Below are positions 1 through 64,000 of a DNA stretch of 64,000 nt, one piece after another. The position numbers and the translations under genes are program-made. Numbering within the stretch: the first letter of the stretch is position 1; the number at the start of each line of letters is the position of its first letter. The stretch lies in assembly GCA_009784725.1 (NCBI GenBank), contig WQXS01000006.1, forward strand, positions 1 to 64,000, given 5' to 3'. The stretch is from Oscillospiraceae bacterium (lineage in GTDB: Bacteria; Bacillota; Clostridia; Oscillospirales; Oscillospiraceae). Below the pieces are notes generated by a model. It did not search any database, was not told where the DNA came from, and saw nothing but the letters and a program-made list of their open reading frames with translations.

Positions 1-7
1 GTTTATT

Positions 8-553
8 ATGGGTTTTTTCAAGTTTTCTATTAAGCAGCTCGTTGCAACAGCTATTGGTGCGGCTATTTTCTTTTTGCTTGCACGATTTCTGTCGTTCCCC
101 GTTTTCGCGAATACATATTTAACACTACAGTATGCGGTTCTCGGATTTTTCGCTGTTGTCTTCGGTCCGATTTGCGGAATTCTTATCGGTCTTATAGGAC
201 ACTTCTTTGTTGACCTCAGCTTTGGCTGGGGAATTTGGTGGAGCTGGGTCATTGCAAGTGCAATGGTCGGACTTCTTTCGGGCTTCATCCTCAAAGCAGG
301 TAAAGTTGAAGAAGGCGAGTTCGGAAAAGTTGATATTATCCGTTTCATTATCGGCAGCCTGGTTGTACACGCTGTATCATGGGGTCTTGTCGCACCGCTC
401 GGCGATATTCTCATCTATGCAGAGCCTGCAGATAAAGTTTTCACACAAGGTTTAATTGCAGGTGCAGGCAACTTTGTTATTACAGCTATCGTAGGCACAC
501 TGCTTGTCTTCGGTTATTCAAAGACCCGCACAAAGTCAGGAAGCCTTGACTAA
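8..553 (+). CDS. ECF transporter S component, UPF0397 family
   Basis: This is a membrane substrate-capture (S) subunit of an energy-coupling-factor importer. The 181 residues are mostly hydrophobic, with about five to six membrane segments and the family-like stretch GLIGHFFVDLSFGWGIWW in the middle. The length fits UPF0397 proteins, which databases often call riboflavin-type S components. The true substrate cannot be read from the sequence. It is followed after 9 bp by the double ATPase and then by the T subunit, so all parts of one dedicated transporter are present. The start lies 8 bases into the window, so its promoter is not visible. The family call is firm and the substrate is open. Confidence 0.85.
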   Translation: MGFFKFSIKQLVATAIGAAIFFLLARFLSFPVFANTYLTLQYAVLGFFAVVFGPICGILIGLIGHFFVDLSFGWGIWWSWVIASAMVGLLSGFILKAGKVEEGEFGKVDIIRFIIGSLVVHAVSWGLVAPLGDILIYAEPADKVFTQGLIAGAGNFVITAIVGTLLVFGYSKTRTKSGSLD

Positions 554-562
554 TCTGCCGTC

Positions 563-2341
563 TTGACAAACGAAAGTAAAAGCGCTTTGCCGCAAAGCAA
601 CAAAATAAACTCTATGAGCAAAACATCACCGCTCATAGAGTTTGTTGATTTTACTTTTCAGTACAGAGCGCAAAAAAGACCTACTCTTTATGATATTAAC
701 CTAAAAATATACCCGGGCGAAAAAATACTTATCGCAGGACCGTCAGGCAGCGGAAAAAGTACTCTCGGCAGCTGCTTAAACGGTCTTATTCCGTTTAACT
801 ACACAGGAAAAATAAACGGAAAATCCACTATTTGCAATCAAGCTCCGGTCAGTATCTTTCAATTATCCGAGTTTGTCGGCTCTGTGCTTCAAGATACCGA
901 TGCCCAGTTTGTCGGTCTGTCAAGCGGTGAAGATATCGCATTTTCTCTTGAAAACAAAGCAAGACCAACGGTTGAAATGAAAGAACGTGTGCTCGAAGTC
1001 GCCAAGCTTGTCGGTGCAAGCGAGTATTTGTCGCATTCACCGCAAAGATTATCCGGCGGACAAAAGCAACGTGTCAGCATGGCGGGAGTTCTTATTGAAA
1101 ACTCTCCGATTCTGCTTCTTGACGAACCTTTGGCGGCTCTCGACCCCAGCACCGGTAAATATGCAATTGAACTTATTGACGATATTGCAAATAAAACCGG
1201 CTGTACCGTAATAATTATCGAGCACAGGCTCGAAGATGTTTTATGGAGGCACATCGACAGAGTTGTTTTATTTAACAATGGAAGAATAGTCGCCGACTCC
1301 TCACCCGATGAAATTGTAGCATCCGACAAGCTTATATCTATCGGAATCCGCAGGCCTCTGTATGTATCGGCACTCGACCGTGCGGGTATAGAAATTACCG
1401 CCGAGAAAAAACCCGGCAGAATCGATACAATAAAGCTTACGGATAATGAAAAAGTTAAAGTACAAGAGTGGGTACATACAGCCCTCCCTGACTCCGGAGC
1501 CGAAGACAGCATTTCCGGTAAAAACACACCCCTCCTTGAGGCAAAAAATGTCAGCTTCGTATATAATGAAAACAATAAGGAAGCATTAAAGAACATTAGC
1601 TTTAAGCTTTACTCCGGTGAAATGACAGCAATAGTCGGAGCTAACGGCGCAGGTAAAAGTACACTTGCAAAGATGATAGTCGGTTTTGAAGAACCTGCCG
1701 GCGGAGATATACTTTATAACGGCGAAAGTATGAAGGAGCTGACAATTCCCGAACGTGCCGAACGAATCGGATATGTTATGCAAAATCCGAACCAGATGAT
1801 ATGTAAGCCGATGATTTTCGACGAAGTCGCTCTTGGTTTACGTGCAAGAGGTGTTGCGGAAAATGAAATCGCCGAGCGTGTGGAGAAGGTCCTTGACATA
1901 TGCGGACTGACACGGTTTATAAAATGGCCGATTTCTGCGCTCAGCTACGGTCAAAAAAAGCGCGTAACAATAGCTGATGCACTTGTGCTTGAGCCGCAAA
2001 TAATCATTCTTGACGAACCGACAGCCGGTCAGGATTGGCGGCATTATACCGATATAATGGAATTTCTGGCAAGCCTGAACAGGCAAGGTGTTACTGTCTT
2101 AATGATAACCCATGATATGCATTTATGCCTTGAATACGCAAGACGTGCTTTAATATTTTCCGACGGCGAATTATTGGCAGATAAACCTGTATATGAGATT
2201 TTATCCGATCCGGCTCTTGCTGCACGTGCAAATCTTCGTGAAACAAGCTTATATGAGCTTTCAAACATCTGCGGTATAGAAGACTCTGCATCATTGGTCC
2301 GGGCATATATCAACAATGAATCCTCCGGAGGGAAAAAATGA
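563..2341 (+). CDS. ECF transporter ATPase, two fused ABC domains
   Basis: This is the energising subunit of the ECF importer, with two ATP-binding cassettes in one chain of 592 residues. The first cassette has Walker A GPSGSGKST, signature LSGGQKQRV and Walker B ILLLDEP. The second has GANGAGKST, LSYGQKKRV and IIILDEP. The tandem layout is the usual YkoD/CbiO2 type found next to UPF0397 S components. The start is uncertain. The track uses TTG at 563, but an in-frame ATG at 614 sits just before the first domain, and neither has a clear ribosome site. The stop overlaps the start of the T subunit (ATGA), which indicates translational coupling. Confidence 0.9.
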   Translation: MTNESKSALPQSNKINSMSKTSPLIEFVDFTFQYRAQKRPTLYDINLKIYPGEKILIAGPSGSGKSTLGSCLNGLIPFNYTGKINGKSTICNQAPVSIFQLSEFVGSVLQDTDAQFVGLSSGEDIAFSLENKARPTVEMKERVLEVAKLVGASEYLSHSPQRLSGGQKQRVSMAGVLIENSPILLLDEPLAALDPSTGKYAIELIDDIANKTGCTVIIIEHRLEDVLWRHIDRVVLFNNGRIVADSSPDEIVASDKLISIGIRRPLYVSALDRAGIEITAEKKPGRIDTIKLTDNEKVKVQEWVHTALPDSGAEDSISGKNTPLLEAKNVSFVYNENNKEALKNISFKLYSGEMTAIVGANGAGKSTLAKMIVGFEEPAGGDILYNGESMKELTIPERAERIGYVMQNPNQMICKPMIFDEVALGLRARGVAENEIAERVEKVLDICGLTRFIKWPISALSYGQKKRVTIADALVLEPQIIILDEPTAGQDWRHYTDIMEFLASLNRQGVTVLMITHDMHLCLEYARRALIFSDGELLADKPVYEILSDPALAARANLRETSLYELSNICGIEDSASLVRAYINNESSGGKK

Positions 2342-3162
2342 AGGTTTTTGGATACATACCAAAAGATACACCGGTACACAAACTGACGGGCGCATCAAAG
2401 CTAATCCTGACGTTTGCCCTTAGTATTGCTGCAATGATAACCTTTGACACAAGGTTTATGCTTTTTGTCATAGTTATATCATTTGTTTTATTTTCAATAT
2501 CGGGTATCAGATTTTCAGATTTTAAAGCAATTCTTGCTTTACTAATATTATTTATGATCGTAAATAACATAGCAATTTTTCTGTTTGCACCTGAGCAGGG
2601 TGTTTTGATTTACGGAACACGCCACGAGATTATGCACATAACGGGCAGATACTCAGTAACATCCGAACAATTGTTTTACCAATTAAATGTCACATTAAAA
2701 TACTTTGCAATCGTTCCTGTTGCTCTTGTTTTCTTTTTAACAACCGAACCCGGTGAGTTTGCATCATCACTCAACACAATAAAAGCCCATTATAAAGTTG
2801 CGTATGCCGTGTCTCTGTCACTCAGGTATATCCCCGATATTCAAAGATCTTACAGAGAAATAAGTCAGGCTCAGCAGGCACGCGGAATAAATATTTCAAA
2901 AAAAGCGTCAATCAGAGCACGCATTGCAGGAATATTAACTATTTTGTTCCCGCTTGTATTTTCGAGCCTTGACAAGGTTGAACTTATCAGTAACGCAATG
3001 GAGCTTCGCGGATTCGGGCGGCTCAATAAACGCACATGGTATTCGACACGCCCGTTTACAGTGTGGGATTACATAATTACCGGCTTTAGTATTCTATGTA
3101 TTCTTTTGTCGGTTTTTACAATAATAATCAACGGCGGAAGATTCTATAATCCTTTTGTATAA
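2338..3162 (+). CDS. ECF transporter T component (CbiQ/EcfT family)
   Basis: This is the membrane coupling subunit that links the S component to the ATPases. It has 274 residues, several membrane segments and two Ala-Arg-Gly type coupling motifs, QQARG near residue 181 and MELRGFG near residue 222, as expected for EcfT. It overlaps the ATPase gene by 4 bp and has the ribosome site GGAGGG immediately upstream. It ends the first operon. The family is certain. The transported compound is not. Confidence 0.9.
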   Translation: MKVFGYIPKDTPVHKLTGASKLILTFALSIAAMITFDTRFMLFVIVISFVLFSISGIRFSDFKAILALLILFMIVNNIAIFLFAPEQGVLIYGTRHEIMHITGRYSVTSEQLFYQLNVTLKYFAIVPVALVFFLTTEPGEFASSLNTIKAHYKVAYAVSLSLRYIPDIQRSYREISQAQQARGINISKKASIRARIAGILTILFPLVFSSLDKVELISNAMELRGFGRLNKRTWYSTRPFTVWDYIITGFSILCILLSVFTIIINGGRFYNPFV

Positions 3163-3376
3163 ATCAGATGAGACATAATTGCAGTTTTATGCAGTTTTAT
3201 CCTGTTTTATGCTCCTTTTTGTCATCCTTTGTCTTGACATTTTGTTGATAATTGTATTATTATACAGATTGCTGTCTTTATATTAATTGTTTTATACATT
3301 AAATAAAAGAAAAAATACGTTAAATCGTAAGTATTTAAACAAATGCAAACATAATGGAAAGGATAATTATTCAAAA
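3163..3376 (+). promoter_or_regulatory. Promoter region of the peptide ABC operon
   Basis: This 214-bp gap holds a likely sigma-A promoter. TTGACA lies at 3234-3239, followed by a TATTAT/TATACA run at 3255-3266 (spacing 15 to 18 depending on the hexamer chosen). Just upstream is a short repeated motif, GCAGTTTTAT, in two to three imperfect tandem copies. The leader from about 3272 to the ATG at 3377 is A-rich and shows no strong hairpin. Confidence 0.55.
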
Positions 3377-4888
3377 ATGAAACGTTTACTCTCGATTCTG
3401 CTCGCAGTTGCGTTATCTGCGATTCTGCTCTCAGCATGCGGTGGTAATACCGCTTCTCACGACGGTGGTGACATCACCATTGTTCAAGCTCTCGACATGG
3501 TATCCTGGGACCCGAACGCCACCTCGGACCTTTCAAACGGCTATGTCATAAATAATGTTTACAGCAAACTGTTTACATTCGACGAAAACATCAACGGTAT
3601 CCCCGAGCTTACAAAAGAATATACTCTTGTCAGCGACACCGAATGGCATTTTACCATTTATGATAATGTTAAAACCCATGACGGCAACATCCTGACAGCA
3701 GACGACGTTGTTTACTCGTTGAACAGAACAAAAAACGGTACCATTATAGGTGCGCTGTTTGCTCCTGTTAATGAGATAACAAAAGTCGATGAATTTACAA
3801 TTTCCATCACAACAAACGGTCCTTACCCGTCGCTTCCGACAGCACTTACCCATCAATCGACCTGTATCGTTCCAAGAAGCTACATCGACCATGCAGAAGC
3901 AAATGACGACTGGTCACATCCGATCGGCACAGGACGCTACACATTCGGAAGCCGTATGATCGGTGATAATATCGTACTAAACCGCTTTGAAGATTATTAT
4001 GATCAAAGTGATAAAGCAATGAACAACAGCCTTACATTTAAAATCATCCCCGAAGGTTCTGCAAGAACAATCGCTGTTGAAACAGGCGAAGCCGATCTTA
4101 ATGTCGATTTCAGCACAATGGATTATGACATGGTTCAAGGCAACCCCGACCTGACTCTCCATTCACACCAGTCACAGTCGGTGTGGCATCTTGGTATGGA
4201 CTGTACAAATCCGAACTTCCAAAATATCCTTGTACGTCAGGCAATCAGCTTTGCTATCGACCGCGCGGCAGCTCTTGAAGTAGGCCATAACGGACACGGA
4301 ACAGTTATGTACAACAGCTCAACAATAGCACCGACATGTCTCGGCGCAGTCGTTAACCCGCTCGATATGTATGAATATAATCCGGATAAAGCAAAGGAGC
4401 TTATGGCACAGGCAGGTGTTGACGGGTTTTCTACGGAAATCATTGTTTTCCGCGATGAAGCTCAGCGTATTGCAACTCTTGTGCAAGCAAACCTTGCGGA
4501 AATAGGCATAGATGCAACCATTAACCGCATTGAAAACGCTGTATTCGCCGACATGCTTGCAGCCAATGAGGTTCCGATGTTCATCACAAGCTGGGGAGCA
4601 TACTGGGATCCCGACATGTTCCTTACACGCAGATTCATTAACGAAGGCGGCGTCAACCGCAGCCACTATTTCAACGAAGGTCTTGAACCGCTGGTCCTTG
4701 CCGGACGCGCAAGCTTTGACAACAATGTACGTGCCGAGGCTTATGTAAAAGTGCAGGAATTTATGGCACCCGAAGCTCCCGAGGTAGACATGTATGTCAG
4801 CATTATGTTTGCACTTGCAAGAGCCGACCTTAACGGCGTCGAAATAAACGTGGAACGTCCTCACAACTACTACAAACTGCATTATTAA
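3377..4888 (+). CDS. Peptide ABC transporter substrate-binding lipoprotein (SBP_bac_5)
   Basis: This is the extracellular binding protein of a dipeptide/oligopeptide importer. I start it at the ATG at 3377 (503 residues), not at the track's 3287, because the signal peptide MKRLLSILLAVALSAILLSAC with lipobox LSAC begins there. The extra 30 residues of the longer ORF are Lys/Asn-rich with no signal character. The Cys would be lipidated and anchor the protein outside the membrane. The family-5 fold is shown by the segment around HDGNILTADDVVYSLNR and the DMFLTRRF region. Genes for two permeases and two ATPases follow after a terminator-like hairpin. The peptide specificity is unknown. Confidence 0.9.
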   Translation: MKRLLSILLAVALSAILLSACGGNTASHDGGDITIVQALDMVSWDPNATSDLSNGYVINNVYSKLFTFDENINGIPELTKEYTLVSDTEWHFTIYDNVKTHDGNILTADDVVYSLNRTKNGTIIGALFAPVNEITKVDEFTISITTNGPYPSLPTALTHQSTCIVPRSYIDHAEANDDWSHPIGTGRYTFGSRMIGDNIVLNRFEDYYDQSDKAMNNSLTFKIIPEGSARTIAVETGEADLNVDFSTMDYDMVQGNPDLTLHSHQSQSVWHLGMDCTNPNFQNILVRQAISFAIDRAAALEVGHNGHGTVMYNSSTIAPTCLGAVVNPLDMYEYNPDKAKELMAQAGVDGFSTEIIVFRDEAQRIATLVQANLAEIGIDATINRIENAVFADMLAANEVPMFITSWGAYWDPDMFLTRRFINEGGVNRSHYFNEGLEPLVLAGRASFDNNVRAEAYVKVQEFMAPEAPEVDMYVSIMFALARADLNGVEINVERPHNYYKLHY

Positions 4889-4906
4889 ACCACTATAAAC
4901 AGTGCG

Positions 4907-4953
4907 GTGCGGACACTCCCGTCACGGCGAATGTCCGCACTATTCCTTTTTTT
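4907..4953 (+). terminator. Intrinsic terminator/attenuator between binding protein and permeases
   Basis: A 9-bp perfect stem, GTGCGGACA/TGTCCGCAC, has a 16-nt loop and is followed by a run of seven T. It lies inside the operon, so it probably lets the binding protein be made in excess of the membrane complex. This is a common arrangement for ABC importers. Confidence 0.8.
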
Positions 4954-4980
4954 GAGGTAATATAACGGGAGAGTAATTAA

Positions 4981-5922
4981 ATGATCAGATACATTTTAAA
5001 AAGATTACTGGCGATGATACCCGTCATTTTGGCGCTTACTTTTGTGGTTTTTACTATTATGTATCTTACACCGGGCGACCCGACTGCCCGAATTCTCGGA
5101 AATGAGTACACTGCAGAAGCGAGTGCTATTCTTAAAACGGAGTTGGGTATTGACAGGCCTTTTATTGTGCAATATTTCAGTTATCTGGGAGGATTATTGC
5201 AAGGCGATTTCGGCAGATCATATATAACAATGGCTCCGGTCAGTGACGAGCTTTTTGCACGTTTTCCGAATACATTTACAATAGTAATATGGGCAATGGT
5301 ATTTTGCGTTGGTGTGGGACTCCCGATTGGAGTACTCTCGGCAACAAAACCAAACTCGGTGTTTTCAAATATAACAATGGTCATAAGCCTTCTTGGTGTT
5401 TCGCTTCCGATATTCTGGCTCGGGCTTCTGCTTATTCTTTTATTTTCGGTTAATCTCGGCTGGCTTCCCGCAGGCAGCATGAACCACGGTTTCAGAAGTA
5501 TTATATTACCCGCAATCACACTCGGCGCAAACTACATGGCAAATGTCATGAGAACAACAAGATCGTCCATGCTTGAAGCAATCCGTCAGGATTATATACG
5601 CACGGCAAGGGCAAAAGGTGTTGATAAAGGCAGCGTTATAAGAAAACACGCTCTGCCGAACGCACTTATGCCGACAATAACTGTTGTAGGTATGAATATC
5701 GGCGCATTACTCGGCGGTGCGGTTCTTACCGAAACGGTTTTTTCAATTCCCGGCACAGGACGCCTGCTTGTTGACTCGATCGGCAGCAGAGATACCCCCA
5801 TGGTTCTCGGCTGTCTTGTCATAATGGCTGTGTGCGTTGCGATATCCAACTTAATAGTTGACCTTATCTACGCTTATATAGACCCGCGCATAAAAGCGGA
5901 GTACGCGGGAGGTGAGGCATAA
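4981..5922 (+). CDS. Peptide ABC transporter permease, DppB type
   Basis: This is one of two channel-forming permeases of the peptide importer, with 313 residues. It has an N-terminal membrane helix after MIRYILKRLLAMIPVI, the typical YLTPGDP motif, and a coupling loop around EAIRQDYIRTARAKGV that contacts the ATPases. The start is supported by GGGAGAG 7 bp upstream. It overlaps the next permease by one base (TAATG). Confidence 0.93.
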   Translation: MIRYILKRLLAMIPVILALTFVVFTIMYLTPGDPTARILGNEYTAEASAILKTELGIDRPFIVQYFSYLGGLLQGDFGRSYITMAPVSDELFARFPNTFTIVIWAMVFCVGVGLPIGVLSATKPNSVFSNITMVISLLGVSLPIFWLGLLLILLFSVNLGWLPAGSMNHGFRSIILPAITLGANYMANVMRTTRSSMLEAIRQDYIRTARAKGVDKGSVIRKHALPNALMPTITVVGMNIGALLGGAVLTETVFSIPGTGRLLVDSIGSRDTPMVLGCLVIMAVCVAISNLIVDLIYAYIDPRIKAEYAGGEA

Positions 5923-6833
5923 TGGCAGAAACTCCCGAAGTAAAGACATACAGTACAAAAAAAGATTTCATGAAAAAGTTCAAGAAAAAAAGCCGCTTTA
6001 TGGAGCTTTGGTACCGTTTTCTTAAAAACAAACCTGCTGTAATAGGTCTTATCCTTTTTATTACTATTGTACTGCTTGCAATATGTGCTCCTCTGATTGC
6101 CGATTATAACGAAGTTGCAATTAAAATCGACATGGGCAACCGCTTTAATCCGCCGTTTACCGATAATCTGCTTGGTACCGATGAGTTTGGCAGGGATATA
6201 TTTGCACGGATAGTTCACGGTGCCCGTATATCACTGACTATCGGGATATCTGCAATTACTGTTTCTTTTCTCCTTGGCGGAGCTCTGGGTTCCATCGCCG
6301 GCTTTTTCGGCGGAAGGTTCGACGGCTGGATAATGAGAGCAATGGATGTTTTTCTTTGCTTGCCCGATATGCTGCTCGCAATAGCAATCGTCGCCGCTTT
6401 CGGAGTAAGTACACTTAATATTACACTTGCAATAGGGCTTGCATTTACACCAAGAATGTCACGTGTCGTACGTGCGGCAGTCATGAGTGTACGCGGCAAC
6501 GAGTATGTTGAAGCGGCAAGATGCATAGGAGCAAGAAACGGCAGAATAATAACAAGGCACGTTCTTATAAACTGTGTCGGGCCTATTATTGTGCAGATAA
6601 CACTTTATGTGGCAAATGCAATTCTTACGATTTCCGCACTCAGCTTCATCGGTCTCGGAATCGAAATCCCGACACCCGAATGGGGAAATATGCTTGCAGA
6701 AGGCAGAGCGGCAATGCGCCAATACCCTCATTTAGTCATTGCACCCGGACTTGCCATATTCTTTACAATACTTTCGCTCAATCTGCTTGGTGACGGGCTT
6801 AGAGATACACTCGATCCGAGACTTAAACAATAG
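5922..6833 (+). CDS. Peptide ABC transporter permease, DppC type
   Basis: This is the second permease of the peptide importer, with 303 residues. It starts with a cytoplasmic Lys-rich tail, then the DppC-type [20 protein letters not shown] motif and the coupling loop [13 protein letters not shown]. It is translationally coupled to the upstream permease and followed after 11 bp by the first ATPase. It pairs with the DppB-type protein as a heterodimer. Confidence 0.93.
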
Positions 6834-6844
6834 GAGATGAGATT

Positions 6845-7849
6845 ATGAGTGACTCGTTAAATATTTTAGACATAAAAAATCTTACTATTGAATATTCAAG
6901 TGATGATGATGTTGTTAAGGCTGTAAACAACGTCAATATAGTCATCTCAAAAGGCAAAACACTTGGGCTTGTCGGTGAAACAGGTGCGGGAAAAACTACA
7001 ACTGCTTTGTCGATACTCAACTTAGTACCGGAACCGCAGGGGAAAATAATATCCGGCGAGGTTTTCCTTGCAGGCGAAGATGTTCTGTCAATGAAGGAAA
7101 AACGGCTTCTCGAAGTCCGGGGCGATAAGGTCGCAATGATTTTCCAGGACCCGATGACATCACTCAACCCGATAAAAACCGTTGGCGAGCAAATCGCCGA
7201 AGGCATTAGAATACACAGTAAATTAAACAAAAAAGACGCAGCGGTCAAAGCAAGAGAAATGCTGGAGCTTGTGGGTATCCCGGGAGACAGAATACTCGAG
7301 TACCCCCATCAGTTTTCAGGCGGTATGAAACAGCGTGTCGTTATTGCAATCGCTCTTGCATGCAAACCCGATTTACTGATAGCAGACGAACCGACAACAG
7401 CACTTGACGTAACGATTCAGGCACAGGTGCTTAAACTCATTAATGAACTAAAGCAAAGCTATGACATGTCAATGCTGATGATAACCCACGATTTGGGAAT
7501 CGTTGCCGAGGTCTGTGATGAAGTATCCATAATGTATGCAGGACGGATAATAGAACACGGAAGCCTTGAAGATATTTTTGATAATAAGATGCACCCATAT
7601 ACAAAGGGGCTTTTCGACTCGCTTCCAAATATCGAGGACAGACGCTCGGAGCTTAAACCTATTAAAGGATTAATGCCCGACCCGACAAATCTACCCTCCG
7701 GCTGCGCATTCCACCCGAGATGCGACTATGCGAGGCCCGAATGTTCGGTTGAGCAGCCAAAGGGTAAGAAAATCAGCGATTCTCACTATATTGAATGTCA
7801 TTTATACAATGAAACAACAGAAAACAAGCTTGGAGGTACGAATGAATGA
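6845..7849 (+). CDS. Peptide ABC transporter ATPase, DppD type
   Basis: This is an ATP-hydrolysing subunit of the peptide importer, with 334 residues. Walker A is GETGAGKTT, the signature FSGGMKQRV, and Walker B LLIADEP. The C-terminal oligopeptide/dipeptide ATPase extension with the conserved Cys pattern ([14 protein letters not shown]) is present. In relatives this region can hold an Fe-S cluster. The stop overlaps the DppF-type start by 4 bp. Confidence 0.94.
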
Positions 7850-8796
7850 GCACTCCGTTGCTTGATGTAAAAAACCTCAAAAAATATTTCAAAACGCCAA
7901 AGGGACTGCTCCATGCAGTCGATGATGTCACTTTTACTATAGATGCGGGCAAAACTCTCGGTATCGTAGGTGAATCCGGCTGCGGCAAAACAACGGCAGG
8001 GCGTGCGATTTTAAGGCTTATCGAACCGACAGGCGGAGAAATCAACTTTGACGGTGTTGACATTGCTCGACTCAAAAAGAAAGAGCTGCTCCAAATGCGC
8101 CGCCACATGCAGCTTATTTTCCAGGACCCCTTTTCGTCCTTAAATCCGAGAAAAACTATCTTGCAAACAATTGAAGAGCCGATAATTTTAGCAAAGCTGA
8201 TTCCCGACAAGGACAAACGTTTTATGCGTGTTCTCGAACTAATGGAAACAGTCGGGCTTGCAGAGCGTCTTATCAACGCCTATCCGCATGAGCTTGACGG
8301 CGGACGCAGACAACGCATCGGCATAGCCCGTGCTCTTGCGGTCGAGCCGAAATTTATAGTTTGCGATGAGCCTGTTTCCGCACTTGATGTATCCATCCAA
8401 GCACAGATACTCAATTTAATGAAGCAGATCCAACGAAACTCAAATCTCACATATATTTTCATCACGCATGACCTGTCTGTTGTCAATCACTTTTCAGATG
8501 ATATAATCGTTATGTACCTCGGACGGCTTGTGGAAAAAGCCCCTGCCGAGGAGCTTTTCTCCAAACCCTTGCATCCATATACTAAAGCGTTGCTTTCGGC
8601 AATTCCGGTCCCCCGCATCCGCAACCGTCCGGAACGTATCCTGCTAAAAGGTGAAATAACATCACCCATTGCGCCGGAACCAATTTGCAGATTCGCAGGC
8701 CGCTGCGATTCATGCGAGCAGATATGTAACGAAAGCGAACCCCCACTGGTGGAAATCTCACCAAACCACTTCGTCGCATGCCACCTGGTAAAATAA
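7846..8796 (+). CDS. Peptide ABC transporter ATPase, DppF type
   Basis: This is the second ATPase of the peptide importer, with 316 residues. Walker A is GESGCGKTT and Walker B FIVCDEP. The C-terminal Cys-rich extension ([14 protein letters not shown]) is retained. The ABC signature reads [15 protein letters not shown] instead of the textbook LSGGQ. To my knowledge this variant occurs in some OppF/DppF relatives, so it is probably functional. It ends the peptide-transport operon. Confidence 0.93.
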
Positions 8797-8801
8797 TTTT
8801 A

Positions 8802-8831
8802 TTGTATATATCCGTAATAATATTGTATAAT
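8802..8831 (+). promoter_or_regulatory. Likely promoter of the glycan-uptake locus
   Basis: TTGTAT at 8802-8807 and a perfect TATAAT at 8826-8831 are separated by 18 bp. The pair lies in the only gap between the peptide operon and the 8863 gene, whose ATG is preceded by AGAAGAGGGA. I saw no catabolite-repression operator with confidence. Confidence 0.5.
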
Positions 8832-8862
8832 TATTCTCCAACTAAAAGTAGAAGAGGGATTA

Positions 8863-11841
8863 ATGAGACGGCTAATTTGCACAGGGTTGGTTATACTGAT
8901 GTTATTTGCGATGTCGCCTTCGGCTGCAGCGTATACTGACTTGTCCTGGGATGATTTTACGGACATCATCGGTACTCATTCTGTTAATCCCGAGATACCT
9001 GCATACCGTGAATATTTAGCAAGTGCTTTAAACATCACGCCGCAGAATAATATAATTATTGAAGCATCCTCGTTTACACGTTATGAAGAGGGTGGTTTTC
9101 TCATTGAGCCCGAGATTTTCACAGATTTCGAAGAAATGCCCGGAGTCTCTGTACTTACGGGTGAAACCGCCATTATCGAGTTTGATGTGACAATACCGGA
9201 AACGGGAATGTATGAAATTAACCTCGAATATTACCCGATAGAGGGGAAAAGCTCTGCAATTCAACGAAGTCTCTTTATTGACGGAAATCTGCCATACCGT
9301 GAAATGGCACTTATCGAGCTTCCGAGAATATGGCAAAGCAAGGAAGCAATTGCAGCAGCAGAAACCGGGCATTTTGTATGGGAACGGGATAACAGGGGTA
9401 ACGACCTCAAACCGGTTATGCTCGAATCACCCCGGTGGGTATCTAAAACAATCAGAGACTCGGGCGGATATATATCAAGTCCGTTATTAATAAACCTTGA
9501 AGCGGGCAAACGCACAATATCACTCTACTCTCTTCGCGAACCGATGCTGCTCAGACGTATTACTCTGACAAGCAGTGAAATAACACCCGATTACACAAAT
9601 GCACTTGCAGCATGGACCTCTACAGGAGCAGCAATCACCTCCGGGCACAATATTATAATAGGTGCACAAGATGCAGTACGCACAAGCTCGCAGATGCTCT
9701 ATCCCATTCAGGATCAGTCATCACCCTCGGTAACACCATACAGCCCGAAGTATTTTCTGAATAATACCATCGGGGGAAATTCATGGCGTATGGCGGGGCA
9801 ATGGATTGAGTGGGATTTTTCTGTTCCCGAAACAGGTTTTTACGAGCTTACAATGCACAGCAGACAAAACTTCAGGCGAGGCACCTATGTATCACGGAGA
9901 ATCAGTATAAACGGCGAAGTCCCCTTCACCGAGCTTGAAGATTACGGTTTCCGCTTTAACAGGCACTGGCGTATGGATAGCCTAAGCGATGACGAAGGGA
10001 CTCCGTTTAAGTTTTTCTTTGAAGCGGGAAAAGTACACACAATTCGTATGGAAGCAGTTCTCGGAGAGCTTGGGGAAATAATTTCGACTGTTCGCGACTC
10101 TGTTTATGAGCTGAATAATATCTACCGCAGGGTTATTTCAAGAACAGGTGTTCAGCCCGACCGGTTTGCCGATTACCAGATTGCAAGAGCACTGCCCGAG
10201 CTGCGCTCACAAATGACTGTAATTAGAGACGACCTTGACAATGTACTCGATGAGCTTCGCAGAATAGGCGGTCAAAGCAGCGAAAGAGAACGTGTACTTG
10301 TCACAATGCGCGACCAGCTGAGTACTCTTGTCAACAATATTGAACTTTTCCCGAGGCATGTTTCATCCTTCAGGGTAAATATAAGGGCCTGCGGTGCTTG
10401 GCTCAACGAAGCGATAGAGCAGCCTTTGCAGCTTGATTTCATCAGTATCCATTCACCCGATGTAAAGGTTGAAAGCCCGAGAAACAATATTTTCCACAGG
10501 ATATGGCATGAGATAAGCCGCCTTTGGTATTCCTTCATAATAGACTATAATCAGGTCGGAAACGTTACGGAGGACGGTGATGTAATTACACTCTGGATTG
10601 GCTCGGGACGTGACCAGGCAAATGTCATCAAGGCACTTATTGATGAAAATTTTACCCGCAGTCACGGAATCAATGTAAACGTCATGCTGGTTGATATGAA
10701 TACACTTCTGCAGGCATCGCTTGCAGGGCAGGGTCCCGATGTTGCAATACAGGTGGCAAGCGAGCTGCCGATGAACTTCGGGCTTCGCGGCTCTGTTATG
10801 GACTTGAGCGGTTTTGACGGCTTTGATGAGGTCAGTGCAAGATTCGCCGAAAGCGCAATGGTACCGTACGAATTTGAAGGCAGGACATTTGCACTTCCCG
10901 AGACCCAGATATTCCCGATGATGTTCTACCGCAGGGATATCCTTGCCGAGCTTGAAATGGAGCTTCCGCAAACATGGGATGATGTTTCCGTATTAATGTC
11001 CGAGCTTGCGTTTAACCATATGGAGTTCGGAATGCTGCCGAGCGAGCAGATATTCACTATGCTGCTTTATCAGCATGGCGGGCAGTATTATAATGAAAAC
11101 AAAACACGCTCCGCTCTTTACAGAGAAGAAGCCATCAACGCATTTAGAATGTATACCGAGTTTTATACCGATTATAAACTCGACCGCGCAACAAGTGTTG
11201 AGGAAAGATTCAGAACCGGTGAAACTCCGATTATAATCACCGATTATACATTCTATAACAATCTGCAGATATCAGCTCCCGAGCTTCGGGGAATCTGGGG
11301 TTTTGCACCTGTCCCCGGCATACGTATGGAGGATGGGAACATCAACCGTGCAGTCAGCAGTAACGGAGGCGGAGCGGCAGCGGCAACAGCTATGATTGGT
11401 GTCATGGGGGGAAGCGGCAGCGCAGCTGTAATGATGGAGTCCACACAGTACCCACAGCAGGTTTGGCAATTTTTATCATGGTGGACATCGGCAGATACTC
11501 AGGTCCGTTTCGGGCGTGAAATGGAAAGCCTTATGGGACCCGCCGCCCGTGTACCGACCGCAAATCAGGAAGCATTTTCTAAAATGCCCTGGCCTGCACA
11601 GGATTACAGAGCGCTTCGCTATCAATTTAACTTTGTTCAAGGCATTCCTCAGGTACCCGGCGGGTATCTGACATGGCGTAATATAAACAATGCATTCTAT
11701 GCAGTTACAACACCCGCAACCGACCGCCCGTTTGCCAACCAACGCCTCCCGATGCCGCGAGAAGAACTCATGGACAGAGTAATACTCATAAACGATGAAA
11801 TAAGATATAAACGAATAGAATTCGGACTGCCATTGGAGTAG
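8863..11841 (+). CDS. Secreted solute-binding protein with N-terminal carbohydrate-binding-like domains
   Basis: This is a 992-residue extracellular protein. It starts with a signal peptide (MRRLICTGLVILMLFAMSPSAAA, likely cut before YTD) that has no lipobox Cys. Two beta-sandwich modules follow, at roughly 60-240 and 270-400. They share the pattern 'IEFDVTIPETGMYEI' / 'IEWDFSVPETGFYEL', which resembles carbohydrate-binding modules. A helical stretch lies at about 400-540. From about 570 on it is a family-1 sugar-binding protein (LWIGSGRDQANVIKALIDE, GPDVAIQVASELP). It heads a locus with two permease pairs and a GH5 enzyme, so a polysaccharide or oligosaccharide ligand is likely. It is about twice the size of a normal binding protein. 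Confidence 0.85.
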   Translation: MRRLICTGLVILMLFAMSPSAAAYTDLSWDDFTDIIGTHSVNPEIPAYREYLASALNITPQNNIIIEASSFTRYEEGGFLIEPEIFTDFEEMPGVSVLTGETAIIEFDVTIPETGMYEINLEYYPIEGKSSAIQRSLFIDGNLPYREMALIELPRIWQSKEAIAAAETGHFVWERDNRGNDLKPVMLESPRWVSKTIRDSGGYISSPLLINLEAGKRTISLYSLREPMLLRRITLTSSEITPDYTNALAAWTSTGAAITSGHNIIIGAQDAVRTSSQMLYPIQDQSSPSVTPYSPKYFLNNTIGGNSWRMAGQWIEWDFSVPETGFYELTMHSRQNFRRGTYVSRRISINGEVPFTELEDYGFRFNRHWRMDSLSDDEGTPFKFFFEAGKVHTIRMEAVLGELGEIISTVRDSVYELNNIYRRVISRTGVQPDRFADYQIARALPELRSQMTVIRDDLDNVLDELRRIGGQSSERERVLVTMRDQLSTLVNNIELFPRHVSSFRVNIRACGAWLNEAIEQPLQLDFISIHSPDVKVESPRNNIFHRIWHEISRLWYSFIIDYNQVGNVTEDGDVITLWIGSGRDQANVIKALIDENFTRSHGINVNVMLVDMNTLLQASLAGQGPDVAIQVASELPMNFGLRGSVMDLSGFDGFDEVSARFAESAMVPYEFEGRTFALPETQIFPMMFYRRDILAELEMELPQTWDDVSVLMSELAFNHMEFGMLPSEQIFTMLLYQHGGQYYNENKTRSALYREEAINAFRMYTEFYTDYKLDRATSVEERFRTGETPIIITDYTFYNNLQISAPELRGIWGFAPVPGIRMEDGNINRAVSSNGGGAAAATAMIGVMGGSGSAAVMMESTQYPQQVWQFLSWWTSADTQVRFGREMESLMGPAARVPTANQEAFSKMPWPAQDYRALRYQFNFVQGIPQVPGGYLTWRNINNAFYAVTTPATDRPFANQRLPMPREELMDRVILINDEIRYKRIEFGLPLE

Positions 11842-11866
11842 GTGTCAGGAGGACGGTTCTGATACC
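11841..11866. repeat. Small palindrome with GGACGGTTCT core
   Basis: GGTGTCAG and CTGATACC form an 8-bp stem (one G-T wobble) around the loop GAGGACGGTT, placed between two genes of the operon. The GGACGGTTCT core recurs in and around mtaB and mnmA near 56.9-58.9 kb, each time with a different stem. Confidence 0.6.
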
Positions 11867-11880
11867 GGTTAAGGAATGTT

Positions 11881-12795
11881 ATGGAAAGATTGCCGGCAAA
11901 CCCTAATAGTTTAAGAGCAAGAATCGGGCGCGAGAAGGTCAGCTATCTCATGCTTGCGCCTTATTTCGTTTTGTTCTTTATGTTTACGGTTCTTCCGGTT
12001 GTTATTTCCATATTTTTCAGCTTTACATATTTCGATATGCACTCATTGCCGCAGTTTATCGGCTGGGGTAACTATTCGAAGCTTCTGCTCGAAGATGACC
12101 TTTTTATCATCGCACTGCGTAACACCTTGATTCTTGCAGTTGTAACGGGACCTGTCAGTTATATCCTATGTGTGCTTTTTGCATGGATAATCAATGAATT
12201 TCGGGGATTTGTCAGAGCACTGCTGACACTGGTTTTTTACGCCCCGTCCATCAGCGGGCAGGCATTTCTTATCTGGAGCATAATCCTCACAGGCGACCGT
12301 TATGGATTTTTAAACGGCACACTCATGCAGTTCGGGTTTATCCAGGAAGCAATTCTCTGGATGCAGACCGAAAAATATGTTCTTCCTTTTCTGATTGTGG
12401 TGCAATTATGGTTATCACTCGGAACGGGATTTCTTGCGTTTATAGCAGGGCTTCAAACCGTGGATAAAACACTGTACGAAGCCGCAGCAATCGACGGTGT
12501 TTCAAACCGCTGGCAGGAGCTTTGGTTCATTACCCTGCCGTCAATCAGACCGCAGCTTATGTTCGGAGCAATAATGCAAATCACGGGAAGCTTTGCTATT
12601 GCAGATGTTTCTCTGTTTCTCGCAGGCAACCCCTCGGTCAACAACTCGGGCGCAACAATTGTCACTACCCTGCTCGACTACGGCGGTATCCGCTTCGAAA
12701 TGGGATACGCATCGGCAATTGCAACCGTCCTCTTTATCATGATGGTCGGTACAAACAAAGCCGTCCAGAAATTACTGAAACGAATCGGCGAATAG
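11881..12795 (+). CDS. Sugar ABC transporter permease (MalF/LplB type)
   Basis: This is a membrane channel subunit of a carbohydrate importer, with 304 residues and about six membrane helices. The EAA coupling loop EAAAIDGVSNRWQELWFITLP is visible near residue 200. The start is supported by AAGGA 6 bp upstream. It pairs with the MalG-type permease at 12862. No ATPase gene is nearby, so it must use one encoded elsewhere. Confidence 0.92.
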   Translation: MERLPANPNSLRARIGREKVSYLMLAPYFVLFFMFTVLPVVISIFFSFTYFDMHSLPQFIGWGNYSKLLLEDDLFIIALRNTLILAVVTGPVSYILCVLFAWIINEFRGFVRALLTLVFYAPSISGQAFLIWSIILTGDRYGFLNGTLMQFGFIQEAILWMQTEKYVLPFLIVVQLWLSLGTGFLAFIAGLQTVDKTLYEAAAIDGVSNRWQELWFITLPSIRPQLMFGAIMQITGSFAIADVSLFLAGNPSVNNSGATIVTTLLDYGGIRFEMGYASAIATVLFIMMVGTNKAVQKLLKRIGE

Positions 12796-12861
12796 TCAGA
12801 AGCTAAAACATAGACCGGACACTCAATTACAGGAGAAAACCTCAAACATAGGAGAAAACAA

Positions 12862-13785
12862 ATGTCATCAGGAACAAATCTTTCAAATAAACATTATGTC
12901 CTTGACCCTAAGGGACGGCCTGTCCGTATCCGTGCGTCAAAGCATAATAAGGTTAACCGCAGCCCTGCAGGAAACATGCTGCTGTTTATACTTATGGCAT
13001 TTTGCGGCCTGTTTATGATTTTGCCGATTGTAATGATTGTAAACAACTCACTTAAGCCGCCCGATGAATTATTCCAGTTCCCGCCGAGGTTATTTGTAAG
13101 AAACCCGACACTTGACAATTTCGCCGACCTGTTTGTGCTTATGGGTGAAACATGGGTGCCGTTTTCAAGATATATACTTAACACCCTGATAATCACAGGC
13201 GGCGGTGTCGTCGGGCATGTACTGTGTGCATCTCTTGCGGCATATCCGCTTGCAAAACGCAAATTCCCCGGCTCAAAGCTTCTCTTTTCAATCGTTGTCC
13301 TCTCTATGATGTTCTCCTGGACAGTCACACAGATACCGAACTACATGATAATTTCAACCCTCGGGATCAACAACACATATCTTGCATTAATACTGCCCGC
13401 ATGGTCATTCGGAATAGGTCTGTATTTAATGAAACAGTTCATGGAACAGATACCCGACTCGATAATCGAATCCGCACGAATCGATGGAGCAAGTGAGATA
13501 AAAGTCTTCTGGCAGATAATCATGCCGAATGTCAAACCCGCCTGGCTGACACTTGCAATATTCCAGTTCCAGATTCTCTGGGGTAATACAGGCGGAATGT
13601 TCCTGCGAAGCGAGGAGCTTAAGCCGATGCAGTTTGCAATGCAGCAAATAATGGCAGGTGGCGCAGCCCGTGCCGGAGCATCCGCAGCAGTAGCCTTTAT
13701 AATAGCAGCAATTCCAATTACTTTCTTCTTAGTCTGCCAGTCAAGCATATTTGAAACAATGACAACCTCGGGTATAAAGGAATAA
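12862..13785 (+). CDS. Sugar ABC transporter permease (MalG type)
   Basis: This is the second channel subunit, with 307 residues. A polar N-terminal tail of about 35 residues precedes the first helix. The coupling loop ESARIDGASEIKVFWQIIMP is present. The ribosome site AGGAG lies upstream of the ATG. The same AGGAGAAAAC motif also occurs about 30 bp earlier, a small local duplication. It forms the first permease pair of this locus. Confidence 0.92.
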   Translation: MSSGTNLSNKHYVLDPKGRPVRIRASKHNKVNRSPAGNMLLFILMAFCGLFMILPIVMIVNNSLKPPDELFQFPPRLFVRNPTLDNFADLFVLMGETWVPFSRYILNTLIITGGGVVGHVLCASLAAYPLAKRKFPGSKLLFSIVVLSMMFSWTVTQIPNYMIISTLGINNTYLALILPAWSFGIGLYLMKQFMEQIPDSIIESARIDGASEIKVFWQIIMPNVKPAWLTLAIFQFQILWGNTGGMFLRSEELKPMQFAMQQIMAGGAARAGASAAVAFIIAAIPITFFLVCQSSIFETMTTSGIKE

Positions 13786-13799
13786 GCAAAGGAATAAAC

Positions 13800-15290
13800 A
13801 TGAAGTTAAGACAAAGCATTTCCATCTTAATAATCGTAATAGTTATTGCAACTATGGTACCGCTTTTTGCACTCGCCGATGATTCCGTGCCGTATGATAC
13901 CTATGTGTACGATTATTGGGAGTATATAGTATTCACTCCCGCACCGTATGTGCCGGGTGAAACAATATCGGGAATAGCTTTGGGAATCGGAGCACTGAAC
14001 GACCCGCAGGGAATATATATCGCACATGACAATGCGGTATATATTACAGACACCGGGAATAACAGAATTGTTATACTCGAGCCGGATTTGCATACAGTCA
14101 GAGATGTAATCACAACATTTGAAAACGAAGGGAAAACCGACAGCTTCGACAGGCCAAGAGGAGTTGCAGTTACAACGGATAACATAATTTACGTGGCAGA
14201 TACCGAAAACAGACGGGTTGTTGCACTTGACGGAAACGAAGCAATCAAAACCGTTTCAAACCCGCAGTCCGAAATGCTCGGGGATGATTTCGATTTTGTA
14301 CCGCTCAAAGTAACAGTAGACTTTGCAGGACGTGTATTTGTGATAGCACGAAACATGTTTCAGGGAATAATGACATTTAACAGCGACGGCGAGTTTATCG
14401 GATTTTACGGTACTATTAACGTTAATATCACATTATGGCAAAGATTCTGGCGGGCACTGTCAACACAGGAGCAAAGAGCACGTCAGCAGCTCTTTATCCC
14501 GACGGAATTTACAGGACTCGATGTTGACCCCGCAGGATTTGTATACGCCTCAAACATTGACAGAGACGGAGAGCAAGCCGTGCGAAGACTTAACCCGAAC
14601 GGTGAGGATGTGCTGCGAAAAGGCATAAATGATAATGTCGGCGGCGACCTTTTAACATGGCCCGCATCACCGAGCCCGTTTTCCGGGCCGAGCAACATTA
14701 TCGATGTAACCTACAGAGGAGACGGAATGTATTCTCTTCTCGATTCAAGGCGGGGCCGTATTTTCACATATGATTATGAAGGAAACCTCCTTTATATCTT
14801 CGGCGGAATGGGACAGCAGGCAGGAACATTCAGACAGCCTACGGCAATAGCCGCACAGGAAAACAGAGTGCTTGCGCTCGACGCAATAAGAAACGAAATC
14901 ATCACCTTCGAGCAAACCCTTTACGGCGAGCTTATCAACAAAGCGGTTTCGCTCCGCTACAGCGGTGACGAGGCAAAAGCAGTAGAAACATGGCGTGAGG
15001 TACTCAAGTTAAATGAAAACTTCGAGCTTGCAAATGCAGGTATCGGCAAAGCATATTTAACAGCCGGAAATAACAGTACCGCAATGTATTATCTCAGGCT
15101 CGGCATGGACAGGGAAAATTACTCAATTGCATTTCGTCGCTGGCGCAATGATTTACTGAAGGATAATATCGGATGGATTCTAAGCGTTGCAGTCGGCGGT
15201 ATATTCGGTTATGTAATTATCAGGACGGTAATCCGCCGCCGCCGTAAACACATCGAAATTGACGACGGAGGAGGTGCATTTGATGCGTAA
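13800..15290 (+). CDS. Membrane-anchored NHL beta-propeller protein with TPR segment
   Basis: This is a 496-residue extracytoplasmic protein. It has a signal peptide, then about six NHL-type repeats (for example PQGIYIAHDNAVYITDTGNN and PRGVAVTTDNIIYVADTENR) that should form a propeller from about residue 65 to 375. A TPR-like pair follows (SGDEAKAVETWREVLKLNEN). A single C-terminal membrane helix near 450-470 ends in the basic anchor RRRRKH. Such a domain layout suits a scaffold or ligand-binding role on the outer face of the membrane. It sits between the permeases and a YIP1 protein. The function is not known. The overlap with the next gene indicates coupling. Confidence 0.8.
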   Translation: MKLRQSISILIIVIVIATMVPLFALADDSVPYDTYVYDYWEYIVFTPAPYVPGETISGIALGIGALNDPQGIYIAHDNAVYITDTGNNRIVILEPDLHTVRDVITTFENEGKTDSFDRPRGVAVTTDNIIYVADTENRRVVALDGNEAIKTVSNPQSEMLGDDFDFVPLKVTVDFAGRVFVIARNMFQGIMTFNSDGEFIGFYGTINVNITLWQRFWRALSTQEQRARQQLFIPTEFTGLDVDPAGFVYASNIDRDGEQAVRRLNPNGEDVLRKGINDNVGGDLLTWPASPSPFSGPSNIIDVTYRGDGMYSLLDSRRGRIFTYDYEGNLLYIFGGMGQQAGTFRQPTAIAAQENRVLALDAIRNEIITFEQTLYGELINKAVSLRYSGDEAKAVETWREVLKLNENFELANAGIGKAYLTAGNNSTAMYYLRLGMDRENYSIAFRRWRNDLLKDNIGWILSVAVGGIFGYVIIRTVIRRRRKHIEIDDGGGAFDA

Positions 15291-15915
15291 ATATTTCTCC
15301 CGTGAAAAATTCGGATATATGTTCGGAATTCTCGGCAAACCAATTGATTCCTTTTACGAAATACGTTACAGGGATCAGGGAAGTGTTCCGCTTGCCGTTA
15401 TCTGTGTATTTGTTTTATCGGCACTTTTTACCGTAAACCGTGTATTTGCCGGTTTTGTTGTCAATGAAATTAATCCGCGGACAATTGACGGAATCACCGA
15501 AATGGGAGCATTTTTCCTGCTGCTCGGGCTTTTTTGTGTCGGAAACTGGGCCGTCACCTGCCTTATGGAGGGTGAGGGGCGGATGCGGGATATCGTAACT
15601 GTTGCCGGATATGCAATGCTTCCTATAATGCTCGCTCTCGGTCCCGCAACGATATTAAGCAACGTAATCTCCTTTGAGGAAGCGGCTTTTTATCACATTA
15701 TCATCGGTGTAAGCATAGCCTGGACAGGCGTACTGTTGCTGCTCGGTATTATGACAGTTCATAATTACACACTCCTCAAAACTATAATAACCCTTGTGCT
15801 TACCTTTATAACAATTCTGATTCTTATTTTTATCGGTCTTCTTATAATGGACTTGTTAAATCAGATTTACGGATTCCTTTTTTCGATATATACAGAGCTT
15901 GTCTTTAGATTTTAG
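15283..15915 (+). CDS. YIP1-family integral membrane protein
   Basis: This is a 210-residue protein with five predicted membrane helices, resembling the Yip1/DUF1282 family. I start it at ATG 15283 because GGAGGAGG lies 8 bp upstream. The track's TTG at 15259 would place that ribosome site inside the gene. It overlaps the end of the NHL gene by 8 bp. Its role in bacteria is unknown. The tight coupling suggests it works with the NHL and DUF5696 proteins. Confidence 0.75.
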   Translation: MRKYFSREKFGYMFGILGKPIDSFYEIRYRDQGSVPLAVICVFVLSALFTVNRVFAGFVVNEINPRTIDGITEMGAFFLLLGLFCVGNWAVTCLMEGEGRMRDIVTVAGYAMLPIMLALGPATILSNVISFEEAAFYHIIIGVSIAWTGVLLLLGIMTVHNYTLLKTIITLVLTFITILILIFIGLLIMDLLNQIYGFLFSIYTELVFRF

Positions 15916-15945
15916 TAATTAAATTAACAGTTAAGGTATTAAAGT

Positions 15946-18570
15946 ATGGCAAAGAAACGCAGAGAAAAAAAACCATATAAAATGAAATTCACAACAAAGC
16001 TGCTGCTTGTAATAATTGCAGTTGCCGCATTGATTGTGCTTTCTTATCAAGGTTATCTGACGCTGCGTTACAGGCTGCATAACGGGCACCTTGCCATCCT
16101 TGAAGAATATAAGCATTCCTCCGAGAAAGGGTTTGCTTTTCATGTCCCCGATGGTGCCCCGCCGGCGGATATTCCGGATTACACACTTGCTGCGGAAAGT
16201 AACGAGCTTCGATTATATGTCGATGAAAGCACGGGCAATGCGGCAATCTATGATAAGCGCAGCAGCAGTATTATTTATTCTGTCCACCCCGATATGCCGG
16301 GTGACCCGGTGGCATCCGATTTAAACAAAAGCCTTCTTCAATCGCAGTTAACGCTGAGCTATTTTACCCCGATGCGGATTCCGGGGAACTTTAACAGCTA
16401 CGACCATGCAGTTTCACTCGGGCAATTCAGAATCGAATCCATATCGGACGGATTTCGCGTTATATACACGATCGGCGATATATCGAGCCCGACAGGGATT
16501 GTCCCCGTTTATATCACTCCCGAAAGACTCCTGTCGATACTCGCTCCCCTTGAAGGAACCCGTGCATATAACCGGAACTTAATGAGGTATGTCGAATCAA
16601 CCGTTGCCCCCGGTCATATGGAGCTTATAGCCGCTGCACGTACCGGAACCGCAACACTTCGTGAAATGAACGAGGTTTTTGAGTCACTTGGATATACTGC
16701 AGAGGACTTTGCATCGGACATGGCGGGTTCGGGCATTGAAGAAGCAGTCCCGCTCCATTTTACGGTCCCTGTTGAGTTCCGTCTTGACAGAGACAGCCTT
16801 ATTGTAAATGTAAATGCGGACGACATCCGTGAGTATGCGGGCGGGCGGATTGATGAAATACAGCTTATGCGGGGCTTCGGTGCCGGCAGCATAAACGAGG
16901 AAGGGTATCTTGTCGTCCCAAATGGTTCGGGTTCGCTCATATATTTTAACAATAAAAAAACCTATGCAGATGAATATATGCAGTTCATTTACGGGCAGGA
17001 CCCGATGCTCAGGGAGTATGCAACACTTGGGAACACCGAGGATGCACGCTTTCCGTTTTTTGGAATCGAAGCGGGCAGCCGTACCATACTTGCAATGATA
17101 GAGAGCGGCGAATCACAGGCATATCTCACAGCCGGTATATCCGAAATGTTTAACTCTTATAACTATATTTACCCCGGTTTCATTCTCAGAGGAAGCTTGT
17201 CTCTTGCAATGTTCGGAATGACGGGAAATGAAGCAACACTCCCCGTTGTCGAGCGTGATATGCCGAAAATTGACCTCACGATCAGGTATATGATTTTGGA
17301 AAACAGCGGTTATTCGGGTATGGCAGCACGTGCCCGTGAGCTTCTGATTGAAAACGGCTCACTTAATGCAGAGTTATTGCCGCAAAACGACATACCGTTT
17401 TATATGGACCTCGTAGGCAGCGTAATGGGTCAGAAATTCCTCGCAGGCATCCGCTACATGGGTCAGATTCCGATGACAACATTTTCCGGCGCCGGTGAAA
17501 TTGTCGATTATTTTAATAAAAATGATGTCACAAGACAGGTAATAAACTATCAGGGCTGGTTCAACCGCGGATATTATCACGATGTTTCCGACAAAATCAG
17601 GCCTGTAAGGCAGCTTGGAAATGTAAGGGAGCTTGAGCAGCTAGCAAGGCATGTTGAAGGAAAAGACGGAAAGCTGTATTCCGACACAACCATGCTGACA
17701 GTCCCCTGGAGCTCAAGACGGTACCGCTGGGACCTTGAATCAACAAGATATTACGGCGGCGGTATGGTTGGCGGCTTCGGGCTTGTAAACCCGGTAACCC
17801 TGTTTAATACATTTTCACTCGGTTATCTTGAAGTCATGTACAATGCGCTGAGTCCGAGATTTTTAACCCGTTATATGGATGATTATATTAAAGCTTTTTC
17901 AAAATATGACGTTACGGGAACCTCGCTTCGTGACATGGGTGATTTTCTTGCTTCCGACCGGAGGCGCACGGGAGTCATTCACCGTGAAGATGCAAAGGAC
18001 ATAATAATGTACAATATGGAAAAACTGCAAAACCAAGGGCAGCCGCTCATGATAACGGGCGGGAACATTTACGCTCTGCGTTTTGCAGATGATATTATCA
18101 ATATGTCGCTTAATCATAATTCCTTTTATATTGTTGATGAAGAAATCCCGTTTTATCAAATGATATTACACGGAAGAATAAATTATGCCGGTTTCCCGAT
18201 TAACCTTTCCTCCAATTTTAATATGGATGAAATTATTCTCCGTCTCGTGGAATACGGAGCTTCTCCGCACTTCGCTTTCACTCATGTAAGCGCAAATGAA
18301 ATGAAATATACCGGAGCAAACTGGATGTACAGCACAGATTATCACAATTGGAGAAGCACCGCCGCTGATATATATCATGAGGTAAACGGCGCACTTAGCA
18401 TAGTATCGGGAGCAGAAATAGCGTCTCATGAAATACTCCCGGACGGATTACGCATCATTACCTACAGTAACGGTGTTAAAATTATCATTAACCGCTCACG
18501 GCAGGCACTTGTATATGACGGAATAACAATACCTGCAACCGGATTTACAGTAAAGGAGGCGGCAAGTTGA
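15946..18570 (+). CDS. DUF5696 membrane-anchored extracytoplasmic protein
   Basis: This is a large protein of 874 residues. It has a basic N-terminus (MAKKRREKKPYKMKFTTK), one membrane helix at about 17-36 and a long extracytoplasmic region. It resembles DUF5696 proteins, which I recall from sugar-transport clusters of Paenibacillus and Clostridia. The later half (about residues 480-800) has the look of a TIM-barrel glycosidase-like fold (YMDLVGSVMGQKF, YSDTTMLTVPWSS), but I cannot point to catalytic residues. The stop overlaps the TTG start of the next permease. An enzymatic or glycan-handling role is inference. Confidence 0.75.
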   Translation: MAKKRREKKPYKMKFTTKLLLVIIAVAALIVLSYQGYLTLRYRLHNGHLAILEEYKHSSEKGFAFHVPDGAPPADIPDYTLAAESNELRLYVDESTGNAAIYDKRSSSIIYSVHPDMPGDPVASDLNKSLLQSQLTLSYFTPMRIPGNFNSYDHAVSLGQFRIESISDGFRVIYTIGDISSPTGIVPVYITPERLLSILAPLEGTRAYNRNLMRYVESTVAPGHMELIAAARTGTATLREMNEVFESLGYTAEDFASDMAGSGIEEAVPLHFTVPVEFRLDRDSLIVNVNADDIREYAGGRIDEIQLMRGFGAGSINEEGYLVVPNGSGSLIYFNNKKTYADEYMQFIYGQDPMLREYATLGNTEDARFPFFGIEAGSRTILAMIESGESQAYLTAGISEMFNSYNYIYPGFILRGSLSLAMFGMTGNEATLPVVERDMPKIDLTIRYMILENSGYSGMAARARELLIENGSLNAELLPQNDIPFYMDLVGSVMGQKFLAGIRYMGQIPMTTFSGAGEIVDYFNKNDVTRQVINYQGWFNRGYYHDVSDKIRPVRQLGNVRELEQLARHVEGKDGKLYSDTTMLTVPWSSRRYRWDLESTRYYGGGMVGGFGLVNPVTLFNTFSLGYLEVMYNALSPRFLTRYMDDYIKAFSKYDVTGTSLRDMGDFLASDRRRTGVIHREDAKDIIMYNMEKLQNQGQPLMITGGNIYALRFADDIINMSLNHNSFYIVDEEIPFYQMILHGRINYAGFPINLSSNFNMDEIILRLVEYGASPHFAFTHVSANEMKYTGANWMYSTDYHNWRSTAADIYHEVNGALSIVSGAEIASHEILPDGLRIITYSNGVKIIINRSRQALVYDGITIPATGFTVKEAAS

Positions 18571-19478
18571 AGCTGACGCTTGCAAGAAAAAAATCCATTG
18601 TCGGATTAATCTTTGTAATGCCCTTCCTGATTGGTTTTACGTTTTTTATTGCGTACGGGATAATAACCACCGTCCGTATGAGCTTCTCCGATGTAATAGT
18701 TGCAGGGGCAACCTCCGGTGTTGAAATGTCCTGGAACAATTTCGTAAACTATATTAATGCATTTACTGTCCATCCGACATTCCCCGAGGTGCTCGGCACA
18801 TCAATTCTCAACATGATTATTGACGTTCCGCTTATAATCTTCTTCTCGCTCTTTATGGCGCTTTTGATTAATCAGAAATTCCGCGGACGTACAATCGTAC
18901 GTGCAATATTTTTCATGCCTGTTATTTTAGGTGCACCGGCAATTGCAAATGCATTGCTCGCTGCCCGTGCCATGATGGTCGGCGGTGTAAGCCCCGCTTC
19001 ACCCGAGGTTATGGCATCGCTTGGTTCAAACTTGAATGTTGATGTAAACTATTATCTGTATATGCTCAGCGACCTTGCTATTCCGGAAACTCTTATAGGA
19101 TATATTGTTGATGCCGTTCATAGGATTAATAACATTATTATTGCCTCGGGTGTTCAAATAGTGATTTTCCTTGCCGCACTGCAGTCAATTCCGCCGACGG
19201 TTTATGAAGCGGCAAAAATCGAAGGGGCAACCCCATATGAAACCTTCTGGCTTATCACCTTCCCGATGGTTTCACCGCTTATACTTACAAATGTTGTATA
19301 TACAATCATCGACTCATTTACAACAAGCCCCGTTGTTACGCTCTCTTACAGTACAATTTTCTCAGATTACAACTACGGTCTCGGCTCTGTATTCAGCCTT
19401 ATAAGCTCACTTGCCGTATGCCTGATACTTGTAATTGTAGCTCTTATTCTCGGAAAACGGACGTTTTATCAAACGTGA
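18567..19478 (+). CDS. Sugar ABC transporter permease (MalF type), second pair
   Basis: This is a channel subunit of a second carbohydrate importer, with 303 residues. The TTG start is preceded by a near-ideal AAAGGAGGC and overlaps the DUF5696 stop (TTGA), so I accept it. The coupling loop EAAKIEGATPYETFWLITFP is near residue 215. A long periplasm-side style loop follows helix 3. It pairs with the permease at 19511. Confidence 0.92.
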   Translation: MKLTLARKKSIVGLIFVMPFLIGFTFFIAYGIITTVRMSFSDVIVAGATSGVEMSWNNFVNYINAFTVHPTFPEVLGTSILNMIIDVPLIIFFSLFMALLINQKFRGRTIVRAIFFMPVILGAPAIANALLAARAMMVGGVSPASPEVMASLGSNLNVDVNYYLYMLSDLAIPETLIGYIVDAVHRINNIIIASGVQIVIFLAALQSIPPTVYEAAKIEGATPYETFWLITFPMVSPLILTNVVYTIIDSFTTSPVVTLSYSTIFSDYNYGLGSVFSLISSLAVCLILVIVALILGKRTFYQT

Positions 19479-19510
19479 TACCACATTCAAATCAAACGGA
19501 GACATCATAT

Positions 19511-20497
19511 ATGCAATCATTATCAAAAAAATTCAACCAATTAAAAAATGACCCGACCATTTCAAGCAAGCGAGGCAGAGCCGAACGGAAGCTTAAGGAG
19601 TGGGTATTTGCGCTGTTCCGCACTGCTTTGGTACTTGGGATTTCCTATGTCATTTTAAGCCCTCTTATCGGCATTATCGCAAGCTCATTCTTTTCAAATG
19701 AAGATAACTACAACCCGATTGTTTATTTGATTCCGCAGTCCCCTACGCTTGAGCGGTATATTACGTCGATTATGCGGATGGATTATTTTACCGTTCTCGG
19801 CAATATGATGCTTTATGTTGTAGGGCTTACAGTTTTGCAGGTAATTGTATGCTCGATGGCGGGATACGGCTTTGCAAGATTTAACATTCCGTTCAAACGG
19901 GTCCTCTTTGCATGCGTTATAATAACGATAGTTTTACCGTCGCACACTATAATGTATCCCTTGTACACAACGTTTCAGACCTTTAACCCGCTCGGAATCG
20001 TCGGTCTTTTTAACGAAGGCAGCAGCGTAAATCTGCTCGGAACACCATGGCCCGTAATAATCATGACCGCATTAGGTGTTGGACTCCGCTCGGGGCTTTA
20101 TATATTCATTTTCAATCAGTTTTTCAGAGGACTCCCGAAAGAAATCGAAGAAGCCGCACTCATCGACGGAGCAGGCAATATCCGCACATACCTGCAGGTA
20201 ATGATGCCGAATGCAACAGCGGCAATAGTAACCGTAACAATCTTCTCCGTTGTCTGGCAATATAACGACAACTTTCTCGGCAGGCTTTTTAACGTAAGCG
20301 ATGACATCCTGCTCAGCCGCAGAATCGGCTCACTCCAGGCAACAATCGCAAATCTCGACCAAATCCGCGACCCCTCAATCACAACCCTCTACGTCTATGC
20401 AGGCGTTGTACTGATGATACTGCCGCTGCTGCTGATATACATCTTTATGCAAAAACATTTAATCGAAGGAATCGAACGAAGCGGCATTGTTGGATAA
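19511..20497 (+). CDS. Sugar ABC transporter permease (MalG type), second pair
   Basis: This is the partner channel subunit, with 328 residues from the ATG at 19511. The track's 19418 start lies inside the previous gene and adds residues without family character, while CGGAGAC sits just upstream of 19511. The coupling loop EAALIDGAGNIRTYLQVMMP is visible. It is the last membrane component of the second importer. The binding protein at 21696 is its likely partner. Confidence 0.9.
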   Translation: MQSLSKKFNQLKNDPTISSKRGRAERKLKEWVFALFRTALVLGISYVILSPLIGIIASSFFSNEDNYNPIVYLIPQSPTLERYITSIMRMDYFTVLGNMMLYVVGLTVLQVIVCSMAGYGFARFNIPFKRVLFACVIITIVLPSHTIMYPLYTTFQTFNPLGIVGLFNEGSSVNLLGTPWPVIIMTALGVGLRSGLYIFIFNQFFRGLPKEIEEAALIDGAGNIRTYLQVMMPNATAAIVTVTIFSVVWQYNDNFLGRLFNVSDDILLSRRIGSLQATIANLDQIRDPSITTLYVYAGVVLMILPLLLIYIFMQKHLIEGIERSGIVG

Positions 20498-20547
20498 TAA
20501 AAAACATGATATAATTTTATAAATATGTAAACATGAAAGGATGAATA

Positions 20548-21681
20548 ATGAAGATGAAAAAATGGCTTAGCGTAATTGTTTGTTGTTGTATGATGCTGAC
20601 TGTTCTTGCAGCATGCGGTGACGGCAATGGACAAACCGAAACGACTCCGGCCCCTGAACCGACGCCTGAGGTTGCTCCTAATCCTGCGCCTGCACCTTCG
20701 GCAATTTATGTGCTTGACTTCGCAGACGGGAAAACCGATTTTCTTGCGATAAATACCGGAACCCCCGGGACCGACAGAAATTCCGGTATGGTCATCTCAG
20801 ACCTTGACGGCGGGAAAGCATTAAAGCTTACGACTGAGGGTGGACATATACGCCTTGGAATCAATGTGGCTGGATTGCTTGGTGACCGTATACCCGATGT
20901 CAGAAATGTAGTTTTTGATATTTATGCAGATTACCCCGACGGCAACTTCAGCGCTGTATCGGGCAGAATTACCGCAATGAATGACGAGCCTGATACACCC
21001 TTTGCCGAAGAAAAATGGCAAATATATCTTGCATCCGGAAATCCGAAGGAAGCAGTTTTCAAAATAGAAACTGTCGATGGTTTTCTTACTGCAGGACCGA
21101 CCTTTATTGAGTTTTCATGTCTTGTAAACGGACCGGCTGACAGGGGTGAAACACCTGCCGATATTTATATCAAGTCCATCACTTTCTTTGATAATAACAA
21201 CGAGGCAATTGCGCTCAATACAGGAGCCGGATGGGCACATCCCGAGGGTTGGGGTGATTCTGTTGCTCTGAGCAATTGGGAACTTCCGTATCCGCCGCCC
21301 GACGGCAACCCCGGCGGCTGGCAAACATGGTTTACACCGGGAACAGACGACATCTTTGATGATCTTCATATGCCCTGGGAAATTCTTGCCGCTTCATACG
21401 GAATCGTGTTCGAAATGGAGCAGCCTGATAGTTTTGGACTGGTTCTTTTCGGAGAAAATATTAACGGTTGGAGCTCACCCAACTGGAGCAGAGATTATTC
21501 AAGTTACTGGAGTAACGGCAAGCTTACAGTTATGTGGGATGATTACGGTGAAGACCCGTCTTTGATGAACGATACAGACGAGGACGGAACTCTTGGTAAA
21601 ATCGCCATGGGTAACTGGAACGGCGATAATATCAGTTCAGTCTATCTTTTATACGATGCAGAATCCGTAGATATAGAATAG
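20548..21681 (+). CDS. Lipoprotein with beta-sandwich modules, unknown function
   Basis: This is a 377-residue surface lipoprotein. The signal peptide ends in lipobox LAAC, then comes a Pro/Thr-rich linker (about residues 30-55). The rest is rich in Asp, Gly and aromatic residues with two jelly-roll-like stretches, at about 60-215 (LDFADGKTDFLAIN...) and 245-375 (WELPYPPPDGNPGG... and paired Trp). This looks like glycan-binding modules. It lies between the permeases and a sugar-binding lipoprotein in the same direction. I do not recognise a named family. A glycan-binding role is inference from composition and context. Confidence 0.65.
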   Translation: MKMKKWLSVIVCCCMMLTVLAACGDGNGQTETTPAPEPTPEVAPNPAPAPSAIYVLDFADGKTDFLAINTGTPGTDRNSGMVISDLDGGKALKLTTEGGHIRLGINVAGLLGDRIPDVRNVVFDIYADYPDGNFSAVSGRITAMNDEPDTPFAEEKWQIYLASGNPKEAVFKIETVDGFLTAGPTFIEFSCLVNGPADRGETPADIYIKSITFFDNNNEAIALNTGAGWAHPEGWGDSVALSNWELPYPPPDGNPGGWQTWFTPGTDDIFDDLHMPWEILAASYGIVFEMEQPDSFGLVLFGENINGWSSPNWSRDYSSYWSNGKLTVMWDDYGEDPSLMNDTDEDGTLGKIAMGNWNGDNISSVYLLYDAESVDIE

Positions 21682-21695
21682 GGAGGAAAGAATAA

Positions 21696-23174
21696 ATGAA
21701 ACGTTTTATTGCATTATTAATCAGCATTACATTTCTGTTTGTTATGGTCGCTGCCTGCGGTGATAATAATCAAACCGGCGGCGGAGACCCGACCGTGACG
21801 GGACCCGGACCTGCCTTAAGCTTCGGTGACGGTGAAGACGGCGTGGAAGGCGGCCCGCCGACCTTTGTACCTCCCGACTACAGCATGCCCGACAAGGATG
21901 CGGATGTTTACCGCACAACAGCAGACGGAAGAAGACATATTATTATCGGTACATTTTATGATATGTATTACGACTCGACTCATAACGATATTTTTGATAA
22001 CCCGACTGTCACAAATCCGGAGACGGCACAAATGGAGCTTGATACAGTCCGTTATGTCGAGGATAAATACAATGTCTATATAGAGTTTGTAAATATGACA
22101 TGGGACGGAATTATCGAAAATATCCCGATTTCAATTATGAGCGGATTTCCCGATGCCGATGTATATCTCGGTGACACACAATTTATAATACCTGCGATTC
22201 TCAACGGAATGGGAACCTCTCTTGAGGATATGGGAATCCCGTCGAACCACGATGTTTTCGCTCCCCCGGGAGAAAGTATCGTAATGGAAAGCTTTAAAAT
22301 CCCCGGACAGGATAAAACATATATGTTCCGGAGCGCAGGGGTTAACACAGGCATGTATATGCTTGGGTACAACCGTGAAATACTGCAAAGACACGGCCTT
22401 GAAGACCCTCAGGATTTATGGGGCAAGGGTGAATGGACATGGGATGTATTTAAAGATTACTGCCGCACCATAACCGATGTGTCTCAGGATATCTATGGAT
22501 ACAGCGGATACTGGACAAATTTCCTGCAAAGCATGCTGTTTACAAATGACACTGCATTTGCAGGCGGACCCGTCCAAACCCTTGATTCGCCAAAAACTCT
22601 TGAGGTTCTGAATTTCATCCATGAGCTTTATAATGTTGATAAAACAGCCCGTCCCTGGAATCCCGACGACTGGTCAATAAACAACAGCCTTTTTGCCGAA
22701 GGTAAATCGGGCTTTTGGATTTCAGCTTTCTGGATAAACGATGAATTCGGCGGGTTAAATACAACCTTTGATATCGGAATGGTTCCGTTCCCCGTCGGCC
22801 CGCAGGGAAATGCCGAGACCATGGCAACAACAAACATATCCGGAAACTATTATTTCATCCCCCGCTACATAAAGGATGCCGATGAGGTCTTTAATGTTAT
22901 GTATGACCTGGCAAACTGGTTTGACGGCGACCTTGAATACCGCGATGACCTCGGTTGGTTCTTCGACAGTATGATTTCTCAGGCGAATATTGATTATTAC
23001 ATGAAAGTAGCAGGACGCATGGGCTTTGACCTGTTTGACAGCCTGGGCTTCGGACCGTCGTTTGACATGATGATTGAAAATACAACAGGTCCTGCCACAT
23101 ATACACCTGCTCAGTATGTTGAAACATTTAAGCAGGTATATCAGGATGCACTCGACAACTATTTTGGTAATTAG
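21696..23174 (+). CDS. Extracellular solute-binding lipoprotein (sugar type)
   Basis: This is a family-1 binding protein of 492 residues. It has a lipoprotein signal MKRFIALLISITFLFVMVAAC and a Gly/Pro/Asp-rich linker, then the two-lobed binding fold (YMLGYNREILQRHGLEDPQDLW is the typical hinge-region sequence). It most likely feeds the permease pair at 18567-20497. GGGAGG precedes the ATG. The ligand is probably an oligosaccharide released by the neighbouring GH5 enzyme. Confidence 0.88.
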   Translation: MKRFIALLISITFLFVMVAACGDNNQTGGGDPTVTGPGPALSFGDGEDGVEGGPPTFVPPDYSMPDKDADVYRTTADGRRHIIIGTFYDMYYDSTHNDIFDNPTVTNPETAQMELDTVRYVEDKYNVYIEFVNMTWDGIIENIPISIMSGFPDADVYLGDTQFIIPAILNGMGTSLEDMGIPSNHDVFAPPGESIVMESFKIPGQDKTYMFRSAGVNTGMYMLGYNREILQRHGLEDPQDLWGKGEWTWDVFKDYCRTITDVSQDIYGYSGYWTNFLQSMLFTNDTAFAGGPVQTLDSPKTLEVLNFIHELYNVDKTARPWNPDDWSINNSLFAEGKSGFWISAFWINDEFGGLNTTFDIGMVPFPVGPQGNAETMATTNISGNYYFIPRYIKDADEVFNVMYDLANWFDGDLEYRDDLGWFFDSMISQANIDYYMKVAGRMGFDLFDSLGFGPSFDMMIENTTGPATYTPAQYVETFKQVYQDALDNYFGN

Positions 23175-23189
23175 GAGCTAAATTAATTA

Positions 23190-24497
23190 ATGATTAAATT
23201 AGTAGTATTGGTTGTTATAATTACAACTGCAGTAATTGTGCTTATGGCTTGTTCACCTGCGTCAAAAGACGCAGGTGACGAGTCTGATTTTGACCCGGAC
23301 AGCGACCCGGTCCCGGATATAATTATAGACCCGGAACCTGATTCGCCGCCCGACCTTACGCAGCAACAGCCCGAACTGCCGCCTCCACCCGAGGAGTATC
23401 CCGAGCCAACGCTTGCTCCGGTGCAAACTCCAAGTCTTATCATGCCGATGAATGAAGATATAACGGCACTTGAGTTTGCAAAGGATATGGGAGCAGGCTG
23501 GAATCTCGGCAACACCCTCGATGCCGTTCTCGGTGCAAATACTGCAGTATCAGTTGCCATCCAGGAAACTGCATGGGGAAATCCGATAACATCAAGAGAA
23601 ATGGTGGAGCTGCTGAGTGACTCGGGTTTTAATACCCTTCGCATACCGATTACATGGCAGCGCTTTATCGGTCCTCCCCCCGATTATATTATCGACACGG
23701 CAATCATAAACCGTGTGCAGGAGATCGTCGATTGGGCTTTTGAGTTTGATATGTATGTAATTATCAATACTCACCATGAGTCCTGGAATTTCCCGTCGGC
23801 AGACAATAAAGCGGCTGTTCACATCATGACGGCACTTTGGCATCAGGTCGCTTCACATTTTGCCGGATATTCGGAAAAGCTTATATTTGAAAACATGAAT
23901 GAGCCGAGACTTTGGGGAACAGGCTACGAATGGACAGGCGGAACTCCGGAAGCCCGAAGCGTAATAAACGGCTGGAACTTTATATTCATGAATACAGTAA
24001 GAGCAACGGGTTATAACAACGAAAAACGTTTCCTGCTCATACCGACACATGCGGCAAGCGCAGACCCAGCACCAATTGAGGATATGTGGACACCCCGTAA
24101 TGACGAGCGTGTCATGGTTTCCGTACACGCTTACACTCCTTACGAGCTTGTTCTTAACACAAGCAGCAGCCGTAATACCTTCGACCCGAATAACACTGCC
24201 GACACACGAGATATTGACGCACTATTCGAGCGTCTTGACAAACGTTTTATTTCACGCGGAATTGCGGTAGTTATGGGTGAAACCGGAATGCTCAACAAAG
24301 ACGAAAACCACGCAGACCGTGCAAGATGGGCAGACTACTACACTTCAGTCGCCGCAAACCTCGGCATCCCATGCATCTGGTGGGATAACGGCATCCGCTC
24401 CACAACCACCAACGAAGCTTTCGGCCTCATGCACCGTCAAATCCCAATGTGGTACAACCCCGAAATAGTTGATGCTTTTGTGAAAAATCAAGGCTAG
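23190..24497 (+). CDS. GH5 family cellulase-type lipoprotein
   Basis: This is an endo-acting beta-glycanase anchored on the cell surface, with 435 residues. A lipoprotein signal (IVLMAC) and an acidic Pro-rich linker (about residues 25-80) precede the glycoside hydrolase family 5 barrel. Family signatures are GWNLGNTLDA, the NTLRIPITW strand, the proton donor Glu in FENMNEPR, HAYTPYE, and the nucleophile Glu in VMGETGM. Both catalytic Glu residues are in place. It closes the glycan locus and likely cuts beta-glucan into oligosaccharides for the two importers. The exact substrate (cellulose, mixed-linkage glucan or mannan) cannot be decided. Confidence 0.9.
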   Translation: MIKLVVLVVIITTAVIVLMACSPASKDAGDESDFDPDSDPVPDIIIDPEPDSPPDLTQQQPELPPPPEEYPEPTLAPVQTPSLIMPMNEDITALEFAKDMGAGWNLGNTLDAVLGANTAVSVAIQETAWGNPITSREMVELLSDSGFNTLRIPITWQRFIGPPPDYIIDTAIINRVQEIVDWAFEFDMYVIINTHHESWNFPSADNKAAVHIMTALWHQVASHFAGYSEKLIFENMNEPRLWGTGYEWTGGTPEARSVINGWNFIFMNTVRATGYNNEKRFLLIPTHAASADPAPIEDMWTPRNDERVMVSVHAYTPYELVLNTSSSRNTFDPNNTADTRDIDALFERLDKRFISRGIAVVMGETGMLNKDENHADRARWADYYTSVAANLGIPCIWWDNGIRSTTTNEAFGLMHRQIPMWYNPEIVDAFVKNQG

Positions 24498-24500
24498 ATG

Positions 24501-24605
24501 AAGCAGCAGGGATGCTATTCTATACTTTTAGTATCTCAGTCAGTTCCGTGTCGGTTGCCGGAATTCCCTCGATACTAAAAGTATAGAATAGCATCCCTGC
24601 TGCTT
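24501..24605. repeat. Perfect 35-bp inverted repeat with 35-nt loop
   Basis: The arms at 24501-24535 and 24571-24605 are perfectly complementary over 35 bp. The loop contains GTGTCGGTTGCCGGAATTCC. A 28-nt stretch covering the loop end and stem foot (24548-24575) recurs, inverted and identical, inside mtaB at 56820-56847. It lies directly after the GH5 gene and may also act as a transcript end, although no good T-run follows. Confidence 0.85.
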
Positions 24606-24720
24606 TAATAAAAAATATTTTCATAAAAACGCTAAAGTTTTGTAAAATTGTTCCGATAACAGATACAAGGCGTACTATGCAAGGACGCAAAATAATAAAA
24701 TTAATTGGAGGGATCCTAGT

Positions 24721-25314
24721 ATGAAAACCGGAAACGTTGGAGGCACAAATCCGTACGCAAGTTACCAAAAGACTCAAAACACACAAAACGCAGCAAAGAA
24801 AACCCAGGCACCTGCAAACGATTTATTCAAAGCACCTGTAGACACATTCACACCATCGAAGCATGTTAAAGGTGCTGCAGACCCCGGTAAGCTTGACCAG
24901 CTCTGGAGAGATACAGACCATGCAATAGATGCAGTAAGAAAGCTTTTATCTTCTGCTCTTGGCAGAGATGATGCATCCGGACAAGGCTTCTGGGCTCTAA
25001 GATCGGGAAATATTAAACTCAGTGAAGCCGACAGAGCACAAGCACAGCAGCTTATAAGCGAAGACGGTTTCTTTGGCGTAAAGCAAACAACCGACAGACT
25101 CGTCGGATTTGCAAAAGCAATGGTTGGTGAAGGCGCAAGCGAAGCACAAATCGAAAAAATGCGTGCTGCAGTTCAAAAAGGTTTCGATGAAGTCGCAAGA
25201 ATGTTCGGCGGATTCGACAAGCTCCCGCAAGTCACAAAAGACACACATAAAGCAGTAATGCAAGCATTTGACGACTGGAAAGCCGGAGGCTCCGCTGCTG
25301 CCGCAAAAGATTAA
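24721..25314 (+). CDS. Conserved hypothetical protein, DUF5610-like
   Basis: This is a 197-residue soluble protein with no signal peptide and no membrane segment. Residues 1-45 are Asn/Thr/Lys-rich and look disordered. The rest is helical, with the stretch SEDGFFGVKQTTDRLVGFAK near residues 115-135, which resembles the core of DUF5610-type proteins whose role is unknown. The ATG follows GGAGGG by 8 bp. It stands alone between a large inverted repeat and a clear terminator, so it is monocistronic. The family resemblance is from memory and needs a profile search. Confidence 0.6.
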   Translation: MKTGNVGGTNPYASYQKTQNTQNAAKKTQAPANDLFKAPVDTFTPSKHVKGAADPGKLDQLWRDTDHAIDAVRKLLSSALGRDDASGQGFWALRSGNIKLSEADRAQAQQLISEDGFFGVKQTTDRLVGFAKAMVGEGASEAQIEKMRAAVQKGFDEVARMFGGFDKLPQVTKDTHKAVMQAFDDWKAGGSAAAAKD

Positions 25315-25335
25315 TAAATCTAAAACAATAAAAAT

Positions 25336-25368
25336 AAAAAAAGAGCCTCAAGGGGTTCTTTTTTTTGT
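25336..25368 (+). terminator. Intrinsic terminator
   Basis: AAGAGCC and GGTTCTT can pair around a short loop and are followed directly by a run of eight or more T. It ends the 24721 gene. Confidence 0.75.
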
Positions 25369-25434
25369 TCATTTGTTGTATTATACTAAAAGTGCAAATT
25401 TTCAATGAATATGGTAAGGATGAGGGAATAATAA

Positions 25435-26547
25435 ATGGGTAGTTCAATAGACTTCAATAAAATCGGTAAACTCGGCTTCGGTTATATGCGTCTTCCGAAA
25501 AAAGGCGACGGCTTTGATTATGACCAAATTAACAAAATGGCAGATACATTTCTTGAAAACGGAGGCACTTACTTTGATGCAGCTTATGTCTATACAGGCG
25601 CAGAGGAAGCACTTCGTGAAACAGTTGTAAAGCGTCACCCGAGAAACAGCTTCCAAATAGCGACAAAAATACCAATCGGTATGATTAATAAGGACAGACC
25701 GAAAGAACATTTCATTGAAGAATCTTTAAAAAGACTCGGCACCGATTATATAGACTTTTATTTGCTTCACGGGATTAATAAGGGTGCAAGCAAAGAAGCC
25801 GAAGAAAAAGGTGTATGGGATTATCTTAAAGAGCTTAAATCAAAAGGTATAATCCGTCATATCGCCTTTTCATTCCACGGTCACCCCGAAGACCTTAACG
25901 AAATACTCTCAAGGCATCCCGAAACGGAAATGGTTATGCCTCAACTGAATTATGACGATTGGGATAAACCAAAAGTTCAGGCAAAACGTATTTATGAAAT
26001 TTTAAGAGAATACAATACTCCGATAGTCGCAATGGAGCCTCTGCTCGGCGGTAAGCTCGCAAGCACCGATTCTCCGATTGCAGATATATTTAAGGCTGTA
26101 AACCCTGATGCATCCGTTGCATCCTGGGCACTTCGTTTTATCGCAGAGCTTGAGGGAATATTTGTAACCCTCAGTGGTATGAGCACCTATGAGCAGGTAA
26201 CCGACAACATCAAGACATTCTCTGATTTAAAACCGCTCTCAAATGATGAAAAGTCCAAAATACAAGAAGCAGTCAAAGCACTTCGTGCAATGCCCCGCAT
26301 TGAATGCACATCATGCGATTATTGCAAGGACTGCCCCGAAAATATCCCGATTCCGAATTTAATCCATCTTTATAACGACCACCTGATTCACAAAACCACA
26401 ACAAACTTTGAAGGCTCCTACGGCTGGATGACAGGCGGCAGAGGCAAAGCAAAAGACTGCACCTCCTGCGCAGCCTGCGAAAAAATCTGCCCCCAAAACC
26501 TCGAAATTATTGATACCATGAAAAAAGTATCTAAACTATTTGATTAA
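25435..26547 (+). CDS. Aldo/keto reductase with C-terminal ferredoxin domain
   Basis: This is a cytoplasmic NAD(P)H-dependent carbonyl reductase relative, with 370 residues. The barrel has the family's Asp-Tyr-Lys-His set: FDAAYVYTG, IATKI and FYLLHG. The C-terminus carries two Cys clusters (CTSCDYCKDCPENI and CTSCAACEKICPQNL) for 4Fe-4S clusters, as in many clostridial members. These suggest ferredoxin-linked electron transfer. The substrate is unknown. Confidence 0.9.
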   Translation: MGSSIDFNKIGKLGFGYMRLPKKGDGFDYDQINKMADTFLENGGTYFDAAYVYTGAEEALRETVVKRHPRNSFQIATKIPIGMINKDRPKEHFIEESLKRLGTDYIDFYLLHGINKGASKEAEEKGVWDYLKELKSKGIIRHIAFSFHGHPEDLNEILSRHPETEMVMPQLNYDDWDKPKVQAKRIYEILREYNTPIVAMEPLLGGKLASTDSPIADIFKAVNPDASVASWALRFIAELEGIFVTLSGMSTYEQVTDNIKTFSDLKPLSNDEKSKIQEAVKALRAMPRIECTSCDYCKDCPENIPIPNLIHLYNDHLIHKTTTNFEGSYGWMTGGRGKAKDCTSCAACEKICPQNLEIIDTMKKVSKLFD

Positions 26548-26583
26548 AATAGTAAGTCAACGGAAAATTTACGAGGTTCTTAA

Positions 26584-27492
26584 ATGAAAGAGAAAAAACT
26601 CAAAATCCTTGTTGTGGAGGATTCAAAACTCAATCAGGAAGTTCTGCGCAGAATTCTGGCTAAGGACTATAATATAGTTCTCGCACAAGACGGTACAGAA
26701 GCTTTGGAAAAAGTAAAAGTCGAGATTCCGGACCTTATTTTACTCGATATCATCCTTCCGGGAATTGATGGTTTCGATGTTCTTACTGAACTAAAAAAAT
26801 GTGATGAATCACATTTGATACCCGTTATAATTATTTCAGGCAGATCAAACCCTGATGATGAAGTAAAAGGATTAAAACTGGGTGCGGTAGATTATATAAC
26901 AAAACCGTTTCATGAAATTGTAGTTAAAGCAAGAGTAGAAACACAAGTCAGAATCTTAAAGCAAATGCGTATTATCGAAGAGTTTGGTTTTATTGATACA
27001 CTCACGAATATTCCCAACAGACGTCAGTTTGATCAGTACCTTATAAGAGAATGGAATCGTGCAAAGCGTGAAAATATACCCATTAGTATTGTAATGATTG
27101 ATGTTGATCACTTTAAGATGTATAACGACACACATGGACATCAGCAGGGTGACCTTGCGCTTCAAACAGTTGCAGGCACAATAGCCTCATCATTAAAGAG
27201 AAAAACAGACATTGCCGCACGTTGGGGAGGAGAAGAATTCTCCGTATTATTACCAAACACAACACTTGACGGAGCAGTACAGGTTGCCGAGGATATAAGG
27301 AAAAACGTAGAGACTGCGTCAATTCCGTTTCCCGGTGCGGACCTATACCATAACGTCACCATCAGTACGGGTGTTTCGGAAATGTTACCCGACGACAACG
27401 TCAGCATCTCAAACCTCGTACTGCAAGCCGACAAGGCCTTATATAAAGCAAAAGAATTAGGAAGAAACCGAGTTTGCACCCCCGCCGATTAA
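26584..27492 (+). CDS. Response regulator with diguanylate cyclase (REC-GGDEF)
   Basis: This protein makes cyclic di-GMP in response to phosphorylation. Residues 1-125 form a receiver domain (phospho-acceptor Asp in LILLDIILPGIDG, Lys in TKPF). Residues about 135-300 form a GGDEF domain with intact active site RWGGEEF. An RxxD product-inhibition site (RKTD) stands five residues before it. It has 302 residues, no membrane segment and no partner kinase next to it. Signalling to motility or surface behaviour is usual for the family. Confidence 0.93.
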   Translation: MKEKKLKILVVEDSKLNQEVLRRILAKDYNIVLAQDGTEALEKVKVEIPDLILLDIILPGIDGFDVLTELKKCDESHLIPVIIISGRSNPDDEVKGLKLGAVDYITKPFHEIVVKARVETQVRILKQMRIIEEFGFIDTLTNIPNRRQFDQYLIREWNRAKRENIPISIVMIDVDHFKMYNDTHGHQQGDLALQTVAGTIASSLKRKTDIAARWGGEEFSVLLPNTTLDGAVQVAEDIRKNVETASIPFPGADLYHNVTISTGVSEMLPDDNVSISNLVLQADKALYKAKELGRNRVCTPAD

Positions 27493-27509
27493 CCGAAGGA
27501 GATATTTTC

Positions 27510-27662
27510 GTGACAAAGTATGAATATAAATGCATTTGCATTTTGGGCGCAGGCGAAAGAACAACAAGAATCCTAAACGAATACGGCCGTGACGGCTGGG
27601 AACTCATCTGCACATGCTGGATATGGCACTACTTAAAAAGAGAGTTGGTAGACCGTAGCTGA
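27510..27662 (+). CDS. Small DUF4177-like protein
   Basis: This is a 50-residue protein starting at GTG 27510, which follows GAAGGAGAT. The track's start at 27474 lies inside the upstream gene. The sequence KYEYKCICILGAGERTTRIL and the ending GYGRDGWEL-type motif (YGRDGWELI) match the DUF4177 pattern. The function is unknown. It may be co-transcribed with the GGDEF gene. Confidence 0.7.
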   Translation: MTKYEYKCICILGAGERTTRILNEYGRDGWELICTCWIWHYLKRELVDRS

Positions 27663-27734
27663 TAAGCATTTGTACACTCTGCTATATATCTGGTTATTTT
27701 CCATAATCACTCGATTATTAGAATCGTTTTTATA

Positions 27735-27784
27735 TTGCAATAAAAGTCAAGTTGTGATACAATATGTATCACAACTTGACTTTT
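27735..27784 (+). promoter_or_regulatory. Promoter and operator of the Phd/RelE-type operon
   Basis: TTGCAA (27735-27740) and TACAAT (27758-27763) are 17 bp apart. A perfect 20-bp inverted repeat with a 3-bp centre covers 27742-27784 and overlaps the -10 box. Such palindromes are where antitoxin or toxin-antitoxin complexes bind to shut off their own promoter. Confidence 0.8.
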
Positions 27785-27799
27785 AGGGAGGTATTTGCA

Positions 27800-28084
27800 A
27801 TGTTTTCAACCCATGTTAAAGCAGTACGCGATTTGAGGAACAATTATCCTGAGGTTGCGCAAATTGTCAAAAATCGCGATCATGTCATTATTACAAATAA
27901 CGGAAAGAGCGAAACTGTATTAATTTCATTTGAAGAGTTTGAAAAGTATCAAGAATTTCTGCATATTCGTTATGTTAAAGAAAAGCTTGCCGAAGCGGAA
28001 GCTATAGCTGATAAACCGGATGAATGGTTAGATGTTGACGACTTATTTAAAGAATGGGATGCTTGGGATGCGGTGACAATATGA
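27800..28084 (+). CDS. Antitoxin, Phd/YefM family
   Basis: This is a 94-residue antitoxin starting at ATG 27800 after AGGGAGG. The track's longer form starts inside the operator. The N-terminal DNA-binding region (FSTHVKAVRDLRNNYPEV) and the motif DHVIITNNGKSETVLIS are typical of the Phd/YefM fold. The acidic C-terminus (WLDVDDLFKEWDAWD) would wrap the toxin. It overlaps the toxin gene by 4 bp. Confidence 0.88.
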   Translation: MFSTHVKAVRDLRNNYPEVAQIVKNRDHVIITNNGKSETVLISFEEFEKYQEFLHIRYVKEKLAEAEAIADKPDEWLDVDDLFKEWDAWDAVTI

Positions 28085-28392
28085 AGCCTGTCATCCTGAA
28101 ACTCGCAAGAGATGATTTAAAAGAAATACATAGCAAGTTAATTGAATACGGAAATATACCACCCAAAAAGTTTAAAGATATATTTAAGACATTTTGTGAC
28201 AATATTACAACAATGCCATACATGTACCCTGAGTACGATCAAAACCCAAAGTACCGTAAGGCAGTTGTTGAATATGATTATCTTGTTTTTTATCAAATAG
28301 AAAAAGTAGATACAAAAGAAAGAGCAAGAGTTTATCGCGTTTTACATGGCAAACGTGATATTTTACCCATGCTTGATTCAACTGATGAATAA
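28081..28392 (+). CDS. Toxin, RelE/ParE family
   Basis: This is a 103-residue toxin starting at ATG 28081 (ATGA overlap). It has the RelE/ParE fold pattern: LKLARDDLKEI helix, NPKYRKAVVEYDYLVFYQI strands and a final RVYRVLHGKRD. These proteins cut mRNA or block gyrase. Which applies is not decidable here. It is coupled to its antitoxin. Confidence 0.88.
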   Translation: MKPVILKLARDDLKEIHSKLIEYGNIPPKKFKDIFKTFCDNITTMPYMYPEYDQNPKYRKAVVEYDYLVFYQIEKVDTKERARVYRVLHGKRDILPMLDSTDE

Positions 28393-28422
28393 GTCAATAA
28401 GTATTTCACATTATCAACCCTG

Positions 28423-29658
28423 TTAAATGTGATTAAAACTATATAGCTCTTCGGTTGCGAGGCTTATTTTTGTTACGGAATATGGACCTTCTTCCGGGAA
28501 TAGATATAGTGTGTCCTCGGGGGTGTTCAGGTCTATGCAGTCTCCGCGTTTCATGTAGTTATATTCAATGTGGCATGAATAGAGTGAGGGTACAGGCCAG
28601 CTGATGTCGTATGGTTCGTTTTTGTATGAGCCTGTGAGTCTGAAGCCGTCCATGTTATGGGTCAGTTCGCCGCGTTCTTCAAAGACGATGAATTTTTTAT
28701 CGTTCGGAAGTGATTCGACACGTACTTTTGACTTAAAGGAATATGTTCCTGCTTCGATTTCTCTGCGAACATTGGAACGTTCCCATTCATACCAGTCGGG
28801 TATATGTGAAAATTCCGTTTCACCCGAAAGCGCACTAAGCTCACCAAGTTCACTCATTTCCCATTTTTTACCGCAGGCATCGCAGCTGAGTACCGTTCCT
28901 GCCGACGACATTTTGTACTCAACCTTACATTCCGGGCATTGATAAAGAACCTTGTGCAAACCTTCTGCACGGGTTTTTGTTTTTACCCTTATACCCCGCT
29001 CTTTTTGCCATGCATAGTCATCATATTGATATGCTTCAACAATTTTTTCATTAAGCTCATCAACAGACAGGCTTTGTGTCTCCTCCTGCGTAAATAGCAG
29101 TTTCATTTCGGACTCAACGGGTTTTACTTTTCGGTTGTCTGTATTCCAGTATGGCGAGTTTATATGATGCCCGTGCATAATAAGTGTAACAACAGGCACA
29201 TTCATCATCCGTACCATCTTGCCAAGCGATTTCGGTAGTACTGCCGTTGTTCCGCAAAGCGAATAACGGGCTTCGGGAAACAGTACAACAATGTCTCCGT
29301 TGTTTTTTGCATAAATCATGTTTTTTACAAGGTTTACACTCTTGACAAACTTGCGGTTGCATATACATCCGACAGCCCTAAGTAGCCAACCTCTTGCAAT
29401 AAACCCGTCAATAGCAACAACATAGTTGGCACGCTTCGGAAATATCGCTTTTGTCATGACCTTAAAATCAATAAACGCATTATGATTACAAAGCAAGAAG
29501 TAAGGCGGCTTCAAATCCGCAGGGACATTATCCTTGTTAATCTGCGCCTTATGCGTGATACAATCAGGAAAACTTGCAAGCCAAGTAATAGGCCTTAGAA
29601 CATTCCACTGCCTATTAGGCTTCCTCATCATATCATACCTTTTAAAATCACCTATCAT
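28423..29658 (-). CDS. Acyltransferase (PlsC-like) with zinc-ribbon C-terminal region
   Basis: This is a 411-residue protein. The N-terminal half has the glycerolipid acyltransferase motifs HNAFID (HX4D catalytic pair, about residue 58) and FPEARYS, so it probably moves a fatty acyl group to a phospholipid precursor at the membrane. From about residue 240 it departs from PlsC. A CPEC...CDAC zinc ribbon follows, then a beta-rich region of about 150 residues of unknown role. The start is supported by GAGG upstream. The two-part architecture is seen in some clostridial homologues. Confidence 0.8.
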   Translation of the reverse strand: MIGDFKRYDMMRKPNRQWNVLRPITWLASFPDCITHKAQINKDNVPADLKPPYFLLCNHNAFIDFKVMTKAIFPKRANYVVAIDGFIARGWLLRAVGCICNRKFVKSVNLVKNMIYAKNNGDIVVLFPEARYSLCGTTAVLPKSLGKMVRMMNVPVVTLIMHGHHINSPYWNTDNRKVKPVESEMKLLFTQEETQSLSVDELNEKIVEAYQYDDYAWQKERGIRVKTKTRAEGLHKVLYQCPECKVEYKMSSAGTVLSCDACGKKWEMSELGELSALSGETEFSHIPDWYEWERSNVRREIEAGTYSFKSKVRVESLPNDKKFIVFEERGELTHNMDGFRLTGSYKNEPYDISWPVPSLYSCHIEYNYMKRGDCIDLNTPEDTLYLFPEEGPYSVTKISLATEELYSFNHI

Positions 29659-29678
29659 TAACTATACCTCTTTTATCC

Positions 29679-29800
29679 GTGCGGGATGGAGGTATTAGTT
29701 TTATTTATTCTTCACTCGGAGAAACGTCCTGTTTATACTCGTGCGCTCCCCGTCCATGGGTCCGCTTGTCATAAATAAAAATAATACCTCCATCCCGCAC
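29679..29800. repeat. Large palindromic element, copy A
   Basis: The 30-bp arms (29679-29708 and 29771-29800, one mismatch) enclose a core containing GAAACGTCCTGTTTATAC. The core is shared with copies B, C and D, but the stem sequence (GTGCGGGATGGAGGTATT) is unlike theirs. It fills the gap between the acyltransferase and the CoA-transferase. Confidence 0.8.
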
Positions 29801-29809
29801 TTAAATCAT

Positions 29810-31327
29810 CTATACCTCAAATTCCAGTAAATCTCTTATTTGAGTTTTTTCGTCTATGCCCGGGAAGACTTCCTTCAGTTTCAGGCCTGATGCGGTTAGT
29901 TCGAAGACGCAGCGTTCTGTGATGTAGAGGACTCTTTGGCCTCTTTTGATTGCGTGTTTGCCGGAGAAGCTTATTGCGGTGATTTCGTTTTTGAATTTTT
30001 TGATTGCGCCTTCGTTTTCGATTATGACGTTTTCGTTATCTTTTATAACTTTTAGGCCTTTTGTGGAGAAGCTCAGGCAAAAGACGATATTTTTTGTGGC
30101 ATAGGTAATGTTGGCAAAGCCGCCGATTCCGGCAAAGTAGCCGTCCATTCTGTGGGCGTTGACGTTGCCGTGTTTGTCGACTTCAAGGCCGCCGAGGAAG
30201 CAGATATCAAGCCCGCCGCCGTCGTAGAAGTCAAACTGGGTTGCCATTTCGCAAATCATATCTGCGCCGATTGTTGCGCCGAACGCAAGGCCGGGAGCGG
30301 GCAGGCCGCCGATTCCGCCGGCTTCGACGGTTATGTATATGTCTTTTAGAATGCCAAGGTTTGAAGCATGCTTTCCGACTGTTTCGGGTATGCCTATACC
30401 GATGTTTACAATCTGCTCCGGCTTTAACTCTCTTGCTGCACGTTCACCGATTATATCGGCTGCCATGTCTCTGTATTTTCCGTCGGAGCCTGTTTTCCTT
30501 GTTTTTTCCGAGATTTTATTGATGTAATAATCCATATGCGTTGTCGGTACATGGACATCTCCCGAGAGTGCCGGGTTATACTCCCCTGCTTCTGCGGCTT
30601 CTTCACAGACTACTACAGCATCGACCAATAACCCGGGGATAATAACATTTCTGGGGCGTGAAAACTGATGACTCACCCGCTCGACTTCAACGATTACTTT
30701 CCCGCCGTTGCGTTTTGTAGCCTGAGCGGTAGCAAGTGCATCAACCATAAGATATTCTTTTTCAAACGAAATATTCCCGTTCGGGTCAACGGTTGTCCCT
30801 TTGATAAATGCAATATCTATACTCGGTGTGTCATATAACAGAAATTCTTTTCCGTTAATTTCGTGAAGCCTGACAAGTTCTTTTTGCGATTTGTCATTAA
30901 GTGCGTATTTATCGACTCTCGGGTCGCAGTAGATTCCGACTCCGACCTCGCTTAAATGCCACTCACGCCCTGCGGCAGCAGCCCGTATTGTATGCGACAA
31001 TACGCCAAGCGGCAGACAGTATGCTTCGATTTCACCCGCAAGTGCCATCTTTGTCGCAACCGGCATACTTCCGAAATGACCTGCGACAACTTCTCTGACC
31101 GCTCCGAGCTTTATGTAACGGTCGGCAAGACGGTTTTCATCCCAAATCCCAAATCCTGCAGCACAAAACAACCGTAAGTTATTCGGCGAACCTGTTTCAA
31201 GAAAACGTTCATATACAGCATTATGCAAGGCCTCGGGATTCGACCATGCCAAAAAGGAATTTATCGCAATACAATCCCCGTCCTTGATAAGCTCAACCGC
31301 ATCACGTGCCGAAATAATCCTAAACAC
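29810..31327 (-). CDS. Acyl-CoA transferase (propionate/acetate CoA-transferase, YdiF type)
   Basis: This enzyme swaps coenzyme A between carboxylic acids. In 505 residues the alpha and beta halves are fused. The N-terminal half has GHFGSMPVATK. The catalytic Glu is expected in TVEAGGIGGLPAPGLAFGA, the same context as the covalent Glu of propionate CoA-transferase. It likely serves fermentation or short-chain fatty-acid use. It is monocistronic on the minus strand, ahead of copy A. Confidence 0.9.
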   Translation of the reverse strand: MFRIISARDAVELIKDGDCIAINSFLAWSNPEALHNAVYERFLETGSPNNLRLFCAAGFGIWDENRLADRYIKLGAVREVVAGHFGSMPVATKMALAGEIEAYCLPLGVLSHTIRAAAAGREWHLSEVGVGIYCDPRVDKYALNDKSQKELVRLHEINGKEFLLYDTPSIDIAFIKGTTVDPNGNISFEKEYLMVDALATAQATKRNGGKVIVEVERVSHQFSRPRNVIIPGLLVDAVVVCEEAAEAGEYNPALSGDVHVPTTHMDYYINKISEKTRKTGSDGKYRDMAADIIGERAARELKPEQIVNIGIGIPETVGKHASNLGILKDIYITVEAGGIGGLPAPGLAFGATIGADMICEMATQFDFYDGGGLDICFLGGLEVDKHGNVNAHRMDGYFAGIGGFANITYATKNIVFCLSFSTKGLKVIKDNENVIIENEGAIKKFKNEITAISFSGKHAIKRGQRVLYITERCVFELTASGLKLKEVFPGIDEKTQIRDLLEFEV

Positions 31328-31385
31328 TTAATCAACTCCTTATAAACAGCGGAATTTCTCACTCTCGCCATTCTATCATATAATA

Positions 31386-31414
31386 TTGTAACTTGTATAT
31401 AAATATAGTATACT
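31386..31414 (+). promoter_or_regulatory. Promoter of aspS
   Basis: TTGTAA (31386-31391) and TATACT (31409-31414) are 17 bp apart. The aspS ATG at 31446 follows AAGGGGAAAG. Confidence 0.6.
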
Positions 31415-31445
31415 TACGTGAAGTTTACACTTAAGGGGAAAGATA

Positions 31446-33173
31446 ATGCACAGAACGCATCTTGCTGCACAGCCGACAGGAGATAATATCGGACAGGAGC
31501 TGACACTCTGCGGGTGGGTCGAATCCATTCGTGACCACGGTGGTGTCAAGTTTATTGATTTACGGGATTTCAGCGGAAAAATGCAAATAGTTTTGCATGA
31601 TGATTCATTGCTTGACGGTGTTAACCGTGAGGCAGTTATAGCTGTCACAGGCAAACTGCGTGAGCGCAGCAAAGAAACAATTAACCCAAAGCACTCTACG
31701 GGATATATTGAAGTTTTCGCCGATAAGCTTGAAATACTCGGAACATGCAAAAATATGCTGCCGTTTGAAATAGATGAATCCAAAACAATCCGTGAGGATT
31801 TACGCATGATGTTCCGTTATCTTGACCTGCGCAATCCTCTGATGCGCGATAATATTGTTCTGCGTTCAAATATAATCAGTTTTATACGTGAGAAAATGAC
31901 AGAGCTTGGGTTTCTTGAAATTCAAACACCTATTCTTACAGCTTCATCACCCGAAGGGGCTCGCGATTATCTTGTTCCGAGCCGTAAGCACAAGGGTAAA
32001 TTTTATGCACTTCCGCAGGCACCGCAGATGTTTAAGCAGCTTTTGATGGTATCGGGCTTTGACAAGTATTTCCAAATTGCTCCGTGCTTCCGTGATGAGG
32101 ATGCCCGTGTCGACCGCACTCCCGGCGAGTTTTACCAGCTTGACTTTGAAATGGCATTTGCCGAGCAGGAGGATGTTTTTGCCATCGGCGAAAAGGTAAT
32201 GTATGAAACCTTTACAAAATTTTCCGATAAAAAAGTATCACCTACACCGTTTAGAAGAATGACCTACGATGAATGTATGCTTAAATACGGCACCGATAAA
32301 CCCGACCTGCGAAACCCGCTGATTATCCATGATTTGACAGATTTCTTTAAAAATGTGGAGTTTGCTTTGTTTAAAGGCAAACCCGTAAGAGGAATAGTCG
32401 CCGGTTGTTCTGACAAACCCCGCAGCTTTTTTGACAATTCCTTAAAATATGCTGTGAGCATCGGTATGAAAGGCCTTGGTTACCTGACTCTTGCAGGTGA
32501 TGATTTCAAAGGGCCGATTGAAAAATTCTTAAGCCCCGAACAGAAAAAGGGGCTTATTAGCTCACTTGCGATGAAAGACGGCGACACCTTGTTTTTTATC
32601 TGCGATGCAGCGGCAGCTGTTAACGGTTTTGCAGGTGATATAAGAACCTGGCTCGGCACAAACCTTGATATTACGGATAAGGATTCCTTTGAATTTTGCT
32701 ATATAACCGATTATCCGATGTATGAATTTAATCCCGAAACAAAAAAAATCGACTTTACTCACAACCCGTTTTCAATGCCGATTGGCGGTCTCGAAGCACT
32801 CGAAACAAAAGACCCGCTCGATATATATGCATATCAGTATGATATTGTCTGCAACGGTATTGAACTCTCCTCGGGAGCAGTACGCAACCACTCCCCCGAG
32901 ATAATGAAAAAAGCCTTTGAAATTGCAGGCTATACCGAAAAAGAACTCGAAAAACGCTTCGGCGCATTATACACCGCATTCCAATACGGAGCACCTCCCC
33001 ACGCAGGAATGGCCCCCGGCATCGACAGAATAATCATGCTTATTGCCGAAGAGGAAACACTGAGAGAGGTAATCGCCTTCCCCCTGAACAGCAACGCCCA
33101 GGACTACCTCCTCGGCGCCCCGAGCGAAGTCTCAGAAATGCAGCTCAGAGAAGCACATATTAAGATAAGATAA
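31446..33173 (+). CDS. aspS: Aspartyl-tRNA synthetase
   Basis: This enzyme charges tRNA with aspartate. It has 575 residues. The N-terminal OB-fold anticodon domain contains GWVESIRDHGGVKFIDLRD, class II motif 2 is FRDEDARVDRTPGEFYQLDF, the bacterial GAD insertion lies at about 290-410, and motif 3 is GAPPHAGMAPGIDRI. Whether it also charges tRNA-Asn cannot be told from these motifs alone. It is flanked by a promoter and by palindromic copy B plus a terminator. Confidence 0.96.
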   Translation: MHRTHLAAQPTGDNIGQELTLCGWVESIRDHGGVKFIDLRDFSGKMQIVLHDDSLLDGVNREAVIAVTGKLRERSKETINPKHSTGYIEVFADKLEILGTCKNMLPFEIDESKTIREDLRMMFRYLDLRNPLMRDNIVLRSNIISFIREKMTELGFLEIQTPILTASSPEGARDYLVPSRKHKGKFYALPQAPQMFKQLLMVSGFDKYFQIAPCFRDEDARVDRTPGEFYQLDFEMAFAEQEDVFAIGEKVMYETFTKFSDKKVSPTPFRRMTYDECMLKYGTDKPDLRNPLIIHDLTDFFKNVEFALFKGKPVRGIVAGCSDKPRSFFDNSLKYAVSIGMKGLGYLTLAGDDFKGPIEKFLSPEQKKGLISSLAMKDGDTLFFICDAAAAVNGFAGDIRTWLGTNLDITDKDSFEFCYITDYPMYEFNPETKKIDFTHNPFSMPIGGLEALETKDPLDIYAYQYDIVCNGIELSSGAVRNHSPEIMKKAFEIAGYTEKELEKRFGALYTAFQYGAPPHAGMAPGIDRIIMLIAEEETLREVIAFPLNSNAQDYLLGAPSEVSEMQLREAHIKIR

Positions 33174-33176
33174 AAT

Positions 33177-33339
33177 GGTGTTGTGATTTGTTCAGGGTGG
33201 CTTAGGGTTAATTAAATTAATTTCCTTTCGCTCAGATGAAACGTCCTATTTCAACAGAGCGCCCCTCAGCGTCCATGCTTCGGTGTGCGAAAACTAATTT
33301 AACTAACCCTAAACCACCCTCAAAACAAATCACAACACC
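33177..33339. repeat. Large palindromic element, copy B
   Basis: Long arms (ggtgttgtgatttgtt... and its complement, about 38 bp with a few mismatches and a 2-nt bulge) enclose a core running from CTTTCGCTCAGATGAAACGT to CATGCTTCGGTGTG. The core has a CGCTC/GAGCG pairing and a CATGC-TTCG-GTGTG hairpin. It lies just after aspS. The core is nearly identical to that of copy C. Confidence 0.85.
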
Positions 33340-33354
33340 GCTCCAAAAAAATGT

Positions 33355-33385
33355 CCCGCCCTCAATGTGAGGGCGGGAGTTTTTA
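33355..33385. terminator. Bidirectional terminator between aspS and the hydrogenase-like gene
   Basis: CCCGCCCTC/GAGGGCGGG is a 9-bp perfect stem with a 5-nt loop. A T-run follows on the plus strand, and an A-run precedes it that serves as a T-run on the minus strand, so it can stop both convergent transcripts. Confidence 0.85.
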
Positions 33386-33391
33386 ATCCTG

Positions 33392-35245
33392 TTATTGTGT
33401 TAGTCTCTCTGCTTTTTCTTCGACGTCTTGAAGGAGTTCGGGGAGAGTGCCGAGTGAGGAGATGATGTTTTCGGAGTTTGTTGTTATTTCGCTTGCCTGC
33501 TCCATTATTTTGCTCTTTACATCTGCGAGGGTTTCGATGAGCGGCTCCATGTTTTCGTTGTTGCTCAGTGATTCAGTTGCGGCATTTGTGCTTTGCTCAC
33601 TGAGTTGTTTGATTCTTTGGGCGACAACAGCAAAGCCTTTACCGTGCTGACCTGCGCGTGCGGCTTCTGTTGATGCGTTGATTGCAAGCAGGTTTGTCTG
33701 TCTTGAAACATTGATAACACTCTCGCCTGTCATTGCGTATTTTCTCATCAAAGTTTGGAGCTCCGGAACGATTTCGCTGAGTTCATCTGCAGCGGTAACA
33801 AGAGCTTCAACCTCATCGTGAATTTCATTAACGGTTTTGATTGTTTCTTCGGTTTTCTCGCCTGCTTCACCGAGGGCTTCAATCATTGTCCGGATTGCAT
33901 CACGAAGTTCCACGGAGCGTTGTTCGGTTTCCTGATTCATCTTCTCGATTGAATCGCTTTTTTCCTGCATGACGCTGCGGTGGTAATCAGAGCAGTTATC
34001 GGCAATATTGATATCCTTTGCAATTGCTCTTGCCATTTTTTCGCATGTCGGGAATCCGCAGCCGCGGCAATCCAGATGACGTGATTTTTCAGTAGTCTTA
34101 AGAAGATCGCCGTATGCTTTTTCAAGCTGGGCTTTTGAAACGGTTTTGCGGTTTATCGGTTTTGCAGTATATCTGCGGATATAATCATCGAGATTCAGAT
34201 CCTTGTCGAATTTTGCGAAATTCGGGCCGGGAGGAAGCTTTTTCCTCGATTTATTTTTCATTGTGTCGTTGACAACCTTGTACATTGCTTCGCTTATTTC
34301 ATACTCGTCATGCTCGGTACGGATAGCACCTGTTCCTGCGTTACAACCTCTTGCACAGTTGAGAACGTCAACAATAAAGGGAAGATTGTTCTTTTTCGCC
34401 AGGTATTCTTCGAGGAAATGACTTGTGTGCGGCTGACCTTCAACCTGGAATATCCATTTGCCCTGGACATACTGCTCAATATTTACGCGAAGACCGCCGG
34501 GTGATGAATAAATCGAACCAAGCCCGTGAGCTTCATTATCATACATTGCTTCATTGCTTCCGCGCCAGCTCGTTTTGTTCTCATCAAGATATTCAACAAG
34601 CCTTTTGTATGTAACATTATAACCGACAATTGAACCGCCGCCGCAATTGGGATCACTGAATTCGTCAAATTTGGCAATACAGGGTGACAAAAAGCAGTAC
34701 GGTCCCTGAAGATGTTTAACATTCTTCATGTATATTGCCGTACACATTGCGGGACTATGAATCGGTGATAGGCGTGAAAGTAAGCCGGGAACATATTTTT
34801 CAATATAGTTTACGATTGCCGGACAGGGTTGAGTAACAACACCTTCTACAGGGTTTTTTGTCAGGAAACGCAGATGCGCCCATGTACAAATATCGGCTCC
34901 GTATGATGTGTCATATATTGCGTTTGCGCCAAGTGATTTCAGGTATCCGAGTAATCTCGGCCATTCGGGAACATTACTGCGAAGTGCGGGGGCAACGAGA
35001 ATGGGAATTTTTCTGCCGGACCTTAAATCCGATAAAAAACGCTCTGTATCATCGAAGAAATACCTGGCATTATGTGTACAGCTGCGTATACATTCACCGC
35101 AGCAGATACATTTATCCGGGTCTACCTCCAGAATGTTTATACCGCCTTTATTAACGGCTACGTTGGCTTCATCGCACGGGCACTTGGATATACATTGGTT
35201 ACATCCTACACAGTTTTCATTTGTAAAAATTTTACTTGTTGCCAT
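33392..35245 (-). CDS. [FeFe]-hydrogenase-like sensor fused to a chemoreceptor signalling domain
   Basis: This is a 617-residue soluble protein. Two ferredoxin-type clusters (CVGCNQCISKCPC, CICCGECIRSC) lie in the first 60 residues. A hydrogenase large-subunit domain follows, with H-cluster ligands in TQPCPAIVN, LSPCIAKFDEF and VLNCARGCNAG, then a 4Fe-4S module (CRGCGFPTCEKMARAI). The C-terminus is a methyl-accepting type coil with the tip NLLAINASTEAARAG. The Cys that normally passes protons in active hydrogenases (TSCCP) is replaced by Pro, and there is no membrane helix. A hydrogen or redox sensor is more likely than an enzyme. It is monocistronic. Confidence 0.85.
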   Translation of the reverse strand: MATSKIFTNENCVGCNQCISKCPCDEANVAVNKGGINILEVDPDKCICCGECIRSCTHNARYFFDDTERFLSDLRSGRKIPILVAPALRSNVPEWPRLLGYLKSLGANAIYDTSYGADICTWAHLRFLTKNPVEGVVTQPCPAIVNYIEKYVPGLLSRLSPIHSPAMCTAIYMKNVKHLQGPYCFLSPCIAKFDEFSDPNCGGGSIVGYNVTYKRLVEYLDENKTSWRGSNEAMYDNEAHGLGSIYSSPGGLRVNIEQYVQGKWIFQVEGQPHTSHFLEEYLAKKNNLPFIVDVLNCARGCNAGTGAIRTEHDEYEISEAMYKVVNDTMKNKSRKKLPPGPNFAKFDKDLNLDDYIRRYTAKPINRKTVSKAQLEKAYGDLLKTTEKSRHLDCRGCGFPTCEKMARAIAKDINIADNCSDYHRSVMQEKSDSIEKMNQETEQRSVELRDAIRTMIEALGEAGEKTEETIKTVNEIHDEVEALVTAADELSEIVPELQTLMRKYAMTGESVINVSRQTNLLAINASTEAARAGQHGKGFAVVAQRIKQLSEQSTNAATESLSNNENMEPLIETLADVKSKIMEQASEITTNSENIISSLGTLPELLQDVEEKAERLTQ

Positions 35246-35311
35246 TCGCTTTCAACCCCTTCTCTGATTTGAGAATATTCATCCCCTAATATTATTAACG
35301 GTATTATTTTA

Positions 35312-35360
35312 CGGATATTTCGTATCCGTGATGTTAGCACATTTTCAGTACACTTGCAAG
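35312..35360 (-). promoter_or_regulatory. Promoter and possible operator of the hydrogenase-like sensor gene
   Basis: On the minus strand TTGCAA (35355-35360) and TAACAT (35332-35337) are 17 bp apart. Just downstream of the -10 box lies the inverted repeat ACGGATA-N5-TATCCGT (35312-35330), at the expected transcript start, a good place for a repressor. Confidence 0.6.
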
Positions 35361-35419
35361 TATATTTCATAAAAAGTATCATTAATAGTGCAAGATGTTG
35401 CATTTATTGTGTGAAATGC

Positions 35420-35444
35420 AAAAGAGCGAACCTGTACGATCCGC
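35420..35444 (-). terminator. Terminator of the rpsF-ssb-rpsR operon
   Basis: On the minus strand GCGGATC and GGTTCGC form a 7-bp stem (two G-T pairs) with loop GTACA, followed by TCTTTT. Confidence 0.65.
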
Positions 35445-35461
35445 CCGCCTGCTATGTTGTA

Positions 35462-35719
35462 TTAATCTGTTACATAAGGAAGTAATGCAATTTGACGTGC
35501 ACGTTTGATTGCAATCATTAAGCGTCTTTGATGCTTCGCACAGACTCCGGTTGTTCTGCGCGGAAGGATTTTACTGCGTTCGGATATGCATTTACGCAGT
35601 CTTGCTACGTCTTTATAATCGATATCCTGTACTTTATCTACGCAAAACTGGCATACTTTCTTTTTGCGTTTATGACCGTGAGGTCTTGAATCTCTGTCTC
35701 TATCTCTATCATGTGACAA
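35462..35719 (-). CDS. rpsR: Ribosomal protein bS18
   Basis: This is a small-subunit ribosomal protein that binds with bS6 on the platform of the 30S subunit. It has 85 residues, an N-terminal Asp/Arg-rich tail and the family core [23 protein letters not shown], followed by [10 protein letters not shown]. Its Cys residues (CQFC, C, C) could bind zinc. It is the last gene of the rpsF-ssb-rpsR operon, about 40 bp after ssb. Confidence 0.96.
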
Positions 35720-35760
35720 TGTTTACTCATTCCTTTCAATATTGTTTGCTCACAAACTTC

Positions 35761-36204
35761 CTAGAACGGCAAGTCGCCGTCATCCATATCAAGCTCGGCG
35801 AAGTCGGAGCTTTCAACCGGAGCCATATAACCTGCTCCGAAATCTTCTTTAGGGTCTGCCGGGCCTACGGAGGAATCCCTGCTTTTTTTGCTCTCCGTAA
35901 AGTAAACATGGTCGGCTATGACTTCGGCTTTTTTACGTTTGTTATTATCCTTATCGGTCCAGTCACTTATTTGCAAGCGTCCCGAAACCGCTGCCATTTG
36001 CCCTTTTGTAAAGTATCTTGCTACAAAATCTGCTGTTCCCCGCCATGCAACGACATCAATAAAATCCGTTTGCCTTTCTCCGCCGTCCTTTGAAGCATAA
36101 CCTCTGTCAACAGCAAGTGAAAACGATGTAACGGGTACTCCGGATTGTGTTTCGCGGCGTTCGGGGTCACGTGTGAGCCTTCCCATGATTACTATGTGAT
36201 TCAT
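35761..36204 (-). CDS. ssb: Single-stranded DNA-binding protein
   Basis: This protein coats single-stranded DNA in replication and repair. I start at the ATG at 36204 (147 residues, MNHIVIMGRLTRDPE) because the GAAAGG site sits 10 bp upstream. The other ATGs at 36213 and 36228 place that site too close or inside. The OB-fold is typical, and the acidic tip DDGDLPF, which recruits partner proteins, is intact. It lies between rpsF and rpsR, the standard order in Bacillota. Confidence 0.95.
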   Translation of the reverse strand: MNHIVIMGRLTRDPERRETQSGVPVTSFSLAVDRGYASKDGGERQTDFIDVVAWRGTADFVARYFTKGQMAAVSGRLQISDWTDKDNNKRKKAEVIADHVYFTESKKSRDSSVGPADPKEDFGAGYMAPVESSDFAELDMDDGDLPF

Positions 36205-36267
36205 TTTGTTCATTCCTTTCGTCAGCAATGATTTTATTATTCTTGTAAAGGAATGGACTTTTTTCCT

Positions 36268-36564
36268 TTACTCTTCTATTACGGTTATAAGAGAACGCAT
36301 GATACCGTCTGTAATTTTAAGAACCCGGTCAAGCTCTGCCGGAAAATCCGGTGCCGATGAAAACTTGATAAGTACATAGTATCCGTCGGGTTTGTCATTT
36401 ATCAGATATGCGAGTCTCTTTTTCCCGATTTCATCAAGTTCGTTGACCGTTCCGTTAGCTTCGATGAGAGATTTAAACTTCTCTACCGTTGCTGCGACCT
36501 GTTCCTCGCCGATGTCCAAATCTATAATATACATCAGCTCATAATTTGCGGTAATTTTTGCCAT
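36268..36564 (-). CDS. rpsF: Ribosomal protein bS6
   Basis: This is a 30S subunit protein and partner of bS18. It has 98 residues with ANYELMYIIDLDIGEEQVAA at the start and DKPDGYYVLIKFSS in the middle. A strong AAGGAGGTGG site precedes the ATG. It is the first gene of the operon, with a strong promoter and a structured leader upstream. Confidence 0.96.
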   Translation of the reverse strand: MAKITANYELMYIIDLDIGEEQVAATVEKFKSLIEANGTVNELDEIGKKRLAYLINDKPDGYYVLIKFSSAPDFPAELDRVLKITDGIMRSLITVIEE

Positions 36565-36590
36565 GCCGTTTCCACCTCCTTCTGGTCATT

Positions 36591-36680
36591 TCTCCGGTAG
36601 TCCCGGAGAGATTTTGGCCCCCTGTCCTGCAAGGAGCAAGGATTAGCTTCCGTTTCGGAAGTTTTGCATCTTTGTGATGC
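36591..36680 (-). promoter_or_regulatory. Structured leader of the rpsF operon
   Basis: The 5' leader on the minus strand has three short perfect hairpins: GCATC/GATGC, CTTCCG-AAA-CGGAAG and TCTCCGG-GACTA-CCGGAGA, the last about 27 bp before the start. Many bacteria control this operon by bS6:bS18 binding to such a leader. I cannot match the exact consensus by eye, so autoregulation is inference. Confidence 0.35.
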
Positions 36681-36687
36681 GAAGTTA

Positions 36688-36715
36688 ATTATACATGTAT
36701 AGCAGGCTTTGTCAA
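36688..36715 (-). promoter_or_regulatory. Strong promoter of the rpsF operon
   Basis: TTGACA (36710-36715) and TATAAT (36688-36693), both perfect consensus, are 16 bp apart on the minus strand. Confidence 0.85.
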
Positions 36716-36843
36716 CAAAAATAATCCGGTGAAAGAAGCTCACCGGATGTATTAATTGTAACAAAAATGTAGAAATATAACGTATAAATTTGAAATTTTC
36801 TCAATTTGTATATCAAAACAGGTAAATCAATGATGAATATTAT

Positions 36844-37296
36844 TTAGAACAATACCGGTGCAAACTGGATAATAAAGAAGATAAATGCAATTAATGTTAT
36901 TCCGCTGATAATGAAAATAGAGATTTTGTAATTTTTATATTTCGGTTTGATATACATGATATTCAAAGTGGACGAAATCATGCATAGGCCCAATGAAATA
37001 AGCTGCAGCACATAAGCTGTATAAACAAGCGGGTAGTTCCACGTTGCCCTTATAACGGACTCGGCACCGAAATGCACATTAAAAAACGTCGTTATGAACC
37101 GCATTTCCCTTTCGGGAGCCGCCATTTCCAAAACCACCCATACGGCAGCCATAACACAAAAAGCGATAAGGCACATTACCGATGCCGTGATGCTTTTCCA
37201 GTCCTTTTTCTTTCTTTCCCGCTCTCTTTTTTCCTCTTCATCTCTTTTATTGAGAAGCTCGGTTATTTTATCATAATCCAACTCGTCAAAATCCAT
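36844..37296 (-). CDS. Small membrane protein, unknown function
   Basis: This is a 150-residue protein with a highly charged N-terminus (NKRDEEEKRERERKKKDWK) and three to four membrane helices. I do not recognise a family. It begins 4 bp after the stop of the nucleotidyltransferase gene and is surely co-transcribed with it. No catalytic motif is visible. Confidence 0.75.
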   Translation of the reverse strand: MDFDELDYDKITELLNKRDEEEKRERERKKKDWKSITASVMCLIAFCVMAAVWVVLEMAAPEREMRFITTFFNVHFGAESVIRATWNYPLVYTAYVLQLISLGLCMISSTLNIMYIKPKYKNYKISIFIISGITLIAFIFFIIQFAPVLF

Positions 37297-37300
37297 AATG

Positions 37301-38047
37301 TCACACCTGCCTTTTATTTAGGATTTCTTCAACCATTTTTAGCTGCTCTTGTGTGTTTACCCCGATAATATCATCACCGAGATTACGTTTTACTATCCCG
37401 GTTTTTTCACCGTCTGCACGCATCAGCCCCGGCACGTCCGTAATATAGTATTCACCCTGTGAGTTGTCGTTTTTGAGTTTTCCGAGTGTTTCAAGCAGTT
37501 TTGGTGTGTTAAATACATAAACTCCCGTATTTAGCTCTGTTATCTTTAGCTGCTCCGGTGTACAGTCTTTTTCTTCGACAACTTCAAGAAATCTGTTATC
37601 CGCATCCCGTACAATTCTGCCGAATGACATCGGTAAATCGGATTCGCCCGTTAAAATCGTACAATCGTTTTTTTCCTCGAAATGAGTCTGCAGCAGCTCC
37701 TTGTATACCTCGCTTTTTATTGCGGGCATATCACCGTAGCATATAAGCACTGCTCCCGTAAACCCGGTAAGATTTTCTTTTGCAGATGCAACCGCATGAC
37801 CTGTTCCAAGCTGCTCGGCTTGTACGGCATACGGGTACTCGCTGAAATAACCGGTCACGCTTTCTTTTTTATATCCGACTACAAGGATGATATCATTTTT
37901 ATCAATAAACGAAAGTGCACCGAGAACGTGCCACAGAAGCGGTTTTCCGCATGCTTCTCTCATAACCTTTGGTGCGTCTGTCTCATCACTGTGCAGTCTT
38001 GTCCCTTTTCCTGCCGCAAGGACAACAGCCTTTACCCGCTCTGTCAT
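37301..38047 (-). CDS. Sugar-phosphate nucleotidyltransferase, GlmU N-terminal-like
   Basis: This is a cytoplasmic enzyme that would join a sugar phosphate to a nucleotide. It has 248 residues with the pyrophosphorylase motif VVLAAGKGTRLHSD, then the conserved Lys of PKVM, and YGDMPAIKS. It matches the uridyltransferase half of GlmU, but the left-handed-helix acetyltransferase half is absent, so it cannot be a full GlmU. It could make UDP-GlcNAc from GlcNAc-1-P or act on another sugar. Confidence 0.85.
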   Translation of the reverse strand: MTERVKAVVLAAGKGTRLHSDETDAPKVMREACGKPLLWHVLGALSFIDKNDIILVVGYKKESVTGYFSEYPYAVQAEQLGTGHAVASAKENLTGFTGAVLICYGDMPAIKSEVYKELLQTHFEEKNDCTILTGESDLPMSFGRIVRDADNRFLEVVEEKDCTPEQLKITELNTGVYVFNTPKLLETLGKLKNDNSQGEYYITDVPGLMRADGEKTGIVKRNLGDDIIGVNTQEQLKMVEEILNKRQV

Positions 38048-38206
38048 ACTAATTCCTTTATACTTTCTTCAAATAATTCTTCTTGTATTGTACAACAGTT
38101 AGTGTATTATTGCAATATACGCATACAGTAATCGGCTGTTTACAAAAGAGTTGCAAAAAGCTGTATAAAAGCTACACAAAACTGCACATAAGGTGATGAC
38201 AAAGTA

Positions 38207-39055
38207 ATGAAGTTTAATAAATATAATGATGTTAATGAATTTCAAAATGACGTTCTCGATGTTTTGCTTAAAAATGAAGTTGAAAACAATCTTATTATAA
38301 GTCTTTTAACAGATTGCAGCAGAATTAACTGTGCAGACTGGTTTATGGCAACCGTAACAGGCAGCGGTGATGAAATGCTGCTTATTTCAATATGCACAAA
38401 ACCGTTTAACCTTCTTCTTTGCAAACCTATGGGAGAGCTCACCGACGGCTCTGTTGTGTTTTTTGCAGAAAAACTGAGGGAGCTGGATATCAAAATACCC
38501 GGGATTACATCAACCGGGGAGCTTGCGGGAGTTTTTGCACGGGTTTATTGCGGAGATAATCAAAAAAGCAAGCTTCATATGACAATGACGATAATGAAGC
38601 TTGAAAGGCTTTCCGAATATGAAAAGGCCCCGGGATTTTGCAGGGTTCTCAAAGAGGATGACCTGTCGTATACACCCGAGTGGGAAAGGGCTTTTTCAAT
38701 CGACTGCCGTATCCCCGTATTCCCTGTCTCAGAGTATGAAGAACGCATAAAAACAAGACTCGGCAGAAACATTCATTATATATGGGAAGATGGCTTGCCT
38801 GTCGCTCAGGCAGTCTGGGGACGTAATACACCAAACGCCGCAGCAATAAGTTGGGTCTATACACCACCCGAGCATCGAGGCAAGGGTTATGCAACATCGG
38901 TTGTAGCCGAGCTTTCCAAAGCAATCCTCGGCAGCGGGAAAAGCTTTTGCTGCCTTTATGCCGATGCGGCAAATCCCGTTTCACAGGGAGTCTATCGCAA
39001 GCTTGGTTACTTTGAGGTCTGCAGCGTCGATGAAATTAAGTTTGACATAATATAA
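38207..39055 (+). CDS. GNAT-family acetyltransferase
   Basis: This is a 282-residue protein. The C-terminal half has the acetyl-CoA binding motif PPEHRGKGYATSVVAEL and the ending YRKLGYFEVC typical of GNAT N-acetyltransferases. The N-terminal 140 residues are a separate domain of unknown type. The substrate is unknown. It is monocistronic and divergent from the nucleotidyltransferase. The start follows AAGGTGATG. Confidence 0.85.
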   Translation: MKFNKYNDVNEFQNDVLDVLLKNEVENNLIISLLTDCSRINCADWFMATVTGSGDEMLLISICTKPFNLLLCKPMGELTDGSVVFFAEKLRELDIKIPGITSTGELAGVFARVYCGDNQKSKLHMTMTIMKLERLSEYEKAPGFCRVLKEDDLSYTPEWERAFSIDCRIPVFPVSEYEERIKTRLGRNIHYIWEDGLPVAQAVWGRNTPNAAAISWVYTPPEHRGKGYATSVVAELSKAILGSGKSFCCLYADAANPVSQGVYRKLGYFEVCSVDEIKFDII

Positions 39056-39319
39056 GCAATGACATAGAATGCACATGGATAATTATTAATAAACTATGAA
39101 TAATTATCAAAGTAAACACAGAATCGGGTTTTACATTGAACGGGCTTTTAACGCTGAAGGGACTGAACTGTAATAGATAATTCAAATACATTAAATGAAC
39201 ATTACCGTACCGACGAAAAAATAAAAACGTCAACAAAATGGTATTTTTCTCTCGGCGATATTTTTTCGGGCGGGTTTTTTAATATCGTAAATTTTTTCTA
39301 CGGTATATTTCTGACCGAT

Positions 39320-40642
39320 GTGGTCGGCATCAGCCCATACTGGGCAGGTACTGTCTTCCTTATCGGAAACTTCATGGACGCACTTACCGACCCTGCAATG
39401 GGTGTTATATCGGATAATACAAGAACAAAATTCGGGCGCCGCAGACCTTATATCATTCTGGGTGCGCCATTGGTATTTCTTGCATTTGTAATGATGTGGT
39501 TCCCGCTTGCAAGCGGTACCGAGATATCAAAAATCGTCTTCTATATATTTGCATTTGTACTGATGAATACAGTCACAACCATTGTACAGGTGCCGTTTCT
39601 TGCAATGGCAGCGGAGCTTTCGACCGATTACAATGAACGTACATCTCTGACAAATGTACGGATGATTGTATCTCTCGGGTCATCACTTCTGTGCGCTGTC
39701 CTGCCGATGATTATCGTCGGTGCATATCAGGAGGTCCGCACCGGATATATTGTCATGAGTGTAATTTTCGGCTTGTTCTTCACACTGCCGCTCATTTTGG
39801 TATTTCTTAAAGTTAAAGAACGAAAACAATTTTCAGAGCAGAGAAAAAGTTCATTTCGTGAAATGTTCGCTCCTGTTAAAATGCGTCTTTTCAGAAGGTA
39901 TATGTACATTTATCTCGGAATAATTATTGCAATGGATGTAATTGCAATGATTTTTGCATATTATATGACCTACAGCCTTGAGCGTCCGCTTGAAATAAGC
40001 TTTGTCCTTGGTTCATTGCTTGGAACACAGATAGCCTGTATTCCGCTTGCTGCATGGTTTGCCAAAAGGACAAGCAAGATCCGTTCAATAATTCTCGGAA
40101 ACATCGGCTGGGCGGTATGTGCAGCGGCCAGTTTTTTACTCACCCCGCAAAGCCCCGGATATCATATTTATATTCTTGCTTGCTGCCTTGGCGGTTTTAT
40201 GGCGTTTTCACTTGTCGGTTATAATTCGCTATTCGGGGATGTTACAGAGGTGGGAGAATATCACCTCGGCTACAGAGCTGAAGGTAATTTCTACGGTATC
40301 CAGCAGTTTATCCGTAAGTGCTGTGCTGCAATCGCAAACTGGTTTGCATTATCACTGCTCGGTATTGCCGGTTTTATCACACCGATCGAAGTCATCGAAG
40401 ACGGTATTACCAAACTCGTTACTCAGCCGCAGACACCGGTTGTCCTGTTTACGATTAATGCGATTTTAGGCATCGTATCCGTTATATTCCTGATACCTTC
40501 AACAATATTTGCCTTTTACTGGAAGCTTACAAAAGAAAGACACGCAAAACTTATCTCATACCTCGACCGAAAACGCGCAGGATTCGAAATAAACAAGGAT
40601 GATGAGAATGAAGTGAAAAACATATGCGAAAACATATTATAA
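39320..40642 (+). CDS. GPH-family sugar:cation symporter (MFS), 5' end disrupted or with odd start
   Basis: This is a membrane sugar transporter of the glycoside-pentoside-hexuronide family, with about 11-12 helices and the motif SDNTRTKFGRRRPYI. The track starts at GTG 39320, but coding clearly continues upstream in the same frame (WYFSLGDIFSGGFFNIVNFF, the normal first helix) to at least 39203. No ATG, GTG or TTG exists in that frame before the stop at 39064. An ATG at 39195 lies in another frame, and one extra A in the A6 run at 39216-39221 would join it to the transporter. A rare start (ATA at 39173), a frameshift or a sequence error are all possible. Confidence 0.8.
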   Translation: MVGISPYWAGTVFLIGNFMDALTDPAMGVISDNTRTKFGRRRPYIILGAPLVFLAFVMMWFPLASGTEISKIVFYIFAFVLMNTVTTIVQVPFLAMAAELSTDYNERTSLTNVRMIVSLGSSLLCAVLPMIIVGAYQEVRTGYIVMSVIFGLFFTLPLILVFLKVKERKQFSEQRKSSFREMFAPVKMRLFRRYMYIYLGIIIAMDVIAMIFAYYMTYSLERPLEISFVLGSLLGTQIACIPLAAWFAKRTSKIRSIILGNIGWAVCAAASFLLTPQSPGYHIYILACCLGGFMAFSLVGYNSLFGDVTEVGEYHLGYRAEGNFYGIQQFIRKCCAAIANWFALSLLGIAGFITPIEVIEDGITKLVTQPQTPVVLFTINAILGIVSVIFLIPSTIFAFYWKLTKERHAKLISYLDRKRAGFEINKDDENEVKNICENIL

Positions 40643-40649
40643 ACAGCAA

Positions 40650-40678
40650 AACAAGGGAGCACATCCCTTGTTTTTTAT
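40650..40678 (+). terminator. Intrinsic terminator after the symporter gene
   Basis: AACAAGGGA/TCCCTTGTT is a 9-bp perfect stem with a 5-nt loop, followed by TTTT. On the minus strand it could also end the RNase P RNA. Confidence 0.85.
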
Positions 40679-40682
40679 AACT

Positions 40683-41113
40683 AAGTGAGTAAGCTTGTAA
40701 GCCGGGTTCTGTAAGGGTCTTAATATTCCTTTGCGAAGCAAATCATGTTGAGACCTTGCAGCCATCTATCTAGGCTCACCGTTGCCGGTGAGCTCAAGCC
40801 ACCTCCGGGGAACGGTCGGGCAAACCATATGCTCCCCTGTATCATAAGATACATCCCGCGGTGTTGCTCCGGATAGAGTTTACAGCGGAAATACGTCTCC
40901 GTTTTCCGGGTGAGCTCTTACCTCACCTTTCCACCCTTACCGCCTGCTGAAACAGCAAACGGCGGTATATCTCTGTTGCACTTGTCCTGAAGTCGCCTTC
41001 GGCGGGCGTTACCCGTTATCCTCGCCCTGTGGAGCCCGGACTTTCCTCGTAAGAGGGCTTTCGCCATGTCCCGCTTGGGACTCATCTCACGCGGCTGCAT
41101 CGCTTACTCACTT
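40683..41113 (-). ncRNA. rnpB: RNase P RNA, bacterial type A
   Basis: This is the catalytic RNA that trims the 5' end of tRNA precursors. On the minus strand it has the hallmark GAGGAAAGTCCGGGCTCC near the 5' end, then AGGGTGGAAAGGTGAGGTAA and the 3' ACAGAACCCGGCTTACAAGC. The ends (GTGAGTAAGC and GCTTACTCAC) pair as helix P1. It begins right after the stop of the double-receiver gene, with no clear promoter of its own seen by eye. Ends are good to a few bases. Confidence 0.95.
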
Positions 41114-41115
41114 AT

Positions 41116-41919
41116 TTATATATGCTTACCAACTTTCTCCCGCAGCATATCTGCTTTAATAGGTTTGTTAATATAATCCTTTACCCCGAGGCGTGCCGCT
41201 TCTTGTAAAATTTCCTCTGATTTTTCGATAGTAAGAAAAATTATCGGAGTTTCTTTGTGTTTTTCAAATGACCGAATCACGGGTATAAGGTCAAGTCCGG
41301 TCAGCTCGGGCATGTGATAATCGAGCATGAATAAATCCGGTTTTATAGTTTCAAGCAGGGATTCAAGCTTTTCGGGCTCCAAAAGCGTATGCACTTTATA
41401 ATCATTACGAAGCAGTAAATAAAGCATACGGAGAAGTTCGGGAGAATCATCAATTGCAAGAATCACTTTTTTCCCGTCCGAATCGTCTTCATTTTCGTCA
41501 GCTGCAACCGGTTCGGAGCGCACAGGTTTTGCTTTATCCGGAAAATAATCATTTAAGCAATTTTCAACACGTTCTGTAAGCTCCTCTGCAGAAAACGGTT
41601 TTGTCAAATTGGAATAAGCGCCGAGCTTCAAGTGCTCAAAAACACTTTTATCATCACCGACAGAGGTTACGAATATTACGGGAATCGATGCAAAACGGGA
41701 GTCAGCCTTTAACCGTTTAAGTGCCTCTACACCGTCAACCTCGGGCATAACTATATCAAGCAAAATGAGATCGGGTATAACCTTTTCGAGTGTCTCGAAC
41801 AGTTTTGCGGCAGACGGAAGAGGATAAACCTCATATGTATCCATGAGAAAATGCCTGCCTATTTTAAGAATTACAGGGTCATCATCGACCATCATAATTT
41901 TTTTACGGTTGCTGCTCAT
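41116..41919 (-). CDS. Response regulator with two receiver domains
   Basis: This is a 267-residue protein made only of two receiver domains joined by an acidic linker (about 130-150). The first has acceptor Asp in LILLDIVMPEVDG and Lys in TKPF. The second has DD in AIDDSPE, Asp in FMLDYHMPELTG and Lys in NKPI. There is no output domain, so it is a phosphate relay or sink. It lies downstream of two hybrid-kinase relatives on the same strand and probably belongs to their pathway. Confidence 0.9.
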   Translation of the reverse strand: MSSNRKKIMMVDDDPVILKIGRHFLMDTYEVYPLPSAAKLFETLEKVIPDLILLDIVMPEVDGVEALKRLKADSRFASIPVIFVTSVGDDKSVFEHLKLGAYSNLTKPFSAEELTERVENCLNDYFPDKAKPVRSEPVAADENEDDSDGKKVILAIDDSPELLRMLYLLLRNDYKVHTLLEPEKLESLLETIKPDLFMLDYHMPELTGLDLIPVIRSFEKHKETPIIFLTIEKSEEILQEAARLGVKDYINKPIKADMLREKVGKHI

Positions 41920-41992
41920 GTAAAACTCTCCTCACATTGTGTTAGTCCGGATTTACTTAAATCATTTGTGGTTTGTGCCTTAACACAATACC

Positions 41993-43471
41993 TTAACCCA
42001 ATGAAAGTCTTTCAACAATCTCCGAGAAATTCATCTGTTCAATATTAACCGAGAGCCAGGAAACAAGCCCGTCGTCGGCACGGTAATTATATTTCGCTAT
42101 CTCATCCATGACAGTATCAACCCCATCCATATCGTAAGCAACACAGGCATTTTTGAGCCTTAAAAGTAAAGCATCATCCGGTCTGTCCATCTCCGGCTTC
42201 GGGTTTTTTGAATCTATTTCACTAAATAAGCTGTCAAGCTCCGTTATTAATTTCTCTGTGGTTTTAACAAGAAACTGATTATTGTCTTTAATGAACTTAA
42301 TGTCATTTTCCTTAGCCGCTATTTCCAGTGTTTTTGCCAATGCGGATATATCATCGGCACATATGCTTGAGCTGGAGCCCTTAACCCCGTGAACCGTTAT
42401 TTCATAGTCACGGACCATATCCTCTTTGAAGCTGCCGAGTGAGGCAAGAACGGTACGGGTATTAACTGCGAATGAGCGCAGCACCTTCAGATATGATTCG
42501 ACATCACCGCCGAACTGTTTAACGCCTTTGACAGTATTAAGCCCGCCGATGACTTTTCCGAGCAAGGGTGTGAGAAACTCCGGATTTTTTATTTCCGAGC
42601 CACCCATTCCGTTATAAAAAGCCTCTTTATCGATATTTCTGATCCATTTCATTATTGCATCGTCAAGCTTTTTTATATCAATCGGTTTGGTTATAAAAGC
42701 CTGAAAACCCCGGTCGAGGAACATTTTTTCATTTCCTGCAACAGCGTTGGCTGTGAGAGCTATTACCGGGATGTTTTTGGAATAATCCGAGCCAAGCGCT
42801 CTGATTTTTTCCGCAGCCTCGATACCGTCCATCCCCGGCATCATTTGATCCATAAAAATCGCATCATATTTATTAAGCCCGAACCGCATTGCATCAATTG
42901 CTTTTTCTCCGCTGTCAACACAGTCTATCTTCATTTTATACGGCTTGAGCAGACCTCTTGCGACATCCAGATTTGTCAGGTTATCATCGACAACAAGCAC
43001 TCTTGCATACGGGAGACTTATGCGCTGCGGTTTTACATACTCGCTGTTTCTTGCATCAAAGGATTTATATGAATCCAAATCCTCGATTTGTGCGATATCC
43101 AGAATATCATTTACCATTTCAAGCAGAGTTGCTCCTGCTTTATAGACATTTTCAAGGTTATTTTTCAACTCATCATCCGGGGTGTTAACCTCAAGGCAGA
43201 GCCCGGTCAAGCCGAGAATCGCATTAAGAGGTGTCCGCATTTCATGGCTCATATTCGCAAGAAATTCACTTTTTGCATCACTTGCGGATTTTGTTTCTTC
43301 AAGCGATTTTCTGTAGTTATCAAGAGCGGTATTTATGGTTTCAATGGTTTTTGCATCCCCGGGTGATAAATCGTCCGCATTAAGAGAAATATCGTAATCC
43401 CCTGCCTGACTTGCCTTGAGCAGGCATTCAAGCTGGTAAAGCAGCGTATTTTGGTTGTTATTGCTTTCCAT
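41993..43471 (-). CDS. Hybrid kinase relative lacking the ATPase domain (HisKA-REC-Hpt)
   Basis: This is a 492-residue protein. Residues about 60-130 are a dimerisation/phosphoacceptor domain with H-box SHEMRTPLNAI. It then passes straight to a receiver domain (RVLVVDDNLTNLDVARG, Asp in AIFMDQMMPGMDG) and a His phosphotransfer domain (VHGVKGSSSSI). The ATP-binding domain expected between H-box and receiver is missing, whereas the neighbour at 43537 has it in the same context. The reading frame is intact. It most likely relays phosphate from another kinase. Confidence 0.88.
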   Translation of the reverse strand: MESNNNQNTLLYQLECLLKASQAGDYDISLNADDLSPGDAKTIETINTALDNYRKSLEETKSASDAKSEFLANMSHEMRTPLNAILGLTGLCLEVNTPDDELKNNLENVYKAGATLLEMVNDILDIAQIEDLDSYKSFDARNSEYVKPQRISLPYARVLVVDDNLTNLDVARGLLKPYKMKIDCVDSGEKAIDAMRFGLNKYDAIFMDQMMPGMDGIEAAEKIRALGSDYSKNIPVIALTANAVAGNEKMFLDRGFQAFITKPIDIKKLDDAIMKWIRNIDKEAFYNGMGGSEIKNPEFLTPLLGKVIGGLNTVKGVKQFGGDVESYLKVLRSFAVNTRTVLASLGSFKEDMVRDYEITVHGVKGSSSSICADDISALAKTLEIAAKENDIKFIKDNNQFLVKTTEKLITELDSLFSEIDSKNPKPEMDRPDDALLLRLKNACVAYDMDGVDTVMDEIAKYNYRADDGLVSWLSVNIEQMNFSEIVERLSLG

Positions 43472-43536
43472 TTAATTACATCCCCTTAAATAAAATGACG
43501 GTAAATTATGTATACACTCTGGAAACTCTGCAATTA

Positions 43537-46149
43537 CTACGGTGAGTTACCGGACAGCTCCGGTAAACTTGACAGTCTTTCAATTATTTCTTCAAAATTC
43601 ATTTGCTCTGCATTGTCGCGCAGCCATTCTACAAGCCCGCCGTCAGAATCATACTCATATATCTCAAGCTCATCAAGTGTCGTATCAACGGCATTCATTT
43701 CGTATTTTTCACATGCATGCCGCAGTTTAATAAGTAATGCCGTATCGGGCTTGTCCTTTTGCTGCTTTTTATTATCCGAATCATAATTATCCAGCATTAC
43801 ATTAATATTTTTCACAAGCGAGGAAATTTTAGTTTCCAGTTTAATATTATTTTCATTAATAAAGTCATAGTCTCTATTGATTGCCGCATGCTCAAGCGAT
43901 TCGGCAATATCTCCGATTTCATCGGCAAGAACACTGCGGCTTGACCCTTTGATTCCATGGACTATTGTTTCATAATCGGTTATGTTCTTTTCATTTAAAT
44001 CAGCAGCAGAAGAAATTTGAAGCGGAGTATTTTTTGCAAATGAACGTAAAATCTGTATGAAAGCATTCTTATCACCGTCAAACCGCTGCAACCCTCTTTG
44101 AATATCGATTCCCTGTATCCCATTATTTAGCGCACGCCAGTTTTTGAGGGAGCTTGCAGGTATTTCGTTACTGCCCGACGGTCTTACTATGCCATATTTT
44201 TTTTCTTGTTCCTCATCTCTTATCCATTTATTGATTATAACATCGAGCCTTGTTATTTCTATCGGCTTTGAAATGAAATCCTGAAAACCGTTTTTCAAAA
44301 ACAATTCTTCATTTCCGACAATGGCATTTGCAGTCAGTGCAATAATAGGAACGGTTTTTGCATAGTCGCTGTCGAGTCTTCTAATCTGTGAGGCTGCTTC
44401 TATTCCGTCCATAACGGGCATCATGTGGTCCATAAAAATTGCGTTATACCTGACTTTTTCGGCAATAACCGTTTTTACGGCTTCCCTGCCGCTGCCGACA
44501 CAGTCCACTTTTATATTATAAGGTTTAAGCAGGCCTTTGGCAACGTCAAGATTTGTTGCGACATCATCAACAACCAAAACACGTGCATAGGGCAGGCTTA
44601 TGCGTTCTTTTATTTTATGTCTGCGGTTTTTCCTGATTGAATAGTTAAATCCCTTTAAGCTCTCGGCAACCACAGGACCGATCACCTCGTCCGAAATGTA
44701 CTTTTGAATGATTCGAACCGTAAATGTGCTTCCCTTGGTGATTTCACTTTCAACGGAAATATCACCGCCCATCATGTCAACCAGCTTTTTTGCGATATGC
44801 ATTCCAAGCCCTGTTCCCATGATTTTTCTGTTCGCAGCCATATCCATCTGTGTATAATCATCAAATAAGCTGTTGATTTTATCCTTGCGAATACCGATTC
44901 CCGTATCACGGATAATGAAATTAAGAATTATATCATCCTGCTCCCTGACACTGTTGACGGTCAGCTCGACAACACCCTCAAGTGTATATTTGAAGGCATT
45001 GGAAAGGAAATTATTGAGAATCTGCCTTGTTCTGAGCTCATCACCGTATACAAAAGCAGGAAGGCTCTCGCTGATATTCATGACAAAGTCAATAGGCTTA
45101 TCTTTTCTGTGAAGAATGCTTTGAGTGACAGAGTCATTGATTAAGCTCGGAGTATCGTATCTTGAGCCGACAAGTTCAAATTTACCCGATTCGATTTTGG
45201 AAATATCGAGAATATCATTAACCGTACTGAGCAGTGTTGCTCCGGCACTGTTAATCTGCTCAAGCCTGTAGAAATTTTCTTCGCCGAGGTCGTCCGTATC
45301 AAGCATCAGGTCCGAAAGCCCTATTACCGCATTTAACGGAGTGCGGATTTCATGGCTCATTGTTGCCAGAAACGCTGATTTCGCCTGACTTTCTGCTTCT
45401 GCCTTTTGCCTTGCAAGTGTTTCAATCTCTCTTTGCTGCCGTTCAATTTCAAGCTTTGACGCGGCGAGCTCATTGCTGTCCTTGAGTTCAAATACCCTGA
45501 GCTGATATGAATACAAGGCAAATCCGCTGAACATAACAATAAAGGTCAGCGGTGTAAAATCAAAATTCAAATCGAATATTCCGAAAGTAAACAGTATGTT
45601 TGATGCGACCATCAGCAGTACACCGCTTCCGACATAAATGAGAGCAGGTGTAGTTTTTATTTTTACAATAAAATACCTTATCATCAGAATAATTCCGATT
45701 AAAAGCGGCGTATATCCTAAAATTGCATGAAGTGCAAACAAATCCCCGCCTTGCGGATGCATTCCCTCATATCCCGTTATCAGCCTTCCATGTATCGGGT
45801 TTGTCCATAAAAGAATAAAATCGGCCACCGGAAAGATTGCAATTACATACTTAACCCATCGTTTTTTTACAATTTTAAGATTAGTAAAATACATTATATA
45901 CCACAAGAATATGGATGGTAAAAAACATGCAATAGTGAAGTAAAACGGATAGATTGCTTCAAAAAGTTCCTGGCTCAGCAATACACCGATGCCGTTAAAC
46001 AGTGTCCAACATGACAGCATCAGGCCGAATGTAAAGAATAGTTTTAATGTAGCGGTATGCTTATGCCTGAACCATATACCGCATACAATATAGACCATAA
46101 AAAAGAACAGTATTATCGACAGAAAGAACATCGATAAATTAAACGCCAT
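43537..46149 (-). CDS. Membrane hybrid histidine kinase (7TM-HisKA-HATPase-REC-Hpt)
   Basis: This is an 870-residue sensor kinase. Residues 1-220 hold about seven membrane helices (HisKA_7TM-like), then a coiled coil. The H-box is [11 protein letters not shown] near 265, the ATP-binding domain has [17 protein letters not shown] and [11 protein letters not shown], the receiver has [13 protein letters not shown], and the phosphotransfer domain has [11 protein letters not shown]. All catalytic residues are visible. It shares receiver, Hpt and C-terminal tail with the next gene, 65 bp downstream. The signal sensed is unknown. Confidence 0.93.
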
Positions 46150-46185
46150 AACATCCCCCTGCCAAAAATTACATATTTAGTAGCC

Positions 46186-46213
46186 ATTATAACACAGAAC
46201 CGCCTTTATACAA
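46186..46213 (-). promoter_or_regulatory. Promoter of the phosphorelay operon
   Basis: TTGTAT (46208-46213) and TATAAT (46186-46191) are 16 bp apart on the minus strand, 37 bp before the kinase start, which follows a GGGGG site. It overlaps the terminator of the operon upstream. Confidence 0.6.
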
Positions 46214-46229
46214 GCTATTTAAAGGCGGT
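46199..46229 (-). terminator. Terminator of the padR operon
   Basis: ACCGCCTTTA/TAAAGGCGGT is a 10-bp perfect stem with an 11-nt loop, just after the DUF4097 gene on the minus strand. The T-run after it is weak. Confidence 0.65.
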
Positions 46230-46266
46230 TTACTGAGAATATTGGTATTTGGTTTTCTTTTTACTT

Positions 46267-47247
46267 TTAGCTAATTACGTAAATGTTCGTACTCCCGCTG
46301 ACCGACGAAAAGCTGTATGATGCGTTGCTTTGCATTATTACCGGGATATCACTTGAGAATCTTCCCGATACTGCAGAGTGGCTGACCGTTATTTCTCCGG
46401 TGTTTGGGATGTAGACACTTACGCTGCCCGAAATTGAGCTTGAATCGATCCGCCCGGGAACCGTGCTGCTGCTGATGTCGACACTGCCGGATATTGTGCT
46501 TGAGTCAACTCTGTCAAGCTCACCGCTTACCGTCATCGCTCCGGATATTGTGCTTATGTTCAAATTCGGCACATTTGCTTCGGTAATGTTTATTGAACCG
46601 GAAACTGTGTTGGCATTAAATCTGCCTGCTCTGATGGTTGAACTGTTTATTCTACCCGAGGTTGTGCTCGCTTCGATGTCGCCCGATACAATGTTTGAAA
46701 GTGTTACTGCTCCGGATACCGAGCTTGCTTCAAGGTTTGTTGTATCGAAGCCCGATATATCAATGCTGCCCGATGTAGAGTTTACAATAAGATTGGTCAG
46801 GCCGCTGCTGAGCTCATGCGGTACCAGAACTTCAAGATGCTTTCTTGGTACACTCCCTCTGAATCTGCCCCGCTCGCGAAAATCAATCCGTAAGGTTCCG
46901 CTCGCTGTACTGATGCTCATTTGTTCATTGCTTCGAAGCTCACGCTGTGCATACTCTGTAATTTTAATTTCATTGCCGTCATACGGTGTCACAGTAACCT
47001 CTCCGGCTACCCAGTTGACATTTATTGAATGTACACCTGCGGTGCTTTCTGTCCTGACACCTCTTGCTTCAAAGGACCCTGAGAGATTTTCAATTCCCCC
47101 GCCTATATTTATGCCGAATATGTTGATGTCACTAAAGAATCCCCATCCGCCGAAGATTACGCTTGTCAGAAGCCATATTAAAAGGCCTGTTAATACCAAT
47201 GCCGATACTATCCAGCATATTATTGTTACTATTCTTGTTCCGGTCAT
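46267..47247 (-). CDS. DUF4097 beta-strand repeat protein, membrane anchored
   Basis: This is a 326-residue protein. One N-terminal membrane helix (about 10-35) is followed by a long run of short beta repeats with the pattern 'S-x-SGSVDIS', such as ASSVSGAVTLSN and DSSTISGSVDISSS, that should form a right-handed solenoid outside the cell. Such DUF4097 proteins usually follow PadR and DUF1700 genes, as here. The function is unknown. Envelope stress sensing or adhesion has been suggested for relatives. Confidence 0.85.
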   Translation of the reverse strand: MTGTRIVTIICWIVSALVLTGLLIWLLTSVIFGGWGFFSDINIFGINIGGGIENLSGSFEARGVRTESTAGVHSINVNWVAGEVTVTPYDGNEIKITEYAQRELRSNEQMSISTASGTLRIDFRERGRFRGSVPRKHLEVLVPHELSSGLTNLIVNSTSGSIDISGFDTTNLEASSVSGAVTLSNIVSGDIEASTTSGRINSSTIRAGRFNANTVSGSINITEANVPNLNISTISGAMTVSGELDRVDSSTISGSVDISSSTVPGRIDSSSISGSVSVYIPNTGEITVSHSAVSGRFSSDIPVIMQSNASYSFSSVSGSTNIYVIS

Positions 47248-47251
47248 ATTA

Positions 47252-47926
47252 TCATCTCCTTTTTTTCACTGTAAACAGAACATTTATAAGTGACTCGATA
47301 ACCGCACCGATAATAAATATTATCCAGGTAATATGCCACGCAAATGTAGTAAAGCTGATAATAAAGTACAGTGCGAGGATTATTGACCAAAGTGCAGATG
47401 ATACTGCCTTACGCAGGGCTTTGCGGTCTCTGTCGTCGGATTGCCACTCGCGAAACTCCTCAACCATTGTGTCGGAGTTATTTGCCGAGTTCGATTTTGT
47501 CATGCTGTTGTAAACAAGCAGTCCCGTTGCCCCTGCTATCATTATGAACATAAGCGGTACTCCTATTTGTGATGCGAATGAGAACCCTATAAAATTGAGC
47601 ACTATCAGCGGAAGTACGCAAAGAATGTACATCATTACAGCAAGTGCTGTCAGCATTGCCGACTTTTGACGCGATGCGTCCGTGTCCTGTCTTGTTTGTC
47701 TGTTGTTTTCCATATCTTTCTCCAGTTCTGCAAGCAGTGAGCTTATATCACCGATGCCTGCTATTGTAATGTTATATGCTGCTTCGTTAGTTTTCCCGCC
47801 GGAAACAAGGTCGCGGTATTTATCGTTAAGATTCTGTATCATTTCCTCTTTCAGCTCAACGGCCTTTCTTGTAGGTGTTGCTTCGGAAAAGAGGTCATCA
47901 ACATACCTGCGAATATTATCTTCCAT
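47252..47926 (-). CDS. DUF1700-like membrane protein
   Basis: This is a 224-residue protein. The helical N-terminus (VDDLFSEATPTRKAVELKEE) resembles the HAAS/permease-prefix domain, and four membrane helices follow from about residue 85. It starts 2 bp after the padR stop and ends 4 bp before the DUF4097 gene. The three form a standard operon in Bacillota. The biochemical role is unknown. Confidence 0.82.
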   Translation of the reverse strand: MEDNIRRYVDDLFSEATPTRKAVELKEEMIQNLNDKYRDLVSGGKTNEAAYNITIAGIGDISSLLAELEKDMENNRQTRQDTDASRQKSAMLTALAVMMYILCVLPLIVLNFIGFSFASQIGVPLMFIMIAGATGLLVYNSMTKSNSANNSDTMVEEFREWQSDDRDRKALRKAVSSALWSIILALYFIISFTTFAWHITWIIFIIGAVIESLINVLFTVKKRR

Positions 47927-47928
47927 TA

Positions 47929-48264
47929 TTATCTATCCTCCGTTTCGATTAATTTATCAATCATTTCCTTGGCTGCTTTCCAGTCAGTCAGAAGTGTGCT
48001 GTAGGTGCTTCGCCCCGTATCCGTGATTTTATAGTAGCGGCGCCTTGCTCCCGTTTGCTCGTCACCCCAGTATGATGATATGCAGCCTGCCTGCTCAAGG
48101 CGGCGAAATGCGGTATAAAGAGTCGCTTCCTTTAATTCGTATCTTCCGTCAGTCCGCTGCTGTATGGACTTGTTGATTTCATACCCGTAATTGTCGCTGT
48201 CAATGAGCCGCGCAAGAATTATAGTATCCGTATGACCCCGTATAAGGTCAGAAGCAATTGACAT
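47929..48264 (-). CDS. PadR-family transcriptional regulator
   Basis: This is a 111-residue winged-helix repressor. The pattern LARLIDSDNYGYEINKSIQQR and LYTAFRRLEQAGCISSYWG is typical of PadR. It probably controls its own operon by binding the inverted repeat at its promoter (48412-48432). The effector is unknown. Confidence 0.9.
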   Translation of the reverse strand: MSIASDLIRGHTDTIILARLIDSDNYGYEINKSIQQRTDGRYELKEATLYTAFRRLEQAGCISSYWGDEQTGARRRYYKITDTGRSTYSTLLTDWKAAKEMIDKLIETEDR

Positions 48265-48302
48265 ATCATTATCTTTCCTTTCTGTTAGTTTTTGTTTTAT
48301 GC

Positions 48303-48368
48303 GTGTTGTGTGTTGTGTGTTGTGTGTTGTGTGTTGCGTGTTGCGTGTTGCGTTGCGTTGTGCGTTGC
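48303..48368. repeat. Heptanucleotide tandem repeat in the padR leader
   Basis: Four GTGTTGT and three GTGTTGC units run without a break from 48303 to 48351. Degenerate GTTGC units continue to 48368. They lie between the padR promoter and its start codon, so the mRNA leader carries a C/A-rich repeat. Confidence 0.9.
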
Positions 48369-48398
48369 GGTTTGTACGTTTTTGTTGCTAGCAGGTAT

Positions 48399-48432
48399 AT
48401 ATTATCACAACATACCTCGCCTGTCAAGGTAT
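48399..48432 (-). promoter_or_regulatory. Promoter and operator of the padR operon
   Basis: TTGACA (48422-48427) and TAATAT (48399-48404) are 17 bp apart on the minus strand. The inverted repeat ATACCT-N9-AGGTAT (48412-48432) overlaps the -35 box, a natural site for self-repression. Confidence 0.75.
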
Positions 48433-48486
48433 ATCTTACATTAAATTATCATTAAAATAAATGTATATTGGATTAAAAGAGAAAGG

Positions 48487-48662
48487 GTAGTATTTTATTA
48501 ATTTATTCAGGGTGATTTAGGGTATATAAAATTAATTTCCTTTCGCTCAGAAGAAACGTCCTGTTTATACTGAGCGCCCCTCAGCGTCCATGCTTCGGTG
48601 TGCGAAAACTAATTTTATATACCCTAAACCACCCTCAAAAATAAATTACAACTAAACACTAC
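48487..48662. repeat. Large palindromic element, copy C
   Basis: The arms of about 47-52 nt are complementary with small bulges (private part GTAGT...TATATAAAATT). They flank a core almost identical to copy B: CGCTCA/TGAGCG pairing, GAAACGTCCTGTTTATAC and the TTCG-capped CATGC/GTGTG hairpin. It lies about 110 bp upstream of the M29 aminopeptidase. Confidence 0.85.
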
Positions 48663-48774
48663 TTTGATAAACCATGAAGCACCCTGAATAAAACAGTAAG
48701 ACACTGCCCTGCCTCTTGTCATATTCGCTTGTTTCTGATAATCTGTTCTCAATAAAAACAGAAAGAGGGAAAAC

Positions 48775-50022
48775 ATGAGTAAACAATTATATAATGAGGC
48801 TAAGCTTGATGAGTATGTTGAGCTTATTGTGAGGCAGGGTGTTAATATTCAAAAGGGGCAGCAGCTTTTTATCGGGTGCAGTGTTGATCTTGCTTTTTTT
48901 GCACGCAAAGCAATGGAAGCAGCCTTTAAGGCGGGAGCTTCCAATGTGCATTTAAACTGGACTGATGAAATCAGCAGCAGAACAAGATTCTTAAATGCAG
49001 ATAACAGCGTTTTTGATGTTTTTCCGCCTTGGAGCAAGGTAATGTATGATACGCTTGCCGAAGAAGGTGCAGCGTTTTTGAACATTGTCGCCTCCGACCC
49101 CGAGATATTCAAAGGCGTTGACCCGGACAAGCTGAGCCGTTTTAATATTGCATCATCCAAATCACTTAAGGATTATTATCAAAAACTGATGTCAAGCCAA
49201 ATACGATGGTGTATTGCATCTATACCGTCAGCTTCCTGGGCAAATAAAGTATTCCCCGATGCGGCAAATACCGATGACGCTATTTCAAAATTATGGGAGC
49301 ACATCTTCACCGCTGCAAGAGTTGGCGACGGGAAAGCGGTAAAAAAATGGCAAACCCATATAGAGTCGCTAAAAAAGCGTGTCGATGTATTAAACAGCTA
49401 TAAATTTAAATCAATCCATCTGAAGAACAGTGCAGGAACGGATTTGCAAATGGAGCTTCCGAAAACACATCTGTGGCTCGGCGGCGGAGACAAAGCAAAG
49501 GACGGGCATTTATTCTTACCGAATATTCCGACAGAGGAACTATTCACCGCACCACAGGCGGACAGCGTAAACGGAACTGTCGTCGGCACAATGCCGAATG
49601 TATATAACGGCAATCTAATTGACGGTTTTTCAATTACATTTAAAGACGGCAAGGTCGTATCATATGATGCAAAAACAGGCAAGGAGCATCTTAAAAACAT
49701 GATTAACGACATCCCGGGCATGGACTATCTTGGCGAAATCGCTCTGGTAGAGCATGATTCACCAATCTCCAACATGGGTACTCTTTTCTACAATACACTG
49801 TATGACGAAAATGCAAGCTGCCACCTCGCTCTCGGCAGCGCATACCCCGACAGCATCGAAAACGGCGGAAGCATGTCCGAGGAACAAAGAAAAGCTGCCG
49901 GCATAAACATCAGCGACAACCACCACGATTTCATGTTCGGCTCCTCCGACATGTCAATCACCGGCACAACCCCCTCCGGCGAAAAAGTCACAATATTCGA
50001 AAATGGGAATTTTGCGATATAA
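48775..50022 (+). CDS. M29-family aminopeptidase (AmpS/PepS type)
   Basis: This is a cytoplasmic metal-dependent enzyme that removes N-terminal residues from peptides. It has 415 residues. Expected metal ligands are visible: Glu in NIPTEELFTAPQ, Glu in ALVEHDSPIS, His in ASCHLALGSAYP, and His/Asp in NHHDFMFGSSDMSITG. The start follows AAAGAGGGAAAAC. Palindromic copies C and D flank the gene in opposite orientations. Confidence 0.93.
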   Translation: MSKQLYNEAKLDEYVELIVRQGVNIQKGQQLFIGCSVDLAFFARKAMEAAFKAGASNVHLNWTDEISSRTRFLNADNSVFDVFPPWSKVMYDTLAEEGAAFLNIVASDPEIFKGVDPDKLSRFNIASSKSLKDYYQKLMSSQIRWCIASIPSASWANKVFPDAANTDDAISKLWEHIFTAARVGDGKAVKKWQTHIESLKKRVDVLNSYKFKSIHLKNSAGTDLQMELPKTHLWLGGGDKAKDGHLFLPNIPTEELFTAPQADSVNGTVVGTMPNVYNGNLIDGFSITFKDGKVVSYDAKTGKEHLKNMINDIPGMDYLGEIALVEHDSPISNMGTLFYNTLYDENASCHLALGSAYPDSIENGGSMSEEQRKAAGINISDNHHDFMFGSSDMSITGTTPSGEKVTIFENGNFAI

Positions 50023-50029
50023 AAGACTA

Positions 50030-50222
50030 GGGACAAGTAGTTTATTTGTTTTTGAGGGTGGTTCAGGGGTTGTTAAATTGATTTTCGCACACTCAAGTCA
50101 ATGTCTCGCAAGCGAGCCATAAGACGCCGAGGGGCGCTCTGTTGAAACACGACGTTTCTTCTGAGCGAAAGGAAATTAATTTAACAACCCCTGAATCACC
50201 CTGAACAAATAATACTTGTCCC
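50030..50222. repeat. Large palindromic element, copy D (inverted)
   Basis: The arms start GGGACAAGTA and end TACTTGTCCC, about 45-50 nt, complementary with one bulge. The core is copy B/C type in reverse orientation. The TTCG hairpin region is replaced by a longer piece containing CTCGC-TT-GCGAG. It begins 8 bp after the aminopeptidase stop. Confidence 0.85.
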
Positions 50223-50230
50223 ATTGTTTA

Positions 50231-50398
50231 TCATCTGCCGGTTTTTCGGCGGTTGTAGGCTTTGGGGTTTGGGGGTTTTCTTGTGATGGGGTTTATTTCG
50301 CCCCATGTGCCTCTTTTCGAGTCATGAAATTTCTTTTGCTGCAGTTTTGACTGTTTCTTCAAAGGAACAAAATTTTTTTCTTTTTTATCTTCAATCAT
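50231..50398 (-). CDS. Small basic conserved-type protein (55 aa)
   Basis: This ORF was too short for the track. It encodes 55 residues, rich in Lys/Arg, with the central motif RGTWGEINPITRKPPNPKAY. I recall similar short proteins with a 'RGxWGxxNPVTRKxxNPKAYNR' core in Clostridia, all of unknown role. There is no clear ribosome site before the ATG, but TATAAT-like sequence lies close upstream, so a leaderless or near-leaderless mRNA is possible. It ends 9 bp from copy D. Confidence 0.6.
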   Translation of the reverse strand: MIEDKKEKNFVPLKKQSKLQQKKFHDSKRGTWGEINPITRKPPNPKAYNRRKTGR

Positions 50399-50729
50399 AA
50401 TAAATTATATTATATCATAATTTATAGATATAGATACTTTTCATAAAAGCATATGCCTTTTTTCAAAATAAACAAATCCATTTAGTCATTATGCCAAAAA
50501 TATTAAAATGCGAACTTTCTTTAATCTGCTCTTTTTATGTAGAAACAAATGTAGAAAATGCGGATTTTACTTTTAGTTTTCTTCATTTAATAGCTTCTAA
50601 ATGTGAATTTATTAATCATCACCCTGTTTGCAAGCAGTTACAAGGTATGTTAGGGTGCTTAACAAACATACGTTATTGCAGAAAACTATTGCAATTATAA
50701 TCTATAGGTTATATAATACAGGGAGTAAG
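50399..50729. other. AT-rich gap without a supported gene
   Basis: The region between the small basic protein and the HigB-type gene is very AT-rich. The track ORF at 50491 has a Cys-rich unlikely composition and no ribosome site. A TATAAT-like hexamer (ATATAATA, 50710-50717) lies close before the toxin gene. I see nothing else. Confidence 0.5.
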
Positions 50730-51116
50730 GTGATACTTTTGGAAATTCAAAAACTTTCGGGCTTTAAAAGAATCTACCAGGCAGAATGCTTTCCAAGTGA
50801 AGTCGGTAAAATGCTTGGTAAAAGCACAGGTGATAAAACCCGTTATATGAAATGGTTGTATACATGGTTATCCGTATTAGACAGCGAAGGTATGAAAGCT
50901 TTAAATCTTCAGCAGTTTGAGCACCTCAAGGGAACAAGCAATCCTCGTTTGTACGCTATTCGTCATTCACGCAGCAGAATTAATGAACGGTATATTTTTG
51001 TTTTTTCTTATGAAGAGAGTATTATTCTTTTAACTTCATTTAAAGAAAAAAACTCTAATGATTATCAATCAGCAATTATTCACGCAAAGAACATCTATGC
51101 TGATTTGGAGGGTTAA
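50730..51116 (+). CDS. RelE/HigB-type toxin
   Basis: This is a protein of about 128 residues. I start at GTG 50730 behind GGGAG; TTG at 50739 behind TAAGG is equally possible. The longer ORF runs into an AT-rich leader. The C-terminal half (LYAIRHSRSRINERYIFVFS, YQSAIIHAKNIYADL) has the pattern of HigB/Gp49-like mRNA-cutting toxins. The toxin comes first and the helix-turn-helix antitoxin second, the HigBA order. Confidence 0.75.
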   Translation: MILLEIQKLSGFKRIYQAECFPSEVGKMLGKSTGDKTRYMKWLYTWLSVLDSEGMKALNLQQFEHLKGTSNPRLYAIRHSRSRINERYIFVFSYEESIILLTSFKEKNSNDYQSAIIHAKNIYADLEG

Positions 51117-51413
51117 ATGAGCATAAAAGAAAAATTATTAAACGCAACAGAGAGTACCTGGTTGTCTGAGCATCTGACTCCTGAGGAGATAGATACAGCC
51201 GGATATATTGCTCAAATAGCTTCTTCTATCCAAAAACAACGCAAAGCCAGGGGGTATACGCAAAAGGAATTAGCAAGCATGCTTGGAGTTTCGCAGGTTA
51301 TGGTTTCCCGCTGGGAAAATGGTGAGGAAAATTTCACTATTGCAACCTTGGCAAAAATCTCATCAGCACTTGGTATGAAATTAAATAATCCGTTAGAAAG
51401 ACAGGTTGTTTAA
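51117..51413 (+). CDS. Antitoxin with XRE helix-turn-helix (HigA-like)
   Basis: This is a 98-residue DNA-binding protein. Residues about 35-90 form a Cro/C1-type helix-turn-helix (RGYTQKELASMLGVSQVMVSRWENG). It starts directly after the toxin stop, behind GGAGGG. It would neutralise the toxin and repress the pair. Confidence 0.85.
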   Translation: MSIKEKLLNATESTWLSEHLTPEEIDTAGYIAQIASSIQKQRKARGYTQKELASMLGVSQVMVSRWENGEENFTIATLAKISSALGMKLNNPLERQVV

Positions 51414-51450
51414 ATTTCAATCAAAATGTATAAGATTTTTCATCTTATCA

Positions 51451-52782
51451 TCAATCATTTGAATGTTCCTTTTTCCATTGTTCGATTTGGGTCATGCGTT
51501 CTTTTACGCGGGTTTCCTGGCCTTGGTCGGTTGGTTTGTAATATTTTCGGTCAAGTAAAGAATCGGGCAGGCATTGCATTGAGCTCAGCTTGTCTTCCGT
51601 ATCGTGAGCGTATATATAGTTCTTGCCATAACCCAGTTCTTTCATCAGTTTTGTAGGAGCGTTTCTTATATGCATCGGAACGGGTTCGGCAAGCATGGTC
51701 TGTGCGTCAACCGCTGCGGCACTGTATGCAAGGTCTAAGGCATTCGACTTTGGTGCAAGTGCCATGTATGTTACGGCATGTGTAAGGTGGACGCTGCATT
51801 CGGGCATTCCGATAAAATGGCATGCCTGATAGGCTGTTACGGCAATCTGCAATGCACGGCTGTCCGCCATGCCGATGTCCTCGCTTGCAAAACGAACAAT
51901 ACGCCTTGCGACATAAAGCGGTGTTTCCCCTGCTTCAAGCATTCTTGCAAGCCAGTAAATCGAAGCGTCAACATCACTGTTCCGCATAGATTTATGCAGT
52001 GCGGAAATTATATTAAAATGTTCCTCACCGTTTTTATCATATATGAGAGATTTTTTGCTGATGCACTGCTCGAGCATTTCCATCGTAACGGTTATTCCGG
52101 TTTTAGTAACATTACCATTCAGTACAACCATTTCAAGCGTGCTTAGTGCGACACGTGCATCGCCGTTTGCGAATGCGGCGATAATGTTCAGCATTTCATC
52201 GGTTATTTTTATTTTTGCACCGTCAAATGCACGGGGGTCTTTCACGGCACGTTTTATAAGCCCGAACAAATCATCCTGCGTTAGTGCATTGAGTACAAAT
52301 ACACGGCACCGTGACAAAAGTGCGGAGTTGACTTCAAATGACGGATTTTCGGTCGTTGCACCTATCAGAACAATGCTTCCTTTTTCAACAAAAGGCAAAA
52401 ACGCATCCTGCTGAGCCTTGTTAAAACGGTGAATCTCATCTACGAACAGAATCGTTTTATCACCCATGACACTCATGCGGTCGGCCTGATTCATTACGTC
52501 CCGTATTTCTTTAATCCCGCTTGTAACCGCACTGAAATTGACAAATTCAGCCTTGGTTCTGCCCGCAATGATACGGGCAAGTGTGGTTTTTCCGACACCG
52601 GGCGGACCCCAGAAAATCATCGAAGAAACCATATCCTTGTCTATCATTTGCCGAAGCACCTTACCCTCACCGAGAAGGTGTGTCTGTCCAGCAAATTCAT
52701 CTAAATCACGGGGCCGAAGCTTACTTGCAAGCGGCCCCATCGGTTCATTGCTTTCATACATTGATGTCTGTCTGCTGTTCAT
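51451..52782 (-). CDS. rarA: Replication-associated recombination protein A (RarA/MgsA ATPase)
   Basis: This is an AAA+ ATPase that acts at stalled replication forks. It has 443 residues, Walker A GPPGVGKTT, Walker B FVDEIHRFNK, and the C-terminal tetramerisation region typical of the family. The N-terminus PLASKLRPRDLDEFAGQTHL is diagnostic. Confidence 0.95.
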   Translation of the reverse strand: MNSRQTSMYESNEPMGPLASKLRPRDLDEFAGQTHLLGEGKVLRQMIDKDMVSSMIFWGPPGVGKTTLARIIAGRTKAEFVNFSAVTSGIKEIRDVMNQADRMSVMGDKTILFVDEIHRFNKAQQDAFLPFVEKGSIVLIGATTENPSFEVNSALLSRCRVFVLNALTQDDLFGLIKRAVKDPRAFDGAKIKITDEMLNIIAAFANGDARVALSTLEMVVLNGNVTKTGITVTMEMLEQCISKKSLIYDKNGEEHFNIISALHKSMRNSDVDASIYWLARMLEAGETPLYVARRIVRFASEDIGMADSRALQIAVTAYQACHFIGMPECSVHLTHAVTYMALAPKSNALDLAYSAAAVDAQTMLAEPVPMHIRNAPTKLMKELGYGKNYIYAHDTEDKLSSMQCLPDSLLDRKYYKPTDQGQETRVKERMTQIEQWKKEHSND

Positions 52783-52810
52783 TTTTTACCCCGGTCCCTG
52801 ACCCCTAAAC

Positions 52811-53692
52811 TCATGTTACTATCTTAACCGCTTTATGGCAGTTTATAATTTCTACTTTTTTATGCTTGCCGCCGTCCTCGCCATCGACTGTCCAGGGTAC
52901 TTCTTCTTCGAAAATGAACCTGACATTTGAAGCATGCAGCATGTTTACATTATCGCCGTCATATGTATGTACGGTGACGCTTGACATTATATCCAGAAAA
53001 TCTGCAAGCACAACAGGCTGCTTAACAAGAATAATCTCGAACTCACCGTCGGAGAGGTCGACACGCTCCGGGTTCAGCTTAATAAAACCCGCTATTGATG
53101 TAGAATTTGTAACTCCGCCGAAAATGAAGTCGCCTTCAATAGTTTTGCCGTCATATTCCACGATTGTACGCCTTGGTTTAATCGTCGCAACATCTGCTAT
53201 CCCTCCGAATATATATGCAAGAGGACCGAGCGCACGTTTTGCACTTTGGGGTGTAGAATATGAAACACCCGTAAAGGCTCCGAATGCGGCAATATATGTA
53301 AAGTATCTTTCATAAAACCTGCCTATGTCAATTGCAACAGGCTTACCTTCAAGTATTTTTTTTGCAGCAATCGATGGGTCTCTTGACAAAGCAAGCGTAT
53401 GTGCAACATCGTTTGCAGTTCCTGCCGGAATGTATCCGAGAGGAATTGCCGTACCGGCTCTCAGCAGACCCGAGATAACACCGCTTAGTGTCCCGTCCCC
53501 GCCGACACATACAACCAGATCATGCTTTTCCGCATGCGTATAAACAAGCTCCTCGGGTGTTTCATCATGCGAAAAATAAACCGTGACACTGTAATCGGCA
53601 TCACAAAGCTTTGAAACAATCGTGCCGAGGGCCGTTTTTGAAAGCCCCCGGCCCGAATGAGGATTAATTATAAGCATCATCCTGCGAGTCAT
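52811..53692 (-). CDS. Diacylglycerol kinase family lipid kinase
   Basis: This enzyme phosphorylates a membrane lipid such as diacylglycerol. It has 293 residues, nucleotide-binding motif VGGDGTLSGVISGL and start LIINPHSGRG, as in the YegS/DgkB group. It lies upstream of rarA on the same strand with a 28-bp gap. The exact lipid is not known. Confidence 0.9.
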   Translation of the reverse strand: MTRRMMLIINPHSGRGLSKTALGTIVSKLCDADYSVTVYFSHDETPEELVYTHAEKHDLVVCVGGDGTLSGVISGLLRAGTAIPLGYIPAGTANDVAHTLALSRDPSIAAKKILEGKPVAIDIGRFYERYFTYIAAFGAFTGVSYSTPQSAKRALGPLAYIFGGIADVATIKPRRTIVEYDGKTIEGDFIFGGVTNSTSIAGFIKLNPERVDLSDGEFEIILVKQPVVLADFLDIMSSVTVHTYDGDNVNMLHASNVRFIFEEEVPWTVDGEDGGKHKKVEIINCHKAVKIVT

Positions 53693-53720
53693 GTAAATTC
53701 TCCGTATATGATGAAACCCA

Positions 53721-54893
53721 TCATTTGATTATTCTGACTTTTGTTACTCCTTCGATGCCTTTTATTGCATCTTCGATGCCGTCTGCGATTTTGTCGACAT
53801 CCAGAATTGTATATGCTGCGGGTTTGCCTTTTGTGCCTGCGTTTATCATGTTTTCAATGTTGACGCCGAATTTTGAAAGCGAACTTGTGATAGTTGCAAT
53901 CATATCGGGGACGTTTTTGTGGATAATGCAGATACGGGGGTCGCCGGCCATTCTTGGCAAAACTGCTCCGGGAATGTTGACGGAGTTTATAATGTTGCCG
54001 TTTTCGAGATATTCAATGATTTGGTCGGCTGCCATGCTCACGCAGTTATCTTCACTTTCGGGTGTAGATGCACCGAGATGCGGGATTGCGATAACGCCTT
54101 TTGCTCCCGCTGTTTTTGCGTTCGGGAAGTCCGTTACATAACATGCAACATGCCCCGAATCGAGGGCTGCAAGCATATCGTCATCGTTTACAAGCTCGGC
54201 GCGCGCAGCATTAATTATGCGCACTCCCGGCTTCATTTTTGCAATTGTTTCCTTATTGATAAAATGTTTTGTCGCCTCCATGTACGGAACATTTACGGAA
54301 ATAAAGTCGGATTCTTTATAAATCGAATCAAGGTCGTCGGCACGTTTGATGTCGGAGGATAAATTCCATGCGCCTTCAACCGAGAGATAAGGGTCAAAGC
54401 CGTATACTTTCATTCCGAGTCCCAGAGCGGTATTTGCGATTTTTGCACCTATTGCTCCAAGCCCTATTACACCAAGTGTTTTGCCTAGAACCTCGGGCCC
54501 GACATATGCTGCTTTTTGCTTTTCGACGAGTGCGGGTATTTCGTCACCTTCCGAAACAACGCTTTTTACCCACTCGACACCGCCGATAATATCCCGTGAT
54601 GATAAAAAGAGTGCACAAAGAACAAGCTCTTTAACGGCTCCGGCATTTGCTCCGGGTGTGTTGAAAACGACAATCCCCTCATCTGCACAGCGGTCAACGG
54701 GAATATTATTTACCCCCGCTCCTGCACGGGCGATGCAAAGAAGCTCATTGCCGAATACCATGTCATGGATTTTTGCGCTGCGGAGCATGAGCGCCTCATG
54801 GTTTTCCATTTCGACACCAACCTCATATTTATCGTCGCTGAAGGTTTCAAGCATTTTAGATTTTATATTATTTAGTAATTTAACCTTGAACAT
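53721..54893 (-). CDS. serA: D-3-phosphoglycerate dehydrogenase
   Basis: This enzyme catalyses the first step of serine synthesis, oxidising 3-phosphoglycerate with NAD. It has 390 residues, the NAD-binding motif LGVIGLGAIGAKIANTALGLG, catalytic His in IPHLGASTPESE and a C-terminal ACT domain (about 315-390) that could sense serine. It follows serC by 22 bp, forming a serC-serA operon. Confidence 0.95.
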   Translation of the reverse strand: MFKVKLLNNIKSKMLETFSDDKYEVGVEMENHEALMLRSAKIHDMVFGNELLCIARAGAGVNNIPVDRCADEGIVVFNTPGANAGAVKELVLCALFLSSRDIIGGVEWVKSVVSEGDEIPALVEKQKAAYVGPEVLGKTLGVIGLGAIGAKIANTALGLGMKVYGFDPYLSVEGAWNLSSDIKRADDLDSIYKESDFISVNVPYMEATKHFINKETIAKMKPGVRIINAARAELVNDDDMLAALDSGHVACYVTDFPNAKTAGAKGVIAIPHLGASTPESEDNCVSMAADQIIEYLENGNIINSVNIPGAVLPRMAGDPRICIIHKNVPDMIATITSSLSKFGVNIENMINAGTKGKPAAYTILDVDKIADGIEDAIKGIEGVTKVRIIK

Positions 54894-54915
54894 TGTTATA
54901 TAACCCTTTCTGCAG

Positions 54916-56004
54916 TTATTTGTTTTTCACTTCAAAATCACGCATGAATGCCGCAAGCTTTTGTGTTCCTTCAATCGGCATTGCGTTATAAATTGACGCT
55001 CTCATTCCGCCGACTGCACGGTGTCCCTTGAGTGTATCAAAGCCGGCTGCTTTTGCTTCTTTAATAAACTTATCGTCAAGCTCTTCGCTTGCTGTTCTAA
55101 AAGTTACATTCATATCGGAGCGTGAATCCTTTTCCGCACAGCCGATGAACATTTTGCTGTCGTCAAGTACATCATAGATGAATTTTGAGCGCTCTGCTTT
55201 AAGCTTTGCCATTGCAGCAACGCCGCCTTGTTTTTCGAGCCATTTAAGAACAAGACCCAGCATGTAAATTGTATATGTAGGAGGTGTGTTCTGCATTGAA
55301 TCGGAATCAATCATCACCTTGTAGCTGAGCAGCTTGGGTGTAAGCGGAAGCTCATTTCCTGCAAGGTCTTTGTTAATGATAACTACTGCTGCGCCTGCAG
55401 GTGCCATGTTCTTTTGGACACCGCCGTAAATAATGCCGAATTTTGATACATCGAGCGGAGCCGAAAGGATGTTCGAGGACATATCGCAGACAAGCGGGAT
55501 ATTTCCTGTTTCGGGAACATACTGCCACTCTGTGCCGTAAATGGTGTTATTTGAACAATAATGGAAATAGGATGCGTCATTTGATACTTTTATATCGTTT
55601 TGCGGTGGTATATATGTGTGGTTTTTATCTTCAGATGAGCAGGCTATGTTGATTTCACCGTATTTTTTTGCTTCTTTCATTGCAACTGTCGAGAAGTTGC
55701 CTGTTACGGCATAATCGGCTTTTCCTGTTTTGCCGATAAGGTTCATGGGAATTGCCGAAAACTGCATTGTTGCACCGCCGCCCATAAACAGAATTTCATG
55801 TGTATCGGGAATATTCATTGCTTTTTTCAAGGCTGCTTTGGTTTCATCGAAAATTGCAATGTAGGCTTTTCCCCTGTGGCTCATTTCCATTACCGACATT
55901 CCGGTACCCTTGTAGTTTGTCATTTCTGCAGCTGCTTCTTCAAGCACCGGTAACGGCAACATTGACGGGCCGGCTGAAAAGTTAAAAATTCTCTCTGCGC
56001 TCAT
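54916..56004 (-). CDS. serC: Phosphoserine aminotransferase
   Basis: This is a PLP enzyme for the second step of serine synthesis. It has 362 residues with NFSAGPSMLPLPVLEEA at the start and the PLP Lys in YGGVQKNMAPAGAA. GGAGGGTGA precedes the ATG. It is the first gene of the serC-serA operon. Confidence 0.96.
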   Translation of the reverse strand: MSAERIFNFSAGPSMLPLPVLEEAAAEMTNYKGTGMSVMEMSHRGKAYIAIFDETKAALKKAMNIPDTHEILFMGGGATMQFSAIPMNLIGKTGKADYAVTGNFSTVAMKEAKKYGEINIACSSEDKNHTYIPPQNDIKVSNDASYFHYCSNNTIYGTEWQYVPETGNIPLVCDMSSNILSAPLDVSKFGIIYGGVQKNMAPAGAAVVIINKDLAGNELPLTPKLLSYKVMIDSDSMQNTPPTYTIYMLGLVLKWLEKQGGVAAMAKLKAERSKFIYDVLDDSKMFIGCAEKDSRSDMNVTFRTASEELDDKFIKEAKAAGFDTLKGHRAVGGMRASIYNAMPIEGTQKLAAFMRDFEVKNK

Positions 56005-56079
56005 AAATCACCCTCCATTTTTGATAAATAAATTACTCTTTATTAATTAAACAAAGTATATAGTAAACGTTTTTTTGTG

Positions 56080-57546
56080 TCAAACAATTTCTCCCGTTAT
56101 TTCTCCCGTTAAAATGTCATTTTTTGTACCGGTAATTTTTGTGTTTTTGATGGTGTTTCTTTCGAATTTTCCTTTAATGGATATTTCAAGGTAATTGCTT
56201 GAATGACCTGTTGAAAAGCCGTTTTTTTCCTGTTCGGTTAAAACTTCTGCGGTCTTTCCTATTTGGGATTTTCTAAATTTGCTCGCCATTTCATTTGCAA
56301 CTTGAGCGGCTTTTTTTGCACGTTCTTTTTTTATGTCTTTACTTATATGCCCGGGCATTTTTGCGGCTTTTGTTCCGGGTCTGACCGAATAGGGAAAGAT
56401 ATGCATGTCGGAAAATGCTGCTTTTTGAATAAATTCCAGCGTTTGATTAAACTCGTCTTCCGTTTCACCGGGAAATCCCGTTATCAGGTCTGCCGTGATT
56501 CCGCAGTCCTCGTTTTGAATGTCTTCGTTTTTGTTGTCTTCGTTTTTATTGTTAAAATGCTTTCTGATTGATGTTATGGATTTAAGAACATCCTTTGTTG
56601 TATATTTGCGCCCCATTCGTTTTAGCGTCTCATCACATCCGCTTTGAAGCGAAAGATGAATGTGCTTGCAAAGATTGGGTATTTTCGATAACTCTTTGCA
56701 AAACCCGTCTGTCAAAACCGAAGGGTCAAGTGACCCAAGCCTTAGTCTTGCATCGGGCGCTGCGTTTGCGATTGTATGTAGTGCTTCTATTACGCAAGGA
56801 GGCAGTTCTTCTGCTTTTTGTATCGAGGGAATTCCGGCAACCGACACGTGACACGGGGACGGTTCTACTGTCTCATTATATTTTAATAAATCCCTTCCAT
56901 ACGAAGATATTTCAATCCCCGTAACAACAATTTCCTTATACCCCTGCTCATTTAACTGCTTTGCATACTCTGCAATACGCTCGAGCGGTAAGGACCGTGA
57001 ACGCCTGCGGATATACGGCACTATACAGTATGTGCAGAAATTGTCACACCCGTCTTGTATTTTAAGTAATGCTCTCGTACGGTTGGATGTACTGCCGGGC
57101 GGGAGTTCCTCGAATGCGGGGGTGGAAACAGGGGGACAGGTACACGAAACAGGGGGACAGGTACACTGCTTCCTATCACCGTAAATAGGAAGCAGTGTAC
57201 CTGTCCCCCTGTTTCCACCCTCTTCAACCATTTCAATAAACCCAAGCCTGTCGGAAGTGCCGTTTACTAAATCAGCACCAAGTTCAGTAACAAAATCAGG
57301 TTCCAGCTCGGAATAACAGCCAAGAACAGCAATTAGTGCATCCGGCTCCAACTTTTTCATACGCCTTATAAGCTGACGGGATTTTCTTTCGCTTTCGGCG
57401 GTTACTGCGCAGGTATTTAGAATGCAGACATCCAAGCCCGCTCCGAGAGAGCCGGACTCATGCCCCCGCTCACTTAAAACCCGCTCCATTGCTTGCGATT
57501 CATATTGATTAACCTTGCACCCGAGTGTGGTGATACAAAATCTCAT
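56080..57546 (-). CDS. mtaB: tRNA t6A37 methylthiotransferase MtaB with in-frame repeat insertions
   Basis: This is a radical-SAM enzyme that adds a methylthio group to t6A at tRNA position 37. It has 488 residues, longer than the usual 430-450. The N-terminal methylthiotransferase domain has TLGCKVNQYESQ. The radical-SAM motif is CDNFCTYC, and a TRAM domain ends the protein. Two extra in-frame stretches are encoded by palindromic repeats: RKQCTCPPVSCTCPPVS between the first two domains, and about ETVEPSPCHVSVAGIPSIQK inside the SAM domain. A third, NKNEDNKNEDIQNED, comes from a tandem repeat. All Cys ligands are intact, so the enzyme is probably active. Confidence 0.92.
   Translation of the reverse strand: MRFCITTLGCKVNQYESQAMERVLSERGHESGSLGAGLDVCILNTCAVTAESERKSRQLIRRMKKLEPDALIAVLGCYSELEPDFVTELGADLVNGTSDRLGFIEMVEEGGNRGTGTLLPIYGDRKQCTCPPVSCTCPPVSTPAFEELPPGSTSNRTRALLKIQDGCDNFCTYCIVPYIRRRSRSLPLERIAEYAKQLNEQGYKEIVVTGIEISSYGRDLLKYNETVEPSPCHVSVAGIPSIQKAEELPPCVIEALHTIANAAPDARLRLGSLDPSVLTDGFCKELSKIPNLCKHIHLSLQSGCDETLKRMGRKYTTKDVLKSITSIRKHFNNKNEDNKNEDIQNEDCGITADLITGFPGETEDEFNQTLEFIQKAAFSDMHIFPYSVRPGTKAAKMPGHISKDIKKERAKKAAQVANEMASKFRKSQIGKTAEVLTEQEKNGFSTGHSSNYLEISIKGKFERNTIKNTKITGTKNDILTGEITGEIV
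56820..56872. repeat. Repeat fragments inside mtaB (shared 28-mer plus GGACGGTTCT unit)
   Basis: The 28-nt sequence at 56820-56847 is identical, inverted, to 24548-24575. It is followed at once by GACA-CGGGGACGGTTCTAC-TGTC, a small GGACGGTTCT hairpin. Both lie in the mtaB reading frame without breaking it. Confidence 0.75.
57121..57218. repeat. Perfect 31-bp hairpin with tandem copy inside mtaB
   Basis: The arms at 57146-57176 and 57185-57215 are perfectly complementary over 31 bp with an 8-nt loop. A further direct copy of GAAACAGGGGGACAGGTACAC at 57125-57145 precedes the first arm. The whole block is translated in MtaB. Confidence 0.88.
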
Positions 57547-57569
57547 TTTACTCCCCCGGTTATCGAACC

Positions 57570-57594
57570 TGTCAGTAGAACCGTCCCCGTGACA
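57570..57594. repeat. Small palindrome with AGAACCGTCC core, first of two
   Basis: TGTCA/TGACA encloses GTAGAACCGTCCCCG, in the divergent gap between mtaB and the cysteine desulfurase gene. Confidence 0.55.
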
Positions 57595-57597
57595 TTC

Positions 57598-57632
57598 AAA
57601 CTTGACAGACGGACGGTTCTCCCGTCAAGTTT
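57598..57632. repeat. Small palindrome with GGACGGTTCT core, second of two
   Basis: AAACTTGAC/GTCAAGTTT is a perfect 9-bp stem around AGACGGACGGTTCTCCC. The core is inverted relative to the copy just before it. The stem is unrelated to that copy. Confidence 0.65.
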
Positions 57633-57674
57633 TGCCTTGATGTTTTAAATAATATCATATATTATCATAAACAT

Positions 57675-58868
57675 ATGAACGTTTATTTTGACAATGCCGC
57701 ATCAACAAGAGTGCGTGATGAAGCCATTGAAATTATGCAAAGTGTCATGAGGGAAAACTACGGTAATCCTTCTTCAATGCATGCATTCGGTCGTAGTGCA
57801 AAGAATTATCTTGAGACCGCACGCAAAAATCTTTCGGACTCAATTAAAACAAAACCGGAAAACATATATTTTACATCAGGCGGGACCGAAGCCAACAACT
57901 GGGCTATTCAAGGTGCCGCTTCAAAGCTTGATAGAAAAGGCAGGCATATAATCACATCTGCCATTGAACATTCGGCTGTGCTTGACCCGATAAAAAAACT
58001 TGAAAGTCAAGGCTGGGAAGTAACATATCTTTCACCCGGTCCCTCCGGCAGTGTACCTGTAAAGGCATTCACCGATGCCTTGAGGGATGATACGGTTTTT
58101 GCATCTGTAATGCTTGTAAATAATGAAACCGGCGCAATCAATCCGGTCAATGAATATTCAAATACAATAAAGCAAAAAGGTTTGAAAACAATTCTGCATA
58201 CCGATGCAATCCAGGCACTTTGTAAAATCCCGTTTACAGTCAATTCTCTTGGTGCCGACCTCATAACGCTTAGCTCTCACAAGCTGCACGGTCCGAAAGG
58301 AGCAGGCGCACTCTTTATCGGTAATAGTATAAAACTTACACCTCTCATTTTAGGCGGAAATCACGAAAAAGGCAATAGAGGCGGCACTGAAGCATTTCCC
58401 GCCATCGTCGGATTCGGTGAGGCTGTAAAGCTCGGAGTGTCGGAGTTTGATAGTACTTTTGCATATATTGAGGATTTACATAAATATACAATTAACCTGC
58501 TTGAAAAAGAAATCCCGGAAGCAATTATTCTTTTAGCAAATGAATCTTCAGAAAATATTACCCCGGAAAGCAAAGAGCAGACTTTATTTAAGACCCATTA
58601 TTCTCCTTTTATTCTCCCGATTTCACTCCCCGGGTATAAAAGCGAGGTTTTGATGAACTATCTCGACGGTGAAGGCATCTGCGTTTCAAGAAGTGCAGCA
58701 TGTAAAAAAGGAGCCCGAAGCCGCACTCTCGAAGCAATGAAGCTCAGCAATAATATTATCGACGGAGCTTTACGGGTTAGTTTTTCACGATATAGTACGA
58801 AAGAAGAAGCAGATTATTTTGTGAAAATATTAAAAGCAGCTTCCAAATCCCTGCAAAAAACACGGTGA
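57675..58868 (+). CDS. Cysteine desulfurase (NifS/IscS family)
   Basis: This PLP enzyme takes sulfur from cysteine and passes it to acceptors. It has 397 residues, PLP-binding Lys in SSHKLHGPKGAGAL and the active-site Cys in SRSAACKKG. It sits 6 bp before mnmA, so its likely main job here is feeding sulfur for 2-thiouridine in tRNA. A role in Fe-S cluster assembly is also possible. Confidence 0.93.
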   Translation: MNVYFDNAASTRVRDEAIEIMQSVMRENYGNPSSMHAFGRSAKNYLETARKNLSDSIKTKPENIYFTSGGTEANNWAIQGAASKLDRKGRHIITSAIEHSAVLDPIKKLESQGWEVTYLSPGPSGSVPVKAFTDALRDDTVFASVMLVNNETGAINPVNEYSNTIKQKGLKTILHTDAIQALCKIPFTVNSLGADLITLSSHKLHGPKGAGALFIGNSIKLTPLILGGNHEKGNRGGTEAFPAIVGFGEAVKLGVSEFDSTFAYIEDLHKYTINLLEKEIPEAIILLANESSENITPESKEQTLFKTHYSPFILPISLPGYKSEVLMNYLDGEGICVSRSAACKKGARSRTLEAMKLSNNIIDGALRVSFSRYSTKEEADYFVKILKAASKSLQKTR

Positions 58869-58874
58869 CTTACA

Positions 58875-59972
58875 ATGAACGATAACTTAAACCCTGTAAA
58901 AATAACCCTCCCTGAAACTGCACAAGAGAACCGTCCCCCTGTGCTCCCTGTGCTTATTGCTATGAGTGGGGGTGTTGACAGTACTGTTGCTGCTTTGCTT
59001 ATGCGGCAGGCGGGTTATGATTGCAGCGGTGCGACAATGAAGGTGTTTGATGGCGGTGATAAAACCGTTGCAGAGGCCGGGGCTGTTGCCGATGCGCTGG
59101 GGATAGAGTTTTATGAGTTTGATTTGACGAAGCAGTTTGCGGAGCTTGTCATCAACCCGTTTATAGCTGATTACCGAAGCGGCTGCACACCGAATCCCTG
59201 TGTAACCTGTAACAGGTATCTTAAGTTCGGTCTTTTCGCGGAAAAAGCCTCAGAGCTTGGAATGAACGCAATTGTAACGGGTCATTATGTTCAAACGGAA
59301 GTTGATGCAAACGGACGTTACCTGCTGAAAAAAGGCTCGGACTTAACTAAAGACCAGAGCTATGTTTTGTATTCATTAACACAAAAGCAACTCGCTTTTT
59401 CAAAGTTTCCGCTCGGTTGCCTCACAAAAGCACAGGTGCGTGAAATTGCAGCCGGGTCGGGTATAATAAATGCCGGCAAAAGCGAGAGCCAGGATATATG
59501 TTTTATCCCCGATGGCGACTATAACAAATTTATAAATGATTATACAGGTGAATTGCCAAAAACCGGTAGATTTGTCGATATAAACGGCAATGATTTAGGT
59601 CAAAGCAAAGGGATATCCTCATATACAATCGGACAGCGCAGAGGTCTCGGACTTTCAATGCCGCATCCCCCTTATGTAATCGAACTTCGCCCCGGGGACA
59701 ATACAGTTGTCATCGGAAAGGAAGATATGTTATATTCAAAATCACTTACCGCAGGTGATATTAACCTGATTACTTCCGATAAAATTAACGCACCCTTTAA
59801 GGCTCAGGTCAAAATACGTTACTCTGACCCCGGACATCCTGCCACAGTCGAACAAACCGGTGACGATTCATTGAGAATCGAGTTTGATAAGCCGCAAAGA
59901 GCAATCACTAAAGGGCAGGCAGCCGTAATTTATGACGGCAACACAGTAGTGGGCGGCGGCACAATAACATAG
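58875..59972 (+). CDS. mnmA: tRNA-specific 2-thiouridylase MnmA with repeat-derived N-terminal extension
   Basis: This enzyme thiolates U34 of Lys, Glu and Gln tRNAs. It has 365 residues, ATP-binding SGGVDSTVAALL and catalytic Cys residues in NPCVTCNRY and ESQDICF. The first 25 residues before LIAMSGG are an extension whose codons include a GGACGGTTCT-type palindrome (58920-58944). If unnecessary, translation could also begin nearer the P-loop. It is coupled to the desulfurase gene. Confidence 0.93.
   Translation: MNDNLNPVKITLPETAQENRPPVLPVLIAMSGGVDSTVAALLMRQAGYDCSGATMKVFDGGDKTVAEAGAVADALGIEFYEFDLTKQFAELVINPFIADYRSGCTPNPCVTCNRYLKFGLFAEKASELGMNAIVTGHYVQTEVDANGRYLLKKGSDLTKDQSYVLYSLTQKQLAFSKFPLGCLTKAQVREIAAGSGIINAGKSESQDICFIPDGDYNKFINDYTGELPKTGRFVDINGNDLGQSKGISSYTIGQRRGLGLSMPHPPYVIELRPGDNTVVIGKEDMLYSKSLTAGDINLITSDKINAPFKAQVKIRYSDPGHPATVEQTGDDSLRIEFDKPQRAITKGQAAVIYDGNTVVGGGTIT
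58920..58944. repeat. Small palindrome with AGAACCGTCC core at the 5' end of mnmA
   Basis: GCACA/TGTGC is a perfect 5-bp stem around AGAGAACCGTCCCCC. It lies within the translated N-terminal extension (residues about 16-23). Confidence 0.7.
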
Positions 59973-60078
59973 AAAACCCAGCATCTCGCATATGACTGTA
60001 GCCTCGCAAGCGAGGCATTGGAACTGTACCCATGTCACATGTCACATGACAAGCGAACAGCGAAAGGATTGAAATAAA

Positions 60079-60981
60079 TTGAACGAACTGCAACAAAAAA
60101 TAATTAATCTTAAAAAAGAAAAGAATGCGCTGATTCTTGCGCATTATTATCAAACCATGGATGTGCAGGAGGTTGCGGACCATGTCTGTGATTCATTTGA
60201 AATGGCGAAACGTGCCTTTGATGCAAAGCAGGAGCTGCTGATAATCTGCGGTGTGCATTTTATGGCAGAATCGGCAAAGCTTCTCAACCCCGGAAAAACG
60301 GTACTGATACCAAAGCCGGACGCAGGTTGCCCGATGGCAGATATGATTACACCGCAGGATGTTACCGCACTTAAAAACTTCTATCCGGATGCCGCGGTTG
60401 TCTGCTATGTTAACTCATCGGCTGCAGTAAAAGCTGTCAGTGACATCTGCTGTACATCCTCGTCTGCCGAGAGAATTGTGAAGGCACTTCCCGAACGCCA
60501 AATAATCTTTATTCCCGACAGGAACCTTGGAGCATATATTTCGTCTAAAGTAACAGATAAGGAATTTATCTTCCACAAAGGCTGGTGTCCCGTTCACGAT
60601 TACATCGTTCCTTATGATGTTGAAAACGCAAGGCTTAAACACCCGAATGCCAAGGTTCTGACTCACCCCGAATGCAGACCCGAAGTTCTGGAGCTTTGTG
60701 ACTTCATAGGCAGCACCTCAGAAATTATAAGCTTTGCACTTGAATCTGATAATGATGAGTTCATCATAGGCACAGAATCAGGAGTAACAGAACACCTTGC
60801 AGCCCTCGCACCGGACAAAATTTTCTATCCGCTGACAAAAAACTTCATCTGTGAAGACATGAAAAAAACCACCCTTAAAGATATTTTAAGCACACTAGAG
60901 ACCGGCAAATATGAAATCACCGTATCGGGTGATGATTTTACAAAAGCAAAACAAAGCCTTGAACGCATGGTTAAGATATAG
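60079..60981 (+). CDS. nadA: Quinolinate synthase
   Basis: This 4Fe-4S enzyme makes quinolinate for NAD synthesis. It has 300 residues, ILAHYYQ near the start and cluster Cys ligands in the three expected places: near DAGCPMADM or VCYVNSSA, in HPECRPEV and in CEDMKKTTL. The TTG start follows GAAAGG by 11 bp. The usual partners nadB and nadC are not next to it. Confidence 0.93.
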   Translation: MNELQQKIINLKKEKNALILAHYYQTMDVQEVADHVCDSFEMAKRAFDAKQELLIICGVHFMAESAKLLNPGKTVLIPKPDAGCPMADMITPQDVTALKNFYPDAAVVCYVNSSAAVKAVSDICCTSSSAERIVKALPERQIIFIPDRNLGAYISSKVTDKEFIFHKGWCPVHDYIVPYDVENARLKHPNAKVLTHPECRPEVLELCDFIGSTSEIISFALESDNDEFIIGTESGVTEHLAALAPDKIFYPLTKNFICEDMKKTTLKDILSTLETGKYEITVSGDDFTKAKQSLERMVKI

Positions 60982-61067
60982 TTTACACTTTTGTGACCTT
61001 TTTCGGAGCTATAAATGGTATAATTATTTATCATAACTCACCACTCACCGAAGGTATAAGAGAAGAT

Positions 61068-62114
61068 ATGAAGAAATTAATCAAATTATTTTTACTTATA
61101 TTTATTATCGCATTAACAGCAATGCTTGTTTCGGCATGCCCTTTAACGGGTTCGGACAACCCCGGTAATACAAACCCGAACGGCAGTTCAGGCAGTAATG
61201 ACAACAAAACCAATAATAACAATGACCAAGGTGCCACCGAAGTTGTAAATATACCCGATAATTCAATTCAGGCAGTTCACGAACCTGCAGTGCCTATTGT
61301 GCTTATCCCGGAGGCTCCGGGGCTTTCGGTCGAAGAAAATGACAAAGCAATCATTGATTACTCAAATGCCGCCGATGGATACATTATGATTAAATGGCTG
61401 GCAGATACGGATAAGCAGCTGCGTGTTCTGATTGACGGGCCGAGTGCCGTTCAATATACATATACAATTTGGAATAATAACACTTTTAATGTCTTTCCGC
61501 TCTCTGACGGCAACGGCTCATATGAAATAAATGTAGTCGAGCAAACCGACGGCGACCGATACGCTCTTGCACTCAACCATAAAATTAACGTAACATTAAA
61601 TGACGAGTTTGCACCCTTTCTGCGCCCGAATCAATTTGTCAACTTTACCGAAAACAGTGCAGCTGTCGCTAAAGCCGCAGAGCTTGTGACGGGAAATGCT
61701 ACATTCCCCGATAAAATTGCTGCTGTATATAATTTTGTTGTTAATAATATCACCTACGATGTGGATTTTGCCAACGAGGTCGTTGCAGGGCATCATAAAG
61801 GGTATCTTCCCGATTTGGATAATGTACTTGCGAGACGCAAAGGTATTTGCTTTGATTACGCAGCTTTGATGACCGCTATGCTTCGAAGCCAGGGCATTCC
61901 GACAAAGCTTGTAATCGGATACGCAGGCGAGGTCAGGCACGCATGGATAAGTGTATTTTCCGAGGAAACAGGCTGGGTGGATCAAGCAGTTTTCTTCGAC
62001 GGCGAAAACTGGATTCTAATGGATCCCACCTTCGCCTCAACAGCAAACAACCAAGCCGCCCTCCAACAATTCATAGGCGACGGCAGTAACTACACAGTAT
62101 TATATTTGCATTGA
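61068..62114 (+). CDS. Lipoprotein with transglutaminase-like domain
   Basis: This is a 348-residue surface lipoprotein starting at ATG 61068. The track's earlier start adds 25 residues before the signal MKKLIKLFLLIFIIALTAML with lipobox VSAC. An Asn/Gly/Ser-rich linker follows, then a beta-rich region. A C-terminal transglutaminase-like fold carries the Cys-His-Asp set: GICFDYAALMTAMLRSQG, RHAWISVF and LMDPTFA. It is probably a protease or cross-linking enzyme acting outside the cell. The target is unknown. Confidence 0.85.
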   Translation: MKKLIKLFLLIFIIALTAMLVSACPLTGSDNPGNTNPNGSSGSNDNKTNNNNDQGATEVVNIPDNSIQAVHEPAVPIVLIPEAPGLSVEENDKAIIDYSNAADGYIMIKWLADTDKQLRVLIDGPSAVQYTYTIWNNNTFNVFPLSDGNGSYEINVVEQTDGDRYALALNHKINVTLNDEFAPFLRPNQFVNFTENSAAVAKAAELVTGNATFPDKIAAVYNFVVNNITYDVDFANEVVAGHHKGYLPDLDNVLARRKGICFDYAALMTAMLRSQGIPTKLVIGYAGEVRHAWISVFSEETGWVDQAVFFDGENWILMDPTFASTANNQAALQQFIGDGSNYTVLYLH

Positions 62115-62139
62115 CATTTTATATATTTATCGGTATAAT
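62111..62139 (+). promoter_or_regulatory. Strong promoter for an antisense RNA to the 26-aa toxin
   Basis: TTGACA (62111-62116) and TATAAT (62134-62139), both perfect consensus with 17 bp spacing, point rightward into the toxin gene on the opposite strand. No plus-strand gene starts within reach. Confidence 0.8.
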
Positions 62140-62219
62140 ATATCTATAAAAAGGCGTTGCCGATAAACGGTTAGCCTAAAGTGTTACGAAAATAACCGTA
62201 CTTTGGGCTAGAGGGGCGG

Positions 62220-62300
62220 TTATTTTCGTTTGTCTTGACGAATCGCCAGAATCAACATCAAAATGCAGATGATCATCATAAACAACTCATACAGTGTCAT
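62220..62300 (-). CDS. Type I holin-like toxin peptide (26 aa)
   Basis: This is a 26-residue peptide that starts MTLYELFMMIICILMLIL and ends in the charged tail RQDKRK. It has one membrane helix, and the sequence matches the 'putative holin-like toxin' type common in Bacillota. Such peptides harm the cell's own membrane when not silenced. The ribosome site AAAGGTGG is locked in a hairpin (CCACC/GGTGG) just before the ATG, which would limit translation. An antisense promoter faces it. It is below the size limit of the ORF track. Confidence 0.8.
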   Translation of the reverse strand: MTLYELFMMIICILMLILAIRQDKRK

Positions 62301-62356
62301 ACGCACCACCACCTTTCGGGGTGGCTAACCGCCTACCGTTGGCAACGCCTGATAGT

Positions 62357-62386
62357 ATTCTAAACCCTTGCAATCACTGCTGTCAA
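62357..62386 (-). promoter_or_regulatory. Promoter of the toxin mRNA
   Basis: TTGACA (62381-62386) and TAGAAT (62357-62362) are 18 bp apart on the minus strand, so the transcript starts near 62350 at AGGCGTTGCC. Confidence 0.7.
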
Positions 62387-62397
62387 TATGAATTTGT

Positions 62398-62430
62398 TTA
62401 CACATTTACGCTTGTAAATGTGTAATTTTT
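62398..62430 (+). terminator. Terminator hairpin
   Basis: TTACACATTTA-CGCTTG-TAAATGTGTAA is an 11-bp perfect stem followed by TTTTT. It would end the antisense RNA or read-through from the upstream lipoprotein gene. Confidence 0.7.
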
Positions 62431-62484
62431 CATCATATTTTGCTCAAATTCACCATTTATATCATCACAATTCATTGATTTAAC

Positions 62485-62514
62485 TTGACAAACACAATAT
62501 ATATGGTATACAAT
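62485..62514 (+). promoter_or_regulatory. Promoter of the vWA surface protein gene
   Basis: TTGACA (62485-62490) is followed by TATACA (62507-62512, spacing 16) or TACAAT (62509-62514, spacing 18). The ATG at 62566 follows AGGGGGAAAA. Confidence 0.7.
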
Positions 62515-62565
62515 TGCCACGTGTGCGCATATATTGTAATTCTGTTATTTATAGGGGGAAAATAC

Positions 62566-64000
62566 ATGAAATCGAGTACGAAAATCGGAAAGACTTTTAT
62601 TAAAGCAATATGCCTGCTCCTGGTACTGACACTTTTTATCTCAATGTTTGCGCTCGATACAGGTGGTATCATAAGTATGCCTGAAGCAGAAGCGTTATCA
62701 ATCGGAACGGGTACTGACGGTGTTACAATGGAGGATAAGGTTTCCGATATTGATACATCGAACTTTATGTTTGTTAATGAAAACGATGTCGGGTCTATGC
62801 CCGGAAACTATCAGTTCGTTAACAAGTCGGCAAATGACGGCAGGATTTGGACCGATAAATCTGTAAACGCAAGTCAGGCTTTTATTTATGATTCTCTGGG
62901 TGGTGTTGCGGGAGTTGAAGCCGTTACACGAAACAGTACAGAATTTCTTGTCACTTATTCGGCTCTAAGTCAAACAATTAATACAACAAATATTATTATC
63001 GAACCTTCGGATACTGTATTTGTAATAGATGTTTCCGGAAGCATGGCGTCAAATAATGTTCCGGGTGACGGGCGTTCCAGAGCTGCTGTTATCGTGGAAG
63101 CCTTGAATAATGCAATTAAAATGCTTATGGATGCAAATCCCGATAACAGAATTTCTGTTGTTATATACGGCGGACAGTCCGTAAGCGGACAAAATTATGC
63201 AAGAGCTCAACCGGTTCTTGCTCTCGGGCGCTACGATGCTTCTACAGCAATTTTCTCTATGAGCGGCACTTCGACCGTTACAGTGCGCTCAAATGTTTCT
63301 GCTGTACACAGTTCATTCACTGTTGAAGGCGGTACTCCGACTCAGCTTGGAATGAGAAGAGGTGCGCAGGTATTGCTCGGTGTACCCAGAGGAAATGTCC
63401 CCGGTGGTACACAATTTGACACAGGAATAGCAGCACCGGGTGGTGGTTCAGGAAATATAATAGTCACCCGTCAGCCGAATATTATCTTAATGACTGATGG
63501 TGAGCCGACTTACGCATGGACGGATTACAGACTGGACGGACTTGCAAATATAGACGGAACTGATTTTTCATACAATGTCGGTAACGGCTCGGCAGGCGAT
63601 ATGGGTTTAACAGCTCTAACAGTTATGACTGCATCCTATGTTAAAAAACTCGTACAGGACTGGTATTATCCGACAACCTCGGGAACTCCCGGATACAGTC
63701 CTGATAATGCCACAAAAAACGTCGGTTTTTACACAATCGGGCTTGGTGTTAACTCTGCAATTGCAAACGGGATGCTCGACCCTTACGGGAACTCTGCAAG
63801 CGGTGTCCCAAATGCCCAGCTTGTTGTTCAAGGTACAAAGAATATGCTTACGGTGCTTGATGATTTCGCTCCCGGCTCAGCACCCGTTACATTCCCTGCT
63901 CTTTCCAAAGGCTCAAGCACAAACCGCCCGGATGTAACCGTATCAAACACAGGCGGAGTGGTATCATGTAATTATGACACGCTTTCATTCTCGGCAATGG
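62566..64000 (+). CDS. von Willebrand factor A domain surface protein (partial, runs off window)
   Basis: This is a large exported protein. Its first 478 residues are in the window and no stop is reached, which is why the track misses it. A basic start and hydrophobic stretch (FIKAICLLLVLTLFISMFAL) form the signal peptide. A vWA domain from about residue 145 has the metal-ion adhesion motif DVSGSM and later ILMTDGEP. An adhesin or pilus-tip type role is likely from the family. The C-terminal anchor cannot be seen. Confidence 0.85.
   Translation, partial: MKSSTKIGKTFIKAICLLLVLTLFISMFALDTGGIISMPEAEALSIGTGTDGVTMEDKVSDIDTSNFMFVNENDVGSMPGNYQFVNKSANDGRIWTDKSVNASQAFIYDSLGGVAGVEAVTRNSTEFLVTYSALSQTINTTNIIIEPSDTVFVIDVSGSMASNNVPGDGRSRAAVIVEALNNAIKMLMDANPDNRISVVIYGGQSVSGQNYARAQPVLALGRYDASTAIFSMSGTSTVTVRSNVSAVHSSFTVEGGTPTQLGMRRGAQVLLGVPRGNVPGGTQFDTGIAAPGGGSGNIIVTRQPNIILMTDGEPTYAWTDYRLDGLANIDGTDFSYNVGNGSAGDMGLTALTVMTASYVKKLVQDWYYPTTSGTPGYSPDNATKNVGFYTIGLGVNSAIANGMLDPYGNSASGVPNAQLVVQGTKNMLTVLDDFAPGSAPVTFPALSKGSSTNRPDVTVSNTGGVVSCNYDTLSFSAM

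Follow-up and report, generated by a model that had tools for sequence, protein, structure and literature searches.

Rickettsia palindromic elements (RPEs) enter housekeeping genes in frame (PMC10969869), with members of RPE-4, RPE-6 and RPE-7 substituting for each other at one site in orthologues (PMC3767692). Intragenic insertion is also described for GTAG-/CGTC-tagged REPs, in Opitutus terrae, Rickettsia conorii and others; REP dimers inside open reading frames encode 20-30 residues there, and two Xanthomonas recB genes carry different REPs at approximately the same site (PMC3733652). The main text of that paper contains neither "Clostrid-" nor "Firmicutes". Here we describe a REP-like repeat family in an Oscillospiraceae bacterium, starting from the gene mtaB in the window, i.e. 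the whole stretch of 64,000 nt that was analysed. The features are as follows.

56080-57546, minus strand: mtaB (tRNA t6A37 methylthiotransferase), host of the inserts; 488 aa, TIGR01579 above cut-off, PF00919 and PF04055
57120-57220, unstranded: insert 1, a REP-like head-to-head dimer with an extra left unit (units at 57132 plus, 57153 plus and 57195-57208 minus)
57146-57176, plus strand: left arm of the perfect 31-bp hairpin, from an inverted-repeat comparison of the window
57185-57215, plus strand: right arm of the same hairpin, from the same comparison
56814-56848, plus strand: insert 2a, a truncated copy of a second repeat family (core GAGGGAATTCCGGCAACCGACACGGAACTGACTGA) with about 10 other genomic copies
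56849-56875, plus strand: insert 2b, a single REP-like unit GTGACACGGGGACGGTTCTACTGTC, absent in relatives
56509-56550, minus strand: third in-frame addition, a short tandem repeat (NKNED) encoding NKNEDNKNEDIQNED, absent from relatives
57571-57641, unstranded: REP-like units just upstream of mtaB, in the spacer to the divergent cysteine desulfurase gene
58922-58946, minus strand: REP-like unit read as ENRPPV, at the N-terminal end of the next ORF (58875-59970)
24501-24605, unstranded: full intergenic copy of the second family, with 35-bp perfect arms around the core

The mtaB product scores 363 bits against TIGR01579 (cut-off 357). A sequence-only reading of this DNA had claimed that the gene carries a perfect 31-bp hairpin with an added direct copy, and a 28-mer followed by a repeat unit, both preserving the frame, and all of this was borne out. 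The 31-nt arms 57146-57176 and 57185-57215 are 100% complementary, and 57120-57145 pairs with 57195-57220 over 26 nt, again at 100%, representing the extra direct copy of the outer hairpin arm. The unit GGGGACAGGTACAC occurs three times at insert 1 and, with up to two mismatches, matches the window four times versus 0.08 expected; chance expectations for such long motifs, as obtained from shuffled sequence, are at most 0.08. The RNA of 57100-57240 folds at -76.2 kcal/mol (z -9.65). Rfam gave only sub-threshold matches, nearly all of them microRNA families at the perfect hairpin, and an Rfam identity was rejected. In insert 2, the 28-mer at 56820-56848 is shared with a repeat at 24547-24567 (0 expected), within a 35-nt stretch matching the intergenic hairpin 24547-24581 at 97%, and it is followed by GTGACACGGGGACGGTTCTACTGTC, which is a GGGGACGGTTCT unit. 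The 488-aa reading frame is open across both repeat-derived segments. Insert 1 falls between the UPF0004 and radical SAM domains and encodes about residues 109-142, and inserts 2a and 2b jointly encode about residues 225-245 (to ~250 in the alignment), in a loop directly after the GIEISSYG stretch. The third addition, NKNEDNKNEDIQNED, had been missed in the earlier reading. The neighboring ORF 58875-59970, whose ENRPPV is encoded by the unit at 58922-58946, contains a SGGVDSTVAALLM motif and is MnmA-like by eye.

When the window protein was aligned with 26 MtaB proteins from named Clostridia MAGs and genomes, insert 2 and the third addition were absent from all 26, and residues about 225-250 and 333-346 were found only in the window protein. 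The linker at 109-148 is longer than in most of these relatives, with insert 1 enlarging what is a variable linker. Because none of the 26 homologues has the second or third segment and the linker is shorter in most of them, these peptides are not ancestral to the aligned family, and the homologue check proposed in the earlier reading speaks for an origin from repeats. The alignments of congener MtaB proteins agree, except for two congeners, G009 and G005, which carry repeats of the same kind but different sequence at both positions. As both hold same-kind repeats there, at least some of the insertion sites are old or recurrent, which speaks against simply recent insertion. In an AlphaFold2 model built with the 26-relative alignment (mean pLDDT 86.7), pLDDT falls below 50 only at residues 121-141 and 223-245, which are the two inserts; both are thus modeled as disordered loops in an otherwise confident structure, insert 1 between domains, in agreement with the loop placement proposed before.

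The REP-like unit comprises 27 nt, stem-GGGGACRGKTnnn-stem, in which a 7-bp stem encloses the conserved loop. The consensus is AAGACAG-GGGGACGGTTCTn-CTGTCTT, and there are subfamilies, for example GAAACAG-GGGGACAGGTACA-CTGTTTC, whose stems co-vary, both sides changing together. Exact GGGGACRGKTNNNNTGT matches number 157 in the own genome (G000) versus 0 for the reversed control, and 291, 94 and 58 in the congeners G009, G002 and G012, the last being 64% complete, while most other congeners and relatives have few or none. All 30 dimers in G000 are oriented head to head (+- 30, -+ 0), as are nearly all in G009 (+- 49, -+ 1), at a dimer length of 40-110 nt, and the mobile form is probably this head-to-head dimer. 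Such dimers were detected in 90 of 391 sampled Clostridia genomes, the maximum being 175 in one genome, and the reversed control partly equals counts of one or two per genome. The richest genome met, with 175, is G372, which belongs to the same family and another genus. A subfamily in G009 (e.g. L237, L246, L254) forms dimers of exactly 64 nt, GGGGACGGTTCTCCTGACAA...TTGTCAAGAGAACCGTCCCC, with a variable inner part at fixed length, and all those met were extragenic. Four core strings of the repeats found no match in the relevant literature searched.

The distribution of the family was analyzed in 242 kb of the own genome, consisting of the window and stretches around matches, with clusters defined from exact or near-exact matches. 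Among 76 clusters, 41 are intragenic (at least 45 nt inside an ORF of at least 150 aa), compared with 81% of random window positions, and dimers are present in 22 of these 41 and in 8 of the 35 others. Besides mtaB, no fewer than two dozen genes have been invaded in frame, many of them encoding housekeeping enzymes that would carry additional loop peptides, and the search for the same repeats in other genes was answered by dozens of cases. These include recG, pheT, aroC, copA, rimO, truB, tgt, pyrF, mnmE, purL and hdrA, as well as a phosphohexomutase and a hydantoinase; gene names outside the window were mostly assigned by sight, and for aroC, tgt, pyrF, truB and the phosphohexomutase a comparison with structurally solved proteins confirmed them. 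The flanking pairs of the 35 non-intragenic clusters, compared by eye, gave no case of a gene split by a repeat. The segments might alternatively be ordinary variable linkers or low-complexity expansions whose DNA match is coincidental or ancestral. The insert 1 linker indeed differs in length in all relatives and insert 3 is a plain tandem repeat, but the DNA of inserts 1 and 2 matches hundreds of copies, including intergenic ones and copies on both strands of unrelated genes, the 31-bp hairpin is perfect, and insert 2 is missing from every named relative. The DNA identity with intergenic copies refutes this explanation for inserts 1 and 2, and overall we regard it as hardly credible.

All six frames of the repeat unit are free of stop codons, a property shared by 6% of shuffled sequences. 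One frame, which reads QGDGS/EPSPC and is hydrophilic with mostly small or polar residues, is used in 27 of 38 intragenic clusters in G000 (one third expected, p=2e-6) and in 15 of 29 in G009 (p=0.03). This bias makes it probable that the insert peptides are translated and subject to selection, and it argues that copies in other frames (GTVLL, GRFFC etc.) have more often been removed. Some yeast mitochondria contain hairpin inserts that are bypassed, and in principle the inserts in mtaB could likewise be skipped, by RNA removal or by ribosomal bypassing of the hairpin, leaving the enzyme unchanged. The very stable mRNA hairpin (-76 kcal/mol) would suit such a process. It is nevertheless very unlikely, as the ORF is open across the inserts, the strong bias to a single hydrophilic frame would be needless under bypassing, and no frame-breaking copies were seen within genes in the clusters sampled.

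Comparisons within the genus were made on MAG data, and as proteins of its members are only roughly 50-80% identical, the borders of the inserts are approximate. Empty orthologous sites were found in congeners for recG, aroC, copA (two sites), the phosphohexomutase, truB and tgt, and the site of mtaB insert 2 is empty in relatives as well. The hydantoinase site is empty in more distant congeners, where the empty form reads LWxGIKNG-xIxTVATDHCPF. On the other hand, the corresponding position in G009 is occupied by repeat peptides in mtaB (two sites), hdrA, the hydantoinase, a gatA-like gene, mnmE, an AMP-ligase, rimO (second site) and pyrF, and 6 of 13 comparable G000 sites are shared with it, a count that leaves out the G009 loci fetched for their dimers. 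The occupants of shared slots belong to different subfamilies in different species, and new units lie within or against truncated older ones. We read these shared positions as probable old tolerated slots that were refilled over time, the alternative being repeated independent hits on a few tolerant loops. We tentatively consider, as a possibility somewhat short of even, that loops of essential enzymes serve as long-lived landing pads, in which the slot is kept through speciation and the occupant is replaced by the active subfamily of each species. If this is true, the same surface loops of housekeeping proteins would be rewritten again and again by a mobile element.

An enzyme that may move such repeats was sought among PF01797 proteins. 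G002 and G009 encode proteins of this family of about 250-270 aa, as does G028 from outside the genus; the three align, with the HUH and Tyr regions in common, and those of G002 and G009 reach 75 bits against NF047646, the REP-associated tyrosine transposase, at a cut-off of 80. The two congener genes are located as follows.

L109:4181-4981: RAYT gene of G002, flanked by inverted REP-like units, namely GTGAACGCGGGGACGGTTCTTTTGTTCA and its perfect inverse
L110:2242-3003: RAYT gene of G009, lying between plus units and minus units

An ORF beside the RAYT gene of G009 reads through tandem units (RQRDGSSVLRRQRDGSS). By exact GGGGACRGKTNNNNTGT counts, the carriers of the long PF01797 protein rank first (G009) and third (G002) in repeat number among 19 genus genomes. 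A transposase encoded in the own genome had been considered and was rejected, as neither the PF01797 query nor that with the congener RAYT found such a gene in the assembly (98.4% complete, 99 contigs). This reflects either loss or a gap between contigs, and the copies in this genome are therefore immobile now or reliant on the missing gene. We infer that a RAYT mobilized them.

The second family differs in layout. Its full copy at 24501-24605 and the loci L041-L049 have a 35-nt asymmetric core and arms of 25-38 bp, which are perfectly or near-perfectly complementary within a copy and differ from copy to copy. It is sometimes nested in REP-like dimers, as in aroC and hdrA, and its copy L052 has another palindrome in its core. 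The window also contains another interspersed repeat of about 140 nt (33186-33325, 48501-48646 and 50043-50214), with copies 79-89% identical and in both orientations. For the REP-like family, hairpin arms run perfectly into locus-specific sequence at aroC (C1:70423), copA (C1:124059), rimO (C2:123901) and xdh (C13:13435), and the locus-specific outer arms of some G000 copies are GTTGC/GCAAC in aroC, GAGC/GCTC in copA and GCAAGGCAGGG in rimO. The arms at aroC, copA and xdh would fit an element inserted at the center of a small palindrome of the host, with no duplication, but arm extension is rare in G009, and nesting of new units within older ones describes several cases better.

Without a dedicated transposase, the repeats could also have spread through gene conversion at hairpins or through template switching during replication, and this would agree with the lack of a RAYT in the own assembly, with arms that are perfectly complementary yet different between copies, in the second family too, and with truncated units that abut new ones. 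However, the repeat is abundant in two congeners that possess RAYT genes with inverted flanking copies, and dispersal is needed to explain the many scattered sites at which relatives have no repeat. We consider this alternative unlikely. The explanation that we favor, with a probability of roughly 0.78 for the whole, is that the segments are REP-like palindromic elements moved by a RAYT and tolerated in frame, with some sites acting as landing pads. The elements would be non-autonomous, and the RAYT-type (Y1/HUH) transposase moving them would be one that congeners possess and that is lost or missing from the own assembly. As the unit lacks stops in all six frames and encodes mostly small or polar residues, in-frame copies in surface loops and linkers would be tolerated and translated, whereas frame-breaking copies or those in a hydrophobic frame would be purged by selection. 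Some of the tolerated sites may then become landing pads, in which residents are replaced or nested by newer subfamilies.

Palindromic in-frame invasion of housekeeping genes, best known in Rickettsia, is thereby extended to a lineage of gut Clostridia, together with an associated transposase family, so that in vitro tests of how such inserts arise become feasible. The empty, old and renewed slots across the genus represent a natural insertional scan of loop tolerance in essential enzymes, and the process would be a route for mobile DNA to create protein segments. For annotators and structural biologists, it means that QGDGSS...EPSPC segments in Clostridia proteins are to be taken as mobile DNA, not as conserved motifs.

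The parallel to the Rickettsia elements drawn in the sequence-only reading is valid for the effect and does not extend to the DNA family. As with RPEs, short palindromes lie in frame in many unrelated housekeeping genes, in loops that tolerate the peptide, and a site can be occupied by different repeat groups in orthologues (PMC3767692). Unlike RPEs, from which the family is set apart by published length and layout (100-150 nt; PMC3767692, PMC10969869), it has 27-nt units, 40-110-nt dimers and a GGGGAC loop, its hosts are Clostridia, i.e. another phylum than that of Rickettsia and Wolbachia, and it is RAYT-linked in relatives. The likeness to REP/BIME (REPIN) sequences and their RAYT (TnpA-REP) lies in stem-loops at high copy, opposite pairing and a RAYT gene with inverted flanks in congeners (PMC2817692, PMC3116915, PMC8266576). 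The palindromic unit of 27 nt, with its 157 exact matches, is within the 20-50 nt of REPs, and the congener PF01797 proteins match NF047646 (75 bits, cut-off 80). In contrast to REP/RAYT systems, there is no conserved GTAG/CGTC tag (of 129 units, 4 have GTAG and 2 have CGTC in their flanks), the loop is conserved and not the stem, and about half of the sampled clusters are intragenic, whereas REPs are mostly intergenic. The REPs of PMC3733652 come close in having ORF-internal dimers and differing occupants at a shared site, but their tag and stem-loop layout are different. We therefore call the repeat a RAYT-linked, REP-like family that is closest to REP/RAYT and not a member of the RPEs, "REP-like" rather than plain REP because it has neither the GTAG/CGTC tag nor the extragenic location usual for REPs. 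Intragenic REPs and the sharing of slots are already known elsewhere, whereas the Clostridia family, its scale and its frame bias appear to be new.
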